Part shown: one piece after another, positions 1-64,000 of the stretch | Numbering within the stretch: the first letter of the stretch is position 1 | How the letters are laid out: each line of letters begins with the position of its first letter | Assembly (NCBI GenBank): GCA_014802445.1 | Contig: JAAVCF010000008.1 | Span: 1 to 64,000 of the forward strand | Direction: 5' to 3' | DNA: 64,000 nt | Origin: Bacteroides sp. | GTDB taxonomy: Bacteria; Bacteroidota; Bacteroidia; Bacteroidales; Muribaculaceae | The notes under the pieces: generated by a model | Databases searched by the model: none | What the model was told of the DNA's origin: nothing | Seen by the model: the letters and a program-made list of their open reading frames with translations, nothing else | Translations under genes and position numbers: made by a program

Positions 1-5
1 GGGCG

Positions 6-27
6 CCCCGTCGTTTGGCGGGGTTTT
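6..27 (+). terminator. Rho-independent terminator of an upstream gene
   Basis: A 7-bp GC-rich stem (6-12 with 17-23, one G:T pair) with a GTTT loop is followed by four T. It points rightward, so it would end a plus-strand gene lying before the window. Confidence 0.6.
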
Positions 28-39
28 CCATGGTGGTGC

Positions 40-83
40 GGGGGGATTTTGTGGCGGGGGGCGATATTGGGGGGGGTGGGGGG
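40..83 (+). other. G-rich tract, possible G-quadruplex
   Basis: Four runs of six or more G (40-45, 56-61, 69-76, 78-83) lie within 44 nt on the plus strand, just before the lipoprotein gene. Four such runs with short loops can fold as an intramolecular quadruplex in DNA or RNA. Whether it sits in the promoter or the 5' leader is unknown, because I see no consensus promoter box here. Confidence 0.5.
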
Positions 84-115
84 TTAGTTAGGTGTAACTT
101 AAACCTTTTTTTGTG

Positions 116-634
116 ATGAAGAATTGTGTAAGTGTTGCAGTGGTGGCTATGGCGGGTGCGGCTCTGTGTGGCTGCAACCATAATGATAATCCGCCGACGG
201 AAGTGCGCCTTCCAATCGCTGTGCAGTATGTGCCGGAGAGTGTTGTGTTTGACCGCAACGATGAGGAGGCCAAGGAGCTTTATTTTCCGTGGGCCAGTAA
301 GTTTGTGGTGGTGAATTCAGCGGATGAGCTTCCTGATGATCCTTTCGGCTTCCCGAAGGGTTACACTGATCTGAATTTCAACAATACGACGCTTCTGATT
401 GAGTATGAAATCAGAAGAGAGGTGTATGTGACGCTGGAAAACCGATTTGTGAAGAACTACGCCGACGGGAAGTATCAGTGGTACAAGACGATTGGCAACG
501 GCTATTATGATGAGCCGCTGGAGAACGAGGCTGTGCTCACCCGCTATGCTATAGCCGTGGACAAGCTTCCGGAGGATGCCGTGGTGGAGGCGTGGACGTC
601 AATAACGGCAGTGGGCTGGGACTGGGGTAATTGA
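116..634 (+). CDS. Hypothetical lipoprotein
   Basis: The product is about 172 residues and probably exported: a short basic start, a hydrophobic stretch and a lipobox ending LCGC, with Cys20 as the likely lipidated residue. Asn and Asp after the Cys suggest surface or periplasmic membrane attachment. The body (FVVVNSADEL, then NNTTLLIEYEI) faintly recalls PrcB-like domains, but this is weak and I assign no function. A GTG at 113 precedes the ATG at 116; the ATG is preferred. The gene is convergent with prfC, 46 nt away, and is preceded by the G-rich tract. Confidence 0.75.
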   Translation: MKNCVSVAVVAMAGAALCGCNHNDNPPTEVRLPIAVQYVPESVVFDRNDEEAKELYFPWASKFVVVNSADELPDDPFGFPKGYTDLNFNNTTLLIEYEIRREVYVTLENRFVKNYADGKYQWYKTIGNGYYDEPLENEAVLTRYAIAVDKLPEDAVVEAWTSITAVGWDWGN

Positions 635-680
635 ATCCCCTTGTCCCGGCCCACCGGCAGATGATGAACTCCGGCGAGAA

Positions 681-2258
681 TCAGAACTCGCTGGAGAAAT
701 GGAAACGGATTTTTGGGAAGTCCTGACGGGCCATAGTGAGGACATAGCCTGAGTCGGCCAGGAATACGTCACGGCCTTCGACGTCGACAGCCATAAACTG
801 GTGTTTACGCTTCTTGAATGCGGCGAGGGCTTCGGGGTCGTCACTCTCAATCCAGCAAGCCTTATAGAGCGAGATGGGCTCCCAGCGGCAGCTTGCGCCA
901 TACTCGTGGAGGAGGCGATACTGAATCACCTCAAACTGGAGCTGACCGACTGTGCCGATAATCTTGCGGCCATTGAACTGATTGGTGAAGAGCTGAGCCA
1001 CGCCTTCGTCCATGAGCTGACGGATGCCCTTTTCAAGCTGCTTGGCCTTCATGGGGTCAGTGTTCTCAATGTATTTGAACATCTCAGGGGAGAAGCTGGG
1101 GAGGCCTTTGAAATGAAGGTTTTCACCGGCGGTGAGAGTGTCGCCGATTTTGAATGAGCCATTGTCAGGGAGGCCCACAATGTCGCCGGGGAAAGCCTCG
1201 TCGACAATGTTTTTCTTCTGAGCCATGAATGCCGTGGGGGCGGCAAACTTCATGGTTTTGCCAGAGCGGATGTGTTTGTAACCAGCGTTACGCTCAAACT
1301 TACCCGAGCAGACCTTTACGAACGCTATGCAAGAGCGATGGTTGGGGTCCATGTTGGCATGAATCTTAAAGACAAAGCCTGTGAACTGCTCCTCCTCAGG
1401 CTTCACCTCACGCTCCACGGCCTCAATGGGGCGGGGTGCGGGGGCAATCTCCACGAAGCAGTCAAGGAGCTCCTTGACGCCGAAAGTGTTGAGCGCCGAG
1501 CCGAAGAACACCGGAGCGAGTTCACCCTTGAGATACTCCTGCGGGTCAAACTCAGGGTAAACCCCCTCGATGAGTTCAAGGTCCTCGCGGAGCTTTGCGG
1601 CATCCGTCTCGCCCACCTCGGCATCAATGCGCGGGTCATTGACATTGTCAATTTCCACACGCTCGCTCACCTTCTGCTTGTCGGGCTTGAAGAGGTCGAG
1701 AGAATTTTCATAGATGTTGTAAACGCCCTTGAACTTGGCGCCGATGTTGATGGGCCAAGAGAGGGGGCGGACCTTGATTTTGAGCTCGCTTTCCAGTTCG
1801 TCGAGAATGTCGAACGGGTCACGGCCCTCGCGGTCAAGCTTGTTGACGAAGATAATCACGGGAGTGTTGCGCATGCGGCACACCTCCATGAGTTTACGAG
1901 TCTGCTGCTCGACACCCTTCGCAACGTCGACAACGATGATTACGGAGTCAACGGCTGTGAGAGTTCGGTAAGTGTCCTCGGCGAAGTCCTGGTGACCCGG
2001 AGTGTCGAGGATGTTGATTTTATAGTCGCCGTAATTGAAGCCCATGACCGAAGTGGCCACCGAGATGCCACGCTGCTTCTCAATCTCCATCCAGTCAGAC
2101 GTGGCCGTTTTCTTGATTTTGTTAGACTTAACTGCGCCGGCAATGTGGATTGCGCCGCCAAAGAGCAGCAGCTTTTCAGTGAGAGTGGTTTTGCCGGCAT
2201 CAGGGTGAGAGATGATGGCAAAAGTGCGTCGGCGTTTTATTTCGTCAGTGAGGGCCAT
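681..2258 (-). CDS. prfC: Peptide chain release factor 3
   Basis: RF3 is a translational GTPase that removes RF1 or RF2 from the ribosome after termination. At 525 residues it has normal length. The G domain is intact: P-loop SHPDAGKTT near residue 17, DTPGHQDF for switch II, and NKLD for guanine specificity. The ATG at 2258 gives the typical start with [15 protein letters not shown]. It has its own promoter in the gap and in the end of uvrA, so it is transcribed separately although uvrA lies upstream on the same strand. Release factor 1 is also encoded in this window (62642-63751). Confidence 0.97.
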
Positions 2259-2324
2259 GCTTCAAAATGGTAAGATAAGTTAAAGAATAGCGAGGAAAAC
2301 CGGCATGCGGCTCCAATCAGGGCG

Positions 2325-2355
2325 CAAAGTTAGTAAATAGTCATGAGTTTGTCAA
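2325..2355 (-). promoter_or_regulatory. Promoter of prfC
   Basis: On the minus strand TTG (2355-2353) is followed after exactly 20 nt by TAACTTTG (2332-2325), the Bacteroidota sigma-ABfr arrangement. The upstream element lies inside the last codons of uvrA. The predicted leader is about 60 nt. Confidence 0.65.
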
Positions 2356-5184
2356 CTCCTCGCGAATATACTCCGCCGTGGGCGAGTTGCCGCGGGCAAT
2401 CTCCTCCGGGGTGCCGGAAGCCAGAATCAGACCACCGTTTTTGCCGCCTGCAGGGCCCATGTCGATGATGCGGTCGGCACACTTGAGCACATCCAGATTA
2501 TGCTCGATGACCAGAACCGTGTTGCCACGGTCAACCAGACGGTTAAATACACCCATGAGCACCTTGATGTCCTCGAAATGGAGACCCGTGGTGGGTTCGT
2601 CGAGGATGAAGAGCGTGCGACCGGTGTCACGCTTGGCCAGCTCCGTGGCCAGTTTGACACGCTGATTCTCGCCACCGCTGAGAGTGGACGACGGCTGGCC
2701 CAACTTTATATAGCCCAGGCCGATGTCCTGAAGCACCTTGAGCTTATGGAGAATGGTGGGGACGGCCTCGAAGAACTCCACGGCCTGATTGATGGTCATG
2801 TCAAGCACGTCGGCGATTGACTTGCCCTTGAAGCGCACCTCAAGAGTTTCGCGATTATAGCGCTTTCCGCCGCACGTTTCGCACGGCACGAGGACGTCAG
2901 GGAGGAAATTCATCTCAATGGTACGATAGCCGTTGCCGCCGCACGTCTCACAGCGGCCTCCGCCGACATTGAACGAGAAACGGCCCGGCTTGTAGCCGCG
3001 CATCTTCGCCTCAGGGAGGTTCACGAAGAGCGAGCGGATGTCAGTGAAGAGGCCGGTGTAAGTGGCAGGATTTGAGCGCGGGGTTTTGCCCAGCGGCGAC
3101 TGATCAACGGTTACCACCTTGTCAATATTCTCAATGCCCAGAATCTCCCGATAAGGGAGCGGGGCAGCGTGGGAACGATAGAAATGGGCCGAGAGGATGG
3201 GCTGGAGAGTGCCGTTGATGAGCGACGACTTGCCGCTGCCGCTCACGCCGGCCACACACGTCAATGTGCCCAGCTCAAGAGAGAGGTCAACATCCTTCAG
3301 ATTATGGCCCGACGCCCCCTTCAGCTCCAGAAGCTTGCCATTGCCCGGACGGCGCACCGCGGGGACCGGGATTGACTCACGACCATTGAGATAAGAAGAG
3401 GTGAGGGTGGAGGTGGAGAGCATCTCGGCGGGAGTGCCGCTGAACACAATCTCGCCCCCCTTGCGTCCGGCCTTGGGGCCGACATCGACAATATAATCAG
3501 CGTCGAGCATCATGTCCTTGTCATGCTCCACGACGATAACCGTGTTAGAGGCATCGCGCAGGCGCTTGAGGGAATTGATCAGGCGGCGATTGTCGCGCTG
3601 ATGCAAACCGATTGAAGGCTCGTCGAGGATATAGAGCACATTGACCAGCTCAGAGCCGAGCTGAGTGGCCAGACGGATGCGCTGACTCTCGCCACCGCTG
3701 AGAGTGGCCGAATTGCGGTCAAGCGACAGATAGTCAAGGCCCACATCGACAAGGAAGCTCAGGCGAGTGCGAATTTCCTTGAGAATCTCAGAGGCGATGA
3801 TGCGGCGCGACGGGTCGAGCAGGTCCTCGGCATGACACACCCATTCAAGGAGGTCACTGATGTCCATGCGGGTGAGGTCGCTGATGTTCTTATCGCCGAT
3901 GAAGAAATGGAGCGCCTCGCGGTTGAGGCGCGCGCCGTGACACTCCGGGCAAACCGCGCGCGAGAAGAACTGGCCGCTCCACTTCTGAGCCGCGGCCCCC
4001 GCCTCCTCGGCCTGCTGCATCTCGATGTACTTGACCAGGCCCTCATAGGTGAGGAAGTAATTAGAGGTGGAGAGAGTGTCGGTTTTGAGCTGCAGGCGCT
4101 CAGTGGTACCGTCGAGAATGTCGCGCAAAGCCTCCTCGGGGATGTCGCGCAGCGGAGTTTTGAGCGTGCAGCCATACTTTTCACAGATGGCGGCAATCTG
4201 CCAGAACACCAGCGAATTTTTCTGCTTGCCCAGCGGCACAATTCCCCCCTGAGCGATGGAGAGCGACATGTCAGGCATAATCTTCTCACGGTCAACGATG
4301 TTGACACGTCCCAAGCCCTTGCAGCGCGGGCAAGCACCCTGCGGCGAATTGAACGAGAAATTGTGAGGAGCGGGCTGGCGGTAGGATATGCCGCTCTCAG
4401 GGTCCATGAGGTGCTGGGAATAGTGGGCGACGGTGCCGGTGTCGGCATCGAGCACCATGAGCTGCTTCTCGCCCTGGCGGAGCGCAGTGTCGACAGTGTC
4501 ATAGAGCCGCTCGCGGTCCTTTTCAGACGGTTTGAGGCGGTCAATGACAATTTCGATGCTATGGTTCTTATAACGGTCAAGCTTCATGCCGTAGACAATC
4601 TCACGCATCTCACCATCCACCCTCACATGGAGATAGCCCTTTTTGCGCAGAGTTTCAAAGAGTTCCTTATAATGTCCCTTGCGGTTTCGCACCACCGGGG
4701 CGAGGATGCTTATGCGGCGATTGGCATACTTGTCGAGGATGAGGCTGACGATGCGTTCACGAGTGTACTGCACCATGGGGAGGCCGGAGACATAGCTGAC
4801 GGCTGTGGCCACACGGGCATAGAGCAGGCGGAGGAAATCGTAAATCTCAGTGGTGGTGCCGATTGTGCTTCGCGGATTGCGGTTGATGGTTTTCTGCTCA
4901 ATGGCGATGACGGGGCTCAGGCCGGTGATTTTGTCAACATCAGGGCGCTCCAGATTGCCCAGCAGATTACGGGCATAGGCCGAGAAAGTTTCAATGTAAC
5001 GGCGCTGACCTTCGGCAAAAATGGTGTCGAAGGCCAGTGACGACTTACCGCTCCCGCTGAGGCCGGTTATGACGGTTAGTTTATTGTGGGGAATGGTGAC
5101 GTCGACGTTCTTGAGATTGTTGACGCGCGCGCCGTAGACCTCCAGCGAGGTTTGCGGCGCGGCGTTGTCAGAGACGTTTGTCAT
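2341..5184 (-). CDS. uvrA: Excinuclease ABC subunit A
   Basis: UvrA is the damage-recognition ATPase of nucleotide excision repair; it loads UvrB. The 947-residue product has two ABC modules with Walker A motifs GLSGSGKSS (residues 41-49) and GVSGSGKSS (about 645), two LSGGE signature motifs, and CxxC pairs of the zinc modules (CPRC, CPEC, CETC twice). The ATG at 5184 overlaps the stop of the upstream transglycosylase gene as ATGA, so translation is probably coupled. It is the third gene of an operon headed by a secreted surface protein, an unusual place for uvrA; Bacteroidales often carry several UvrA paralogues. Confidence 0.96.
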
Positions 5185-6116
5185 TTTATCCAGTTGTGAT
5201 TATAGACAGAGTGATGTTTCTTGTTGCGCGAAAGCGACTCATCGGTGGGGATGCGGACCTTGTAGACCTTACCGGACTTGTTGGGGAGGGACTTATTGCG
5301 AATCCAGGGATTGTGTTCGCGCAGGAGATAATAGGTGGTGCCATTCTGGCGCGCCCAGTCGGCCCAGCTGTCGACGGGAGTGTCGACCTCCACAATCCGG
5401 TAGTCATAAGGCTGATAGAGCTGGTCAGAGTCAAGGCGGAAGCCATAGTCAGAAGGATTTTCGAGAATCATCTTCATGGCAATGAGGCGGAAGATATAGC
5501 GCATGGTCTCCTCGGGGAGCCAAAGCTCATAGGCCGAGCCGACACCCTGAGCCGAGAGCTCGGACGAGATGCGCCCCTGACCGCAATTATAGCTTGCGGC
5601 GGCACTCTCCCAGTTGCCGAAGCGATTGTAAGCGTTCTTGAGATAGCGGCAAGCGGCCTCGGTGGACAGCTCGGGGTCAAAACGCTCATCGACATAGTCA
5701 TTTACCTCCAGGCCATACTCCCTGCCCGTGGCGGGCATGAACTGCCAGAGGCCGGCCGCTTTTGCGCCCGACACGGCGCGGGGATTAAGCGTTGACTCAA
5801 TGCAGGCAAGATAGAGAAGGTCATGAGGCACACCGTTTTTCTTCAGGATGGGAGCCATGAGCGGGAAGAGACGATTGGCGCGCTTGATGGTCAGGAGAGT
5901 GGAGCCGTGGGTGTAGGCCATGGCAGTGAGCTCGCGGTCAAGGCGCTCAAACATGTCGGTTTGCGACAAGTCGATTTTCTGGCCCCCGAAAGAGGTGTGG
6001 GCCGGGATGCGCGGATTGAAAACCTCTGAAAACTCAGGAGATTCCGCATGGACTGACACAGAAGAGGCGCCGGCCGCCACGGCCAGCAGGATATTGAAAA
6101 GGATGGATGGTTTCAC
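5181..6116 (-). CDS. Secreted lytic transglycosylase (MltD-like)
   Basis: The 311-residue protein cleaves the MurNAc-GlcNAc bond of peptidoglycan. A signal peptide ends near SVHA. The SLT domain has catalytic Glu107 in CIEST, then GLWQFMPATG and ASYNCGQGR, all typical of family 1 transglycosylases. The C-terminal part ending KVYKVRIPTDE looks like one LysM-type carbohydrate-binding module. The start is GTG (6116), overlapping the stop of the upstream gene as GTGA. The start is firm because the signal peptide begins exactly there and no nearby ATG replaces it. Confidence 0.9.
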   Translation of the reverse strand: MKPSILFNILLAVAAGASSVSVHAESPEFSEVFNPRIPAHTSFGGQKIDLSQTDMFERLDRELTAMAYTHGSTLLTIKRANRLFPLMAPILKKNGVPHDLLYLACIESTLNPRAVSGAKAAGLWQFMPATGREYGLEVNDYVDERFDPELSTEAACRYLKNAYNRFGNWESAAASYNCGQGRISSELSAQGVGSAYELWLPEETMRYIFRLIAMKMILENPSDYGFRLDSDQLYQPYDYRIVEVDTPVDSWADWARQNGTTYYLLREHNPWIRNKSLPNKSGKVYKVRIPTDESLSRNKKHHSVYNHNWIK

Positions 6117-7429
6117 TTGTAATTGATGATGTTAATGTCGCCAGATAGATTGTAGTGTTTGCCATCGGCGCCTCGGGCCTTGATGACATAGTAATAAACG
6201 CCGGCAGGCACGAGCTTGCCGCCATATTTGCCGTCCCAGCCCTGCGAGGGGTCCTTGAGAGTGATCATCTTGCGGCCATTGCGGTCAAAGATGTGACACT
6301 CAAAGCTCACAATTGACTTGAAGCTGACACGCCACTCATCGTTGACCCCCTCGGAGGCACCCGGCGAGAACGCGTTGGGGCAGAGCAGAGCCGACTCACC
6401 GATGCTCACCTGATAGACATCGCCGAGATACTCGCAGGTGCCGTCGGCATTGTCGCAGACAAAACGCACGTAGGTGGTGCCGAGCTCATTGAAGGTGTGG
6501 GTGTAGTCAGTGTCATTGACGCGCAGCTGGATGTCGTCGAAATCAGGATAGGAGGAGAACTGCCATTCGGTGAAGATGGCGCCATCCGTCACCGAAGCGC
6601 GAAACTCCACCTCGGCCGGGGCGCTTCCGCCAAGGTCGTCGGCAGAGGAGCCGCCTGACTGATTCTCAGCGGCCTCGTTGAGGCGCGTGGCGGAAGTGTG
6701 GGCGCTGACGGCTGTGGGGGGGTAAGAGGGCGAAGTGACCGATTCGGCCCGGTTCCAGGCAGCGAGAAAGCGGTCGCCCGTGAGAGTGAAGGAGGTTTCA
6801 CACAGCGGCGCGGGAACCCGCAGCGACGACTCGGCACTTTCCAGCACCTCAGTGACCTGACGGGGCACGAACTGGTCGGCTTCCTCACTCCATTCCAGTG
6901 AAGAGTAGCTCACGGAAAGCTCGCGGGAGAGTGTCATCTGCCGTCCATTGATGGAATAGTAGAAGATGGGCGCGGCATTGCCTGAGAGAGCGAGAGTGGT
7001 GAAATCGCAGTCACGGTTAGAGCCCATCATCAGAGCGTCGAGCGCAAGATGATGGCGCGAATAGTCCACCACCCAAAAATAGAAGCGTTCGTCGCCATCC
7101 TCGATGATGTAGCCCATGTCGCCCTCAAGAGCGTCGAGAGTCCACTCCGAGCCGGAATGTGACACGGAGCCGACGGTTTCGGCATAGCCACCGCCGAGGT
7201 TGCTGTAGCGCAGCCATGACACTGAGGCTGAAGGAGAAGAAGCCGTGTAGACGGCGCGGACGCCGGTCATCCCATCGGCTACGAAGATGCCGCTGTTGAG
7301 CCCCGCCGAAGCCTGCGCCTCGAAATGAAGCACAGACGGGGTTCCTGACGGAGAGGTGATGACAACCGAGCCGGCGCGGACGCACGGCGCGGCTAAAAGC
7401 AGAGCAAAGCCTAACGTGAATTTTTGCAT
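6113..7429 (-). CDS. Secreted protein with gliding-motility type C-terminal domain
   Basis: From the ATG at 7429 the product is 438 residues with a clear signal peptide (MQKFTLGFALLL, cleavage near CVRA). The middle has beta-rich PKD-like segments without recognised catalytic motifs. The last 85 residues, from LCPNAFSPG to the end, match the gliding-motility-associated or CHU_C domain (FDRNGRK, WDGKYGG, PAGVYYYVI), known as a type B signal of the type IX secretion system. An upstream in-frame extension to 7636 is rejected because a promoter box lies between the two starts. The gene heads the operon with the transglycosylase and uvrA. Its function is unknown; a surface structural role is inferred. 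Confidence 0.85.
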   Translation of the reverse strand: MQKFTLGFALLLAAPCVRAGSVVITSPSGTPSVLHFEAQASAGLNSGIFVADGMTGVRAVYTASSPSASVSWLRYSNLGGGYAETVGSVSHSGSEWTLDALEGDMGYIIEDGDERFYFWVVDYSRHHLALDALMMGSNRDCDFTTLALSGNAAPIFYYSINGRQMTLSRELSVSYSSLEWSEEADQFVPRQVTEVLESAESSLRVPAPLCETSFTLTGDRFLAAWNRAESVTSPSYPPTAVSAHTSATRLNEAAENQSGGSSADDLGGSAPAEVEFRASVTDGAIFTEWQFSSYPDFDDIQLRVNDTDYTHTFNELGTTYVRFVCDNADGTCEYLGDVYQVSIGESALLCPNAFSPGASEGVNDEWRVSFKSIVSFECHIFDRNGRKMITLKDPSQGWDGKYGGKLVPAGVYYYVIKARGADGKHYNLSGDINIINYK

Positions 7430-7435
7430 AACATG

Positions 7436-7465
7436 CAAAGTTACGCATTTTCCGCCGACGGCAAA
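7436..7465 (-). promoter_or_regulatory. Promoter of the surface protein/transglycosylase/uvrA operon
   Basis: TTTG (7465-7462) and TAACTTTG (7443-7436) on the minus strand are 18 nt apart. The box ends 6 nt before the ATG at 7429, so the mRNA is probably leaderless or nearly so. Confidence 0.6.
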
Positions 7466-7486
7466 AGCCTGTAAAATCATAAAAAT

Positions 7487-7516
7487 ATAAAAAAATCGGA
7501 AGCAGGCTTCCGATTT
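7487..7516 (-). terminator. Terminator of the DUF4136 gene
   Basis: A perfect 11-bp hairpin (7516-7506 with 7503-7493, 2-nt loop) is followed on the minus strand by a T-rich tail. It lies 14 nt beyond the DUF4136 stop and separates it from the next operon. Confidence 0.8.
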
Positions 7517-7529
7517 GGATGTAAAGAGG

Positions 7530-8174
7530 TTACTTACGGTTCTTATATTGCGGCAGGAGAGGCACGGGATACTTGCTGAAGAGAGTCTGTACGGCCTCGG
7601 CGATGCCCTGGAGATTGCGGAATTGACTGTTGCCATTCTGCAGAATCGTGGCCACGGAAGCGGAGAAAAGAGGCACCTTCTGAACGATGTTGACCATGTC
7701 CATTGACAACACTCCCTCGCGATATATGCCGGTGATTACCTGAGCGTTGGCATAGGTGCTGTTCCAATAGTTGTAGCGCGGCCACATGTACCATTGGCCG
7801 AAGCCGTTATAGAACGGACCGCCGAAGTAAGGGCCGGGAGGGGGAGGGGGCACAGGAGCTGCCGGGGGAATGACCGGAGCTGTGGCAATCTCCTTTTGGA
7901 CGGTCAGGCCGATGTTGATGAGCAGCGGCGATGCGGGGTCCTCTGTGTAGCCGCGCTCCACCATCTGCTCGCGGATGGCCGCAGCGATGTTGTAATAGGT
8001 CACCATCTCCATTCCGGGCGGGAGCTTGCCCTCCTCGGGGGTGATGATGTGGAAAGTCTTGTAGGCCGCGAGGTCAGCATTGTTGTAGGTCTCACTATTG
8101 ACCAGCGAGAACGGGCTGCAGCCGGTGAGCACAAATGCGGTGATAACGGCCATGAGAGTAATGAATTTTTTCAT
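7530..8174 (-). CDS. DUF4136-type lipoprotein
   Basis: The 214-residue protein has a lipoprotein signal peptide (lipobox LTGC, Cys19). The body fits the DUF4136 family: a tyrosine- and threonine-rich start (YKTFHI), then an amphipathic segment with REQMVERGY, common in outer-membrane lipoproteins of unknown role. An oddity is the proline-rich linker near residues 105-120 with five consecutive Pro, which would need elongation factor P for efficient translation, followed by a Tyr/Trp/Asn-rich stretch. It is monocistronic, with its own terminator. No function is known. Confidence 0.75.
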   Translation of the reverse strand: MKKFITLMAVITAFVLTGCSPFSLVNSETYNNADLAAYKTFHIITPEEGKLPPGMEMVTYYNIAAAIREQMVERGYTEDPASPLLINIGLTVQKEIATAPVIPPAAPVPPPPPGPYFGGPFYNGFGQWYMWPRYNYWNSTYANAQVITGIYREGVLSMDMVNIVQKVPLFSASVATILQNGNSQFRNLQGIAEAVQTLFSKYPVPLLPQYKNRK

Positions 8175-8244
8175 AATCAGAGGGGTGTTTGTTAATAATT
8201 AACATCACGGCGAGAGGATAAGTTCTATAAATAATGTAAAAATG

Positions 8245-8276
8245 TTTGGTTAATAGAGGAAAGGATGTTACTTTTG
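8245..8276 (+). promoter_or_regulatory. Promoter of the small ORF-aguA-aguB operon
   Basis: TTTG (8245-8248), a 20-nt spacer and TACTTTTG (8269-8276) match the full Bacteroidota consensus. The predicted leader to the ATG at 8342 is about 60 nt. Confidence 0.75.
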
Positions 8277-8341
8277 ACCACGATTAACCATGACTTAACA
8301 CTCAACATAGATTACACCATCTTCAATCTACACCCTAAAAT

Positions 8342-8584
8342 ATGATGGAAAACGACTTGAGGGACTATTTTATCTCACTGCTTACGGAGCATGGCAGCGT
8401 CGATATGGCTGACTATGCTTTCAAGAAAGCCATAGCCGAGGACCCCGGGCTTCATGAGGAATACTCGGAATGGTGTCTTGCCGTGGGGAGCAGCGAGAAG
8501 AACGGATTTCTGGATTTCTGCGAGGAATACCTGAGCAGTCAGGACTCCATATATGACTCACTATCAGACTATAATGACGACTGA
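8342..8584 (+). CDS. Small acidic protein of unknown function, operon with aguA
   Basis: An 80-residue, strongly acidic protein with no signal peptide or membrane segment. It looks like two or three helices followed by an acidic tail ending SDYNDD. I do not recognise the family. A full-consensus promoter stands before it, and its 3' end overlaps the first possible aguA start (8553) or lies 10 nt past the second (8574). It is therefore the leader gene of the agmatine operon and probably coupled to it. The coding case rests on the promoter, the coupling and the clean reading frame. Confidence 0.65.
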   Translation: MMENDLRDYFISLLTEHGSVDMADYAFKKAIAEDPGLHEEYSEWCLAVGSSEKNGFLDFCEEYLSSQDSIYDSLSDYNDD

Positions 8585-9599
8585 ATTTCCTGCCGAATGG
8601 CAAATTGGAGGGGCAGTGCTCGTGGCGTGGCCTCATGCGGAGACGGATTGGGCTCCGATGCTTGGTGATGTGGACCGCTGCTACACCGACCTTGTGACGG
8701 TGCTGGCCCGAGAGGCAACAGTGGTGATTCTCACTCCGGAACCTGACAGAGTGAGAGGGCTGCTGGGAGATGTTGACCCCACGAAGCTCCTGATTGTGGA
8801 GCAGGACACTGACGACACCTGGACCCGCGATTACGGCCCGCTGACCGTGGTGAGAGACGGGAAGCCGGTGTTTCTTGACTTCCAGTTTAACGGCTGGGGG
8901 CTGAAATTTGCCGCCGCCAACGACAATCTGGCCTCACAGCGACTGAAAGAGAAAGGTGTGCTGAGAGCCGAGATGGAGTGTAGGCGCGGCTTTGTGTTTG
9001 AAGGCGGATCGATTGAGTCGGACGGCAAGGGCACGCTTCTCACAACGTCGGAATGTCTGCTCTCGCCCAACCGCAACGCTGAGATGAGCCGCGAGGATAT
9101 CGAGGAGTATCTCAAGGCGACTTTCGGCGCCCGCAAGGTGCTCTGGCTTGATCACGGCGCCCTGGAAGGTGACGACACTGACTCCCACATCGACACCCTG
9201 GCCAGGCTGGCACCGCATGACACCATTCTCTACACCGGCTGCCAGGATGCCGCTGATTCGCACCATGATAGCCTGACACGCATGGCCGAGCAGCTGCGCA
9301 CCTTCCGCACCGAGCAGGGGATGCCCTACAACCTCATTGAGCTGCCGCTGCCTGATGCTATCTACGACGAGGACGGCTGCAGGCTTCCGGCCACTTATGC
9401 AAATTATCTTGTGACGCCCTCGGCTGTGTTTATGCCCGTCTACGGGCAGCCGATGAAAGACAGAATGGCCTGCGACCTTGTGCGCGTGGCTTATCCTGAC
9501 CACAAGGTCTATCCCATTGACTGTAACGCGCTTATCAGGCAGCATGGGTCGCTTCATTGCGCAACGATGCAGCTTGATTCGGCTACTATCTGTGTATGA
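8574..9599 (+). CDS. aguA: Agmatine deiminase
   Basis: Hydrolyses agmatine to N-carbamoylputrescine and ammonia, in the cytoplasm. It belongs to the porphyromonas-type peptidyl-arginine deiminase superfamily: EWQIGGAVLVAWPH at the start, TWTRDYGPL, EGGSIESDGKG, DTDSHIDTLARL, and a C-terminal HGSLHCATMQ that supplies the catalytic Cys. The start is either ATG 8553, which overlaps the preceding gene by 32 nt, or ATG 8574 (chosen), which places TEFPAEWQIGG at the N-terminus as in relatives. The stop overlaps the start of the amidase gene as ATGA. The two enzymes form a complete agmatine-to-putrescine route. Confidence 0.94.
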   Translation: MTTEFPAEWQIGGAVLVAWPHAETDWAPMLGDVDRCYTDLVTVLAREATVVILTPEPDRVRGLLGDVDPTKLLIVEQDTDDTWTRDYGPLTVVRDGKPVFLDFQFNGWGLKFAAANDNLASQRLKEKGVLRAEMECRRGFVFEGGSIESDGKGTLLTTSECLLSPNRNAEMSREDIEEYLKATFGARKVLWLDHGALEGDDTDSHIDTLARLAPHDTILYTGCQDAADSHHDSLTRMAEQLRTFRTEQGMPYNLIELPLPDAIYDEDGCRLPATYANYLVTPSAVFMPVYGQPMKDRMACDLVRVAYPDHKVYPIDCNALIRQHGSLHCATMQLDSATICV

Positions 9600-10483
9600 A
9601 AAGAATAATTAAAACAGCTGTAATTCAGCAGGCTAATACGGCCGATGTGAATGACAACCGTCGCCGTCTGTGTGAGAAGATCCGTCAGGCTGCCGCTGCG
9701 GGCGCGCGTCTGATTGTGCTTCAGGAGCTTCATGACTCGCTCTACTTCTGCCAGACGGAGAGCGTTGACTGCTTCAATCTTGCAGTGCCTGAAAAGAGTG
9801 GTGCCGCAAATGTGTATGGAGAGCTTGCGCGCGAGCTTAAGGTGGTGATTGTCACCTCGATGTTTGAGCGTCGCGCTGCGGGTTTGTATCACAACACGGC
9901 CTATGTGTTTGACACTGACGGGAGTATGGTAGGGAAGTATCGCAAGATGCACATTCCTGATGATCCGGCCTATTATGAGAAGTTTTATTTCACACCCGGC
10001 GATCTGGGATTTGAACCCGTCAACACGTCGCTCGGGCGTCTGGGCGTGCTTGTGTGCTGGGACCAGTGGTTTCCCGAGGCTGCGCGCCTGATGGCTCTGC
10101 GCGGGGCGGAGATGCTGATTTATCCCACGGCGATAGGCTGGGAGAGCAGTGACACCGACGATGAGAAGGAGCGCCAGCGCGAGGCGTGGACCACTGTGCA
10201 GCGCGGACATGCCGTGGCCAACGGACTGCCCGTGGTGACCGTGAACCGCACCGGGCATGAGGCTGACCCGTCGGGCGCCACGAACGGGATTCAGTTTTGG
10301 GGCTCAAGCTTTGTTGCCGGCCCGCAGGGAGAGTTTCTTTACCGCGCACCGGCCGACAGCGAGGTGATGGAGGTGGTTGACATTGACCTCTCCCGCTCCG
10401 AGCAGGTGAGACGCTGGTGGCCGTTCCTGCGCGATCGTCGCATCGACGCGTATGACGGCTTGCTGAAGCGCTATCTCGACTGA
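9596..10483 (+). CDS. aguB: N-carbamoylputrescine amidase
   Basis: A carbon-nitrogen hydrolase that converts N-carbamoylputrescine to putrescine, CO2 and ammonia. The 295-residue protein has the nitrilase-family triad: Glu44 in LQELHDS, Lys117 in YRKMHIPDD and Cys154 in VCWDQWFPE. HIPDDPAYYEKFYF and WDQWFPEAAR are typical of the plant-type amidase that pairs with AguA. Its ATG overlaps the aguA stop (ATGA). It is the last gene of the operon and is followed by a strong hairpin. Confidence 0.95.
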   Translation: MKRIIKTAVIQQANTADVNDNRRRLCEKIRQAAAAGARLIVLQELHDSLYFCQTESVDCFNLAVPEKSGAANVYGELARELKVVIVTSMFERRAAGLYHNTAYVFDTDGSMVGKYRKMHIPDDPAYYEKFYFTPGDLGFEPVNTSLGRLGVLVCWDQWFPEAARLMALRGAEMLIYPTAIGWESSDTDDEKERQREAWTTVQRGHAVANGLPVVTVNRTGHEADPSGATNGIQFWGSSFVAGPQGEFLYRAPADSEVMEVVDIDLSRSEQVRRWWPFLRDRRIDAYDGLLKRYLD

Positions 10484-10503
10484 TTTAACCTAATGATAAA
10501 GCG

Positions 10504-10533
10504 GCGGCCCCGGACTGATGAGTTCGGGGCCGC
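10504..10533. terminator. Bidirectional terminator between aguB and the DUF4301 gene
   Basis: A 9-bp all-GC-type stem (10504-10512 with 10525-10533) lies between two convergent genes. T-runs are poor on the plus side; the minus side is followed by GCTTTAT. It likely serves both. Confidence 0.6.
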
Positions 10534-10561
10534 TCGTAATTTCAGTGGATTACGGGGAGGT

Positions 10562-12076
10562 TCAAGGACGGTGTACGGGACGCAGGAGGTCGTTGACGGT
10601 CTTTACGGGATTGAATGTGGAGAGGGGCACTTCAACGAACACAGTGTTCCAGTCGCTCATGGCACCGTTCCAGAGTCCGGGGAGCTCCATGGCTTTGAGC
10701 TCTTTGCCGTGGCTTGACTTGGAGGAGATGAAGCCGGTGGCAGGGTCAACATGGGCGGGAAGGTCGTACTTCTTGCCATTGATGTCCTTGATGTAGCACA
10801 CAAGGTCAACGGGATTGAAGTGGGTGGCCTTAGCCATCATGTCCTTGTATTCGGGGCGAATCTGGTTGCTTTCGAGCACCTGGGGTGAGAAAGAGCCGTC
10901 GGGATTACGGGCAATGTAGGGACCGCCGCCGGGCTCGCCCTCGTTGCGCACCATGCCGCAGACGCGCAGGGGGCGGTCGAGCTTGGTCTTAATCCATGCG
11001 GCCAGGTCGGCGCCTTCAAGGCTGTTCATTTCGGCGCTCTCAATGCAGAGAACTGTGCGCATGAAGCTGACCATCTCGCCGAGGGATTCAGGGGTGTAAT
11101 CGCCGGCCTCGAGGGCGCGAAGATAGGCCTCGATGCGGTCATGAACGGTGATGAGCCAGCCGCCGATAACCTTCTTGTAGCGCACGGTGGGGTCGCGCTG
11201 CCAGTCAGGCACCACGTTGTCGATGTTCTTGATAAACACAACGGCTGAATCAATGTCGTTGAGGTTCTCGATGAGGGCGCCGTGGCCGCCGGGACGAAGT
11301 AGGAGATTGTCGTCCTCAAGGAAGGGGGTGTTGTCGGGGTTGGCGGCAATGGTGTCAGTGGAGGGCTTCTGTTCGCTCAGGCTGACGTTGAATTTCAGCC
11401 CTGTGCGCGCTTCGGCAGCGGGGATGGCTTCGGCCAGCTTCTGCTCAAAGAGTTTGCGGTGGTTGGCCGACACGGTGAAGTGGAGTTTCACCACGCCGTC
11501 GGAGGCTGCAGCCGTCTGCGCGCCTTCAGCAAGCTGCTCCTCGAGGGGAGTTCTGGAGGAGTCGGGATAGATGTGAAACTTGAGCAGTGCCTTGGGGAGA
11601 GCGCCGTAGTTGAGTCCTTCGGGCTTGATGACGGCTGCGATGATGTCGCGGTTACGGCCCTTGGCGCGGAGGGCTTCGAGGGTGTCGCCGTAGATGTTCA
11701 TCACGGCCTGACGGAGGTCGTCAACAAACGCGAACTCGTCGATATGGTCAAGCACCTGGCTTACGGGCGAGCCTGGGGCAGGGGTGTCGCTGTCGCTGTC
11801 AATGAACTCGAAAAGGGCTTTGAACATGCGGCTGGCGGCGCCTGAGGCGGGAACGAATTTGAACACTTCGCCGGCATTGGCAAGATAGTCGTGCCATCGT
11901 GCTATAGCCTGGTCTTCCTGCTCGGGAGTGAGCACGGTGATGCCTTCGCCGGGACGGGCTGCTTTTTCAATTTCGAGCCAGGGAAAACCGGTGACAAACC
12001 GTTCCATCTGGCGTGTAGCTTGCTCTACTGATATGCCACGCTGCTCCAGCAGCGCTATGTCTTTTTGACGAAACAT
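10562..12076 (-). CDS. DUF4301 protein, UDP-sugar pyrophosphorylase-like
   Basis: The 504-residue soluble protein belongs to DUF4301, found mainly in Bacteroidota. By eye it carries the motif series of UDPGP-type nucleotidyltransferases in order: an N-terminal VPASGAASRM loop (about residues 75-84), VSANHRKLFE (202-211), RPGGHGALIENL (261-272), VFIKNIDNVV (280-289, like the NxDN uridine-binding motif) and FNPVKTVNDLL (488-498, like the C-terminal PVK..DLL of UGPases). I infer a sugar-1-phosphate or related nucleotidyl-transfer activity; the substrate is unknown. It lies downstream of ftsH but is separated from it by a terminator. Confidence 0.8.
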   Translation of the reverse strand: MFRQKDIALLEQRGISVEQATRQMERFVTGFPWLEIEKAARPGEGITVLTPEQEDQAIARWHDYLANAGEVFKFVPASGAASRMFKALFEFIDSDSDTPAPGSPVSQVLDHIDEFAFVDDLRQAVMNIYGDTLEALRAKGRNRDIIAAVIKPEGLNYGALPKALLKFHIYPDSSRTPLEEQLAEGAQTAAASDGVVKLHFTVSANHRKLFEQKLAEAIPAAEARTGLKFNVSLSEQKPSTDTIAANPDNTPFLEDDNLLLRPGGHGALIENLNDIDSAVVFIKNIDNVVPDWQRDPTVRYKKVIGGWLITVHDRIEAYLRALEAGDYTPESLGEMVSFMRTVLCIESAEMNSLEGADLAAWIKTKLDRPLRVCGMVRNEGEPGGGPYIARNPDGSFSPQVLESNQIRPEYKDMMAKATHFNPVDLVCYIKDINGKKYDLPAHVDPATGFISSKSSHGKELKAMELPGLWNGAMSDWNTVFVEVPLSTFNPVKTVNDLLRPVHRP

Positions 12077-12150
12077 GGTGTGTAAAATTTAGTTTAAGGT
12101 AGGGGGGTGTGATGCCGGAAATCGGCAGAAGTGTCAATGCTAAATGCTAA

Positions 12151-12175
12151 GCAGGAGTGAATGAATCACTCCTGC
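12151..12175 (-). terminator. Terminator of the rsfS-ftsH operon, overlapping the ftsH stop
   Basis: A perfect 10-bp stem (12151-12160 with 12166-12175, 5-nt loop). The ftsH stop codon (12168-12166) lies inside the hairpin arm that is transcribed first. The downstream T content on the minus strand is modest. Confidence 0.6.
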
Positions 12176-14250
12176 GTTCTATCAGTTTTAGGGCGGAAGG
12201 GGGGAGGCACAGCCGGTGACGAAGCGTTGGTGTCGTCGTTGGCGGCCGTGGCGGCAGCTTCGCTTTCAGGGGTAACTTCCACTGCCTCCACATCTTCGGG
12301 TTCGGGCGAAGCGGCGGGCTGCTGCTTAGCCTCGCTGTCACGAGCGGCGAGAATCTCCTCGGTGCGTGAAGCCCAGGGGCGTTTGCCGAAGATTGATTCC
12401 ACATCGTCGGTGAAGATGACCTCGCGCGAGATGAGCACATCGGCGAGCTGCTTATGGCCGTCGGCATGTTCAAGGAGGATTTGCTTTGCGCGTTCATACT
12501 GCTCCTTGATGATGCGTGACACCTCCTCGTCAATAAGGCGGGCGCGCTCGTCGCTGTAAGGCTTCGAGAAGCCGTAGTCCTGACCGGTGGAGTCGTAGTA
12601 GCTTATGTTGGGGAGCTGCTCGCTCATGCCGTAGTAAACCACCATGGCATAAGCCTGCTTGGTGACACGTTCAAGGTCATTGGCGGCTCCGGTGGAGATT
12701 CTGCCTAAGAAGAGCTCTTCAGCAGCTCGACCTGCCAATGTGGCGCACATCTCGTCAAGCAATGCCTGCGAGGGCGTAATCTGGCGCTCTTCGGGTAGGT
12801 ACCATGCTGCGCCGAGAGCCTTGCCGCGCGGCACGATTGTCACTTTTATAAGGGGGTTAGCGTAGCGGAGATGCCATGACACGGTGGCGTGTCCGGCCTC
12901 ATGCACGGCAATGGAGTGCTTTTCCTCGTCAGTGGTAATCTTTGAACGCTTTTCAAGGCCGCCGATTATGCGGTCAACGGCGTCGATGAAGTCTTGCTTG
13001 CTCACTGACTTCTTATTGTGGCGGGCTGCGATAAGAGCGGCCTCATTACAAACGTTGGCAATCTCGGCACCCGAGAAGCCCGGAGTTTGGCGCGCAAGAA
13101 GCTCCACATCCACTGTGTCGTCAGTCTTGATTCTGCGCAGATGGACATTGAAGATGGCCACACGGTCATTCAAATCAGGGAGCTCCACATAAATCTGACG
13201 GTCAAAGCGGCCGGCGCGGAGCAGGGCCTTGTCGAGGATGTCGGCACGGTTGGTGGCGGCAAGGATAATCACACCGCTGTTGGTGCCGAAGCCATCCATT
13301 TCGGTAAGGAGCTGATTGAGAGTGTTTTCACGTTCGTCGTTGGCACCCATATTGGGGTTCTTGCCACGTGCACGGCCCACGGCGTCAATCTCGTCGATAA
13401 ACACAATGCAGGGGGCTTTCTCCTTGGCCTGGCGGAAGAGGTCACGCACACGCGATGCACCTACACCCACAAACATCTCCACGAAGTCAGAACCTGACAT
13501 TGAGAAGAAGGGTACGTTTGCCTCGCCGGCCACTGCCTTGGCGAGCAGAGTCTTACCGGTTCCCGGAGGGCCCACGAGGAGTGCACCCTTGGGAATCTTG
13601 CCGCCGAGGTCGGTGTAGCGCTGGGGGTTCTTGAGGAATTCCACAATCTCCTCAATCTCCGTTTTGGCCTCTGAAAGTCCGGCCACATCCTTGAAAGTCA
13701 CCTGAACGGGGCCGTCCTTGTCGAAAATCTTTGCTTTTGACTTGCCCACATTGAACACTCCGCCGGCACCTCCGCCTCCATCTTTGCCACTCATGCGGCG
13801 CATCATGAAGAACCAGAACACAAGCAGAAGCACAATCGGGCCGAACGACCAGAGCAGGCTGGAATAGTCGCTGGTCTTTTCAAATTTAACTTCGCCGGTG
13901 AACTTGCCGCTGGCCTGCCATTCGTCAATCTTGTCCTGCAGCTTGTCGGCCGAAGGAATGGAGGTCATAATCTTGGCCGTCTGGTTCTTGCCGCCGCCAT
14001 ACTGCTTCTCATGAAACACCTTGCGGGCCAGTGAGTCGGTGAGAAACGCTTCGGCTTCGTTCTTGTTAGTGAAGACGATTATCTTCTTGACGCCGCCGTC
14101 ATTGACGTATTGTTCAAACTGGCTGTAGCTCACCTCCTTGGTGACGCTGTTATCATCAATATAAAGCATGCCTACGAGAAATGCTATCACGATAGCATAA
14201 GCCCAATACATGCTGAACTTGATTACCGGTTTCTTTTTTCCGTTTGCCAT
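12166..14250 (-). CDS. ftsH: ATP-dependent zinc metalloprotease FtsH
   Basis: A membrane-bound AAA+ protease that removes misassembled membrane proteins and some cytosolic regulators. The 694-residue protein has membrane segments near 13-30 and 131-149 around a periplasmic domain, then Walker A GPPGTGKT (227-234), Walker B FIDEID (284-289), the SRH with RAGRFDRQI, and the zinc site HEAGH (450-454). The roughly 60-residue tail is Glu/Ala/Pro-rich and low in complexity. It follows rsfS by 27 nt and is probably co-transcribed. The cdsA gene that often follows ftsH in Bacteroidales is not present here; a terminator is found instead. Confidence 0.97.
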
Positions 14251-14277
14251 TCTTAGTGGTCGAGTTAGGATGGTTCG

Positions 14278-14649
14278 TTAATCTATGTCGGGCATCTCGA
14301 TGATGTCCGCATCGCTCCACAGCTCCTCAAGGTTGTAACGTGAGCGCACGTCGGGGAGGAAAACGTGGACAAGGGTGTCGCCATAATCGAGCACAATCCA
14401 CTGCGAGCTCTGATAGCCGTCGTAGTTGTAAGGTTTCACGCCGCACTGTTCAAGCAACTGTTCGCGGATATTGTCGGCAATGGCTGACACCTGAGTGGTG
14501 GATGAACCTTCACAGATGATGAAATTGCTTGCCGCTGACGATTCTATGTTGCTGAGATCAACGCGGGTGATTCGGCGACCTTTGCGCTCGCGGATAAACT
14601 CAATGATGTTTTCGATAAGTGATGATGTTTCCATTTGGGGTAGAGCCAT
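14278..14649 (-). CDS. rsfS: Ribosome silencing factor RsfS
   Basis: RsfS binds ribosomal protein L14 and blocks subunit joining when nutrients are short. The 123-residue reading shows the family features: IIEFIRERKGRRITRVDLS, AASNFIICEGSSTTQVSAIADNI, YDGYQSSQWIVLDYGDTLVHVF and a terminal Trp-containing acidic end. Three starts are possible: TTG 14658, ATG 14649 (chosen) and ATG 14634; the last would give METSSLIENI, the closest in length to relatives. It shares an operon with ftsH and has a promoter box at 14675-14682. Confidence 0.92.
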   Translation of the reverse strand: MALPQMETSSLIENIIEFIRERKGRRITRVDLSNIESSAASNFIICEGSSTTQVSAIADNIREQLLEQCGVKPYNYDGYQSSQWIVLDYGDTLVHVFLPDVRSRYNLEELWSDADIIEMPDID

Positions 14650-14674
14650 CGAAATCAATAGGATTTTGATGTTA

Positions 14675-14682
14675 CAAATATA
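14675..14682 (-). promoter_or_regulatory. Promoter -7 box of rsfS-ftsH
   Basis: TATATTTG on the minus strand matches TAnnTTTG. No TTTG at the expected spacing was found. The predicted transcript starts near 14671. Confidence 0.5.
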
Positions 14683-14751
14683 GTGAAAAAATACCGATTA
14701 CTACTTAATCACAACAAATGTCGTGCCGAAAAGATGGATGGCAGCAAAATT

Positions 14752-16044
14752 TTATTCAAAGCGGATGGAACGTGCGGGCGAAATTTTGGCCACAAGCGAG
14801 CTGGGGAGAATGAGCACGAGCAGGGCAATAACGAGTACTCCCGCGTTGAGCCACAGGAAGTTGCCAATCGTGAACTCCACAGGCACATAGTTGATGTTGT
14901 ACGTGGCGGGATCAAGCGGAATCAGGTGAAAATAATGCTGCACGGCCAGAAGCGGAAGCCCTATGAGATTGCCCGCAAGCATGCCAAGGAGCACTATACG
15001 CTCCGACATGGCTATGAAAATCTGGCGGATGAAGGAGTTTGACGCTCCGAGGGCTTTCAGGATGCCAATCATGTTCACGCGCTCCAGGATGATGATAAAC
15101 AGGCTGGAAATGAGGGTGAAGCCGGCCACGACAGACATGAGGATGAGTATAACCGTCACATTCGTGTCAAGCAGGTCCAGCCAGTTGTAATAGAGGGCTC
15201 CACGGTGACGCACGTTGTCAACCTGGTAAATCACCGTGTCGCGCCCGGTGTAGATGTTGTCATTCAGGATTGTCTGGAGGCGGCGCGAGGCGTCGGTCAC
15301 CTGTGAGTCATCTATGCCGCTTAGTTCCAGTCGAGTCCCCTCATTGTCGGCAAGCTTGTCGACGCTTCTGAGCAGCGAAAGGGAGGTAAACACGCAATTG
15401 CGGTCATAATCCACGAAATGGGTGTCGTAAACGCCGCTCACTGTGAGTTTCCTGACCTTCATGTTGCCGTCGCCGAAAAAGTAGGCCTGCACATCGTCGC
15501 CGGCTTTCAGGTCAAGTTCATCGGCGATAATGCGGGATATGACTATGGAGTTACGACTGACATCCTGCGTCAAATCGGGCATCGTGCCCTCCACCATCTG
15601 CGAGCCTATGAAGTCAAGCCCCTGCATGGTGTCGGCCCCTTTGGCCACCACACCCTTGAAGGCGCTGTCAGTTTTGAGCATCATGGGGCGCATAGAGGTG
15701 AGCACCGGCGTCAGAGCATAGCCCTCACGGTTAAGCTCCTTGACGGCTTCGTCAAGAGCAGGGGTGACGCTCAGGGCCACCGGCGTCAGCGACAGCGAGC
15801 CATTGTCAAGCGCCATGTCAGAAGCCGGGGGAGGCAACTGCACGGTTATCTGGGCCTCAAACCCGGTGACCTTCCGCTTGATTTCATTACGGAATCCGTT
15901 CATCACAGCAATGGACACCATCATCACCACTATGGCCAGGCCGATGCCGGCAATGGCCACAATGACGCCTGTGGACACTCCTCCTCCCTGACCTTTGCGG
16001 CTCAGGCGGAGGCGCGATGCTATGAAGAGCGGTGTGGGGTTCAT
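14752..16044 (-). CDS. FtsX-like ABC transporter permease (LolC/LolE type)
   Basis: About 430 residues with four membrane segments: one near residue 30, a large periplasmic domain, then three near 285-305, 335-360 and 385-410. The N-terminal FIASRLRLSRKGQGGGVSTGVIVAIAGIGLAIVVM is the usual LolC/E start. Such permeases pair with a LolD-type ATPase to move lipoproteins to the outer membrane; no ATPase gene lies in the window. The ATG at 16044 forms a TGATG junction with the aminotransferase stop; an alternative ATG at 16050 adds two residues. It is the last gene of a five-gene envelope operon. Confidence 0.85.
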   Translation of the reverse strand: MNPTPLFIASRLRLSRKGQGGGVSTGVIVAIAGIGLAIVVMMVSIAVMNGFRNEIKRKVTGFEAQITVQLPPPASDMALDNGSLSLTPVALSVTPALDEAVKELNREGYALTPVLTSMRPMMLKTDSAFKGVVAKGADTMQGLDFIGSQMVEGTMPDLTQDVSRNSIVISRIIADELDLKAGDDVQAYFFGDGNMKVRKLTVSGVYDTHFVDYDRNCVFTSLSLLRSVDKLADNEGTRLELSGIDDSQVTDASRRLQTILNDNIYTGRDTVIYQVDNVRHRGALYYNWLDLLDTNVTVILILMSVVAGFTLISSLFIIILERVNMIGILKALGASNSFIRQIFIAMSERIVLLGMLAGNLIGLPLLAVQHYFHLIPLDPATYNINYVPVEFTIGNFLWLNAGVLVIALLVLILPSSLVAKISPARSIRFE

Positions 16045-17249
16045 CAGCATGCCGATGTGCGTCCGGGATAGGCTTTGAGGGCTTCGGCAAGCACTTTGAG
16101 AGCGTGCCCCAGGTCCTCCTTATTGAGCACATAGGCCATTCTCACCTCGTTGCGTCCCTTACCGGGGGTGGTGTAGAAGCCGGATGCAGGTGCCATAAAC
16201 ACGGTGCAGCCTTCAAACTCAAACTCGCGCAGACACCACTCGCAGAACTTGTCGGCATCGTCAACGGGCAGGCTCACAACGGTGTAGAACGCGCCCATAG
16301 GGATGGGGGAGTACACCCCGGGGATTCGGTTAAGGCCGTCGATGAGGAATTTGCGTCGGTCCACATACTCATTGTAGGTCATCAGCATGTAGTCCTTGGA
16401 AGCGTCAATCGAGGCTTCGGCCACAATCTGGCCCAATAGGGGCGGACTGAGGCGCGCCTGACAGAATTTCATGACGTTCTTTTTCAGTTCGGCGTGCTTG
16501 GTGATGAGTGCGCCTATGCGGATACCGCACTCGCTGTAACGCTTTGACACCGAGTCAATCAGCACCACCTGGTTCTCTATTCCGGGAAGATGAAAGGCTG
16601 AGATGTAAGGGGCGCCGGTGTAGCAGAATTCGCGATACACCTCGTCCGAAAACAGAAACAGGTCATGCTTCTTCACGATGTCGCGGATGGCGTTCATCTC
16701 CTTCTGCGTGTAGAGATAGCCCGTCGGATTGTTGGGGTTGCAGATCAGAATACCTTTGGTGCGGGGGGTAATCAGCTTCTCAAATTCCTCGGTGGAGGGG
16801 AGAGCAAAGCCCTCCTCGATTGATGAGGGGACGGTGACGATTTTGGCGCCGGCCGAGATGGCGAAAGCCATGTAGTTGGCATAGGCCGGTTCAGGCACGA
16901 TAATCTCGTCGCCGGGGTCAAGGCATGCCATAAAGGCAAATAACACTGCCTCGGAGCCACCGGAGGTGACGATAATGTCGTCTACGTCCACGTTGATGTC
17001 GAAGCGGTGGTAATATTCGGCAAGCTTTTCGCGCAGGGAGCGCAGGCCTTCCGAGGGGCTGTATTCAAGCGTTTTGCGGTCAATGTGCTTCAGAGCGTCC
17101 AGGCCCTCCTGAGGGGTGGGGAGGTCTGGCTGACCGATATTGAGATGATACACCTTCACACCGCGAGCCTTGGCTGCGTTTGACAGCGGCACAAGCTTGC
17201 GGATGGGTGATGCGGGCATTTCGTTGCCACGTTGTGATGTCTTGGGCAT
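16044..17249 (-). CDS. PLP-dependent class I/II aminotransferase
   Basis: A fold-type I aminotransferase of 401 residues. Characteristic stretches are HLNIGQPDLPTP, ICNPNNPTGYLY, FSDEVYREF and the PLP lysine in DSVSKRYSECGIRIG. The N-terminal SQRGNEMPASPIRKL is typical of the aspartate/aromatic-type enzymes annotated as aspartate aminotransferase in Bacteroidales. The exact amino donor cannot be read from the sequence. It lies between ddl (33 nt upstream) and the permease (1-nt overlap). An amino-acid supply role for wall synthesis is possible but only inferred. Confidence 0.88.
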   Translation of the reverse strand: MPKTSQRGNEMPASPIRKLVPLSNAAKARGVKVYHLNIGQPDLPTPQEGLDALKHIDRKTLEYSPSEGLRSLREKLAEYYHRFDINVDVDDIIVTSGGSEAVLFAFMACLDPGDEIIVPEPAYANYMAFAISAGAKIVTVPSSIEEGFALPSTEEFEKLITPRTKGILICNPNNPTGYLYTQKEMNAIRDIVKKHDLFLFSDEVYREFCYTGAPYISAFHLPGIENQVVLIDSVSKRYSECGIRIGALITKHAELKKNVMKFCQARLSPPLLGQIVAEASIDASKDYMLMTYNEYVDRRKFLIDGLNRIPGVYSPIPMGAFYTVVSLPVDDADKFCEWCLREFEFEGCTVFMAPASGFYTTPGKGRNEVRMAYVLNKEDLGHALKVLAEALKAYPGRTSAC

Positions 17250-17282
17250 TACAGTGTAAGCGAATGTTGTTGACGTTAGGGT

Positions 17283-18476
17283 TTACTTGTTGAATTTGGC
17301 GCCGCCTTTCACGCCGCCTTTCACGCCTCCGCCCATCGAGAAGATGTTCTGGTCATAGCTGACGGTTTTGTGTTCCTGCTCGCGCTTGCGCTTGAGTGCC
17401 AGTTTCACCAGCTCGTTCATGAGCTCGTTAAAGGGGATGCCTGAGGCTTCCCAGAGGTAGAACGATAGGGAGCCGGGGATGGTGTTGATTTCGTTAACGT
17501 AGATGTCGTCAGTGTCGGCGTTGACCATCACGTCCACTCGGCTCACGCCGTGGCATGAGAGAACTCTGAATGTCTCGCCGGCAAGATGCTGAATCTTCTT
17601 GGTCATCTCGTCGGTGAGGTCGGCGGGGAAACGTTTCTGCGAGGCCTGCATGCCCTTGCTGCTTTTGCCGCCACCCATGTACTTATCCTCATAGGAGAGG
17701 ATTTCGCCGCTCTTTATAGGCTCTTCGAGGATTGAGGTGCGATAGTCATCGCAGTCGCCCAGCACGGAGCAGTTGATTTCCTTGAGGTTCTCCACCATAT
17801 CCTCCACGATGATACGGGTGGAATAACGCGCGGCATCCTCCACACGCTCCATAAGCTGCTGACGGTCAACAGCGCGACCGATACCGACAGAGGAGCCGAG
17901 GTTGGCGGGCTTCACGATTACGGGGTAGCCGATTTTGGTCTCCACCTTCTCGATAAGCTCGTCGCGGTGGGCAAACCATTCCTTGTCAGTGAACCACACA
18001 TAGTCCACCACGGGGATGTCACACGCCTGGAGAATCATCTTCATCGTAATCTTGTCCATGCCGTTTGCACTGGCCAGGGTGTTGCAGCCGGCAAAGGGGA
18101 TGCCGATGGTTTCAAGCAGACCTTCAAAGATGCCGTCCTCACCGTTCGAGCCGTGGAGCACGGGGATAACCACATCAATCTTAGTCAGGACATTACTGCC
18201 GAAAACGGACTTTTTGCGGCGATAGAGGTTATAATCGCCGAATTCGGGATTCATATACACCTCGGTGCACTTGTCGAGCAATGACTTCATGTCGCGATAG
18301 TTAGCCACATTCATCAGCTCCGGGCCGGTGAACCATTTGCCCTGCTTGGTGATATAGACGGGGGTCACGTCATAGCGATCGCGGTCAATGGCCGCCATGG
18401 CCTGATTGGCTGAAATCACTGATATCTCGTGTTCGGTGGAGCGTCCGCCGAAAAAAACTGCGATGTTGGTTTTCAT
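17283..18476 (-). CDS. ddl: D-alanine--D-alanine ligase
   Basis: An ATP-grasp ligase making D-Ala-D-Ala for peptidoglycan. Recognisable motifs are FGGRSTEHEISVISA, VLHGSNGEDGIFEGLLE, FAGCNTLASANGMDK, VKPANLGSSVGIGRA, VDVMVN and NEINTIPGSL. At 397 residues it is longer than most Ddl enzymes because of a C-terminal tail with a tandem VKGG unit, coded by two identical 12-bp repeats (17301-17324). It follows the MurF-like gene by 9 nt, so the genes for making and using D-Ala-D-Ala are adjacent. Confidence 0.95.
   Translation of the reverse strand: MKTNIAVFFGGRSTEHEISVISANQAMAAIDRDRYDVTPVYITKQGKWFTGPELMNVANYRDMKSLLDKCTEVYMNPEFGDYNLYRRKKSVFGSNVLTKIDVVIPVLHGSNGEDGIFEGLLETIGIPFAGCNTLASANGMDKITMKMILQACDIPVVDYVWFTDKEWFAHRDELIEKVETKIGYPVIVKPANLGSSVGIGRAVDRQQLMERVEDAARYSTRIIVEDMVENLKEINCSVLGDCDDYRTSILEEPIKSGEILSYEDKYMGGGKSSKGMQASQKRFPADLTDEMTKKIQHLAGETFRVLSCHGVSRVDVMVNADTDDIYVNEINTIPGSLSFYLWEASGIPFNELMNELVKLALKRKREQEHKTVSYDQNIFSMGGGVKGGVKGGAKFNK
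17301..17324 (-). repeat. 12-bp tandem repeat in the ddl 3' end
   Basis: Two identical 12-bp units in a row, in frame, code for the GGVKGGVKGG part of the Ddl tail. A multiple-of-three unit allows copy number to change without a frameshift. Confidence 0.7.
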
Positions 18477-18485
18477 TACTGGTTA

Positions 18486-20099
18486 CTACTTAAAAGTATC
18501 AGGAAGGTCGTTTTCGTAAAGCACGGTGTCGCCGGGTGCGAGCATCGTGGCCAGCAGTTGCTGGGCTTCGGCAAAGTTCTCAACCTTGCGGATGGCCGTG
18601 GCGTCCATGCCGCCGCGCTCGGCGCCTTCGGTGATGGCGTCGCGGTTGGCACGGTTCACAATGATGGCTATGTCGGCACAGCGGGCTATCTTCTCGCCGA
18701 ACTGTGCGTTGAGTTCATACTGCTTGTCGCCGAGCTCCACCATGCCGGGGGTCACCACAATGCGCTTGCCGCCGGTGAGTCCGGCCAGCACGTCGAGCGC
18801 CATTGCCGAACCCATGGGGTTGGAGTTGTAGGCGTCATCGATGATGGTGATTCCGCCGGGTGTGCGCTTGACGTTGAGGCGGTGTTCCACCTGCTCAATC
18901 TGTTCCACGGCGTAGCGGATTTTATTGTCCTCCACGCCCATCTCGCGGGCCATTATAACGGCCGCGGCAAGGTTGGAGATGTTGCATTCGCCCACCAGGT
19001 GGGTGCGCAGGCTGATAGAATAGCCGTCAGGGCCGTTGAGGGTGAAGCTTGTGCCTGAGGGGGTGTAGGCAATGTCGGTCACGTGCCATGATGAGCCGGG
19101 AACGTTGTTGACAGTGTAACGCTCGGTCTTGACGCCGCTGACGGTGCAGTCGGCAATGAGGGGGAAGTCGTTGTTGAGCACGGCCACACCGTCGGAGGGG
19201 AGGGAATCAACGAGTTCAAACTTGGTGGCCCGGACATTCTCAATTGTCTTGAACGATTCAAGATGCTGGGGACCTACGGCGGTCACGATGGCCGCAGTGG
19301 GGTGAACAAGGTCGCAAATGTCCTTGATGTCACCGGTCTGCTTGGCGCCCATCTCCACGATGAACACCTCATTATAAGGCTTAAGATACTCGCGGATGGT
19401 GCGGATTACGCCGAGGGTTGTGTTGAAGTTGCCCGGTGTCATCAGCGTGTCGTATTTCTCGGAGAGGATGCGGTGTAGATAATGCTTTGTGCTCGTTTTG
19501 CCGTAAGAACCAGTTATACCGATGATTTTGAGGCCGGGCATCGAGGCGAGGATGCGCTCGGCGTCGTGGCGGAAGCGGGTGTTGATTGACCGCTCCACAG
19601 GTTCGAGAATCACCACGGCTGCCATGGTGATGAGGTGGGAGCCGCAGTAGAGGGCAAGCGCCGTCATGGTGGTCACAAACAGCTTCCAGATGTAACCGTA
19701 ACCTATGCCCCAGGCCAACAGCGCGCCGAGAATGATGATGACTGACAATGCGGCCATTACGCTATAGAGGCGCCAGGCGCGCTTGGTCATCACCAGAGGC
19801 TTCTTATACTTCATCCTCAGCAGGCTTACAATGCCGCAAAGTGACACAATCAGCACCAGCGCCATTGACACCACGGGGGTGCTCAAGATGGAGAGTCCTG
19901 CAAGAAACACGCCTATTGCCACAAGCCGAAGCGTCGAGGTGGTGTCGCCGCTCGCTTTCAGCCAACGGCGATAGCGGTCAATGCGGTAGCTGTTTTGCTG
20001 GAGCATGGTGAGGTCACGGCGCAGTTCCAGTGCCAGAAACACCAGCATGGCCAGCGCGGTGACCGAGAAGTATATGAGCTGAGGTAATGTTTGGTGCAT
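18486..20099 (-). CDS. Membrane-anchored MurF-like Mur ligase
   Basis: A 537-residue protein. Residues 1-165 hold about five membrane helices (5-24, 57-73, 75-94, 110-134, 138-164). From residue 185 on it is a Mur ligase: P-loop GITGSYGKTST (194-204), GNFNTTLGV, VEMGAKQTGDI, GPQHLESF, then IDDAYNSNPMGSAMA and GMVELGDKQYELN. These later motifs are those of MurF, which adds D-Ala-D-Ala to UDP-MurNAc-tripeptide. The usual MurF N-terminal domain that binds the UDP-MurNAc substrate is missing and replaced by the membrane part. Adjacent ddl supports a role in D-Ala-D-Ala addition; whether the substrate is soluble or lipid-linked is open. Confidence 0.85.
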   Translation of the reverse strand: MHQTLPQLIYFSVTALAMLVFLALELRRDLTMLQQNSYRIDRYRRWLKASGDTTSTLRLVAIGVFLAGLSILSTPVVSMALVLIVSLCGIVSLLRMKYKKPLVMTKRAWRLYSVMAALSVIIILGALLAWGIGYGYIWKLFVTTMTALALYCGSHLITMAAVVILEPVERSINTRFRHDAERILASMPGLKIIGITGSYGKTSTKHYLHRILSEKYDTLMTPGNFNTTLGVIRTIREYLKPYNEVFIVEMGAKQTGDIKDICDLVHPTAAIVTAVGPQHLESFKTIENVRATKFELVDSLPSDGVAVLNNDFPLIADCTVSGVKTERYTVNNVPGSSWHVTDIAYTPSGTSFTLNGPDGYSISLRTHLVGECNISNLAAAVIMAREMGVEDNKIRYAVEQIEQVEHRLNVKRTPGGITIIDDAYNSNPMGSAMALDVLAGLTGGKRIVVTPGMVELGDKQYELNAQFGEKIARCADIAIIVNRANRDAITEGAERGGMDATAIRKVENFAEAQQLLATMLAPGDTVLYENDLPDTFK

Positions 20100-20108
20100 G
20101 AGCGGGTA

Positions 20109-20876
20109 TTAACTGTTGAGGAAGCTGCGGACCACTGCCGCAAACTGTCCGGGATTATCGAGAAAGCTGTAATGGCCGCAGCCGGGAAAGCTCACCATGC
20201 CGGCGTTGGGAATCAGCCGCGCCATCTTCTTGGCATCGGCAAGCGGTGTGGCGGTGTCATTTTCGCCCCAGATGAGCAGTGTGGGGGCCTTGATGAGCGG
20301 CATCACGTGGCAAAGGTCTTCATTGACCACCTTTGACAGGATGCTGCGCATCATCGGCGAGGCTGCCAGATAATCGGAAGAGGCCGTCTTGGCCCTACGC
20401 GCCTCAATGCGCTTTTCGGCGCCCTCCTTGCCGTAGATGAGGCGCGTGAGGCGCTTCATGAGCTTGAAGGAATACACCTTTATATAATAGCGTAATGAAC
20501 GGCGCGGCTTCACCCCGGCGGCATCCACGAGGATGAGGCGCTTCACCGGATTGCGCGAAGCATAGAGAATGCCCACACGGCCTCCGAATGAGTGGCCGAG
20601 CAGGGTAGGGGCGGTGAGCCCCAGCTCTTTAACAAGGCTTTCAATGAGGCGGGTGTACTCCTCCACGCCCCAGCGTTGGGAAGGCTCGGCGCTGTCGCCG
20701 AAGCCGGGGAAGTCCACGTTGACCACACGGCAACCTTCGGCAAGACACACTCTCTCCACTGAGGCGAGAGTGGTGTGATTGCAGCCCCAGCCGTGCATCA
20801 GCACCACAGGCTGCCCGTTGCCGCCACTGTCAGTGTAGGCAAGTTTTACGCCCTCTATTTCCTTGATTTTTTCCAT
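20109..20876 (-). CDS. Alpha/beta hydrolase
   Basis: A 255-residue cytosolic hydrolase of the alpha/beta fold. Visible are the oxyanion region MHGWGCNH, the nucleophile elbow GHSFGGRVG (Ser near residue 96), the acid in WGENDTATP and the His in GCGHYSFLDNP. A cap domain lies in the middle. The substrate cannot be told. It is the first gene of the operon and lies 9 nt before the MurF-like gene, so an envelope-related ester or amide is a possible target (inference). The promoter box lies only 8 nt from the ATG. Confidence 0.85.
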   Translation of the reverse strand: MEKIKEIEGVKLAYTDSGGNGQPVVLMHGWGCNHTTLASVERVCLAEGCRVVNVDFPGFGDSAEPSQRWGVEEYTRLIESLVKELGLTAPTLLGHSFGGRVGILYASRNPVKRLILVDAAGVKPRRSLRYYIKVYSFKLMKRLTRLIYGKEGAEKRIEARRAKTASSDYLAASPMMRSILSKVVNEDLCHVMPLIKAPTLLIWGENDTATPLADAKKMARLIPNAGMVSFPGCGHYSFLDNPGQFAAVVRSFLNS

Positions 20877-20884
20877 TTATCCCG

Positions 20885-20892
20885 CAAAATTA
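20885..20892 (-). promoter_or_regulatory. Promoter -7 box of the hydrolase-murF-ddl operon
   Basis: TAATTTTG on the minus strand ends 8 nt before the ATG at 20876, which predicts a leader of only a few nt. Confidence 0.55.
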
Positions 20893-20904
20893 CAAAAAAA
20901 CCAA

Positions 20905-20936
20905 TAAAAAGGGACGTGAAAATTACATCACGTCCC
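20905..20936 (-). terminator. Terminator of clpC
   Basis: A 9-bp stem (20936-20928 with 20919-20911, 8-nt loop) is followed on the minus strand by a run of T. It lies 29 nt beyond the clpC stop. Confidence 0.85.
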
Positions 20937-20965
20937 TAAATTATTGTTGAAATCCCTTGCGGGCT

Positions 20966-23524
20966 TTATTTTACCTCAAAGGTGAGTTTCTCGGCTCCGG
21001 GGGTGTAGCTCACCACAATTTCGTCGCCGGGATTGATTTCGGTGCCGATAATCAGCTCCGCCAGCTCGTCCTCCAGATACTTCTGGATGGCGCGCTTGAG
21101 CGGACGGGCGCCGAAGTTGGCATCGTAGCCCTTCTCAGCCACGAAGGTCTTGGCCTCCTCGGTGAGATTGAGCTTGTAGCCCATGGAACTTATGCGGCGA
21201 TAGAATCCGTAGAGTTCGATGTCGATAATCTTGAAAATCGACTCCTTGCTAAGGGGCTCGAACATCACGATGTCATCGACGCGGTTGAGGAACTCGGGCG
21301 AGAATGCCTTGTTGAGCGCCTTCTGAATTACGCCGCGTGAATACTCCTTGTCGGCAGAGCCCGCGGGGTTGAAGCCTATGCCGGCGCCGAAGTCCTTGAG
21401 CTGGCGCGAACCGATGTTGGAGGTCATGATGATGATGGTGTTCTTGAAGTCCACCTTGCGGCCGAGGCTGTCGGTGAGTCGGCCCTCGTCCATCACCTGC
21501 AGCAGGAGGTTGAACACGTCAGGGTGAGCCTTCTCGATTTCGTCAAGCAGAACCACAGAGTAGGGACGGCGACGCACTTTCTCGGTCAGCTGTCCGCCCT
21601 CCTCATAGCCAACGTATCCCGGAGGCGCTCCGACGAGGCGCGACACGGTGAACTTCTCCATGTATTCGCTCATGTCCACGCGGATAAGAGTGTCGGCCGA
21701 GTCGAAGAGGTACTCCGCCAACTTCTTGGCGAGGTGGGTTTTACCCACGCCTGTGGGGCCGAGGAACATGAACGTGCCGATGGGTTTGTTGGGGTCCTTG
21801 AGACCGATGCGGTTGCGCTGGATTGCCTTGACAATCTTCTCGATGGCGGGGTCCTGGCCGATAATCTCGCTCTTGAGCACGGGGGCCATCTCCTTCAGAC
21901 GGTTACCTTCGGCCTGAGCTATGCGCTGCACGGGCACACCTGTCATCATGGCCACCACTTCAGCCACCTTGTCCTCATCGACGGTCTCGCGGTGGGCAAG
22001 GAGCTGTTCCTCCCAGCGGGCCTTGGCGGTTTCGAGCTCTTGCTTGAGCTTCTGCTCCTGATCGCGGAATGACGCGGCGCTCTCGAAGTTCTGAGCCTGG
22101 GCGGCGCGAAGCTTATTGGCACCGGCTTCCTCAATGCGACCCTCAATCTCCTCAATCTCCTTGGGCACGGTGATGTTGGTGATGTGCACTCGTGAGCCGG
22201 CCTCGTCCATGGCGTCGATAGCCTTGTCGGGGAAGTTGCGGTCACTGACATAGCGCTCGGTGAGCTTCACGCATGCGTCGAGGGCTTCAGGAGTGAAGGT
22301 GACATTATGGTGCTCTTCGTATTTGTCGCGGATGTTTTCCAGAATCTGGCGTGTTTCCTCGGCGGTGGTGGGTTCCACAACCACCTTCTGGAAGCGGCGT
22401 TCAAGCGCACCGTCCTTCTCGATGTTCTTGCGATACTCGTCGAGAGTGGTTGCGCCGATGCACTGAATCTCGCCACGCGCAAGGGCGGGCTTGAGAAGGT
22501 TGGCGGCATCCATCGAGCCGGCGGCATTGCCAGCACCCACTATGGTGTGGAGCTCGTCAATGAAGAGGATGATGTTCTTGTTCTTTGACAGCTCGTTAAG
22601 GATGGCTTTGATGCGTTCCTCAAACTGGCCACGATACTTCGTCCCGGCAACCAGAGAGGCCATGTCGAGCGAAATGACGCGCTTGTCAAAGAGAATGCGT
22701 GACACCTTGCGCTGCACGATTCTCAGCGCAAGACCTTCAACGATGGCGCTTTTGCCCACGCCGGGCTCGCCGATGAGCACGGGGTTGTTCTTCTTGCGGC
22801 GGCTGAGAATCTGGGCGAGACGTTCAATCTCCACCTCGCGGCCCACCACGGGGTCAAGGCGATTCTCCTCGGCTGCAAGGGTCATGTCGTTGCCGAATTT
22901 GTCAAGTACGGGTGTGTCATTGCCGCGGCTGCGAGGCGCGGTGGAAGCTGCTGACGGACGGTCAGAGCGGTTGCCATCCTGGCGGGGCATCTCGGTGTCA
23001 TCGTCCTCGTCTTCATCATCAGTGAAGCCGGGACCTGCCACGGGGTGGTCGTCAGGATCGGAGAGTTGGGAGAAAAGTGACTCGTAGGTCACTCCCGATT
23101 TGCGGAATTTTTCCATAAGCAGATTGTTTTGTGCGTCGGCATTGTGAAAAATGGCAAGTAGAAGATGCTCGGGGAGCACGTCGGAGCTTTTGAGCATGCG
23201 CGCTTCGAGCACAGAGAGCTTTATAATGCGGTTCACGAGGTCACTCACCATCACGGAATCAGTGGTGACGGGTGCGGGGCGACCTCCTTCGGCACCCTGC
23301 TCGAGCGACATTTCGTACATTGCCTTGTCAAGTGACTGATAAAGCTCATAGGCCGACGAACCGGTGGATGCCGTCTCAATCATCTGAAAGGCATGACCTT
23401 TAACGTCGGCAAGCAGTGCCAGGAGCAGATGCTCCGGCATGATATAGGGATTGTTGTGGCGCACGGCCTCGGCTCGGCCTGCGAACAACAGTTGCTTAAG
23501 CGGTTGTGAGAAATTAGTGTCCAT
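20966..23524 (-). CDS. clpC: ATP-dependent Clp protease ATP-binding subunit ClpC
   Basis: An AAA+ unfoldase that feeds substrates to ClpP. From ATG 23524 the product is 852 residues; an upstream in-frame extension to 23578 is rejected because it adds an atypical hydrophobic stretch. Order: Clp N-domain (two repeats), an acidic low-complexity linker (Asp/Glu-rich, near residues 155-200), AAA1 with GEPGVGKSA, a UVR segment with coiled coil between the AAA domains (marks ClpC rather than ClpA or ClpB), AAA2 with GPTGVGKTH, and a ClpP-docking IGF loop (GAGIGFNP). It is divergent from gyrA, a typical Bacteroidales arrangement. Confidence 0.95.
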
Positions 23525-23642
23525 AATCTGAAATCTCCAAAAAGTGTAGAACAACATAATGAGCAAAGATTGTGCCAATCTTCATGCTGACACATCTTTT
23601 TAACTTATATAACAGATAAAATCAATTATTGATGACTCGTTA

Positions 23643-23675
23643 TTGAAGTTTTTTGCTAAAAAATTACTATCTTTG
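23643..23675 (+). promoter_or_regulatory. Promoter of gyrA
   Basis: TATCTTTG (23668-23675) is an exact TAnnTTTG box, with TTG 22 nt upstream (23643-23645). The leader of about 78 nt contains a small CCCG/CGGG hairpin near 23705-23718. Confidence 0.6.
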
Positions 23676-23757
23676 TATGATTATTTTAAGGCTAAAGCGC
23701 CTTGCCCGGTTTGTCGGGGTTGAAAATAAAGCAATTAAATAAAATTTACATATAATC

Positions 23758-26367
23758 ATGCTGGAAGAAGATCGCATTATTAAGATCAACATCGAGAATG
23801 AAATGAAATCGGCCTACATTGACTATTCAATGTCGGTCATTGTTTCGCGCGCGCTCCCTGACGTGCGTGACGGTCTGAAGCCCGTTCACCGTCGAGTGTT
23901 GTTCGGAATGAACGAGATGGGCAACACAAGTGACCATCCTCACAAGAAATCAGCCAACTGCGTTGGTGAAGTGATGGGTAAATATCACCCTCACGGCGAC
24001 TCTTCAATTTATGGCACTGTGGTGCGTTTGGCTCAGCCCTGGGCTCTCCGTTACTGTCTGGTGGACGGTCACGGAAACTTCGGTTCAGTGGACGGCGACG
24101 GCCCTGCTGCAATGCGTTACACCGAGGTGCGTCTCAAGCGTATGGGCGAGGAGATGCTTGCCGATATTGACAGCGACACCGTTGACTTCCAGCCTAACTA
24201 TGACAACTCGCGCCGCGAGCCCGTGGTGCTCCCCACACGTTTCCCCAACCTTCTGGTGAACGGTGCGTCGGGTATCGCCGTAGGTATGGCCACCAACATG
24301 CCTCCTCACAATCTCACCGAATCAATCAACGCCAGCGTGGCTCTGCTTGATAACCCCGACATGGAGATTGAGGAGCTCATGCAGCACATCACCGCTCCTG
24401 ACTTCCCCACCGGTGGCATCATCTACGGTTATCAGGGTGTGAAGGAGGCTTATGAAACCGGTCGCGGCCGTATTGTGCTCCGTGCAAAAGCTGAGATTGA
24501 AACCCAGGCCAGCCACGAGAACATCGTGGTGACCGAAATCCCTTACAATGTCAACAAGGCCGAACTGGTGGGCTACATCGCGCAGCTTGTGACCGAGAAA
24601 AAGCTCGACGGCATTGCCGACATCCGTGACGAAAGTAACTATAAGGGTATGCGCATCGTGATTCAGCTTAAGTCAGATGCCAATGCCAATGTGGTGCTCA
24701 ATAAGCTTTACAAGATGACCCAGATGCAGGCATCGTTCTCAGTGAACAATGTGGCTCTGGTGAACGGTCGCCCCAAGCTGCTTAACCTCAAGGAAATTCT
24801 CAGCGCATTTAACGAGCACCGTCACGACGTGACCATCCGTCGCACCCGCTTTGAGCTTGGCAAAGCCAAGGACCGCGCCCACATCCTCGAGGGCCTCATC
24901 ATTGCCTCTGACAATATCGACGAGGTTATCTCCATCATCCGCAACACTCCCCGTTCAGAGGATCCCCGCGAGCGTCTCAAGGAGCGCTTCGGACTCAGTG
25001 ATGCTCAGGCTCAGGCCGTTGTTGACATGCAGCTTAAGCGTCTCAGCGGACTGGAGCAGGCCAAGCTTCATGAGGCCTATGCCGAAGTGCAGGCCGAGAT
25101 TGCCCGCTGTGAGCTGATTCTGAGCGACGAAAACGCTTGCCGCGAACTTATCAAGAAGGAACTGCTTGAGGTGCGCGACAAGTATGGCGACGAGCGCATG
25201 ACTGAAATCAACTACACCGCAGGCGACTTCAACGCCGAGGACTTCTATGCTGATGATGACATGATTATCACCATCTCACACCTCGGTTACATCAAGCGCA
25301 CGGCTCTCAGCGAGTTCCGTGCCCAGGGTCGTGGTGGCGTAGGCGCCCGCGGCTCAAACACCCGCGACGAGGACTTCATCGAGTACATCTACACCGCTTC
25401 GATGCACTCTCACCTGCTGTTCTTCACCGCCAGCGGTCGCTGCTACTGGCTCAAGGTTTACGAGCTTCCTGAAGGCGCCAAGAACACCAAGGGCCGCGCC
25501 ATCCAGAATCTGCTCAACATCGAGCCGGGCGATTCTGTCAACGCCGTTATCCCCGTCAAGGGTCTCGGCGATGCTGAGTTTGTCAACAGCCACAATCTGG
25601 TGTTCTGCACCTCGAAGGGTATCATCAAGAAGACATCACTCGCTGCCTATGCACGCCCCCGCACTGTCGGCGTGAAGGGCATCATCCTCCGTGACGACGA
25701 CCGTCTTATTAATGTGGTGCTCACCGATGGTAACAATGACATTGTCATGGCCAACCGCAACGGCCGCGCCATCCACTTCCATGAGAGCAAGGTTCGCGAG
25801 ATGGGCCGCGTGTCAACAGGTGTTCGCGGCATGCGTCTCGACGAGGAGGATCCCACCGACGAATGTATCGGCATGATTTGCATGGCTCCCGGCACCACTA
25901 ACTCTGTGATGGTGCTCAGCGAGAACGGCTTCGGCAAGCGCACCGAGCTTGACGCCTACCGCGTGACCAACCGCGGTGGCAAGGGTGTGAAGACTATGAA
26001 CATCACCTCGAAGACCGGTCGCCTGGTGGCCATCCTGAGCGTTAACGATGATAATGACCTGATGATTATCAACCGTTCGGGCATCACGCTGCGTGTGAAT
26101 GTCGATGCCATCCGTGTGATGGGCCGCGCCACTCAGGGTGTGCGTGTAATCAACCTTGAGAAGCGCAACGATGTTATAGCCTCAGTGTGCTGCGTTGACA
26201 CTGACCCCGAAGAGGAAGTGGACAACGAACTCATCGAGCAGCAGGCCGAGGAAATCACCGAGGCCATTGACGAGATGATGACTGACGATGCTGCCGCTGA
26301 CGACGACGAAGTCATTGATGACGACGATGACGATGTGGCAGAAGAATCTGACAACGACGAAGAATAA
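23758..26367 (+). CDS. gyrA: DNA gyrase subunit A
   Basis: The breakage-reunion subunit of gyrase, which introduces negative supercoils. The 869-residue protein has the catalytic Tyr121 in AAMRYTEVR and a quinolone-region sequence [10 protein letters not shown], with Ser82 equivalent to E. coli Ser83 and Gly86 at the position of Asp87. The C-terminal pinwheel starts with a GyrA box of the form QGRGGVG instead of the usual QRRGGKG. From memory of Bacteroides sequences this form is lineage-typical. The last 60 residues are extremely Asp/Glu-rich. A TPR gene follows after 36 nt. Confidence 0.97.
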
Positions 26368-26403
26368 AGCTACCAATAATCAAAAACCATAAACTGAATT
26401 AAC

Positions 26404-27630
26404 ATGAAACGTATCGCCCTCATGGGCACCTGTCTGGTCGCTATGGCCGCCGGTGTTTCCGCACAGACCGCGCTTGTCAAGGATGCCAAGGCTACTCTTG
26501 GAGGTGTGAAGGATTATGCAGGCTATAAAGCCGCTGTGGAGCAGATGAAGCCCGCATTTACCAATCCCGAAACCGCTCACCTTGCAGAAACCTTCTTTAT
26601 CCCCGGCGAGGCCGGTTTCAAGGTTTACGACAACTACCTTGTTCAGGCCCAGCTCGGCCAGAACGTTGACCATCAGGATATGGGCAATGCTCTCCTTGAC
26701 GGCTACAATTTCTTCCTTCAGGCTTATCCCCTTGATTCAGTGCCCGATGCAAAGGGCAAAATCAAGCCTAAGTACTCCAAGAAGATGGCCGACATGATTG
26801 CCGGTCACATCAACGACTTCGACAATGCAGCCGTGGGTTTCTGGCAGGCTCATGATTACGGCAAGGCTTACGATGCCTGGGACATTTGCCTGGCAATTTC
26901 AAGCAATCCCGCCTATGCCAAGACCGTGAAGGCTTATCCTGACACTGTGGTGTCGCAGATTCGTTACAACCAGGCTCTTGCAGCATGGCAGGGCGAGCAC
27001 TATGACAAGGCCATCAAGGCTTTTGACGAAGCCCTTAAGTATGGCAACAAGGATCCCCAGGCCTATGAGTATGCCTACAGCGTGGCTTATCAGGCAAAAG
27101 ACAGCGTTCACATGGCCAAGTTTGCTGAAGAGGGTCTGAAGCGTTTCGGCACCGAGGATCCCAAGTTCCTTCAGTGGACCGTTAACGGCTACATTGACCA
27201 GAAGAACTACGACGGCGCCCGTCAGCTCCTCGAAAACGCCATTCAGGCTGACCCCGACAATTCGGCTTACTACCTGTCGTACGGCATTCTTAACGAGAGC
27301 ACCGGCAACCGCAAGGAGGCTCAGGCTAACTACAAGAAGGCCCTCGAGCTTGATCATCAGCTCTTCATGGCCAACGTGAACCTTGGCCGCATGCTCGCTG
27401 AGGACTATGACGCTCTTGATCAGGAGACCGGCAATATGAGCCAGGCTGAATACAATAAGTATGCTGCCGAGACTCTCAATCCTCTGCTCCGCGAGTCAGC
27501 TAAGTATTTCGAGGCCGCCTATGCCATCGACAATGAGAACCGCACTCCTCTGCAGTATCTCAAGAACATCTACTATCGTCTGAACGACGCTGAAAACCTC
27601 AAGCGTGTGGAGAATCTGCTGAAATACTGA
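26404..27630 (+). CDS. Exported tetratricopeptide repeat protein
   Basis: The 408-residue protein has a signal peptide ending near VSAQ. Several TPR-like helix pairs can be seen, for example ALAAWQGEHYDKAIKAFDEAL, ARQLLENAIQADPDNSAYY and KEAQANYKKALELDHQ. It probably serves as a periplasmic protein-interaction scaffold; no catalytic motif is present. It follows gyrA by 36 nt, likely in one transcript, and is closed by a very strong palindromic terminator. Codon use is heavily biased, as in gyrA, which suggests high expression. Confidence 0.85.
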   Translation: MKRIALMGTCLVAMAAGVSAQTALVKDAKATLGGVKDYAGYKAAVEQMKPAFTNPETAHLAETFFIPGEAGFKVYDNYLVQAQLGQNVDHQDMGNALLDGYNFFLQAYPLDSVPDAKGKIKPKYSKKMADMIAGHINDFDNAAVGFWQAHDYGKAYDAWDICLAISSNPAYAKTVKAYPDTVVSQIRYNQALAAWQGEHYDKAIKAFDEALKYGNKDPQAYEYAYSVAYQAKDSVHMAKFAEEGLKRFGTEDPKFLQWTVNGYIDQKNYDGARQLLENAIQADPDNSAYYLSYGILNESTGNRKEAQANYKKALELDHQLFMANVNLGRMLAEDYDALDQETGNMSQAEYNKYAAETLNPLLRESAKYFEAAYAIDNENRTPLQYLKNIYYRLNDAENLKRVENLLKY

Positions 27631-27649
27631 TTCTTTCACCATCGCCAAA

Positions 27650-27685
27650 CAATAGAGCCGGGTGCTTAAGCACCCGGCTCTATTG
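27650..27685. terminator. Perfect 36-bp palindrome, bidirectional terminator
   Basis: 27650-27667 is the exact reverse complement of 27668-27685. It lies between convergent genes. The stop codon of the minus-strand gene (27668-27666) is at the centre, so its last six codons form one arm of the hairpin. Confidence 0.85.
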
Positions 27686-28139
27686 CGTTTTCAGGGATGA
27701 GGATAAATCCCGGCCTGCCTTCGAAAAGGACTATGGCAATGTGTTTTTTCCACTTGGTGATACCCCGAATCTTGGAGGCGTCGATGGTTTCCGGAGGCGG
27801 AGCAGGGTGGAAATCCTCCTCGCGCTCTATATAATTAATGTGTAGGGCTCCGTCGTTGTCGTAGGCCATCCTGACAGGCAACACGGCCCGGCGCACATCC
27901 GGGTCAAGCAGATAATAGAACACAATGAAGGCAATGAGCATCGGCATGATGATTAGAATAAGCATCAGCGCGGCTATGAGATAGCGAACGTCAATGAACA
28001 CTCCTGCCAGTGCTGAGGCACCCACAGCGAGAATCACCCACAGGCCATAACGCTTAAACCACATCCCCAGCAGACACAGAATGTAGGTGGCCGGGGATGT
28101 GGTGAAAGGTTTGGTTTTGAACGGTGCGTGATCAGTCAT
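27666..28139 (-). CDS. Small membrane protein, possibly YcxB-like
   Basis: A 157-residue protein with two membrane helices (about residues 33-52 and 55-80) followed by a cytosolic beta-rich domain ending GFILIPENAIEPGA. The two-helix plus beta layout recalls YcxB-like proteins; similarity is weak. The start at ATG 28139 is preferred over a TTG three bases earlier; it overlaps the end of the DUF1015 gene by 8 nt. The C-terminal codons and stop are part of the 36-bp terminator palindrome. Function unknown. Confidence 0.7.
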   Translation of the reverse strand: MTDHAPFKTKPFTTSPATYILCLLGMWFKRYGLWVILAVGASALAGVFIDVRYLIAALMLILIIMPMLIAFIVFYYLLDPDVRRAVLPVRMAYDNDGALHINYIEREEDFHPAPPPETIDASKIRGITKWKKHIAIVLFEGRPGFILIPENAIEPGA

Positions 28140-29382
28140 CAAGCTTGTGGATTACGAGACCGGAGCGGAGCTTGGGCTCGAACCATGTGGTTTTGGGAGG
28201 CATGATATTGCCGGTGTCGGCAATGTCCATAAGCTGCTTCATGCTCACGGGATAGAGGGCGAGAGCCATTGCCATCTCGCCAGAGTCGACACGGCGCTTG
28301 AGCTCTCCGAGGCCGCGGATACCGCCCACGAAGTCAATACGCTTGTCGCTGCGGAGGTCATGGATGCCGAGGATGTCGCGGAGAATCAGGTCACTTGACA
28401 CAGTGACATCAAGCACGCCGATGGGGTCAGTGTCGTTATAGGTGCCTTCCTTGGCGGTCAGAGAGTACCAGCGGCCACCGAGATAGAGCGAGAAGTTGTG
28501 GAGTGTATTGGGGCGATAAGGCTCCTCAGTGCCCATGTCAACAACGTCAAATGACTCTCTCACCTTGTCAAGGAACTGCTCGGTAGTGAGACCGTTGAGG
28601 TCCTTCACCACGCGGTTGTAGTCAATAATCTTGAGGTGAGAAGCGGGGAAAGCCACAGCGAGGAAGTAATTGTACTCCTCATCTCCGGTGTGGTTGGGGT
28701 TCTGCTGCGCCTTTTCGTGGCCCACGAGAGCGGCGGCAGCCGAGCGATGATGGCCGTCGGCAATGTAGAGGTGAGGAATCTTCTCAAACTCTTTGGTGAT
28801 GGTGTCGATAGTCGCGGCATCGTCAATCACCCAGAAGGTGTGGCCAAAACCCTCGGCTGAGGTGAAGTCATACTCGGGAGTGCCTGCGGTGACATCCTTG
28901 ATCACCTTTTCCAGAGCTTCATTGTCAGGGAAAGCGAAGAACACCGGCTCCACATTGGCATTGTTGACGCGCACGTGCTTCATGCGGTCCTCCTCCTTGT
29001 CGCGGCGGGTGAGCTCATGCTTCTTGATGCGGCCCTCCATATAGTCGTTAACCCATGCGGCAACAACGATGCCATACTGGGTGCGGCCGTCCATAGTCTG
29101 GGCGTAGATGTAGTATTTGGGCTCATCGTCCTGAACGAGCCAGCCGTTCTGCTGGAAAGCGTTGAAATTCTCAACCGCCTTCTCGTAGACGCAGGCATCA
29201 TGCTCATCGACACCTTCGGGGAAGTCGATTTCAGGCTTGATGATGTGGTAAAGCGAGCGGGGATTGCCTTCGGCCTCCTGACGGGCTTCGGCAGAGTTGA
29301 GAACGTCGTAGGGACGTGAGGTCACTTCGGTGACGATTTCACGAGGGGGGCGTACACCCTTGAAAGGTCTTACTTTAGCCAT
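28132..29382 (-). CDS. DUF1015 family protein
   Basis: The 416-residue cytosolic protein matches DUF1015: VRPFKGVRPP and VTSRPYDVLN at the N-terminus, IADGHHRSAAA in the middle (the best-conserved motif), and FVGGIRGLGEL near the end. The motifs suggest a nucleotide- or phosphate-binding enzyme, but no reaction is assigned here. In many Bacteroidales it sits with serC and serA; neither is in this window. I see no consensus promoter box in the 136 nt before it, and the purA terminator lies there. Confidence 0.85.
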   Translation of the reverse strand: MAKVRPFKGVRPPREIVTEVTSRPYDVLNSAEARQEAEGNPRSLYHIIKPEIDFPEGVDEHDACVYEKAVENFNAFQQNGWLVQDDEPKYYIYAQTMDGRTQYGIVVAAWVNDYMEGRIKKHELTRRDKEEDRMKHVRVNNANVEPVFFAFPDNEALEKVIKDVTAGTPEYDFTSAEGFGHTFWVIDDAATIDTITKEFEKIPHLYIADGHHRSAAAALVGHEKAQQNPNHTGDEEYNYFLAVAFPASHLKIIDYNRVVKDLNGLTTEQFLDKVRESFDVVDMGTEEPYRPNTLHNFSLYLGGRWYSLTAKEGTYNDTDPIGVLDVTVSSDLILRDILGIHDLRSDKRIDFVGGIRGLGELKRRVDSGEMAMALALYPVSMKQLMDIADTGNIMPPKTTWFEPKLRSGLVIHKLDD

Positions 29383-29455
29383 GATTGATGATTTAAGGTT
29401 GGTAATTAAGTTTTTGTGTTGTTAGATGGTATGATTCTATGCTTGGCTAATGGAG

Positions 29456-29501
29456 AGAAAATCAGCGCCGGAGATAACCGGAGAGGTTTCTCTCCGGCGC
29501 T
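29456..29501 (-). terminator. Terminator of purA
   Basis: A perfect 11-bp stem (29501-29491 with 29473-29463) with a 17-nt loop that can itself pair in part is followed on the minus strand by GATTTTC. It lies 17 nt past the purA stop. Confidence 0.75.
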
Positions 29502-29518
29502 ATTTATGGGTGATTGCT

Positions 29519-30799
29519 TCAGGAGAGTTTGCGTTCAATGGTCTGAGTGCGGTCAGGACCCACTGACACAATGGTGATGGGAGTGTTGAGCTCTTTCTCC
29601 AGGAAGTCAATGTAGGCTTTGAACTCGGCGGGGAATTCATCCTCGCTCTGCATTGAGGTCATATCGGTTTTCCAGCCGGGAAGTTCAGTGTAGACGGGCT
29701 TAACCTCCACATCCTCAAGGTTGAAGGGGAAGTCGCGGGTCACCTCGCCGTCAATCTCATAGGCTGTGCATGCCTTGATAGTGTCGAAGCCGTCAAGCAC
29801 GTCGCTCTTCATCATGATGAGGCGGGTCACACCGTTGATCATGATGGAATAGCGGAGGGCCACGAGGTCAATCCAGCCGCAGCGGCGCTCGCGGCCTGTC
29901 ACTGCGCCATATTCATGACCGAGTTCACGGATTTTCTTGCCGGTTTCGTCAAAGAGCTCGGTGGGGAAAGGACCGCTGCCCACGCGGGTGCAGTAGGCTT
30001 TGAAGATGCCGTAAACCTTACCGATGCGGCGGGGAGCCACACCGAGGCCGGTGCAGGCGCCTGCGCAGACAGTGTTGCTTGAGGTGACGAAGGGATAGGA
30101 GCCGAAGTCCACATCGAGGAGGGTGCCCTGAGCGCCTTCGCAGAGCACACTCTTGCCTTCATCAACCAGATGGTTTACATAGTGCTCGCTGTCAATAATT
30201 TCATACTGGCGGATATAGTCAATGGCATCCATCCATGCCTTTTCAAGCTCGGCGAGCTTGTCGGCATCAGGAGTGGCGCCGAGCGATGCCAGGCGGTCAA
30301 GATGACGCTGACGGGCAGCGGCATATTTCTCGTCGAAGCGATGCTCGGTGTCGCCCAGGCGCAGGCCGGTGCGGCTCACCTTGTCGGTGTAAGTGGGGCC
30401 GATGCCTTTGCCGGTGGTGCCGATTTTGTTCTTGCCTTTAGCGGCTTCGAGGGCAGCGTCAAGGAGGCGGTGAGTGGGGAGGATGAGGTGGGCCTTGCGG
30501 GAGAGCTTGAGCACCTTCTTGAGGTCGATGCCGCTCTTTTCAAGCGCTTCGGCTTCCTCGCGGAACAGCACGGGGTCAAGCACCACGCCGTTGCCGATAA
30601 TATTAATCTGGCCGCTCTGGAAAATTCCCGACGGGATGGAGCGGAGCACGTATTTCTTGTTATCAAACTCGAGTGTATGGCCGGCGTTCGGTCCGCCCTG
30701 GAAGCGAGCCACTACATCGTAGCGGGGTGTCAGCACATCCACTACCTTGCCTTTTCCTTCGTCGCCCCATTGGAGACCGAGCAGAACGTCAACTTTCAT
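29519..30799 (-). CDS. purA: Adenylosuccinate synthase
   Basis: Joins IMP and aspartate using GTP, the first committed step to AMP. At 426 residues it has normal length. Motifs: LLGLQWGDEGKGKVVD (residues 5-20, with the catalytic Asp13-type residue), GGPNAGHTL with the catalytic His, IGTTGKGIGPTYTDK, CEGAQGTLLDVDFG and GPFPTEL. It lies 44 nt after fur, a conserved Bacteroidales pairing, and is probably in the same transcript; a terminator follows. Confidence 0.97.
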   Translation of the reverse strand: MKVDVLLGLQWGDEGKGKVVDVLTPRYDVVARFQGGPNAGHTLEFDNKKYVLRSIPSGIFQSGQINIIGNGVVLDPVLFREEAEALEKSGIDLKKVLKLSRKAHLILPTHRLLDAALEAAKGKNKIGTTGKGIGPTYTDKVSRTGLRLGDTEHRFDEKYAAARQRHLDRLASLGATPDADKLAELEKAWMDAIDYIRQYEIIDSEHYVNHLVDEGKSVLCEGAQGTLLDVDFGSYPFVTSSNTVCAGACTGLGVAPRRIGKVYGIFKAYCTRVGSGPFPTELFDETGKKIRELGHEYGAVTGRERRCGWIDLVALRYSIMINGVTRLIMMKSDVLDGFDTIKACTAYEIDGEVTRDFPFNLEDVEVKPVYTELPGWKTDMTSMQSEDEFPAEFKAYIDFLEKELNTPITIVSVGPDRTQTIERKLS

Positions 30800-30843
30800 T
30801 TTTGTTTACTATGTTTGTTAGTGATGAACAGGTTGTTCGGAAG

Positions 30844-31323
30844 TTAATTCAGTTTTTGGCGGGACTTTCTCGTTTTGCGCGCGCAGGTTGAGCAGACGCC
30901 GTAGACACACAAATCATACCATTCAGGCGAGAATGCGGGAAAGGTGCGGTTGTCAAGCATTGAGGCGAGGCGTGAGTCCTTCACCTCCTTGATTTTGCCA
31001 CACACCGTGCAAACCAGGTGATGATGATTGATTCCCAGGCCGGTAATCAGTTCATAATGAGCCTTTGTGCGGCCAAAGTTGTGACGGCGGAGAATTCCGG
31101 CGCTGACAAGAAGTTCCAAAGTGTTGTAAACCGTTGTGCGGCTCACGTGATAACCGTCCGTTTCCATGCGGCCATAGAGGTCATCGGCCACGAAATGCCT
31201 GTCCATAGTCATCACCCTGTCAAGAATGGCGAATCGCTCAGGAGTTTTCCGCAGACGACGACGCGACAAATATTGCACTAAGGCTGCGCGTGCTGCAACA
31301 GCGTTCTTGTTGTCGGTTATCAT
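30844..31323 (-). CDS. Fur family transcriptional regulator
   Basis: A 159-residue metal-dependent repressor. It has the winged-helix DNA-binding domain (VSRTTVYNTLELLVSAGIL), the regulatory His cluster HHHL, and two zinc CxxC motifs (CTVC and CSTC), so the structural zinc site is complete. Whether it senses iron, peroxide or zinc is not readable from the sequence. The tail is basic (RKTRKSRQK). The ATG (31323) is 5 nt from a consensus promoter box, so the mRNA is probably leaderless. purA follows. Confidence 0.9.
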   Translation of the reverse strand: MITDNKNAVAARAALVQYLSRRRLRKTPERFAILDRVMTMDRHFVADDLYGRMETDGYHVSRTTVYNTLELLVSAGILRRHNFGRTKAHYELITGLGINHHHLVCTVCGKIKEVKDSRLASMLDNRTFPAFSPEWYDLCVYGVCSTCARKTRKSRQKLN

Positions 31324-31328
31324 TGTCG

Positions 31329-31357
31329 CAAAATTAGTGAAAAATTATTATTTCAAA
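31329..31357 (-). promoter_or_regulatory. Promoter of fur-purA
   Basis: TTTG (31357-31354), a 17-nt spacer and TAATTTTG (31336-31329) on the minus strand. The box ends 5 nt before the ATG. Confidence 0.65.
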
Positions 31358-31391
31358 AAGCGGGCCGCTGACTTTTTACGGTCAGCGGCCC
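31356..31391 (-). terminator. Terminator of the TPR-M3 peptidase operon
   Basis: An 11-bp GC-rich stem (31391-31381 with 31372-31362) is followed on the minus strand by CTTTTTG. The T-run overlaps the upstream element of the fur promoter. Confidence 0.85.
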
Positions 31392-31413
31392 GGCAAAATG
31401 ATTTGCGGCTGAT

Positions 31414-33558
31414 TTAGCGGTCAAGAGGAGTGTGGAGGGGGGCAGTTGCGGGCTTCTCGGGCTCGGGACGGGTTATGCCGTCGCGCTCCAGAAGGGCGTC
31501 GATAGAGGGGTCCTGACCGCGGAAGCGGCGATAAAGCTCTGCGGGGTGAACGGTGCCGCCTTTTGAGAGCACGTTTTCGCGGAATTTGCGGGCGCTTTCC
31601 TGGTCGAAGATGCCGTTCTTGGCAAACACTGAGAAGGCATCAGCATCAAGCACTTCAGCCCATTTATAGCTGTAATAGCCTGCTGCATAGCCGCCTGCAA
31701 AGATGTGGCTGAACTGGGGTGACATTGAGGCGCCTGCCACAGGGTCAAACATTGCCACGCTGCTGCCGGCGGTGAGCTCGAAGGCGTCCACATCGGCATC
31801 ATCGGCAAGGGGCTGCTCAATTGAATGCCATGCCATGTCCACGTAGCCGAAGTTGAGCTGACGCAGGCATGCGTAGGCGGCGCCGAAGCGTGACGAAGCG
31901 ATGATTTTGTCCACTTCCGCGGCGGGAATGGTCTCGCCGGTCTGATAGTGGCGTGCAAAACCGTCAAGGAACTCCTTGCGGCGCATGTAGTTCTCGTTAA
32001 ACTGGCTGGGAAGCTCCACAAAGTCGCGATAAACGCTTGTGCCTGAAAGTGATTTGTAGCGGGTGGAAGCAAGCAGACCGTGGAGTGAATGGCCAAACTC
32101 ATGGAGGAATGTCTGCACCTCATAGGGGGTGAGGAGCGAGGGCTTAGACTCGGTGGGCTTGGTGAAGTTCATTACAATCGACACGTGGGGGTGGCTGATT
32201 GAGCCGTCAGCGTTCTTCCATTCGCTCTTGAAATCGGTCATCCAGGCTCCGGGACGCTTGCTGTCGCGGGGGAAGAAGTCGGTGTAAATCACTCCCACAA
32301 AGTCGCCGTTGGCATCCTTCACCTCGAAGGCCTGCACGTCAGGGTGATACACGGGGATGTCCTTGTTTTCCTCAAAGGTGAGGCCGTAGAGCTTGGTGGC
32401 GAGGCCAAACACGCCGTCGATAACGTTGTTGAGCTCGAAATAGGGGCGCAGATTCTCCTCGTCGAAGTCATAGCGTTCCTGACGGAGCAGGTTGGAGTAG
32501 TAGCTGTAGTCCCAAGGCTCGATTTTGCCTTCAAGACCGTTCTTGTGGGCAAACTCGGTGAGTTCCTCAAAGTCAGCAAGCTGGGTGGGGCGGTAAGCGT
32601 CGCGAAGCTGATTGAGAAGGTTCATGACATTGTCAGGTTTCTCGGCCATGGTGCGCTCAAGAGTGTAGTCGGCGTATGACTTGTAGCCGAGGAGATTGGC
32701 CAGCGCCAGACGTGTGTTGGCAATCTCGCGGATAACGGGGTTGTTGTCATACTGACCCTGGCGGTTACGGCCGCTGTAAAGGCGATACATCTTCTCACGC
32801 AGGTCGCGGCGCTTGCTGTATTTCAGGAAGGCAATGTAAGTGGGCTGTGACAGGGTGAAGAGGTATTCACCGTCGCGGCCTTTCTCGCGTGCGGCAAGCG
32901 CAGCTGCCTCAACGGAGCTTTCGGGCAGGCCGTCGAGGTCGTCTTTCGTCAGATAGATTTCATAGGTGTTGAGCTCAAGGAGCACGTTCTGGCCAAACTT
33001 GTTGGTCAGCTCGCTCAGGCGCACCGACAGGTCGCGATACTTGTCGCGGTCAGTGCCTTTGAGGAGCGCGCCGCTGCGGGCAAATGAGTCGTAGGTGGTC
33101 TGGAGGAGCATGGCGTCCTCAGGGTCCATTGCCTTGAGGTCAGAGGCATCATAAACGGCCTTGATGCGCTCCCAGAGGCCTTCGTTGAGCGAAATTGAGG
33201 TGGCGTAGTTGCTCAGCTTGGGTGTGATATTGTCCGACACCTGAATCATCTCGGGGCTGCTCATAGCTTCCGAGAGGGGATAGAACACGTTGAGCACTCG
33301 GTCAAGGTCAGAGCCGGTGCGCTCGAGCGCCACGATGGTGTTTTCAAACGTCGGGGCTTCGGGATTGTTGACTATGGCATCAATCTCCGCCAGGCCGAGC
33401 TTTATGCCGCGGTCCACCGCTTCCTCATAGTGAGGAATCTCGATTTTGTCGAAGGGTACAGTGCCGTGAGGCGTGCCGCTAAAGGGCTGAAAAAATGGAT
33501 TTTGAGCATTCATTGCAATAGCGATTGACATTGCTGCCGTTACGATTGTTTTTTTCAT
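31414..33558 (-). CDS. M3 family peptidyl-dipeptidase (Dcp-like), exported
   Basis: A 714-residue zinc metallopeptidase. A signal peptide (ending near MNAQ) suggests a periplasmic location. The zinc motif HEFGH lies near residue 485, followed downstream by the second-shell Glu region (ELPSQFNENYM). The N-terminal NPFFQPF, FDKIEIPHYEEAVDRGI and later GYAAGYYSYKWAEVLDADAF are typical of Dcp/oligopeptidase A. It releases dipeptides from the C-terminus of peptides in characterised relatives. It follows the TPR gene by 23 nt and is closed by a strong terminator. Confidence 0.93.
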   Translation of the reverse strand: MKKTIVTAAMSIAIAMNAQNPFFQPFSGTPHGTVPFDKIEIPHYEEAVDRGIKLGLAEIDAIVNNPEAPTFENTIVALERTGSDLDRVLNVFYPLSEAMSSPEMIQVSDNITPKLSNYATSISLNEGLWERIKAVYDASDLKAMDPEDAMLLQTTYDSFARSGALLKGTDRDKYRDLSVRLSELTNKFGQNVLLELNTYEIYLTKDDLDGLPESSVEAAALAAREKGRDGEYLFTLSQPTYIAFLKYSKRRDLREKMYRLYSGRNRQGQYDNNPVIREIANTRLALANLLGYKSYADYTLERTMAEKPDNVMNLLNQLRDAYRPTQLADFEELTEFAHKNGLEGKIEPWDYSYYSNLLRQERYDFDEENLRPYFELNNVIDGVFGLATKLYGLTFEENKDIPVYHPDVQAFEVKDANGDFVGVIYTDFFPRDSKRPGAWMTDFKSEWKNADGSISHPHVSIVMNFTKPTESKPSLLTPYEVQTFLHEFGHSLHGLLASTRYKSLSGTSVYRDFVELPSQFNENYMRRKEFLDGFARHYQTGETIPAAEVDKIIASSRFGAAYACLRQLNFGYVDMAWHSIEQPLADDADVDAFELTAGSSVAMFDPVAGASMSPQFSHIFAGGYAAGYYSYKWAEVLDADAFSVFAKNGIFDQESARKFRENVLSKGGTVHPAELYRRFRGQDPSIDALLERDGITRPEPEKPATAPLHTPLDR

Positions 33559-33581
33559 TATGAATGGTTAAAGAATTATTG

Positions 33582-35795
33582 TCATATGCGTGAGCCGCTG
33601 CGTTGGGCTTTGTCCAGAGCCGTGTCGAGGACTATGGCTGTGAGCAGCGGGTCGGCGCCGCGCTTTATGAGCATGGGGCGGTCAGCCTCGAAAGCGGCGA
33701 GAAATCCGTCGGTGTCAAATTCCATGGCTTGGATTGACAGCTGATAACGGTCAGCGGCTTCCTGGAGGTTGCCTTCCAGCAGGTCAAGATGAGCGGCGTT
33801 GAGATAGTTGGTAGCCGTGGGATTCTCTTGGAGCAGCCTGCCGTAGTAGCCGCGGGCCTTGGCATAGTCGCCGTTGAGCATGAGGGCCCACGCCAGCGGC
33901 TGAATCACCTTGCGGTTGTCAGGACTGTTGAACTCCACCTTAAAATATTGCTTGAGGGCTTCGCCGTAACGCTCCAGCTCCACAAGGCAATGGCCCAGCG
34001 CGAGGGCCGCGTTCATGTCGGATGGTTTGGCGGTGGCCACGGCTTCAAGGTGGGGAAGTGCCTTGTCGGGCTGTCCGGCCATGCGGTAGCAGGCACCAAG
34101 ACGTTTGTTGGTCCACACACTGTCGTCGCCCAGCAACTGCGAGTGCTCATAGTGCTCTATGGCCTTGTCAATCTCGCCGAGGCGTTGCTTGCAGTGTCCC
34201 ATCTTCTGGAGCAGCTGAGTAGAGGCGGGTGAGATTGATGTCAGGCGGTCAAAAAGCTCATAGGCCTCGGCCCAGTAGCCTCGCTTGAAGTAAAACTCAG
34301 CGGCCAGCGACAGTGTGTCGGCATCCTTGAAGTAGGGCGCCAGAAGGGGTATGTCAAGCGGTTTTACTGGGTTGAGGAAAATGTCGTCGAAGTCTCCTTT
34401 GCGGCGAAACAGCTTGTAGAAGCGGTAGAGCGATTGCATCCATTTGTTGGCAATCGCTTCGCGGTCAGTGGCCTCAGTGACAAGGCTGGCGGCTTTCATC
34501 TGGTCAAATCCGCGGTTCTGCATCCTGAACTGTGCGGTGATCACATCGCGGTTCTGAGCGGGCATCATGCTGAAAGCCAGAGCGAGTGAATACTTGTCGT
34601 TGTCACAGAGGAAGGTCGATGAAGCTATAACATCCACAAATGATTGCCATTCGCCGCCGTCGGGCTGCTTCAGGGCCGGATGTTCTGCATCAAAGGGGAT
34701 AAACCAATGGTGGATGTCATTGAAGAAGGGGAAGGTTTTGAGCGACCCGAAGGTGCCCATCAACACGTCAGAGCCCTCTTCCTGAAGCTCTGACAGCTCT
34801 TTGATTTTGTCGCTCAGGCCGCTCTTGTCCATCATTTCCTGCCATTCGGGGTTGTCCTCGAATGATTCAGGGTCGATGGGTGAGTGGCTGTCGCGCAGTC
34901 GTTTTTCCAAGTCCGGCTTGAGCTTCATCAGGCCGGGAATGAGTTCGTCGGTAATCTTTTTGTTGACGCGCTCGGTGTCGCGGGCGCGGATGAGTTGCAG
35001 GAACGCCATATGGAGATCGCGCTCCCAACGGGGAGAGTCGGCCGCGGCGGCAATAGAATGAGCCACTGATTTGCGCATTGGCCTGTTGCGGTGGCTCCAG
35101 AGAGTTATCAGCAGCCCGCAGAGCGCTTTTACTGACACCTGCTCGTCGTCGGCCAGATATGCCTTGGCCATAAGCTCGATGCGCCTGTCATCGTGCCATT
35201 CCAGCTCTCCCATCATCACAGCGGCCACCACCATCTGGCGGGCGCCTGACGGCACCCCCGGATTGGTTATGAATCCGGCCAGAGTGTCGGCTTCCTCACG
35301 GGTGAGTGGGTGAGATGTCCACACGTGGTTAAACAGCTTTCGCTCGCACATGTCAAGCCGGGTTGACAGGTTCACTCCGTCGCTGCCGGTGGCATCGGTC
35401 ATGCCTGCCAGCAGCGCATTGCTTTTGTCGGCGAGGGTGCGCAGATAGTCGCTCACCGCGGTGGAAATGCTCTCGTCAGGGTTGAGAGCATTGCTTCTCA
35501 CGGTGTTGAAGTAAAGCGTGGGCTTGTCGGCTGTCTTTTTGCGGCGCGATATGCAGGCGGCAATGTCGCGCACGGAAGCGAGTATGTCATCATACACCGC
35601 TTCGCGCGACGGATCGGCAATCCCTCTAAGGGCGTAGTCGGTCAGGTAGCCATAGGATTCGCGAAGGGTGTCGACGCGTGAGCGAAGGGCGCGGTCACCG
35701 AGGTTGGTAGCCGAGCGTCCCAGCGCGTCAATAGCTTCATATATATGCCCGTTCCTAAGCAGTTGCTCAAGAGTGGGACGTTGATTGGTGTTCAT
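33582..35795 (-). CDS. Large TPR protein of unknown function
   Basis: The 737-residue protein has no signal peptide. The N-terminal two thirds are alpha-helical and unrecognised (a SAD-like region near 150-250 with HEAT-like spacing). TPR repeats occur from about residue 490 on: AAEFYFKRGYWAEAYELFDRL, LGEIDKAIEHYEHSQLL, AGQPDKALPHLEAVATAKPS and LERYGEALKQYFKVE. It is the first gene of an operon with the M3 peptidase. A cytosolic adaptor role is inferred; nothing more can be said. Confidence 0.8.
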   Translation of the reverse strand: MNTNQRPTLEQLLRNGHIYEAIDALGRSATNLGDRALRSRVDTLRESYGYLTDYALRGIADPSREAVYDDILASVRDIAACISRRKKTADKPTLYFNTVRSNALNPDESISTAVSDYLRTLADKSNALLAGMTDATGSDGVNLSTRLDMCERKLFNHVWTSHPLTREEADTLAGFITNPGVPSGARQMVVAAVMMGELEWHDDRRIELMAKAYLADDEQVSVKALCGLLITLWSHRNRPMRKSVAHSIAAAADSPRWERDLHMAFLQLIRARDTERVNKKITDELIPGLMKLKPDLEKRLRDSHSPIDPESFEDNPEWQEMMDKSGLSDKIKELSELQEEGSDVLMGTFGSLKTFPFFNDIHHWFIPFDAEHPALKQPDGGEWQSFVDVIASSTFLCDNDKYSLALAFSMMPAQNRDVITAQFRMQNRGFDQMKAASLVTEATDREAIANKWMQSLYRFYKLFRRKGDFDDIFLNPVKPLDIPLLAPYFKDADTLSLAAEFYFKRGYWAEAYELFDRLTSISPASTQLLQKMGHCKQRLGEIDKAIEHYEHSQLLGDDSVWTNKRLGACYRMAGQPDKALPHLEAVATAKPSDMNAALALGHCLVELERYGEALKQYFKVEFNSPDNRKVIQPLAWALMLNGDYAKARGYYGRLLQENPTATNYLNAAHLDLLEGNLQEAADRYQLSIQAMEFDTDGFLAAFEADRPMLIKRGADPLLTAIVLDTALDKAQRSGSRI

Positions 35796-35844
35796 TAGCG
35801 TTTTTTGGGTACGTACAGATATAACAATGTATGTTCGCCATTGG

Positions 35845-35852
35845 CAAAGATA
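35845..35852 (-). promoter_or_regulatory. Promoter -7 box of the TPR-M3 peptidase operon
   Basis: TATCTTTG on the minus strand, about 50 nt before the ATG at 35795. Possible TTTG elements lie 14 and 26 nt upstream, neither at the preferred distance. Confidence 0.5.
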
Positions 35853-35976
35853 TAGAAAAAATCACTCAAAAGTCGTGCCAAATGCAGCGTTGGCCGCTAT
35901 TTTTTACAAATTTCACATAAAGCAACCCCGAGGTTTCATAAAAAAGAATAATAATCAACACGGAACGGTGACAAAA

Positions 35977-36008
35977 TTTGCATCCGTAGCCGCTTTTGAC
36001 TACTTTTG
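35977..36008 (+). promoter_or_regulatory. Promoter of the GH13 amylase gene
   Basis: TTTG (35977-35980), a 20-nt spacer and TACTTTTG (36001-36008): full consensus. The leader is about 46 nt. Confidence 0.75.
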
Positions 36009-36057
36009 CGAAAATTTGTAGAGATCAATCATTATTAATAATACCATTCTAAGCACA

Positions 36058-38778
36058 ATGAAAAAAGCTTCTTGGATTATGGCATGCTTCATGTTTGCGT
36101 CGTCAGTAACAGCAGGCGCGCAGATTGTGGAGTCATCGCCCACACCGCTCCAGCAGTCAAGCAAGGATGTGGTGCTTACCTATCATGCCGATCAGGGCAC
36201 AGCAGGCCTTAAGGGCCTCACCTCAGGTGTCTACACTCACATCGGCGTTATAACCAACAAAAGTGACGGCTCCTGGACCTACGCTCCCTCAAAATGGGGC
36301 GACAATGCCGACAAATATGCCCTTGAATTCGTGTCGACCGACACATGGCGCCTCAACATCGGCGACATCCGCACCTATTTCGGAATAACCGACCCTGATG
36401 AGGAGGTGCTCAAACTCGCCATGGTGTTCCGCAACGCCGATTGCACCAAGGAAGGCAAAGGTCCCGGCGGTGCCGACATTTTCCTCGATGTCTACCCTGA
36501 CCAGTTCTCAATGTCGCTCGCTTCAAGCCTCTCCGGCTCGGTGCTGAACGACAACACTTCCGCCACTTTCACCGTCAGCTCAACAGAGGCCTGCGAGCTT
36601 TCGCTCTTTGTCAATGACACCAAGGTGGCCAATGTCAACGGAACTTCGCTCAAGGCTGACTACACTTTCTCTGGCCGTGGCGAATACGTGGTGAAAGCCA
36701 CAGCCGATAATGGCAAGGAAACCGTCACAGAATCGCTCACCTACCTCGTGGCTCCCGAGGCCGTGGCTGCCGACTATCCCGGCGGCACTCCCCGCATGGG
36801 TGCCGTGAAAAATGACGATGGCTCCGTGACCTTCTGCCTCGCGGCTCCTCAGAAGAGCAGCGTGATTCTCGTAGGCTCATGGGACGATTACGCCACTCTG
36901 GGCAAAAACGTCATGAACTATCAGGACTATGAGGGTCATCGCTATTTCTGGCTGACTGTTGAGGGTCTTGAAAGCGGCGTCCACTATCCTTATTATTATA
37001 TTGTGGACGGTGCGACAAAGGTGGCTGACCCCTACGCTCACCTTGTTCTCGACCCGTACAGTGACAAGTGGCTCACCAACAATCTCGAAGGCATCCCTTC
37101 GTATCCCTACGACCGCTTCGAGGACACCGCTCTGGCCGTTTATTGCGACACTCTTGACGATTATGACTGGGAGGTGACCGATTTCGAGATTCCCGCTCAT
37201 GACAATCTGGTGATTTATGAGCTCCTTATCCGCGACTTCGGCGGCGACGGCTCCGGCACCGGAACCATCAAGGATGTCCACTCTCATCTCAACTATCTGA
37301 AGAATCTCGGTGTCAACGCCATTGAGCTGATGCCTATCATGGAGTTTAACGGCAACAACTCATGGGGCTACAACACCAACTTCTACATGGCTCCTGACAA
37401 GGCCTACGGCACCCCGGCCGAGTATAAGAAACTCATCGACACTCTCCACAAGATGGGATTTGCCGTCATCCTCGACATTGTGTTCAATCAGAGCGACGGC
37501 CTCCATCCCTGGTACCGCATGTATGACATCAAGGAGAATCCTTTCTACAATGCCCATGCACCTCATGACTACAGCGTGCTCAACGACTGGCGTCAGGACC
37601 ATCCCCTGGTTCAGCAGCAGTGGGAGGACGCTCTTCGCTACTGGATGACGGAGTACAAGGTTGACGGCTTCCGCTTCGACCTCGTGAAGGGCCTGGGCGA
37701 CAATGACAGCTATACTTCCGGCACCGAGGCTTACAATCCCTCTCGTGTGGCCAACATGACCCGCCTCCATTCGGTCATCACTTCAGTTAATCCCGCCGGC
37801 ATCCATATCAATGAACACCTGGCCGGAGCCAAAGAGGAGAATGAGATGGCCGCCGATGGCCAGCTCAACTGGAGCAACATGAACAACGCTGCCTGTCAGG
37901 TTGCTATGGGTTATCAGAGTGATGCCGACATGAGCGGCATGTATGCTCCCCGCAACGGCAGCCGCACCGCCGGCTCTACCGTGGCCTATTGCGAGAGCCA
38001 CGATGAGGAGCGCATGGGCTACAAGCAAACCCAGTGGGGAGCCACAAACGACATCAAGACTGACGATACCATCCGCATGCGTCGCCTTGGTTCCGTGGCC
38101 GCTCAGATGCTCATGACTCCCGGCTCAAAGATGATCTGGCAGTTTGCCGAACTCGGCGCCGACCAGTCAACCAAGAGCTCCGACGGTTCAAACAACACTG
38201 ACCCCAAGAAGGTCGTTTGGGGCTATCTTGACAATGCCGCCCGTGCCGGCCTCTATCAGAGCTATCGCGAACTGTGCTGGATGCGCCAGTATAACCCTGA
38301 CCTGTTCTCAGCCGATGCCAACGTCACTCTCAGCCTCAACGGCTGGGCCGACGGTCGCTATATTGTCCTCTCAAACGGCGACAATGAGGCCGTGCTTCTC
38401 GTCAATCCTGAGACCTCCAAGAGCGTGGTGGTCAGCGCTCCTGTCACCAAAATCAGCGATGCTAACAATCAGGTGATCAGCGCAAGCTTCGCCACCGAGC
38501 CTGCCGTAGTAGCCACTGATGGCAATGTGTCATGCGAGCTCGCTCCCGGCGCCTATGTCCTGGTCGGCACTTCCGATCTCACCGAGATTGACTCCATCAT
38601 GGGCTCAGAGCCTGCCGTTAGCGTGCGCGGCGAAAACGGTCGCATCACCATCGTAGGCGATTACACTTCAGCCGCTGTGTTTGACCTCATGGGCCGCAGC
38701 TATCCCTCGCTGCGTGTGCCCGCAGGCACATACGTTGTCAATGTGGACGGTGTGGCCTCGAAGGTTATCGTCAAGTAA
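36058..38778 (+). CDS. Secreted GH13 alpha-amylase-type glycoside hydrolase
   Basis: A 906-residue exported alpha-glucan hydrolase. Order: signal peptide (cleavage near TAGAQ), an unrecognised N-terminal beta domain, an Ig-like domain (about 150-235), a CBM48-type module (about 245-350, VGSWDDY), the GH13 barrel (about 370-760) and a short C-terminal domain resembling a type IX sorting signal (VFDLMGRSY, PAGTYVVNV). The catalytic triad is complete: Asp541 in GFRFD, Glu586 in INEHL, Asp649 in SHDE, with Arg539 and His648. No SusC/SusD-type transport genes lie nearby, so this is not a complete utilisation locus. Exact linkage preference is unknown. Confidence 0.92.
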   Translation: MKKASWIMACFMFASSVTAGAQIVESSPTPLQQSSKDVVLTYHADQGTAGLKGLTSGVYTHIGVITNKSDGSWTYAPSKWGDNADKYALEFVSTDTWRLNIGDIRTYFGITDPDEEVLKLAMVFRNADCTKEGKGPGGADIFLDVYPDQFSMSLASSLSGSVLNDNTSATFTVSSTEACELSLFVNDTKVANVNGTSLKADYTFSGRGEYVVKATADNGKETVTESLTYLVAPEAVAADYPGGTPRMGAVKNDDGSVTFCLAAPQKSSVILVGSWDDYATLGKNVMNYQDYEGHRYFWLTVEGLESGVHYPYYYIVDGATKVADPYAHLVLDPYSDKWLTNNLEGIPSYPYDRFEDTALAVYCDTLDDYDWEVTDFEIPAHDNLVIYELLIRDFGGDGSGTGTIKDVHSHLNYLKNLGVNAIELMPIMEFNGNNSWGYNTNFYMAPDKAYGTPAEYKKLIDTLHKMGFAVILDIVFNQSDGLHPWYRMYDIKENPFYNAHAPHDYSVLNDWRQDHPLVQQQWEDALRYWMTEYKVDGFRFDLVKGLGDNDSYTSGTEAYNPSRVANMTRLHSVITSVNPAGIHINEHLAGAKEENEMAADGQLNWSNMNNAACQVAMGYQSDADMSGMYAPRNGSRTAGSTVAYCESHDEERMGYKQTQWGATNDIKTDDTIRMRRLGSVAAQMLMTPGSKMIWQFAELGADQSTKSSDGSNNTDPKKVVWGYLDNAARAGLYQSYRELCWMRQYNPDLFSADANVTLSLNGWADGRYIVLSNGDNEAVLLVNPETSKSVVVSAPVTKISDANNQVISASFATEPAVVATDGNVSCELAPGAYVLVGTSDLTEIDSIMGSEPAVSVRGENGRITIVGDYTSAAVFDLMGRSYPSLRVPAGTYVVNVDGVASKVIVK

Positions 38779-38794
38779 TCAATCCTGAATCATT

Positions 38795-38834
38795 AAAAAG
38801 AGCGGGGCACCGGTTTGGCGCCCCGCTCTTTTTT
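38795..38834 (+). terminator. Terminator of the amylase gene
   Basis: A 13-bp stem (38796-38808 with 38820-38832) followed by T residues, 17 nt after the stop codon. Confidence 0.85.
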
Positions 38835-38880
38835 GAATTTATTAAGATTGGTGTGAAAAATTAATGCACACACCCCGGGC

Positions 38881-38888
38881 TATCTTTG
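38881..38888 (+). promoter_or_regulatory. Promoter -7 box of the small orphan gene
   Basis: TATCTTTG is an exact TAnnTTTG box, 46 nt before the ATG at 38935. The nearest TTG upstream is 30 nt away, too far for the usual arrangement. Confidence 0.5.
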
Positions 38889-38934
38889 CATCGTAATCAA
38901 AACTCATTTTCTAACCTCTTAACTCAGCCCGATT

Positions 38935-39174
38935 ATGAACCAGTCAGTATTCTTCAGCTCACGTGTGATTGACACCATCAATTCGCTCCCTCTTGACGAC
39001 CGCTCAACCATGGCGGCTGCCCTTACCAGCGAATTTATCCTTGGCATGGATGCCGCCGGCTCACTGAGCGGTGTGCAGAAGATGGTCTATGCAATCATCC
39101 GCCACTATGTCAAGCAGGACATGAGCCGCCTCGGCACCACCAAGGAGGTGATTGACCTCCGCGACATCTGCTGA
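38935..39174 (+). CDS. Small conserved-looking hypothetical protein
   Basis: A 79-residue soluble protein, mostly helical, with no signal peptide. It reads VFFSSRVIDTINSL, an acidic helix, LTSEFILGMDAAG, and a basic helix QKMVYAIIRHYVKQD. It has its own promoter box and a strong terminator. Codon use is highly biased like gyrA and glnS, which suggests strong expression. I do not recognise a named family. A small regulator or ribosome/nucleoid-associated role is possible, but this is speculation. Confidence 0.75.
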   Translation: MNQSVFFSSRVIDTINSLPLDDRSTMAAALTSEFILGMDAAGSLSGVQKMVYAIIRHYVKQDMSRLGTTKEVIDLRDIC

Positions 39175-39242
39175 TTCACCTTCGGGCGTCGCAGTAAGTG
39201 AGCTCTATGCCCCGGTTGGAAACCTGCCGTCGGGCAGTCGAC

Positions 39243-39286
39243 AAAAAAGCCGGAACGAAGCGGGCAACCCGCCGTTCCGGCTTTTT
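39243..39286. terminator. Bidirectional terminator between the small orphan gene and htpG
   Basis: A 13-14 bp outer stem (39243-39256 with 39274-39286) with a nested GCGGG/CCCGC stem; A-run on the left and T-run on the right suit both directions. Confidence 0.85.
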
Positions 39287-39312
39287 CGTCGTTTCAGTCA
39301 GTGTCAGTGCGC

Positions 39313-41322
39313 TTATTTCAGTAGGCTGATTGAGCGGCTGATGAAGTCACTGAGCTCGGCGCCTTTGAGGAGGCCGTTGGCCAGTAGCGCCAGGTCAATC
39401 ACCTGCTTAACCAGGGGCTGCTTGGAGGCAAACTCGCTGACGGCTTTCTCGCGCTCGCGGCGTTCATGAGCCATTGTCTCTTCAAGATGCTGTTCCTGCT
39501 TGCTGTCGGCGTCTTTGTCGGCGCTGTCGGTCTTCTCCTTGCTATGGAGGGCACGGAGCTCTTCGTCGGCCTTGGCAATGGCGTCAGTCATGGGCTTCAC
39601 TGCGGGCATGAGCTCGGCATCGGCCTTGTCGGTGATTCCCTTGATGATGTCGGAGCCGGTGTTGACGATGATGTTGTAGCTGTCCGGCATCTCGCCGTAG
39701 AAGCTCATGCCGGGCTGCATGGCGGCCATCTCCTTCATTCGGCGCATGTATTCGTTCTGTGTGATGAGCACAGGGTTGGCGTTGTTGTCAAGCTTCTCGA
39801 AGGTCACGAAGAATTCGGCTTTGTCAACCTTGGCCACCTGTGAGCGGAAAAGGGTGGTGTAAACATCCACCTGTTCGGCACTCAGGCCACTCTCTTTCTT
39901 GTCGTCTTTGGGGATGAGGTTTGAGGCGATGTCGCTGTCCACGCGGGTGAAGCGGGTCTTCTCAAGCTTGCTCTCCAGAAGGCCGATGAAGTGGCTGTCA
40001 AGCTGTCCGTCCATCAGCAGCACATTGTAACCCATGTCCTGAGCCTGCTTGATGTAGTTATACTGTGCGATGGGGTCGGTGGAATAGAGATAAACCACGT
40101 TGCCCTCCTTGTCGGTCTGATTGGCTTCGACGAGGGTGCGGTATTCCTCCAGGGTGAAGTATTTCCCTTCGGTGTCGCGAAGGAGAGTGAATTTCATCGC
40201 TGCGTCGCAGAATTTCTGGTCGGTCAGCATGCCGTACTCAATAAACACCTTGATGTCGTCCCACTTCTTCTCGAAGTCCTGACGGTCGTTCTTGAAGATG
40301 TTGTCAAGGCGTTCGGCCACTTTCTTGGTGATGTAGCCTGAGATTTTCTTGACGGCGGTGTCGCTCTGCAGGTAGGAGCGTGACACGTTCAGAGGGATGT
40401 CAGGCGAGTCGATAACGCCCTGAAGGAGCATCATGAACTCGGGCACCACACCTTCCACCGAGTCGGTCACATACACCTGGTTGCAGTAGAGCTGGATGCG
40501 GTCCTTGCGGATGTCGAGGTTGTTCTTGATTTTAGGGAAGAAGAGGATGCCCGTCAGTGTGAAGGGATAGTCCACATTGAGGTGAATCCAGAACAGGGGA
40601 TCCTCCTGACCGGGATAGAGCTCATGGTAGAAGTTGCGATAATCCTCGTCGGTCAGGTCGGCGGGTTTCTTGGTCCATGTGGGCTCGGTGGAGTTGATGA
40701 CCTTGCCGGCGCTCTCCACGGGCACGGGAAGGAAGCGGCAGTATTTCTTCAGAAGGGTGTCAATGCGTGCCTGCTCCAGGAATTCCTTGTCGTCATCGTC
40801 AATGTAGAGGATGATGTCGGTTCCGCGCTCGGCTTTCTCGGCGGGGCCCATGTTGTAGACGGGTGAGCCGTCACATTCCCAGCGCACGGCCTCAGCGCCC
40901 TCTTTGTAGCTCAGTGACACTATCTCCACTTTCTTTGCCACCATGAAGGCTGAGTAAAAGCCGAGGCCGAAGTGACCGATGATGGAGTTAGCGGAGTCTT
41001 TGTACTTGTTCACAAACTCTTCGGCACCGGAGAATGCAATCTGGTTGATGTACTTGTCAATATCGTCAGCTGTCATGCCGATGCCGTGGTCACTGACGGT
41101 GAGGGTGCCTTTCTCTTTATCGACGGTCACTGTCACCTTCATGTCGCCGAGCTCACCCTTGAACTCGCCGAACGATGCCAGTGTCTTCAGCTTCTGAGTG
41201 GCGTCGATGGCGTTTGAAACGAGCTCACGCAGAAAGATTTCATGGTCGCTGTAAAGAAATTTCTTGATTACAGGAAAGATGTTTTCGGTGGTAACACCGA
41301 TTGAACCTTGTTTAGTGCTCAT
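39313..41322 (-). CDS. htpG: Molecular chaperone HtpG (bacterial Hsp90)
   Basis: A 669-residue dimeric ATP-dependent chaperone. The GHKL ATPase site is visible: ELVSNAIDA (Asn-containing N box), DHGIGMT (G1) and GHFGLGFYSAF (lid). The middle domain contains RSYLQSD; the C-terminal region contains a charged linker near 600-640. It stands alone. I found no consensus TAnnTTTG box upstream, so its promoter may be of a different kind, for example stress-responsive. Confidence 0.97.
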   Translation of the reverse strand: MSTKQGSIGVTTENIFPVIKKFLYSDHEIFLRELVSNAIDATQKLKTLASFGEFKGELGDMKVTVTVDKEKGTLTVSDHGIGMTADDIDKYINQIAFSGAEEFVNKYKDSANSIIGHFGLGFYSAFMVAKKVEIVSLSYKEGAEAVRWECDGSPVYNMGPAEKAERGTDIILYIDDDDKEFLEQARIDTLLKKYCRFLPVPVESAGKVINSTEPTWTKKPADLTDEDYRNFYHELYPGQEDPLFWIHLNVDYPFTLTGILFFPKIKNNLDIRKDRIQLYCNQVYVTDSVEGVVPEFMMLLQGVIDSPDIPLNVSRSYLQSDTAVKKISGYITKKVAERLDNIFKNDRQDFEKKWDDIKVFIEYGMLTDQKFCDAAMKFTLLRDTEGKYFTLEEYRTLVEANQTDKEGNVVYLYSTDPIAQYNYIKQAQDMGYNVLLMDGQLDSHFIGLLESKLEKTRFTRVDSDIASNLIPKDDKKESGLSAEQVDVYTTLFRSQVAKVDKAEFFVTFEKLDNNANPVLITQNEYMRRMKEMAAMQPGMSFYGEMPDSYNIIVNTGSDIIKGITDKADAELMPAVKPMTDAIAKADEELRALHSKEKTDSADKDADSKQEQHLEETMAHERREREKAVSEFASKQPLVKQVIDLALLANGLLKGAELSDFISRSISLLK

Positions 41323-41409
41323 ATCTTTATTAGTTCGTTGTTATGTTTTTTGCTATTCTTATAACAAATCCTGTGCCACATGGTTCCCGCCTGACAAAAT
41401 GGCCGCCCA

Positions 41410-41440
41410 ACTCCTCACTCCTAACTCCTAACTCCTAACT
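41410..41440 (+). repeat. Heptanucleotide tandem repeat
   Basis: Four consecutive 7-bp units of the form ACTCCTA (the first ending in C) plus three further bases. It lies about 90 nt upstream of htpG and is non-coding on both strands as far as I can see. Confidence 0.85.
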
Positions 41441-41445
41441 GAAAA

Positions 41446-41471
41446 AAAATCGCTGAATCAGCGATTTTTTC
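41446..41471. other. Orphan terminator-like hairpin
   Basis: An almost perfect palindrome, ending in A- and T-runs, with the form AATCGCTGA/TCAGCGATT. It resembles a bidirectional terminator, but no gene on either strand ends here: htpG starts at 41322 going left and glnS at 41876 going right. It may insulate the two, or end a small RNA that I cannot identify. Confidence 0.5.
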
Positions 41472-41505
41472 CGCACGATGTCCGCTTTTTCATTTTCGCG
41501 CCCCG

Positions 41506-41513
41506 TAACTTTG
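41506..41513 (+). promoter_or_regulatory. Promoter -7 box of the putative RNA or glnS leader
   Basis: TAACTTTG, exact match to TAnnTTTG, with only a T-rich stretch at the upstream position. It lies 360 nt before glnS and precedes the GC-rich region described as a candidate RNA. Confidence 0.45.
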
Positions 41514-41516
41514 CAT

Positions 41517-41768
41517 TGTCAATCATCAACAATAATAGGGACAAACATTTGCGTGGGATGGTTGACCATTAATCAAAATCGCTCGGGCTCGTCGCTGTCG
41601 CGACCGGCGCGCTCGGGCAGGGCAGTAGCCCCGGAGGTCTTTCTCCACCAAAAAAATCTAAAAAATCTCTCAAAAGGAGAAAGGCCGAAAGGCATAATCC
41701 CTGAATCAGTGACAGGGGCATCCGTTTTAGAGGGCCGGGTGCTCCCTGTTCCTGTTCCCCTTTTCTGA
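41517..41768 (+). ncRNA. Candidate structured RNA or long glnS leader
   Basis: About 250 nt without a convincing ORF, GC-rich at 41580-41640. Complementary segments are: GTCGC/GCGAC (41591-41604), GGGCT/AGCCC (41585-41589 with 41627-41631), an 11-bp pairing of 41637-41647 with 41676-41686 around an A-rich loop, and about 9 bp between 41712-41720 and 41740-41749, ahead of a CCCCTTTTCTG end. CGCTCGGG is repeated directly. I cannot match it to tmRNA, RNase P, SRP or 6S RNA. It may be a free sRNA, or a leader regulating glnS. Low certainty. Confidence 0.3.
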
Positions 41769-41817
41769 CCGGCGGTTGATTTTCGCCGCGAAATGACCGT
41801 AGTTCGGAATTAATCGT

Positions 41818-41825
41818 TAATTTTG
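41818..41825 (+). promoter_or_regulatory. Promoter -7 box of glnS
   Basis: TAATTTTG, 50 nt before the glnS ATG. No TTTG at the preferred distance. Confidence 0.55.
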
Positions 41826-41875
41826 CATTTTATAAAATTTAGAATCAACAATCGCACCTCATAACACTGACTCAG

Positions 41876-43597
41876 ATGAGCAACACTGAAGAGAAAAAAG
41901 TGAATGACACCGAGGCTGCCGGTGAAGCCCGCGGTCTTAATTTCGTAGAACAGATTGTGGCCGATGACCTCGCGGCCGGTAAGAATGGCGGACGCCTCAA
42001 CACTCGTTTCCCGCCCGAACCCAATGGCTATCTCCACATTGGTCATGCCAAGGCCATCTGTATGGACTTCGGAGTGGCCGAAAAGTTTGGCGGCACATGC
42101 AATCTCCGTTTTGACGACACCAACCCCGTTAAGGAGGATGTGGAGTATGTCGACTCTATCAAGGAGGACATCAAGTGGCTCGGCTTTGACTGGGCTGACC
42201 GTGAATATTACGCCAGCGATTACTTCCCTCAGCTTTATGATCTGGCCGTGCGCCTGATCAAGGAGGGCAAAGCCTACGTTGACGATCAGACCTCTGAGCA
42301 GATTGCAGCTCAGAAGGGCACTCCAACCACCCCCGGCCAGGCAAGCCCTTTCCGCGACCGCACTCCCGAGGAGAATCTTGACCTCTTCGAGCGCATGAAC
42401 GCAGGCGAGTTTGACGAGGGGTCACGCGTGCTCCGTGCCAAGATTGACATGGCTTCGAGCAACATGCACTTCCGTGACCCCATCATGTACCGCATCATCA
42501 AGACGCCTCACCATCGCACAGGCACAAAGTGGAATGTCTACCCCATGTATGACTTCGCCCACGGCCAGAGCGACTTCTTTGAGGGCGTCACTCACTCCAT
42601 CTGCACCCTCGAGTTTGTGCCTCATCGTCCCCTCTATGACTATTTCGTAGATGAGCTGGCCGACGAGACTTACCGCCCCCGCCAGATTGAGTTTAACCGC
42701 CTTAACCTCACTTACACTGTCATGAGCAAGCGCAAGCTGCTCCAGCTTGTCAAGGAGGGTCTCGTGGCCGGATGGGATGATCCCCGCATGCCAACCATCA
42801 GCGGCATGCGTCGCCGTGGCTACACTCCCGCGTCGGTGCGCAATTTCATTGACCTCATCGGCTACACCAAGTACGAGGCGCTTAACTCCATCTCTCTGCT
42901 TGAACATGCCGTGCGCGACGACCTCAACCGTGTGGCCACCCGCGGCATGGCTGTCATGAACCCCGTCAAGGTGGTCATCACCAACTATCCCGAGGGTCAG
43001 ACCGAAATGGTGGAGATGGAAAACAATCCCGAGGATGCTCAGGCAGGAACTCACCAGATGCCCTTCTCACGCGAAATTTACATCGAGCGTGACGACTTCA
43101 TGGAGAATCCTCCCAAAAAGTTCTTCCGCCTCGCCCCTGACGGTGAGGTGCGTCTCAAAGGCGCTTACATTATAAAATGTGAGGGCGTGGAGAAGGACGC
43201 TGAGGGCAACATCACCCAAATCAATTGCACCTACGACCCCGAAACCCGCAGCGGCCTCCCCGGCAGCATGCGCAAGGTAAAGGGCACGCTCCACTGGGTC
43301 AGCGCCCCGCATGCTGTCGATGCCACGGCGCGTCTCTATGACCGTCTGTTCAGCGTCGAGGATCCTTCGGCCGAGCCTGATCGCGATTTCCGCGACATGC
43401 TCAACCCCGACTCGCTCAAGGTTGTGGAAGGCATCAAGATTGAGCCTTTCCTCGCTGAAAATGCCGTGCCCGGACGCCCCTTCCAGTTCCAGCGTATCGG
43501 CTATTTCACTCCTGACCTCGACTCGCGTCCCGGCGCGCTGGTGTTTAACCGCACCATCGCTCTCAAGGACAGCTGGGAGAAGGCTCAGAAGAAGTAA
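41876..43597 (+). CDS. glnS: Glutamine--tRNA ligase
   Basis: A class I synthetase that charges tRNA-Gln directly, so the organism does not depend only on the GatCAB route. The 573-residue protein has the HIGH motif (GYLHIGHAK near residue 52) and MSKRK (about 283). The N-terminal RFPPEPNGYLHIGHA and RFDDTNP are specific to GlnRS rather than GluRS. The C-terminal anticodon-binding beta barrels follow. It starts a probable six-gene transcript that ends with hemW. Confidence 0.96.
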   Translation: MSNTEEKKVNDTEAAGEARGLNFVEQIVADDLAAGKNGGRLNTRFPPEPNGYLHIGHAKAICMDFGVAEKFGGTCNLRFDDTNPVKEDVEYVDSIKEDIKWLGFDWADREYYASDYFPQLYDLAVRLIKEGKAYVDDQTSEQIAAQKGTPTTPGQASPFRDRTPEENLDLFERMNAGEFDEGSRVLRAKIDMASSNMHFRDPIMYRIIKTPHHRTGTKWNVYPMYDFAHGQSDFFEGVTHSICTLEFVPHRPLYDYFVDELADETYRPRQIEFNRLNLTYTVMSKRKLLQLVKEGLVAGWDDPRMPTISGMRRRGYTPASVRNFIDLIGYTKYEALNSISLLEHAVRDDLNRVATRGMAVMNPVKVVITNYPEGQTEMVEMENNPEDAQAGTHQMPFSREIYIERDDFMENPPKKFFRLAPDGEVRLKGAYIIKCEGVEKDAEGNITQINCTYDPETRSGLPGSMRKVKGTLHWVSAPHAVDATARLYDRLFSVEDPSAEPDRDFRDMLNPDSLKVVEGIKIEPFLAENAVPGRPFQFQRIGYFTPDLDSRPGALVFNRTIALKDSWEKAQKK

Positions 43598-43629
43598 AAA
43601 AATCATCTTTATTCCCCCATTGCTCGCGC

Positions 43630-45105
43630 ATGGCTGAAAACCAGGATTCCACCTCCGCGCTCTACGATCGTTTTCGCAACGTCGTAGGGCGTGGCGGCTC
43701 TCAAAGGCATGATGAAGAAGCCTATTTCGACGAGGACGATATCATCGAAATCTACGATTATGCTAATGACCATAACGATGATTTCATTAAGATTGAGGCC
43801 TTGTTCTACGGTGCCCGCATGTTCCCTGACAGCGAGGCGTTGCGCATCCGTCGTGACTATCTCTATTACTATCTCGGCTATGACGATGCCGTAAGAGTGA
43901 TGCTTGAGCGCCGCACAAATCCCACCACACTCAGCCGTCTCCTCGCCTTGCGCAGCCTCACTGACCGTAGCCAGCCCACCCACAAGGAGCTGAGCGAGAT
44001 TCTTGACGCCGCGGAGTCGCTTGACGATGAGGAGGTAATCCAGTTTGTCACCGAGGCTTCCACGCCTGAGAATTATCAGTGGCTGCTGGCCAATGTGGAG
44101 CGCATCAGGGCCAAGTGTTCTTATCTCCCCACGCTCTATTATGAGCTGGCCAGTGCTGCCGAGAATAATTCTGACTATCCCACGGCCATTGCGATGGCTG
44201 AGGAGCTCACAATGCTTGAGCCGTTTAATCTCGACTATTGGGAGCTGCTGGCTGAGATTCAGACGGTCACGGGCGATTTCAAGAGCGCGCTTTCGTCGCT
44301 TGACTATTCGCTTGCCATTGACCCTGACTCGGCAAAGTCAAAAATCCTCAAGGCTTCGGCGCTCTATCAGCTTGACCGTGACGCCGACACTGTGATTGAC
44401 CTGCTTATGGAGGTAAGGAAGAGTGACCGCTTTGACGCCACCACGCTCCAGACTCTCGTGGTGCTCCTCACAGGGGCCAATCGTCTGTCAGATGCTGTGA
44501 CGGTGGTAGAGGAGTTTCTGGCCGCGTCGCCTGATGACCTTCTTGCGCTTGACTGTCTCTTCCTGCTCCGCCCAGACAGTGTGGAGGAGGTGCTCTCGGC
44601 TTTCTCGCAGCGGCCCGTTGCAGCGGCCATGACTGAGACGGAGTGGCTGGGATGGGCCGGTCGTCACATGCCTTTCCGGCGCTATGGGGTGGCTGCCTCC
44701 ATCCTCATGAAAGCGCGTGAGCTGGGACGTCTCGATGCGGGCAATCTGCCGCTGCTCATTGAGGCGCTCTATCTTGCCGGACGCTACACGGATGTGCTCG
44801 CTCTCACCAATGAGGCGGGCTACACCGAAACCACCGCCACGCCTGAGGTTCTCATGGCTGCGGTGATGTCATGCGTCCGCCTTGGCCGGGTGCCGCAGGC
44901 GCGGGTGATTCTGTCGTCTTACATCACCGTACGCTCGTCGCTGGCGCAGCCTGAGGGACCGCTTGACATGGTGACCCTCCCGGAGCTCACTCGCGGGCTT
45001 TACAACATCGGTGCGCGCGCGGCGCTTATCAATATAGCCAACGCGCTTGACTCGCCCGACGTCATTCCGCCGGATGACTATGACCCTTTTGCTCCGCTCA
45101 AATAA
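43630..45105 (+). CDS. TPR-type protein of unknown function
   Basis: A 491-residue soluble protein, acidic at the N-terminus (EEAYFDEDDIIEIYDYANDHNDDF), then helical repeats that fit degenerate TPRs, for example AIAMAEELTMLEPFNLDYWELLAE and ALSSLDYSLAIDPDSAKSKILKASALYQL. No signal peptide is visible, so it is probably cytosolic. It lies 32 nt after glnS and 33 nt before metF. No catalytic motif; role unknown. Confidence 0.82.
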   Translation: MAENQDSTSALYDRFRNVVGRGGSQRHDEEAYFDEDDIIEIYDYANDHNDDFIKIEALFYGARMFPDSEALRIRRDYLYYYLGYDDAVRVMLERRTNPTTLSRLLALRSLTDRSQPTHKELSEILDAAESLDDEEVIQFVTEASTPENYQWLLANVERIRAKCSYLPTLYYELASAAENNSDYPTAIAMAEELTMLEPFNLDYWELLAEIQTVTGDFKSALSSLDYSLAIDPDSAKSKILKASALYQLDRDADTVIDLLMEVRKSDRFDATTLQTLVVLLTGANRLSDAVTVVEEFLAASPDDLLALDCLFLLRPDSVEEVLSAFSQRPVAAAMTETEWLGWAGRHMPFRRYGVAASILMKARELGRLDAGNLPLLIEALYLAGRYTDVLALTNEAGYTETTATPEVLMAAVMSCVRLGRVPQARVILSSYITVRSSLAQPEGPLDMVTLPELTRGLYNIGARAALINIANALDSPDVIPPDDYDPFAPLK

Positions 45106-45138
45106 CCGGCGGCTCACATTCTTATTGCCTTACACATT

Positions 45139-46098
45139 ATGACTATACCTCAGATTATCTCCGAATCAGGCCGCCCCGGCTTCTCTATCGAGGTGCTGCC
45201 GCCGCTCAAGGGCCGCAACATCTCGCGCCTCTATGCGTCGATTGACCGCATGCGTGAGTTCGGACCACGCTATGTCAATATCACCACCCATCGTAGCGAG
45301 ATTGTCTACACTTCCACTGACGATGGGCTCTACCGCCGCGAGAGTGTGCGCTCTCGTCCCGGCACTGTTGCCGTGGCTGCAGCCGTTCAGCAGCGCTACG
45401 GCATCCCTGCCGTGCCCCACATCATCTGCAGCGGCTATTCCCGCAAAGAGACGGAGTATGCGCTGATTGACCTCAGCTTTCTCGACATCACCAACATCCT
45501 CCTGCTGCGCGGTGACAAGGCCAAGCATGAGAGCTCGTTCAATCCTGACCCTGACGGCCACAGCCATGCGCTGGAACTGGAGGCGCAGATTAACGAGTTC
45601 AATGCGGGCCTGTTCATTGACGGCACGAAGATGGAAACCGAGGGCCGTGTACCTTTCAGCTTCGGCGTGGCGGGCTATCCTGAGAAGCATGAGGAGGCGC
45701 CCAATGTTGATTTTGACATTGAGATGCTCCGCCGCAAGATTGAGGCCGGAGCTGACTATGTGGTCACGCAGATGTTCTTTGACAATGCGCGCTATTTTGA
45801 CTTTGTGGCTCGCTGCCGCGCCGCCGGAATCAACGTGCCTATCATCCCGGGCATAAAGCCCATCACGCGTGAGAAGCAGATGACGCTGCTCCCCAAGGTG
45901 TTCCACGTTGACCTGCCTACGGAGCTCTCCACTGCCATCCTTGACTGCAAGGGCGATAAGGATGCCGTCACCGCCGTCGGTGTTGACTGGTGCACCCGTC
46001 AGGTCAAGGAGCTCTATGATGCCGGTGTGCCTTCTGTCCATTTCTATACTGTCAATGCCGTTGACAGTGTCTATAATGTCCTAAAACGTCTTTTCTGA
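45139..46098 (+). CDS. metF: Methylenetetrahydrofolate reductase
   Basis: Reduces 5,10-methylene-THF to 5-methyl-THF for methionine synthesis, using FAD. The 319-residue TIM barrel shows FSIEVLPPLKG (catalytic Glu), the RGD segment (LLLRGDKAKHES) and ADYVVTQMFFDN, QKQ-type PGIKPITREKQ. At 319 residues it is slightly longer than the E. coli enzyme. Its stop overlaps the holB start by one base (TGATG). Confidence 0.95.
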   Translation: MTIPQIISESGRPGFSIEVLPPLKGRNISRLYASIDRMREFGPRYVNITTHRSEIVYTSTDDGLYRRESVRSRPGTVAVAAAVQQRYGIPAVPHIICSGYSRKETEYALIDLSFLDITNILLLRGDKAKHESSFNPDPDGHSHALELEAQINEFNAGLFIDGTKMETEGRVPFSFGVAGYPEKHEEAPNVDFDIEMLRRKIEAGADYVVTQMFFDNARYFDFVARCRAAGINVPIIPGIKPITREKQMTLLPKVFHVDLPTELSTAILDCKGDKDAVTAVGVDWCTRQVKELYDAGVPSVHFYTVNAVDSVYNVLKRLF

Positions 46099-47222
46099 TG
46101 AAATTCTCCGACATTCCCGGTCATGACCATGTGAAAAACCGTCTCAAGCAGATGGTGGCGGATAATCGTGTGCCTCACGCTCTGATGCTCCACGGCGTCC
46201 CGGGAATCGGAAAGCTGGCGTTGGCGCGTGCGCTGGCTCAGCGCATCCATTGTGCCAATCCGGGTCCTGACGGCGATTCGTGCGGAGTGTGCCCTTCCTG
46301 CCTCCAGCATAAGAGCCTCAACCACATTGACACTGTCTATTCTTATCCCGTGCCGAAGCGCGACGGCGGCAAGGACACTGTGTCGTCAGACTATGCCGAT
46401 GATTGGCGAAAGTATCTAACGGCCAACATGTTTATGGATTTCGCGGCTTGGCATGCATCGCTTGGCAAGAAGATGTCACAGCCACAGATTCCCCGCGCCG
46501 AGTCGCGCGAACTGCTGCGCCGGGTGTCCACCACAGCGCATGTCTCTGACCGCAAGATTGTGATTATGTGGCTCCCCGAACGTATGAATGAGCAGGCGGC
46601 CAACGGTTTGCTGAAGCTCATTGAGGAACCGTTTGCTGACACTTCCTTCATCTTCGTCAGCGATAATCCCGCCGCAATCATCCAGACCATACGCTCGCGC
46701 TGTCAGATGCTTGAGGTGCCGCGCTTGTCGGATGATGTCATTGCGGGTTATATGACTGCTACGAAAGGGCTCGACCCTGCTGACGCCATGGCGCTGGCGC
46801 ATATTGCCGAGGGCAGCATGGCCGAGGCGCTGAGGCAGCTGGCCAACGATGGTGACAATGCGGTTTATCTTGACCTCTTTATCCGCCTGATGCGTCTGGC
46901 TTACATGCGCGACGTCAGCGGTCTGCGTGCGTGGGCTAATGAGCTGACGGCTCTGGGCCGCGAGCAGGAAACGAAGTTTCATGCCTATTGTCAGCGCATG
47001 ATTCGCGAGAATTTCATCCTCAATTTCGGCAACAGGAGTCTGAGCTATCTCAATCGTGCCGAGGAGGTGTTCAGCTCGCGCTTTTCGCGCTTCATCACGG
47101 AGCGCAATGCCGAGCGCCTGGCCGCTGCTTTCAATGATGCCATGATTGACATCGAGGGCAATGGTAACGGCAAGATTGTCAATTTTGATTTGGCTATCCG
47201 CGTAATCCTTCTTCTGAAATGA
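46098..47222 (+). CDS. holB: DNA polymerase III subunit delta'
   Basis: Clamp-loader subunit of the replicase. The 374-residue AAA+ protein has a P-loop-like GVPGIGKL (33-40) in which the usual Thr/Ser after Lys is Leu, so ATP binding is doubtful, as for the non-ATPase E. coli delta'. A zinc module follows with Cys52, Cys62, Cys65 and Cys68. Sensor region: LLKLIEEPFADTSFIFVSDN and TIRSRCQ. It is joined to metF by TGATG and to the next gene by ATGA. Confidence 0.9.
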   Translation: MKFSDIPGHDHVKNRLKQMVADNRVPHALMLHGVPGIGKLALARALAQRIHCANPGPDGDSCGVCPSCLQHKSLNHIDTVYSYPVPKRDGGKDTVSSDYADDWRKYLTANMFMDFAAWHASLGKKMSQPQIPRAESRELLRRVSTTAHVSDRKIVIMWLPERMNEQAANGLLKLIEEPFADTSFIFVSDNPAAIIQTIRSRCQMLEVPRLSDDVIAGYMTATKGLDPADAMALAHIAEGSMAEALRQLANDGDNAVYLDLFIRLMRLAYMRDVSGLRAWANELTALGREQETKFHAYCQRMIRENFILNFGNRSLSYLNRAEEVFSSRFSRFITERNAERLAAAFNDAMIDIEGNGNGKIVNFDLAIRVILLLK

Positions 47223-50176
47223 AACCGTTTCTGCGCCTTTTAGCCGAGGCTTACCACAGGAACTTCCCTGATGGGCTGAGCGATTTGTGCTTCGTGTTTC
47301 CCACGCGGCGCGCCGCGCACTTTTTTCTTGAGTACCTGAGCCATCTGGAGCCGGCGCGCAAGTTTGCAATCTTGCCGCGCGCGCTCACCATGAGCGAGTT
47401 TTGCAGCTCGTTCACTGACCGTGTGCAGCCCTCGCGCTTCGATGAGCTTTGCATCCTTTATAATGTCTATCACACTCTCTCCGAGGAGATTCCTGACTTT
47501 GACCGCTTCCGCTTCTGGGGCGAGATGATTCTGGATGACTTTAACCATGTGGACTCTTCGCTGGCTGATGCAGAGATGCTGTTCAGAAATGTCAGCGAGT
47601 TCCGCGAAATTCGCACGGACTATCTCACGGATGAGCAGCGCGAGATTATCGAGCGCTATTGGCCTGAGTCGCTCCCTCCCAAGGATAGCAACGCGGGCTT
47701 CTGGCTTCATCGCGAACATGGCGCTTACAATGGCCCGAAATCGGCCGTTGTGGGCAAGTTCATGAAGCTCTGGCAGGTGCTCGGTGCCCTTTATGAGGGT
47801 TTCAACGAGGAGATGAAGCGCAATGGCCTTATCTCCTCGGGGCAGACTGTCAGAGGCGTGGCTGAGAGGCTGGGGCAGATGTCAGCGGCTGATTTTGAGT
47901 CGCCGCTCTATGTGTTCGCGGGCTTCGGACTCCTCTCCAATGCCGAGCTTAAGATTTTCAAGCGCATGCAGCGGTTGGGGATTGCTCATTTTTATTGGGA
48001 CCTCCCGGGCTCGCTTGTCTCCATGCCTGAGAATCGTGCGGTGAGGTTCATCCGCCGTTATCAGGATGATTTCCCGCCGGCAATTGACCTGAATGATTTC
48101 GACGTTGACACTCAGCTGACCCCCAAGGTCACCATCGTGGGGGTTCCTTCAGCAACGGGTCAGGCCGCGCTTGCGGGCCACACTCTGCGTCAGTGGCAGG
48201 GCGCGGGATTGATAGGGAAGGGCCCTGCTGCGGTCAACACGGCCGTGGTCCTGGCTGATGAGTCGCTGTTTACTCCGCTGGTTCACCGCCTGCCAGACAG
48301 CATCACCAACATCAACGTTACTCTCGGCTTGCCGGTGCGGCAGACTCCTGTGGCGGCGCTTATGCGCTCCATTGTTTCGCTGCAGCTGCGCTCTCGCTTC
48401 GTCAGAGATGACTATCGGTTCTTCTATGAGGATGTGATGCGCCTGCTCCACACCCCTTCGGTGAGAAGCATTGCCCCGGAGTGTTGCGACAATGCCGTGC
48501 GCCACATGAACGCCAACCGCGTCTACACTCTCACCTCAGCCGAGGCCAAGGAGCTCCTTCCGCCGCTCGCTCCGCTGTACACCGCTGTCAAGGCCGTTGA
48601 CAATTTCAGCGAAGTGTTTGACTACATCGAGGGGATTGTCAGCTTCCTCACCGAGCATCTTGACAGGGAGGACAATACGTCGCGCCGACTCGACATGCAG
48701 TTCCTCCGCGGCTATCTCCAGACGGTCAAGTCACTGCGCACCACCATCGCGACGCGTGGCATCAGCGTGGCCAACACCACAGCTCTGCAGCTCGTGGAAA
48801 GGGTGGTGGGAAGCGCTTCCATCCGCTTTGAGGGGCGACCTATCGAGGGCCTGCAGATAACCGGAATGTCAGACGTGAGAGGGCTCGACTTCAGCAACAT
48901 AATCCTCACGTCAATGAACGAGAAGGTCTATCCCAAGCGTTCGGCTCTGCGTTCGTTCATCCCGGAGAACATCCGCCGCGGCTATGGTCTGCCTACGTCG
49001 GATTACGTTGAGGCTGCCTGCTCTTACAATTTCTTCCGCCTGGTGGCGCGGGCTTACAACGTAGCCGTGTTCTATGACTCACGTAGCTCGGGCGTGGGTG
49101 CCAACGAGATGTCTCGCTATGTGTCGCAGCTTCTCTATCTGGGCACAATCCCCGGCGTGCGTCATCTCTCGGCGTCTTACACAACCGACACGTTTAAGCC
49201 TGTATCCATCGAAGTTGACAAGCACAATCCCGAGGTGGTGGAGCGTCTTAGCCGGTTCTGCTCCGAGGGTGAGGATTGCCGCTATCTGTCGGCTTCGGCC
49301 CTCAACACCTACATTAACTGCCCTCTGAGCTTCTACCTCTCCTATGTGGCTGATTTGAGGGTGGAGGAGGATGTGGTTGACTTCGTGGACTCAAGCACCT
49401 ACGGCAAGATTGTCCACCAGGTGACGGAGGACATCTACAATGAGCTGCGCGGCTCGCGCCCCAAGGTTCTCGTAACCGCTGAGGTGCTGAAGCGCATTGC
49501 TGATAATCAAGCTTATCTTGACCGCCTGATAACTATGGCGGTCAACTACCACCATAACCGCACGGACCGCCACGACACCACGCCGCTGATTGGTGAGACG
49601 CGTGTGCTTGCCGAACTCATTCGCCATTCCGTCCGCGAGATGCTGCGTCGCGAGATGGAGATGGCGCCATTCTCATTCGTGGCGGCCGAGTTCAAGCGGC
49701 GTGGCCGCTACGCAGTGTCGCCTTCGCTGACTGTCAACACTGTCATGGTCATTGACCGCATTGATGAGTTGGCTCCGGGTCATCTTCGCTTCATTGACTA
49801 TAAGACGGGCAATGATGATCTGACGTTCTCCTCGGTGGATGACCTGTTTGACGACCCGTCGGCAAGCAAGGAGCGCAGCAAGGCTGTGCTGCAGCTGATG
49901 CTGTACTCTCACCTCTATCGTGCTCAGCAGGGCTTCCAGGGCAAGATTCAGCCGTATATCTACCGGTTCAAGAGCATCTTTACCGAGGGGCTCCCTCCGA
50001 TTGTCTACAACAAGACGGTGTTTGACGATGACTCGGTGATTAACAGCGAGTTTGTTGACCGTCTTCACGAGGTAATCGAGGAGATTTTCAATCCTGATGT
50101 GCCGTTCCGCCAGACCGACAAACTGAAGAAGTGCACCTACTGTAACTTCCGTCAACTCTGTAACCGCGAAGGATAA
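47219..50176 (+). CDS. AddB-like PD-(D/E)XK nuclease
   Basis: A 985-residue protein of the AddB/RexB type. The N-terminus (LCFVFPTRRAAHFFLEYL) is the inactive helicase-like domain without a Walker A motif. The C-terminal RecB-type nuclease has Asp860-Tyr861-Lys862 in FIDYKTG and a four-Cys iron-sulfur staple formed by Cys701 (NCPLSFYL) with Cys972, Cys975 and Cys981. In characterised AddAB complexes it cuts one strand during double-strand-break repair, with AddA as helicase. No AddA gene is in the window. ATGA overlap with holB, and a TAATG junction with hemW. Confidence 0.88.
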   Translation: MKPFLRLLAEAYHRNFPDGLSDLCFVFPTRRAAHFFLEYLSHLEPARKFAILPRALTMSEFCSSFTDRVQPSRFDELCILYNVYHTLSEEIPDFDRFRFWGEMILDDFNHVDSSLADAEMLFRNVSEFREIRTDYLTDEQREIIERYWPESLPPKDSNAGFWLHREHGAYNGPKSAVVGKFMKLWQVLGALYEGFNEEMKRNGLISSGQTVRGVAERLGQMSAADFESPLYVFAGFGLLSNAELKIFKRMQRLGIAHFYWDLPGSLVSMPENRAVRFIRRYQDDFPPAIDLNDFDVDTQLTPKVTIVGVPSATGQAALAGHTLRQWQGAGLIGKGPAAVNTAVVLADESLFTPLVHRLPDSITNINVTLGLPVRQTPVAALMRSIVSLQLRSRFVRDDYRFFYEDVMRLLHTPSVRSIAPECCDNAVRHMNANRVYTLTSAEAKELLPPLAPLYTAVKAVDNFSEVFDYIEGIVSFLTEHLDREDNTSRRLDMQFLRGYLQTVKSLRTTIATRGISVANTTALQLVERVVGSASIRFEGRPIEGLQITGMSDVRGLDFSNIILTSMNEKVYPKRSALRSFIPENIRRGYGLPTSDYVEAACSYNFFRLVARAYNVAVFYDSRSSGVGANEMSRYVSQLLYLGTIPGVRHLSASYTTDTFKPVSIEVDKHNPEVVERLSRFCSEGEDCRYLSASALNTYINCPLSFYLSYVADLRVEEDVVDFVDSSTYGKIVHQVTEDIYNELRGSRPKVLVTAEVLKRIADNQAYLDRLITMAVNYHHNRTDRHDTTPLIGETRVLAELIRHSVREMLRREMEMAPFSFVAAEFKRRGRYAVSPSLTVNTVMVIDRIDELAPGHLRFIDYKTGNDDLTFSSVDDLFDDPSASKERSKAVLQLMLYSHLYRAQQGFQGKIQPYIYRFKSIFTEGLPPIVYNKTVFDDDSVINSEFVDRLHEVIEEIFNPDVPFRQTDKLKKCTYCNFRQLCNREG

Positions 50177-51270
50177 TGGCCGGAGTGTATGTCCACATAC
50201 CGTTCTGCAAGTCAAAGTGTGGCTACTGTGACTTCCATTCCATCCCGCGGCTGCAGCTTGCCGGGGATTATGTGGATGCGTTGCTCTGTGAGCTCAGGGC
50301 GCGGGTGGACCGTCCTGTGTCGACGGTCTATATAGGCGGGGGTACACCTTCGGCTTTGCCTCTCTCAGAGCTGTCTCGCCTTTTGAGCGAGCTTCCTTCG
50401 GAGGGGGTGGAGGAGTTTACCATCGAGGTCAACCCTGATGATGTGACGCGTGAGTTTGCTGACTTCCTGGCTCAGTCGCCTGTCAACAGGGTGAGCATGG
50501 GTGTGCAATCGCTCGTTGATGCTGAGCTGAAAGCGGCGGGGCGCCGCCATGATGCGGCAGGTGCCGTTGAGGCGTGTCGCCGTTTGCGTGAGGCCGGCAT
50601 CGCCAACATCTCGCTTGACCTCATCTACGGACTCCCGCTGCAGACGTTGGAGTCGTGGCGCTATTCGCTCTCTCAGCTCATTGCGCTGGGTCCTCAGCAC
50701 GTTTCGGCCTACATGCTCTCCATTGAGGAGGGCACGCGCTTCTTCGCTATGAGGCAGGCCGGTAAGCTCACAGAGGCGTCGGAGGACACTCTGACGCTCA
50801 TGTATGCCGAGATGTGCTATATGCTCGCCGAGGCGGGTTATGAGCACAATGAAATCTCCAACTTCAGCCAGCCGGGCTATCGTGCCCGCCATAATTCCTC
50901 CTACTGGAGCGGAGCCGACTACATAGGGCTCGGCACTGGGGCCCACAGCTTTGTTGACGGTGTGCGCGGCAGCAACCCTCCGGATGTGGCGCGCTATATC
51001 CGGCAGCATGGCGCTGATTTCTTCGAGAGGGAGGAGGAGACAGACGACAATCGCTTCAACACCATGGTCATCACGCGGCTCCGCACCTCTGACGGCCTTG
51101 ACCTCGGCGAGATGGAGACTCAGTTTGGCCCCGGCAGCGTCAGGCGGTTACTGGCCGATGCTGACCCTTACCTCAGCTCAGGGAGGATGACACGTGAGGG
51201 GAGCGCGCTGAAAATAAAAGAGGATGCGTGGCTCGTAAGCGACAGCATCCTCGTAGACCTTATACGTTGA
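50176..51270 (+). CDS. hemW: Radical SAM heme chaperone HemW
   Basis: A 364-residue radical SAM protein with the cluster motif CKSKCGYC near the N-terminus, YIGGGTPSAL, NPDD, and the GLPLQTLESW and GTGAHSF stretches of the HemN/HemW family. HemW relatives lack coproporphyrinogen oxidase activity and deliver heme; I call HemW from the short N-terminus with HIPFCKSKCGYCDFHS. It is last in the glnS-hemW transcript; the DUF695 gene begins 3 nt beyond, on the other strand. Confidence 0.9.
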   Translation: MAGVYVHIPFCKSKCGYCDFHSIPRLQLAGDYVDALLCELRARVDRPVSTVYIGGGTPSALPLSELSRLLSELPSEGVEEFTIEVNPDDVTREFADFLAQSPVNRVSMGVQSLVDAELKAAGRRHDAAGAVEACRRLREAGIANISLDLIYGLPLQTLESWRYSLSQLIALGPQHVSAYMLSIEEGTRFFAMRQAGKLTEASEDTLTLMYAEMCYMLAEAGYEHNEISNFSQPGYRARHNSSYWSGADYIGLGTGAHSFVDGVRGSNPPDVARYIRQHGADFFEREEETDDNRFNTMVITRLRTSDGLDLGEMETQFGPGSVRRLLADADPYLSSGRMTREGSALKIKEDAWLVSDSILVDLIR

Positions 51271-51271
51271 T

Positions 51272-51289
51272 AATCAGTCGAGACTGATT
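51272..51289. terminator. Short hairpin shared by hemW and the DUF695 gene
   Basis: An 8-bp inverted repeat (51272-51279 with 51282-51289) overlapping the DUF695 stop codon (51276-51274). No long T-run is visible, so termination strength is doubtful. Confidence 0.4.
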
Positions 51290-51714
51290 TCTGCTTCCGC
51301 CATTTCGTCATATTGTCCCCAGTCGGGGTCATTCTCGCAGTAGACGGTGATTGGAAGCAGAGGGAATGGCTCCAGAGCCTGATTGAGCTTCTTTCCGAAG
51401 ATGTTCGTGCTGGCGGTGTAGAACACCCAGGTGCGCTCACCATCGCCGGTGAAGATGCCCGTCATCACAGCCACAGGGTCCTTGTCAAACACCTCCAGCA
51501 GAGCGTCCTGAACATTCTCCATGAGCTCTGAGGTGGGCTTGTCAGGCATGCCGTCGGCAGCGCCTTCATAGGGCCATGTCACCTCCACACGGATGTTCAT
51601 ACGCGGATTGTCGCGGAATTTGGCAATGTCGCGACGTCCTGTCACGAGCACTGTGCCACCTTTGTCGCCCAGCGTCGGAGCTGTCCACCATTCACCTTTT
51701 TGAGTCTCTTTCAT
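51274..51714 (-). CDS. DUF695 domain protein
   Basis: A 146-residue cytosolic protein fitting DUF695: WWTAPTLGDKGGTVLVTGRRDI, VEVTWPYEG, MENVQDALLEVF, TGIFTGDGERTWVFYTAS and PDWGQYDEMAE. No catalytic role is known for the family. The ATG (51714) is 4 nt from a consensus promoter box, so the mRNA is probably leaderless. It is divergent from the following gene. Confidence 0.85.
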   Translation of the reverse strand: MKETQKGEWWTAPTLGDKGGTVLVTGRRDIAKFRDNPRMNIRVEVTWPYEGAADGMPDKPTSELMENVQDALLEVFDKDPVAVMTGIFTGDGERTWVFYTASTNIFGKKLNQALEPFPLLPITVYCENDPDWGQYDEMAEAEISLD

Positions 51715-51718
51715 GATG

Positions 51719-51726
51719 CAAATATA
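51719..51726 (-). promoter_or_regulatory. Promoter -7 box of the DUF695 gene
   Basis: TATATTTG on the minus strand ends 4 nt before the ATG. Confidence 0.6.
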
Positions 51727-51781
51727 GCGATTGTTTTAGAATTTTTACCTAACAATCTCGTCGTGGATAGTGTTTTTATGT

Positions 51782-51789
51782 TAACTTTG
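51782..51789 (+). promoter_or_regulatory. Promoter -7 box of the GHL10-like gene
   Basis: TAACTTTG ends 8 nt before the ATG at 51798. It is back to back with the DUF695 promoter, 55 nt away. Confidence 0.6.
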
Positions 51790-51797
51790 CAAGATAA

Positions 51798-53123
51798 ATG
51801 AAGGCTTTTGTCACATCTCTACTCCTTGCTTCCGCTATTGCGGCCGGAGCTGCCTCTCAGCGAGAGGTGCGCGCCGCCTGGCTTGCTCCTGCAATAGAGC
51901 CGGCTGTGTCATTGAGCGCCGTTGACCGCCTGTCGGCTGCCGGGTTTAACACCCTCATGATTCGTGTGCAGACTCCCGCCGGTGTGGCTTGGAACTCAGC
52001 GTTTGCGCCTATGAATGTCACAGCCTCCATGACGCGCGAGGATGTCCTTGCCGAGATGCTGGAGCGCGCTGATGCCGCCCGTATGGAGGCGTGGGCAGTT
52101 GTAATGCCTGATGATGCTACAGACGATGCTGACCTCGCAGCGCTCTATCGTGAGATGCTGCTGAGCTACCCCTTCCGTGGGGTGGTGATTGACGCTTCAC
52201 GCCTGAGCAATCTCCCGGCCGACACGCGCCGCGAGATTGTTGACCGCCTAACGCTGGAGCTCACCAACGAGTTTCCCACCCTGCTGACAGCGGTGGCCGA
52301 GACTCCTGACAGAGCCGGCAAGGTTGCCTCCGAAGCAAGCGCTATGATTGCCGACGGCATTATAGACTATTTTGTAGTAAAAACTCCCGAGCGCTTCCCA
52401 ATGTCGCTCTTGACCGAGCAGTGGGATGACCGTTCCGGGGTCATTATAACCTTCCCTGATGCGGAGGAGGCTTTAGAGGCCCGCTTCCGCCGTACCCCCT
52501 GGGGCATTGCTTTCAACGCTCCTGACGAGACTGCCGCGCGCACCATCTCCGCAGGGCTCTTTGCCGACTATGCTCACCTGCCTCAGCTGCAGTCACGCCC
52601 CACCGAGCCGGAGCCCCCTGCCGGCGCAGAGCAGCTCTTCACAGGCTCTGACTACGTGGTGAGCTGGCGCGCCCCTGAATGGATTGACGAGGACGCCCCT
52701 GTGAGCTATTACACCGTCTACGATGACAAGGGGACACCGGTGATAGCCAAGACCACCGCCACCGAGGTGATCGTGCCCTCCGACAATCTCTATCGCCGCT
52801 TCTCCGTCTCGGCATGGGACACCAATCACGGCGAGAGCATGCCGGCGCCTGCGCGTGCTGTGGCCGCCTCCGTGGCCGATGAGCTGCTACCCTCCGGCAG
52901 TGACGTGGAAGTGAGCTGCAACAACGCTGTGCTCAGCCTGAAATCGCGAAACACACTCGGCACAGTGGACATCTACAACCTTGAGGGCATGGTGGTGAAG
53001 TCACGCCGCATCAACCGCCCCGCGGGCACTATCAACTGCAGCAACCTCCCTGCCGGAGTCTACGTGGTTGCCGTGCGTGACCCCGAAGGAACCGTGTGTT
53101 CAAAAAAATTCTTGCTGAAATGA
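51798..53123 (+). CDS. Secreted GHL10-like protein with type IX-like C-terminal domain
   Basis: A 441-residue protein with a signal peptide (cleavage near AAGAAS). The N-terminal half (REVRAAWLAPA, FNTLMIRVQTPAGVAWNSAF) matches the start of glycoside-hydrolase-like 10 (GHL10) domains, but the barrel seems short (about 230 residues), and I do not see a full set of acidic active-site residues. A fibronectin-like domain (about 290-355) follows. The C-terminus (LGTVDIYNLEGMVV, LPAGVYVVAV, KKFLLK) is a type A sorting-domain pattern. Surface attachment is likely; the enzyme activity is uncertain. Confidence 0.75.
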   Translation: MKAFVTSLLLASAIAAGAASQREVRAAWLAPAIEPAVSLSAVDRLSAAGFNTLMIRVQTPAGVAWNSAFAPMNVTASMTREDVLAEMLERADAARMEAWAVVMPDDATDDADLAALYREMLLSYPFRGVVIDASRLSNLPADTRREIVDRLTLELTNEFPTLLTAVAETPDRAGKVASEASAMIADGIIDYFVVKTPERFPMSLLTEQWDDRSGVIITFPDAEEALEARFRRTPWGIAFNAPDETAARTISAGLFADYAHLPQLQSRPTEPEPPAGAEQLFTGSDYVVSWRAPEWIDEDAPVSYYTVYDDKGTPVIAKTTATEVIVPSDNLYRRFSVSAWDTNHGESMPAPARAVAASVADELLPSGSDVEVSCNNAVLSLKSRNTLGTVDIYNLEGMVVKSRRINRPAGTINCSNLPAGVYVVAVRDPEGTVCSKKFLLK

Positions 53124-53142
53124 ATAAATTTCAGTAACTTTG
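53112..53142 (+). promoter_or_regulatory. Promoter of the DUF3127 gene
   Basis: TTG (53112-53114), a 20-nt spacer and TAACTTTG (53135-53142). The upstream element is inside the end of the preceding gene. Leader about 22 nt. Confidence 0.7.
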
Positions 53143-53167
53143 TGATAGAAAACAATCACTTTACATT

Positions 53168-53569
53168 ATGGAAATTACAGGTAAAATCATCCAGGTGATG
53201 GATGAAGTGGGGGGCACCTCACGCGCCGGCAACGCATGGCGCAAGCGCGAATACGTTCTCGAAACTCAGGAGACTTATCCCAAGAAGGTTTGTTTCAACT
53301 TCTTCGGTGACCGTATCGATCAGTACCCCATGCAGGTGGGTGACCTCATGACAGTGTCATTTGACCTCGAAAGCCGCGAATTTAACGGACGCTGGTACAC
53401 CGACGTTCGCGCCTGGAAGGCTGAGAAAGCCGGTCAGAATCCTGCCGATGTTCCCGCAGCCGCCGATCCCTTCGGTGCCGCACCCTCAGCCATGCCCGCC
53501 GGATATGCCAACGCCACTCCCGCCGACATCTCGGCACCCGCTCCCGGCGAAAGCGATCTGCCTTTCTGA
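53168..53569 (+). CDS. DUF3127 protein, OB-fold-like
   Basis: A 133-residue protein: EITGKIIQVMDEVGGTS, KREYVLETQETYPKKVCF, VGDLMTVSFDLES, FNGRWYTDVRAWK, then a Pro/Ala-rich tail ending DLPF. The alternating strands and the tail with an acidic-Pro-Phe end look like a small single-stranded-DNA-binding protein, whose C-terminal tip binds partner proteins. This is inference; DUF3127 has no proven function known to me. It is monocistronic, with a strong promoter and terminator and biased codons, so it is probably abundant. Confidence 0.85.
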   Translation: MEITGKIIQVMDEVGGTSRAGNAWRKREYVLETQETYPKKVCFNFFGDRIDQYPMQVGDLMTVSFDLESREFNGRWYTDVRAWKAEKAGQNPADVPAAADPFGAAPSAMPAGYANATPADISAPAPGESDLPF

Positions 53570-53595
53570 TTCCCTCCCGAATCGACACGACACAA

Positions 53596-53625
53596 CGAGG
53601 GGCGCTCCTATCGGGGCGCCCCTCG
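53596..53625. terminator. Bidirectional terminator between the DUF3127 gene and lpxA
   Basis: A 10-bp GC-rich stem (53596-53605 with 53616-53625) with a 10-nt loop between convergent genes. Confidence 0.75.
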
Positions 53626-53651
53626 CTATTGTTATGGACATGCCGGGGATG

Positions 53652-54425
53652 TCACACTCCCTTGATGACACCGCGCTCGCTGTTGCGCACAAAAGAGCAA
53701 ATCTGGTTGCGGATGTCCGTTTCAGGCAGCGTCTCCTCGATGCGGTCAACAGCGTTGCTGTAGTTCAAACCGCTCTGGAAAAGCAGATGGTAAATGTCCT
53801 GGATTTCGTGAATCTGGTCGGAGGTAAAGCCGCGACGACGAAGACCGATGATGTTCAGACCCACAAACGAGATAGGTTCACGCGCAGCCTTGACATAGGG
53901 CGGGATGTCCTTGTTAATAAGCGCACCACCCTGAATCATGACGTATGAGCCGATGTGGCAGAACTGGTGGACAAGAGTGCCACCGCCAATCACGGCGCAA
54001 TCATCCACAACAACCTCGCCGGCAAGCTGACAGGCGTTTGACATAATCACCTGGTTGCCGAGCTTGCAGTCATGGGCCACATGGCAGTAGGCCATTATGA
54101 GACAGTTTGAGCCGACAATAGTGGTGCCTTTGGAGGCTGTGCCACGGTTAACGGTCACGCACTCGCGGAGCACGGTGCCATCGCCTATAACGGCTGTGGT
54201 CACCTCGCCACGGAACTTAAGGTCCTGGGGGATGCCTGACACAACAGCACCGGGGAAGATGGTGCAATTCTTGCCGATGCGAGCACCGTCAAGAATTGTC
54301 ACGTTATTGTAGATTTTAGTGCCTTCGCCAATCTCCACGTCACCGGCAATGGTGGTGAAGGGCCCAATTTCGACGTTAGGACCAATCTTGGCGTCGGGAT
54401 GAATCGAAACAAATTCTGAAATCAT
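53652..54425 (-). CDS. lpxA: Acyl-ACP--UDP-N-acetylglucosamine O-acyltransferase
   Basis: First step of lipid A synthesis. The 257-residue protein has left-handed beta-helix hexapeptide repeats (IHPDAKIGPNVEIGPFTTI) and the catalytic His region MAYCHVAHDCKLG. The C-terminal helices (SFVGLNIIGLRRRGFTSDQI) are the LpxA type. It lies 8 nt after lpxC-fabZ and ends the operon. Confidence 0.95.
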   Translation of the reverse strand: MISEFVSIHPDAKIGPNVEIGPFTTIAGDVEIGEGTKIYNNVTILDGARIGKNCTIFPGAVVSGIPQDLKFRGEVTTAVIGDGTVLRECVTVNRGTASKGTTIVGSNCLIMAYCHVAHDCKLGNQVIMSNACQLAGEVVVDDCAVIGGGTLVHQFCHIGSYVMIQGGALINKDIPPYVKAAREPISFVGLNIIGLRRRGFTSDQIHEIQDIYHLLFQSGLNYSNAVDRIEETLPETDIRNQICSFVRNSERGVIKGV

Positions 54426-54433
54426 CGCAGAGA

Positions 54434-55816
54434 TTACTTGTTTTTAACCACTTGAGCCATGAATTCACATTCACACACAATCTTCTCGCCCACGAATGCG
54501 TAGCCCTTCATCATGGCGCAGCCGCGACGCAGCTCGGTCATGAATGACACGTGGAAGATGAGAGTGTCGCCGGGCACAACCTTCTGACGGAACTTGACGT
54601 TGTCAATCTTCATGAAGTAGGTGCTGTAACGCTCGGGGTCATCCACTGAGCCGAGCACGAGCAGGCCGCCGGTCTGGGCCATCGCCTCAACCATGAGCAC
54701 ACCGGGCATCACGGGCTCCTGGGGGAAGTGGCCGGTGAAGAAAGGCTCGTTGGTGGTGACGTTCTTCACGCCCACGATGTGTGAATCGCCCATCTCGATA
54801 ATCTTGTCCACCAGCAGCATGGGGTAGCGGTGGGGGAGAAGTTCGCGGATGCGCATGTTGTCCATCAGGGGAGCCACATTGGGATTGTAGACAGGAGCCT
54901 GAAGGTCCTGACGCTTGAGCTCCTTGCGGATTTTCTTGGCGAAAGTGGTGTTGATTTTGTGTCCGGGACGGATGGCTGTCACCTTGCCGCGCAGCGGACG
55001 GCCTATGAGAGCGAGGTCGCCGAGAACATCGAGAAGCTTATGACGGGCGGGCTCATTCTCAGCATGGAGGGCAGTGTCGTTGATGTAACCAAACTCAGCC
55101 ACATCGCGATGAGCCACGTTCATGAGGTCGGCAATGCGGTCAAGCTGCATCTTATCCAGAGGAGAGTCATAAATCACGAGAGCATTGTCAAGATCGCCAC
55201 CCTTGATGAGGTTGTTAGCCACGAGCTGTTCAATCTCGCGCACGAACACGAAGGTGCGGCTGGTTGAAATCTCCTTCTCGAAGTCGCCGAGGCTTTCCAG
55301 CACGGCATACTGATTCGAGAGCACGGGAGAGTTGAAAGCCACCATGACATCGATGGAGAAATCATCGTCAGGGAGAACGCTGATGGATGCGCCGCTTGTG
55401 TCATCGCGCACCTCGATTTTTGACTTCACAACGTAGAAGTCCTTGTCAGCTTTCTGCTCAACGAGGCCGGCCTCCTTGATTTTCTCTACATAGATGGCGG
55501 CGCTACCGTCCAGGATAGGCATCTCAGGCGCGTTAACCTTAATGAGGCAGTTGTCAACACCCATGCCGTAAAGCGCGGCCATAGAGTGCTCTATGGTGCC
55601 CACACGAGCCTCACCGCGGGCAATCACGGTGCCGCGGTCAGTGGAAACTACATTTTCTGCGAGAGCATCGACTATGGGTTCGCCCTCAAGGTCGGTGCGC
55701 TGAAACTTATAGCCATGGCCTTCGGGAGCGGGCAAGAACGTAGCCTCAATCTCCAGACCTGTGTGAAGGCCCTTACCCTTAACGGTAAACTCCTTATTCA
55801 GTGTGATTTGCTTCAT
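54434..55816 (-). CDS. lpxC-fabZ: Bifunctional UDP-3-O-acyl-GlcNAc deacetylase / 3-hydroxyacyl-ACP dehydratase
   Basis: A 460-residue fusion typical of Bacteroidota. Residues 1-300 are LpxC, the zinc deacetylase and committed step of lipid A synthesis (GLHTGLEI, GTIEHSMAALYGMGVDN with a zinc His, HKLLDVLGDLAL). Residues 315-460 are FabZ, which dehydrates 3-hydroxyacyl-ACP (LPHRYPMLLVDKI, GHFPQEPVMPGVLMVEAMAQ with the catalytic His and Glu). Both active sites look intact. The fusion couples two enzymes competing for 3-hydroxyacyl-ACP. It lies 17 nt after lpxD. Confidence 0.96.
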   Translation of the reverse strand: MKQITLNKEFTVKGKGLHTGLEIEATFLPAPEGHGYKFQRTDLEGEPIVDALAENVVSTDRGTVIARGEARVGTIEHSMAALYGMGVDNCLIKVNAPEMPILDGSAAIYVEKIKEAGLVEQKADKDFYVVKSKIEVRDDTSGASISVLPDDDFSIDVMVAFNSPVLSNQYAVLESLGDFEKEISTSRTFVFVREIEQLVANNLIKGGDLDNALVIYDSPLDKMQLDRIADLMNVAHRDVAEFGYINDTALHAENEPARHKLLDVLGDLALIGRPLRGKVTAIRPGHKINTTFAKKIRKELKRQDLQAPVYNPNVAPLMDNMRIRELLPHRYPMLLVDKIIEMGDSHIVGVKNVTTNEPFFTGHFPQEPVMPGVLMVEAMAQTGGLLVLGSVDDPERYSTYFMKIDNVKFRQKVVPGDTLIFHVSFMTELRRGCAMMKGYAFVGEKIVCECEFMAQVVKNK

Positions 55817-55833
55817 ACTGTGATATGTTTGAT

Positions 55834-56856
55834 TTATTTATTGTCTTGGTTTATGACAGCCTCCGCGCGACGCATAAAGTCAGGAAGCTTCTTGATGGCA
55901 GCACACTGGCGCGCATAACTGCCGAAGTCAACGGCCGGCGTGCCCATTATTCGGGCGCCGTCAGGTACAGAGCGGGGCACACCCGTCTGGGCGCCCATTT
56001 GGACATTATTGCCGATGTTAAGGTGGCCTGCGATGCCCACCTGACCACCGAACATGCAATGCTCGCCGATATGGGTTGAGCCGGCCACACCACACTGCGA
56101 GGCCATAACCGTGTTGGCTCCGACGGTGCAATTGTGGGCAATCTGGATGAGATTGTCAAGCTTAACACCATCGCCAATGCGGGTGGAGCCCATGGTTGCG
56201 CGGTCAATAGTAGTGTTGGCACCTATCTCCACGTCGTCACCGATGATGACGTTGCCAATCTGGGGGAGCTTATCATAACGCTCACCCACGGGGGCAAAGC
56301 CGAAGCCGTCGGCGCCAATCACAGCACCGGCGTGGATGATGCAACGCTTGCCCACCTTGCAACCAGCGTAGATTGTCACTCCGGGATGGAGAGTAGTGGC
56401 ATCGCCCACTTCCACACCCTCGCCAACAAAAGCGCGAGGATAAATCTGAGCACCTGCGCCTATGCGCGCGCCCTTGGAGATATAGGCAAAAGCTCCAACA
56501 TAGGCATCCTCAGGAATCTCAACACCCTCAGCAACAAACGCCTGGGGCTCGACACCGCGACGCGCAGGGTTCATCATCTTGCTAACCTCAGTAAGCAAGT
56601 GAGCCAGAGTGGCATAGGGGTCATCAACACGGATGAGAGTGGCGCTAACGGGGTGCTCAGCCACAAAGTCGCGGCGCACTAGCACGGCCGAAGAGCCGGT
56701 GGAGTAAATAAATTCGGTGTATTTAGGATTTGCCAGAAAAGAAAGTGCGCCGGGATGGCCCTCTTCAATCTTGGCAAAGGTACTTATTTGAACATTTCCG
56801 TCACCCTCGACGGTGCCACCTGTTACGGCAGCAATCTGATTGGCTGTGAATTTCAT
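55834..56856 (-). CDS. lpxD: UDP-3-O-acylglucosamine N-acyltransferase
   Basis: Third acylation step of lipid A synthesis. From the ATG at 56856 the protein has 340 residues with the N-terminal uridine-binding domain ([14 protein letters not shown]) and a hexapeptide-repeat beta helix containing the catalytic His ([12 protein letters not shown]). An in-frame extension to 57033 is rejected: the standard LpxD N-terminus begins at 56856. It opens the lpxD, lpxC-fabZ, lpxA operon. I see only imperfect promoter boxes (a TACTTTG near 56881-56887). Confidence 0.95.
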
Positions 56857-56982
56857 CACTGTAAAATAAATAGTCATGCAAAGTACGCAAAAATTATTGA
56901 AACAGAAAAGCATATTGCACAAATTTTGCCCGAATGAGCACTTTCTTTCCCGGACACACCATAACAGAGCGGCAGTGGAGCA

Positions 56983-57012
56983 AAGAAAAGCTCCCGGCAT
57001 CACACCGGGAGC
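56983..57012 (-). terminator. Terminator of ogt
   Basis: An 8-bp stem (57012-57005 with 56997-56990) followed on the minus strand by TTTTCTTT. It lies about 100 nt after the ogt stop. Confidence 0.8.
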
Positions 57013-57115
57013 AACCTTCGTTACATGAATCATACGTGTTTTTTTGCTGGAGGCAAAGTTACAGAGAGAGAATGGAATGTGCCATACACAAAAGTGTACG
57101 ATTGCACCAATCTAC

Positions 57116-57577
57116 TCAGAAGATTGAGGCTGCCGACTCCAAAGCGAGCAGCGAGCGCTTGGCAGCGTGGCCCCCTCGATAGCCGCGGAGCGCTCCGTCC
57201 TTGCCCACCACACGGTGGCAAGGGATGAGAATCAGGAGCTTATTGCTCGCTATGGCCGAGGCGACGGCGCGGATTGCGCCCGGAGAGCCAAGCGACTGAG
57301 CCACGCGAGAATAGCTCACCGTGGAACCATAAGGGATGCGGCTCACCTCGGTCAAGACACGCCGCTGAAAGTCGGTGCCACCAACTCGGAACGGCACCGA
57401 GAATGAACGCCGGCGGCCGGCAAAGTAGTCACGGAGCTCATCGGCGAACCGGCAGAGCAGAGGAGTGGAAGCCACCTCGGCCTCAGCCGGACAATGAATG
57501 TCACAAAGCACGATGTCACGGTCATCCTGACCCAGCCAGAGGGTCAAGCCATGAGCTTGGAATTGCATAACTTTCAT
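57116..57577 (-). CDS. ogt: Methylated-DNA--protein-cysteine methyltransferase
   Basis: Repairs O6-alkylguanine by taking the alkyl group onto its own Cys, in the active-site motif IPCHRVVG near residue 122. The 153-residue protein has the usual alpha-helical C-terminal domain (FQRRVLTEVSRIPYGSTVSY, AVASAIASNKL). It is monocistronic. The ATG is 4 nt from a promoter box (57582-57589), so the mRNA is probably leaderless. Confidence 0.93.
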   Translation of the reverse strand: MKVMQFQAHGLTLWLGQDDRDIVLCDIHCPAEAEVASTPLLCRFADELRDYFAGRRRSFSVPFRVGGTDFQRRVLTEVSRIPYGSTVSYSRVAQSLGSPGAIRAVASAIASNKLLILIPCHRVVGKDGALRGYRGGHAAKRSLLALESAASIF

Positions 57578-57581
57578 GGAG

Positions 57582-57589
57582 CAAAATTA
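57582..57589 (-). promoter_or_regulatory. Promoter -7 box of ogt
   Basis: TAATTTTG on the minus strand ends 4 nt before the ATG at 57577. It is arranged back to back with the rsmG promoter. Confidence 0.6.
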
Positions 57590-57597
57590 GCTAATTC

Positions 57598-57628
57598 TTG
57601 GAAAAACGACGCTGAATTGCTACTTTTG
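57598..57628 (+). promoter_or_regulatory. Promoter of rsmG
   Basis: TTG (57598-57600), a 20-nt spacer and TACTTTTG (57621-57628). Leader about 20 nt. Confidence 0.7.
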
Positions 57629-57652
57629 CTTAAGTTTCAACGTTTATAGAAC

Positions 57653-58276
57653 ATGATGGACATTCTGACCAAATATTTTCCTGCGCTGACTCCACGGCAG
57701 ATAGAGCAGTTTGAGCAAGCCGCCAACCTCTACCCCGAATGGAACGCCAAAATCAATGTGGTGTCACGCAAGGATATAGACAACCTTGTGGAGCACCATA
57801 TTCTGCACTCGCTCTCGATAGCCAAGTTCATCACCCCGACGGCAGGCAGCGAGATTATGGATATGGGGACGGGCGGCGGCTTCCCCGGCATCCCCCTCGC
57901 CATCATGTGGCCTGACTGCAAGTTTCACCTCGTGGACCGCATCGGGAAAAAGCTGCGCGTAGCGTCAGAGATAGCCACGGCTATAGGGCTGAAAAACGTC
58001 ACCTTTCAGCACGGCGACATTGGCGAATGCCGTCAGCGTTATGACTATGTGGTGAGTCGCGCCGTGATGCGCCTGGAAGCACTCGTGCCCCTCATCAGGA
58101 AGAACATAGCCAAGGCAGAGCGCAACCCTCTGCCCAACGGCCTGATATGCCTCAAAGGTGGCGACATTTCCGATGAAATCAGTGCATGCCGCATGCCTGT
58201 GCTTGAAGTGCCTCTGAGCGATTACTTCACCGAGCCTTACTTTAACGAAAAAGAACTTGTTTACGTGGAACTATGA
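57653..58276 (+). CDS. rsmG: 16S rRNA (guanine527-N7)-methyltransferase
   Basis: Methylates G527 of 16S rRNA with SAM. The 207-residue Rossmann-fold protein has YPEWNAKINVVSRKD, the SAM motif MGTGGGFPGIPLAI and the later RKNIAK and YDYVVSRAV. ATG 57653 is followed by a second ATG at 57656. It overlaps the next gene by 4 nt (ATGA). It is present without mnmG or parA neighbours. Confidence 0.95.
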   Translation: MMDILTKYFPALTPRQIEQFEQAANLYPEWNAKINVVSRKDIDNLVEHHILHSLSIAKFITPTAGSEIMDMGTGGGFPGIPLAIMWPDCKFHLVDRIGKKLRVASEIATAIGLKNVTFQHGDIGECRQRYDYVVSRAVMRLEALVPLIRKNIAKAERNPLPNGLICLKGGDISDEISACRMPVLEVPLSDYFTEPYFNEKELVYVEL

Positions 58277-58911
58277 ACATAAAAGCATTTGAATTCAGCC
58301 TGTTCGGAGTTAACACCTATGTGGTGTGGGACCCCGAGACCAACGAGGCGGCCATCATTGACCCCGCAATGACCAACAAGGCCGAATGTGAGGCCCTTGA
58401 CAGCTTCATAGCCGAGAAAGGGCTGCGCCCCGTGCACCTTATCAACACCCATCTACATCTGGACCACACCTTCGGCGACGAATACGTCAGCGCCCGCTAC
58501 GGCCTTCCCCTCGAAGCCAACGAAGCGGATGCCGGCTTAGGCGCCAACCGCCAGCAGCAAGCCGACAAATTCCGGCTGCCCATCAAGCTGCCGCCTGTTA
58601 GAATAAACCACACCCTCAAAGAGGGCGACAAGGTGAAAGTTGGCAATGACACCCTTGCGGTGCTGAATGTACCCGGCCACAGCCCCGGCAGCATAGCCCT
58701 GTATAATGACCGAGACTCATTCGTGATTACCGGTGACGCACTGTTTCGCGGCAGCATAGGGCGCACCGACCTGCCCGGCGGCAACCACGCGCAGCTAATC
58801 GGCTCCATCACCGACAAGCTTCTGACGCTACCGCCGTACACCCGAGTGTATCCCGGCCACGGCCCGTCGTCAACCATCATTGACGAGCAGCGCTCAAACC
58901 CCTACATCTGA
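58273..58911 (+). CDS. MBL-fold metallo-hydrolase (glyoxalase II-like)
   Basis: A 212-residue metallo-beta-lactamase-fold enzyme. It contains the zinc motif THLHLDH (residues near 57-63), a second His in NVPGHSPGS, Asp in VITGDALFRGSIGR and the terminal His in VYPGHGP. Hydroxyacylglutathione-type hydrolases share this layout, but the thioester substrate is unknown. It is translationally coupled to rsmG by ATGA. Confidence 0.9.
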   Translation: MNIKAFEFSLFGVNTYVVWDPETNEAAIIDPAMTNKAECEALDSFIAEKGLRPVHLINTHLHLDHTFGDEYVSARYGLPLEANEADAGLGANRQQQADKFRLPIKLPPVRINHTLKEGDKVKVGNDTLAVLNVPGHSPGSIALYNDRDSFVITGDALFRGSIGRTDLPGGNHAQLIGSITDKLLTLPPYTRVYPGHGPSSTIIDEQRSNPYI

Positions 58912-58944
58912 AGCGCATAAAATTACCGGCCGCCTAATAACGAG

Positions 58945-58976
58945 AAACGCCCTGACCCGAAGGTCAAGGCGTTTTT
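58945..58976. terminator. Bidirectional terminator between the metallo-hydrolase gene and pgk
   Basis: A stem of about 12 bp with one mismatch (58945-58957 with 58962-58974) and a T-run on the plus strand. Confidence 0.8.
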
Positions 58977-59002
58977 GCTTATGGGAGGTTGGTGACCTAA
59001 AA

Positions 59003-60253
59003 TCACTTGCCTTCGATAGCGGCGATGCCGGGGAGAACCTTGCCCTCGATGGCTTCGAGGAGAGCACCACCACCGGTTGATACATAGCTAACCTTGTCGG
59101 CCTGACCGAACTTGTTGATGCAGGCAACAGAGTCACCACCACCGATGAGAGAGAAAGCACCCTTTTCAGTGGCTTCAACGATAGCGTCAGCGATAGCACT
59201 AGAGCCAGCGGTGAAGTTTTCGAACTCAAACACACCGGCGGGACCGTTCCAGAGGATGGTCTTGGCGTCCTTGATGGCGTCAGCAAACTTCTTGCGGCTT
59301 TCGGGACCAGCATCGAGACCTTCCCAACCTTCGGGGATGTCCATAACGCTGCAAATCTGAGTGTTGGCATCGTTAGAGAAAGCGTCGGCAGCCACGCAGT
59401 CAGTGGCGAGCACGAGGTTCACGCCCTTCTCCTTAGCCTTCTTGATGATGTCAAGAGCCAGGTCAAGCTTGTCGTCCTCAACGATAGAGAGGCCAACCTT
59501 GCCACCCTGAGCCTTAGCAAAGGTGTAGGTCATGCCACCGCAGAGGATGAGATTGTCCACCTTGTCCATGAGGTTCTCGATGATGCCGATTTTAGTTGAC
59601 ACCTTAGAGCCACCCATGATGGCGGTGAAGGGGCGCTGGATGTTGTCAAGAATCTTCTTAACGGCGTTCACTTCCTTCTCCATGAGGTAGCCGAGCATCT
59701 TATTGTCAGCGTCGAAATAGTCAGCGATAACGGCGGTTGAGGCATGCTTGCGGTGAGCGGTGCCGAATGCGTCGTTAACATAAACGTCAGCGTAGCTTGC
59801 GAGGTGCTTTGCGAAATCCTTCTGACGCTCCTTCATTTCCTTCTTGGCAGCGTCATAAGCGGGATCAGCCTTGTCGATGCCCACGGGCTTGCCTTCCTCC
59901 TCGGGATAGAAGCGGAGGTTTTCGAGCAGGAGCACTTCACCGGGCTTGAGGTTCTTGGCAGCATCGTCGGCCTTCATGCAGTCGTCGACAAACTTAACTT
60001 CGGTGCCGAGAGCCTTGGCAACGTCGTCCTTAATCTGCGAAAGAGAGAACTTGGGGTTAACCTTGCCTTTGGGCTTGCCCATGTGGCTCATCAGAATCAG
60101 ACTGCCACCGTCGGCGAGGATTTTCTTGAGAGTGGGGAGAGCACCGCGGATGCGGGTGTCGTCGGTAACATTACCGTTTTCGTCAAGAGGCACATTGAAG
60201 TCAACGCGTACGATGGCCTTCTTGTTAGCGAAGTTGTAATTGTCGATAGTCAT
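59003..60253 (-). CDS. pgk: Phosphoglycerate kinase
   Basis: Transfers phosphate from 1,3-bisphosphoglycerate to ADP in glycolysis. The 416-residue protein has [63 protein letters not shown] and the GGGDSV glycine-rich loop near the C-terminus. Codon choice is very restricted, which fits high expression. It is monocistronic. Confidence 0.97.
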
Positions 60254-60295
60254 CTTACAATTAGATTATATTGGGATAAATAGATTGTCGGAGTG

Positions 60296-60303
60296 CAAAA
60301 TTA
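60296..60303 (-). promoter_or_regulatory. Promoter -7 box of pgk
   Basis: TAATTTTG on the minus strand, giving a leader of about 39 nt. Confidence 0.55.
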
Positions 60304-60348
60304 CAGAATATTTTCCGTAATAGATAACATTCTGCCCGAGAAATTGTT

Positions 60349-61185
60349 TCAGATTACATTGCGGGCCTTGAGCAGCGGCTCCATAGAGAGGGCAAGCTTC
60401 TCGGCCTCACGAGCGGCAGCCTCGGCAAAATCCTCGCCCTTAGAGGCATAGATAACGCCGCGGGAAGAGTTGACCAGCAGGCCACACTCACCCTCAATCA
60501 TGCCGTAGCGGGCCACATCCTCCAGACTACCACCCTGAGCGCCCACGCCGGGAACGAGCAGGAACGAGCGGGGAGCCACACGGCGAACATCGATGAACAT
60601 TTCGCCCTGAGTGGCACCGACAACGAACATCATCGTATCGTCGGGAGTTTCGCTCCAGGTCTGAGCAGTGGTGAGAACATCCTCGAAGAGGCGGTTGCTG
60701 CCCGTGTTGAGGAACTGGAAATCACGCGAGCCGGGGTTAGAGGTGAGTGCGAGAATAATCACCCACTTGCCATCATAACCGAGGAAAGGCTTCACGCTGT
60801 CGCTGCCCATGTAAGGAGCGATGGTGAGAGCGTCAACATCCATCTCCTCGAAGAAAGCGCGGGCATAGAGCGCGGAAGTGTTGCCAATGTCGCCACGCTT
60901 GGCATCGGCGATGATGAAGCAGTCAGGATGATTTTCGCGGATATATTTAACGGTCTTGTCAAGCGCGAGCATGCCCGGCACACCGGCAGCCTCGTAGAAA
61001 GCGAGGTTAGGCTTATAAGCCACGGTGAAAGGTGCAGTGGCGTCGATGATGGCCTTATTGAAGGCAAAAACGGGATCCTCCTCACGCAGCAGGTGCTCAG
61101 GGATTTTCTTGATGTCAGTGTCGAGGCCGACGCAAAGGAATGATTTTTTGCGACGGATGTTTTCAACTAGTTGTTTGCGGTTCAT
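60349..61185 (-). CDS. pyrF: Orotidine 5'-phosphate decarboxylase
   Basis: Makes UMP from OMP. The 278-residue enzyme has the active-site motif [11 protein letters not shown] and the FVVGAT and PGVGAQGG phosphate-binding loops. The length is typical of the longer, group 2 type. It lies 14 nt after the DUF4153 gene and shares its transcript with prfA. Confidence 0.95.
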
Positions 61186-61199
61186 ATACTGAATGAAGG

Positions 61200-62645
61200 T
61201 TAGTTTTGAATTTTAGTGGTAATATAATAGCCCTTGACTTTTAATCGAGACTCGCCAGTGGGTTTTTCATCAACGAGTTCAATGCGAGTGAGGATAATAT
61301 AGTCAGAGGGATTGTTTTCAGATTGCAGGGTGATGGTGGGGAATGCACGCTGATTGTCAACCTTAATGGTGTCACGCAAACTCTGAATGTCAATTGCAAA
61401 ATCATTGCCATTGTAGTTTACTGTAGCCATACTGTCATCGGGAGAAGAGAGCACCTGCTGTGACGATATGTCGGTGAGGCTTACGGCATTGGGAGGAAGG
61501 AGAATCTTCGTGGAGGAATCAGCGCACACGGTTCGATGCTCATAGACGAAGACATATTCCAAATCAGTTCCCGGTTCCTCCTTATGAGAAAGAAGGCACA
61601 AATTGAAACCGGGAATTGCTGATACGGCAAAAAAAGTAATTAAGGAGGGGGCGATGATGACATTAAACCGGAAACGGCGCGAAATCACCATGGCAATCGT
61701 GACATATCCAAGCAGATTGGCAATCAAAACGTAGATGCGATTACCTGTCAGACCGTAATCGGCAATGCGCACTCCAATGGCTATGGACATCAGCAGCATA
61801 AGAGGAATGGCGGCCCACGCCATGGGGACAACCAATTTCTGACTCTGCTGATTATTCTGATTCAGAAACATTGTGAGAAGCCATCCCCCCAGAAAAATGC
61901 TTACGCAGGTGCAGAGATAACCATTGGGGAGACTCCATTGAGAAAGAATCTTGACACCATAGACATATAGGATGACCACATAGATAATCAGCACGGGGTA
62001 AAACACGAATGAGCCGAGCCGAGAGTAAATTTCGGGCACATGGGCATCGGGAGAGAGAGTGCGCAGATTGAAATGTCCTAAAAACAGCGTTATGGGTGTG
62101 AAAACAGACAGGCAAACACATACAGAAGCAAGGAACCTTTCAACAGACGAACCTATATTAAACAGAAACTCAAGCGAGACGCCAATGATTATGATTGCAA
62201 TGGCAAAAAGCACACTGATGAGCAAACACTTGAAAAAGGCAGTAATCAGGGTGAAACTCTCGGAAGTGTTACAGCGCCGTGGCGGGAAAAATATGGCTGT
62301 AAAAGCCAGGATAGAAGTGAACGAAACAGCGGTGACTCTCCGGATGCCTTGGTCAACATAGCAATAATAATAGGCGTTGGCCGCGGCCAACACGATGGCA
62401 GCAAAAACAGAAAAATAGTAAGCCTTGCCACGCTTACGGCTCCATGAAGTGGCGACAGCGGCAAAGAGCAGTCCAAGGCCGGAGAAGATTATGCGCGAAC
62501 TATTACACCCATAATCTGCATAAATTGTAATAATCAGCGCAATGGAGAACAGTGTGGTGAACGCCATGGGGACAGGCGCATTTCGCCAAGCCGAGGCGAA
62601 AAGACGTCGGGGATTAAGGCCGGAGAAGGAGAGGGGAGAGATCAT
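61200..62645 (-). CDS. DUF4153 membrane protein
   Basis: A 481-residue integral membrane protein with about ten membrane helices in the first 370 residues, followed by a soluble C-terminal domain of about 110 residues (from [16 protein letters not shown]). The layout fits DUF4153, whose role is unknown. The ATG overlaps the prfA stop as ATGA. It sits between prfA and pyrF, two genes that are otherwise often adjacent in Bacteroidales. Confidence 0.85.
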
Positions 62646-63751
62646 AATTCGGCTTCTTTGAGCTTTTCGGCATTTTCGGCCACAATGAGATGGTCAATGA
62701 CATCCTGAATGTCGCCGTCAACGAAAGCCTGGAGATTGTAAATGGTGTAGTTTATGCGATGGTCCGTGATTCGGCCCTGCGGATAATTGTAGGTGCGGAT
62801 TTTGGCCGAGCGGTCGCCGGTGGACACGAGAGTCTTGCGGCGGGAAGCAATGTCATCAATATACTTCTGATGCTCGCGGTCATATATATATGTGCGGAGG
62901 CGAGAGAGGGCACGCTCCTTATTTTTGGGCTGGTCACGAGTTTCGGTACACTCAATGAGGATTTCATCGGTTTCACCCGTGTTTGGGTTCTTCCACATGT
63001 AGCGCAAGCGCACACCTGACTCAACCTTGTTGACATTCTGGCCGCCGGCACCACCGCTTCGGAAAGTGTCCCACTTAATCTCGCCCTCATTGATTTCAAC
63101 GTCAAACGGCTCCGCCTCCGGAAGAACGGCCACAGTGGCCGCCGAAGTGTGGACGCGCCCCTGAGTTTCAGTGGCAGGGACACGCTGCACGCGGTGGACA
63201 CCACTCTCATACTTCAGAATGCCGTAGACACCGTCGCCGCTTACGGCCATCACCACCTCCTTGAAACCTCCGGCAGCGCCCTCGCTGGCTGAGGTGACGG
63301 CCACGCTCCATCCGCGCGACTCGCAATAACGGGTGTACATCTTAAAAAGGTCACCGGCAAAGATGGCTGCCTCGTCGCCACCGGTTCCGGCACGAATTTC
63401 AAGGATAGCATTCTTGGAATCCTCAGGGTCGGCCGGCACAAGCATCAGCTTTATGGACTCCTCAAGCTCAGGGAGTGACTTCTGCGCCCGGTCAAGCTCC
63501 TCACGGGCCAAATCGCGCAAATCGGCGTCAGTCTCGGCATCGAGGATTGAGCGAGCCTCGTCAATAGTGTCAAGCGCAGCCTTGTAGCGACGCGTTTCGG
63601 CAATGAGTTTTTCAAGCTCCTTGTATTCCTTAGAGAGCCTGACATAACGCTTCATATCAGCGATGACATCGGGGTCAGTGATGAGAGTGCTGACCTCCTC
63701 AAAACGCGACTCAATGCCGTCGAGGCGGCTCAAAAGGGAATTTTCAGACAT
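62642..63751 (-). CDS. prfA: Peptide chain release factor 1
   Basis: Recognises UAG and UAA stop codons. The 369-residue product contains the GGQ catalytic motif (RSGGAGGQNVNKV, about residue 235) and the codon-recognition region around HTSAATVAVLPEAE. ATG 63751 is chosen: an upstream start at 63775 would lie within the promoter box (63773-63780). It is the first gene of the prfA, DUF4153, pyrF operon. Confidence 0.96.
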   Translation of the reverse strand: MSENSLLSRLDGIESRFEEVSTLITDPDVIADMKRYVRLSKEYKELEKLIAETRRYKAALDTIDEARSILDAETDADLRDLAREELDRAQKSLPELEESIKLMLVPADPEDSKNAILEIRAGTGGDEAAIFAGDLFKMYTRYCESRGWSVAVTSASEGAAGGFKEVVMAVSGDGVYGILKYESGVHRVQRVPATETQGRVHTSAATVAVLPEAEPFDVEINEGEIKWDTFRSGGAGGQNVNKVESGVRLRYMWKNPNTGETDEILIECTETRDQPKNKERALSRLRTYIYDREHQKYIDDIASRRKTLVSTGDRSAKIRTYNYPQGRITDHRINYTIYNLQAFVDGDIQDVIDHLIVAENAEKLKEAEL

Positions 63752-63772
63752 AGGATTATAAAAAACTTTTGG

Positions 63773-63780
63773 CAAAGGTA
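63773..63780 (-). promoter_or_regulatory. Promoter -7 box of prfA
   Basis: TACCTTTG on the minus strand, 21 nt before the ATG at 63751. Confidence 0.6.
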
Positions 63781-63803
63781 ATCATTTTTGACAGCATTTT
63801 TGT

Positions 63804-63811
63804 TAATTTTG
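63804..63811 (+). promoter_or_regulatory. Promoter -7 box of tig
   Basis: TAATTTTG on the plus strand. The leader to the ATG at 63909 is about 93 nt. A TTTG lies 13 nt upstream, closer than usual. Confidence 0.5.
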
Positions 63812-63908
63812 CGCATTGAATGAGTGACCGGCGCCTTTCCTTGACCCTGCCGCTGGGCACTTCTTATGAAAATTACGAACCAAAATCAATTCAGAATAAA
63901 CTAACTGT

Positions 63909-64000
63909 ATGGAAGTATCACTTCAGAAAAACGGCGAGGTCAGCGCTCGCCTTACCGTCAATGTAGTCGAGGCTGACTATAAGGACAAGGTTGTGAAAGA
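63909..64000 (+). CDS. tig: Trigger factor, N-terminal part (cut by window end)
   Basis: Only about 30 residues are visible (MEVSLQKNGEVSARLTV, then VVEADYKDKVVKE). They match the start of the ribosome-binding domain of trigger factor, the ribosome-associated folding chaperone, as it reads in Bacteroidota. The gene runs past the window end. It is divergent from prfA. Confidence 0.8.
   Translation, partial: MEVSLQKNGEVSARLTVNVVEADYKDKVVK

Follow-up and report, generated by a model that had tools for sequence, protein, structure and literature searches.

Which enzyme adds D-Ala-D-Ala to the peptidoglycan stem in a bacterium whose only MurF-like ligase, a racemase fusion apart, is preceded by membrane helices? 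In textbook accounts, MurC to MurF are soluble and act on UDP-linked precursors. In the stretch of DNA analysed here (the window, 64,000 nucleotides of a draft Bacteroides sp. genome of the family Muribaculaceae), one gene carries MurF motifs behind a hydrophobic N-terminal region. The first-pass annotation of the window had read its product either as the main MurF, working at the membrane and possibly on a lipid-linked precursor, or as a second ligase with another acceptor. We refer to the protein as TM-MurF, for membrane-integral MurF; its features and neighbors are listed in Table 1. The gene lies on the minus strand; over the same interval the plus strand has stops in frame.

Table 1. Positions in the window of the TM-MurF gene, its domains and motifs, and the two adjoining genes.
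Feature	Position	Strand	Basis
Membrane-integral MurF (TM-MurF), 537 aa	18486..20099	-	ATG start, Pfam, TIGR01143, AlphaFold2
Five-helix membrane domain, residues 1-185, in place of the UDP-MurNAc-binding N-domain	19545..20099	-	AlphaFold2, pLDDT 95.4
Cytosolic loop 1 motif QxxxYxxxxxxxW (Q34 and Y38 in 74/74; W46 89%)	19962..20000	-	Alignment
Cytosolic loop 2 motif KKPLxxTxRxxR (T105, R107, R110 invariant; K99, K100 >90%)	19770..19805	-	Alignment
Mur ligase central and C-terminal domains, residues 186-537	18489..19544	-	Pfam; solved-fold comparison
ATP-binding P-loop GSYGKT, residues 197-202	19494..19511	-	Alignment
DDAYNSNP motif, residues 421-428	18816..18839	-	Alignment
TPGMVELG motif, residues 450-457 (canonical MurF equivalent GDMxELG)	18729..18752	-	Alignment
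YENDLPD C-terminal motif, residues 528-534 (canonical MurF equivalent VKGSR)	18498..18518	-	Alignments
ddl, D-Ala-D-Ala ligase, 9 nt downstream of TM-MurF	17283..18476	-	Domain and profile searches, synteny
Alpha/beta hydrolase, ends 9 nt upstream of TM-MurF	20109..20876	-	Pfam, synteny

Ligase half and membrane domain of TM-MurF

Pfam recognized Mur_ligase_M at residues 195–384 and Mur_ligase_C at residues 406–527 of TM-MurF, with no match N-terminal of residue 195. The murF profile TIGR01143 aligned over its positions 74–402 only, and the score of 229.8 bits falls below the curated cut-off of 288.6 bits. When the ligase half was compared with solved folds, the top nine entries were all MurF (Z 27.5–29.8). 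The MurF motifs named by the first-pass annotation (GKTST, GNFNTTLG, GPQHLESF, DDAYNSNP and GMVELGD) are all present, and GSYGKT, E249, G251, H279, K293, D421–D422, N425 and N427 show little or no variation among 74 homologues. Judged by its sequence, the ligase half is an intact MurF-type ATPase/ligase. Two C-domain motifs are shifted, from GDM to PGM and from VKGSR to YENDLPD, and these shifts might point to another donor or acceptor. Within the TM-MurF alignment ENDLPD hardly varies.

The AlphaFold2 model, built with 73 homologues, has a mean pLDDT of 94.1 over the whole protein and 95.4 for residues 1–190 alone. It places membrane helices at residues 5–35, 56–69, 75–95, 106–129 and 136–152/154–185, with a short helix at 40–50, and contains no alpha/beta N-domain. 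The earlier view that membrane helices stand where the standard MurF N-domain is absent is thus borne out by Pfam, by the TIGR01143 alignment starting at profile position 74 and by the predicted structure. The two predicted cytosolic loops hold seven lysines and arginines each and the periplasmic loops none; these charge counts place the ligase domains of this predicted inner-membrane protein on the cytosolic side.

Overall identity of the membrane domain to that of the window protein is just 14–51% among homologues. All 74 proteins compared, across phyla, carry the same seven residues in it (Q34, Y38, T105, R107, R110, E169 and A180), and K99, K100 and P167 are nearly invariant, as counted from the alignment; a strict fixed-spacing motif scan missed some homologues. 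Q34, Y38, T105, R107 and R110 sit where helices 1 and 4 are predicted to reach the cytosol, and E169 is on the last membrane helix, which continues into the ligase. This is probably the pattern of a functional site and not of an anchor, and the seven invariant residues suggest that the membrane domain is probably part of the acceptor site. Searches with the membrane domain returned no consistent family match in Pfam or NCBIfam and no significant match among PDB sequences. Against solved structures, no known fold was recognized (best Foldseek E 0.7, best VIA-align Z 5.0), which does not prove that the fold is new.

MurF-type genes in the genome and its relatives

Six Mur-ligase genes occur in the draft genome (27 contigs, 98.9% complete): MurC, MurD and MurE, all of which retain their N-domains, a MurF-alanine racemase fusion (G000:C3:21021-22301, L008), TM-MurF, and a weak member with a 459-aa frame (G000:C8:80197-80841, L006). 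The division cluster runs ftsI-murE-mraY-murD-ftsW-murG-murC, with murF missing from it. A genome search for a canonical MurF, the check proposed by the first-pass annotation, found none in the 98.9% complete assembly; the sole other MurF-like gene is the fusion, apart from which TM-MurF is the only candidate D-Ala-D-Ala-adding enzyme.

Counting related genomes and not independent events, TM-MurF was found in 37 of 61 relatives and canonical MurF in 22, never both, with neither in two incomplete genomes. Across 197 Muribaculaceae genomes, each at least 90% complete, TM-MurF occurs in 163 and canonical MurF in 31, all of genus g17, with both in one (G525) and neither in four. Genus g17 (G017, L066 and 30 more genomes) is the sole Muribaculaceae genus found with canonical MurF. 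Within it, G464 carries only TM-MurF and G525 carries both types, which lets the switch be followed inside a single genus. Of the TM-MurF genomes sampled from other classes of the phylum, several of them single-contig, 75 of 75 lack both canonical MurF and the fusion; each has exactly one MurF-like gene at E ≤ 1e-50, which is TM-MurF. The phylum survey was bimodal, with full-length matches at E ~1e-111 or better and ligase-only matches at 1e-41 to 1e-54.

Scanning genomes turned up the architecture in Rhodothermota, Balneolota, Bacillota and Poribacteria, as well as in one MAG each labelled Chloroflexi and Thiomargarita; the last two may be binning errors. Among 28 named genomes (mostly MAGs, some isolates), canonical MurF stood beside TM-MurF in only four, the Bacillota Sporosalibacterium, Clostridium ultunense, UBA4845 and Sedimentibacter, in which TM-MurF may play a second role. 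The Bacillota loci with both MurF types are L157, L158, L159 and L160 (G412, G410, G414 and G413). Isolates of Salinivenus, Gracilimonas, Alteribacillus, Pseudalkalibacillus and Peptoniphilus have TM-MurF only, and within the same set the fusion was seen in a Chloroflexi MAG and some Bacteroidales. A Haloplasma MAG (G420, L161) carries two extra MurF-like genes beside its TM-MurF, at 2181..3605 (474 aa) and 4859..6235 (458 aa). A plasmid search for a full-length relative of TM-MurF gave ligase-half matches only.

The architecture is widespread and replaces canonical MurF in whole lineages. At least a few independent switches took place: in the Muribaculaceae ancestor, in genus g17, in other classes and in Bacillota lineages. 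Indirectly, this distribution argues strongly that the MurF step is carried out by TM-MurF. Gene content, architecture, conservation and mutual exclusion with canonical MurF together indicate that TM-MurF is very probably the organism's working, membrane-integral MurF, whatever the acceptor; the earlier proposal of a main MurF at the membrane is well backed by the absence of a canonical MurF here and by the mutual exclusion in relatives.

The other reading put forward at first, in which TM-MurF would be a second ligase with another acceptor and the MurF half of the fusion the real MurF, draws on the fusion being present in this genome and most order relatives, on the four Bacillota genomes with both types and on the shifted C-domain motifs. 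The fusion is found alongside either MurF type, however, and since canonical-MurF genomes carry it too, it does not replace MurF; the 75 other-class genomes manage with neither it nor a canonical MurF. In inspected Muribaculaceae fusions the DxYNxD motif (DSYNSD) is degraded to DSYTSD or DSYTAD, and to DRFTN in this genome, while the fusions of G045 and G057 retain DYYNSD or DSYNSD. The MurF half of the fusion is possibly decaying, maybe kept for the racemase half, which is only a hint because G057, a TM-MurF genome, keeps DSYNSD; that half could in principle contribute to the MurF step in this genome and family. (The fusion's stretch of the assembly contains many scattered N.) We consider a second-ligase role very improbable, and for this genome it is disfavored by the 75 of 75 other-class genomes with TM-MurF alone. 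A draft in 27 contigs also invites the suspicion that annotation or assembly went wrong and that a frame error fused a membrane-protein gene with a murF lacking its N-domain. The recurrence of this full-length form in 163 Muribaculaceae genomes and in other phyla refutes this, and conserved motifs on both halves within one confident model reduce its probability to almost nothing. A recent local fusion of a membrane gene with murF is ruled out by the wide distribution.

The gene trio and its origin

TM-MurF lies between genes for an alpha/beta hydrolase, left unmentioned in the first reading, and a Ddl, found where that reading had placed it. All three adjoin in nearly all Muribaculaceae loci examined, in most Bacillota loci and in the Poribacteria locus, and Rhodothermota keep the hydrolase–TM-MurF pair. 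A change of MurF type goes with a change of Ddl type: the Ddl proteins of TM-MurF genomes are 66–86% identical to the window Ddl and those of canonical-MurF genomes 25–33%, the latter class including G017, a Muribaculaceae genome with canonical MurF. Campylobacter jejuni has the same three genes, encoding MurF (Cj0795c), an alpha/beta hydrolase (Cj0796c) and Ddl (Cj0798c); there, Cj0796c is possibly essential, preliminary attempts to delete it failed, and an extra copy led to filaments in about one in ten transformants (PMC5530802). The conserved hydrolase is a strong candidate for an unrecognized peptidoglycan or cell-wall gene.

In a tree of ligase halves, all 108 TM-MurF sequences fell on one side of a fully supported branch, opposite canonical MurF and the fusion. 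In the full-length tree the Muribaculaceae copies formed a single group (100/100) on the same side as some of the Bacillota, and their grouping with Rhodothermota/Balneolota was rejected (p-AU 0.0056). The AU test thus rules out vertical inheritance of the Muribaculaceae copy with Rhodothermota/Balneolota, subject to the usual caution about long branches. Given the tree grouping and the AU rejection, a horizontal origin of the Muribaculaceae TM-MurF is likely. The trio probably entered the Muribaculaceae ancestor by transfer from a Bacillota-like source, and the incoming genes probably displaced canonical murF and ddl.

The acceptor and comparison with known systems

As the working MurF, TM-MurF would add D-Ala-D-Ala, which would come from the adjoining Ddl, to the tripeptide stem in an ATP-dependent reaction at the inner face of the membrane, with the ligase domains in the cytosol. 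In ordinary Mur ligases the N-terminal domain binds uridine and contacts the pyrophosphate (PMC6085368); here the five-helix membrane domain takes the place of that uridine-binding domain, and Q34, Y38, T105, R107, R110 and E169, together with K99/K100, most likely form part of the site for the pyrophosphate-MurNAc portion of the acceptor. There is a precedent in MurT/GatD, a Mur-type ligase that acts on lipid I and lipid II yet does not use UDP-linked precursors (PMC6085368), and by analogy a MurF without its N-domain may act on the lipid-linked form. With the uridine-binding part gone and conserved residues at the membrane surface, we lean slightly towards lipid-linked tripeptide (lipid I or II) over UDP-MurNAc-tripeptide as the acceptor, at roughly an even chance.

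Almost as likely is that TM-MurF uses soluble UDP-MurNAc-tripeptide just as canonical MurF does, the membrane domain only tethering it near MraY or a shape or elongation complex so that the product is passed to MraY. The genome encodes normal MurE and MraY, from which UDP-MurNAc-tripeptide should be made, and the MurF of Helicobacter pylori, for which four N-terminal membrane helices are reported, was found in complexes with Csd5, CcmA and Csd7 (PMC9448923, PMC9507126). For anchoring alone, however, neither the loss of the uridine-binding domain nor seven strictly invariant residues would be needed, and five of those seven map to where helices 1 and 4 meet the cytosol. We found nothing decisive in the literature on UDP-MurNAc-pentapeptide pools in Helicobacter and Campylobacter. 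A plausible extension, at somewhat less than even odds, is that the pathway is reordered in a broad range of bacteria from several phyla: MraY would load UDP-MurNAc-tripeptide onto undecaprenyl phosphate first, and D-Ala-D-Ala would be added later, on lipid I/II at the inner membrane face, by TM-MurF with its membrane domain of a fold that has no solved match. Either the order of the pathway differs in TM-MurF bacteria, or their MurF recognizes its substrate in a new way.

Here the final Mur ligase is a membrane protein that lacks a uridine-binding part and serves as the sole MurF of entire lineages, among them most Muribaculaceae, a dominant mouse-gut family. MurF inhibitors that occupy the uridine-binding domain should fail on these bacteria, and metabolic models may call MurF missing in them because TM-MurF scores below the cut-off of the NCBIfam model. 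On the sequence evidence assembled here, TM-MurF is a real, widespread and functionally constrained MurF variant, performing an ordinary step with an unusual architecture. A literature search, which covered few subscription journals, found no paper that describes this protein family or how widely it occurs, and none on the missing uridine-binding domain or on mutual exclusion with canonical MurF. The architecture itself is not wholly unknown, given an earlier report on H. pylori MurF.

According to PMC9448923, which cites Blair et al. 2018, H. pylori MurF has four N-terminal transmembrane segments. The protein has been described as essential, and it is reported as part of the helical shape complex (PMC9448923, PMC9507126). 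By description, it resembles TM-MurF in having several transmembrane helices before the ligase domains, four as against the five predicted here. The C. jejuni Cj0795c locus contains the same three genes as the TM-MurF trio in a different order. Canonical MurF (TIGR01143) shares the central and C-terminal domains, P-loop, E249, H279, K293 and DDAYNSNP with TM-MurF and is the best solved-fold match of its ligase half; TM-MurF differs in having a membrane domain for the uridine-binding N-domain, PGMxELG for GDMxELG and YENDLPD for VKGSR, in scoring under the NCBIfam cut-off and in forming a separate clade. The MurF-alanine racemase fusion (NF008897, Bacteroidota) shares the MurF-like module, but it keeps a MurF-type N-domain, has no membrane domain and forms its own clade. 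MurT/GatD shares the Mur-ligase core and was also matched in the fold comparison, at a lower similarity than MurF (Z 22.5–23.6 vs. 27.5–29.8). MurT/GatD amidates D-Glu with GatD, whereas the neighbors of TM-MurF are an alpha/beta hydrolase and Ddl, with no GatD adjoining.
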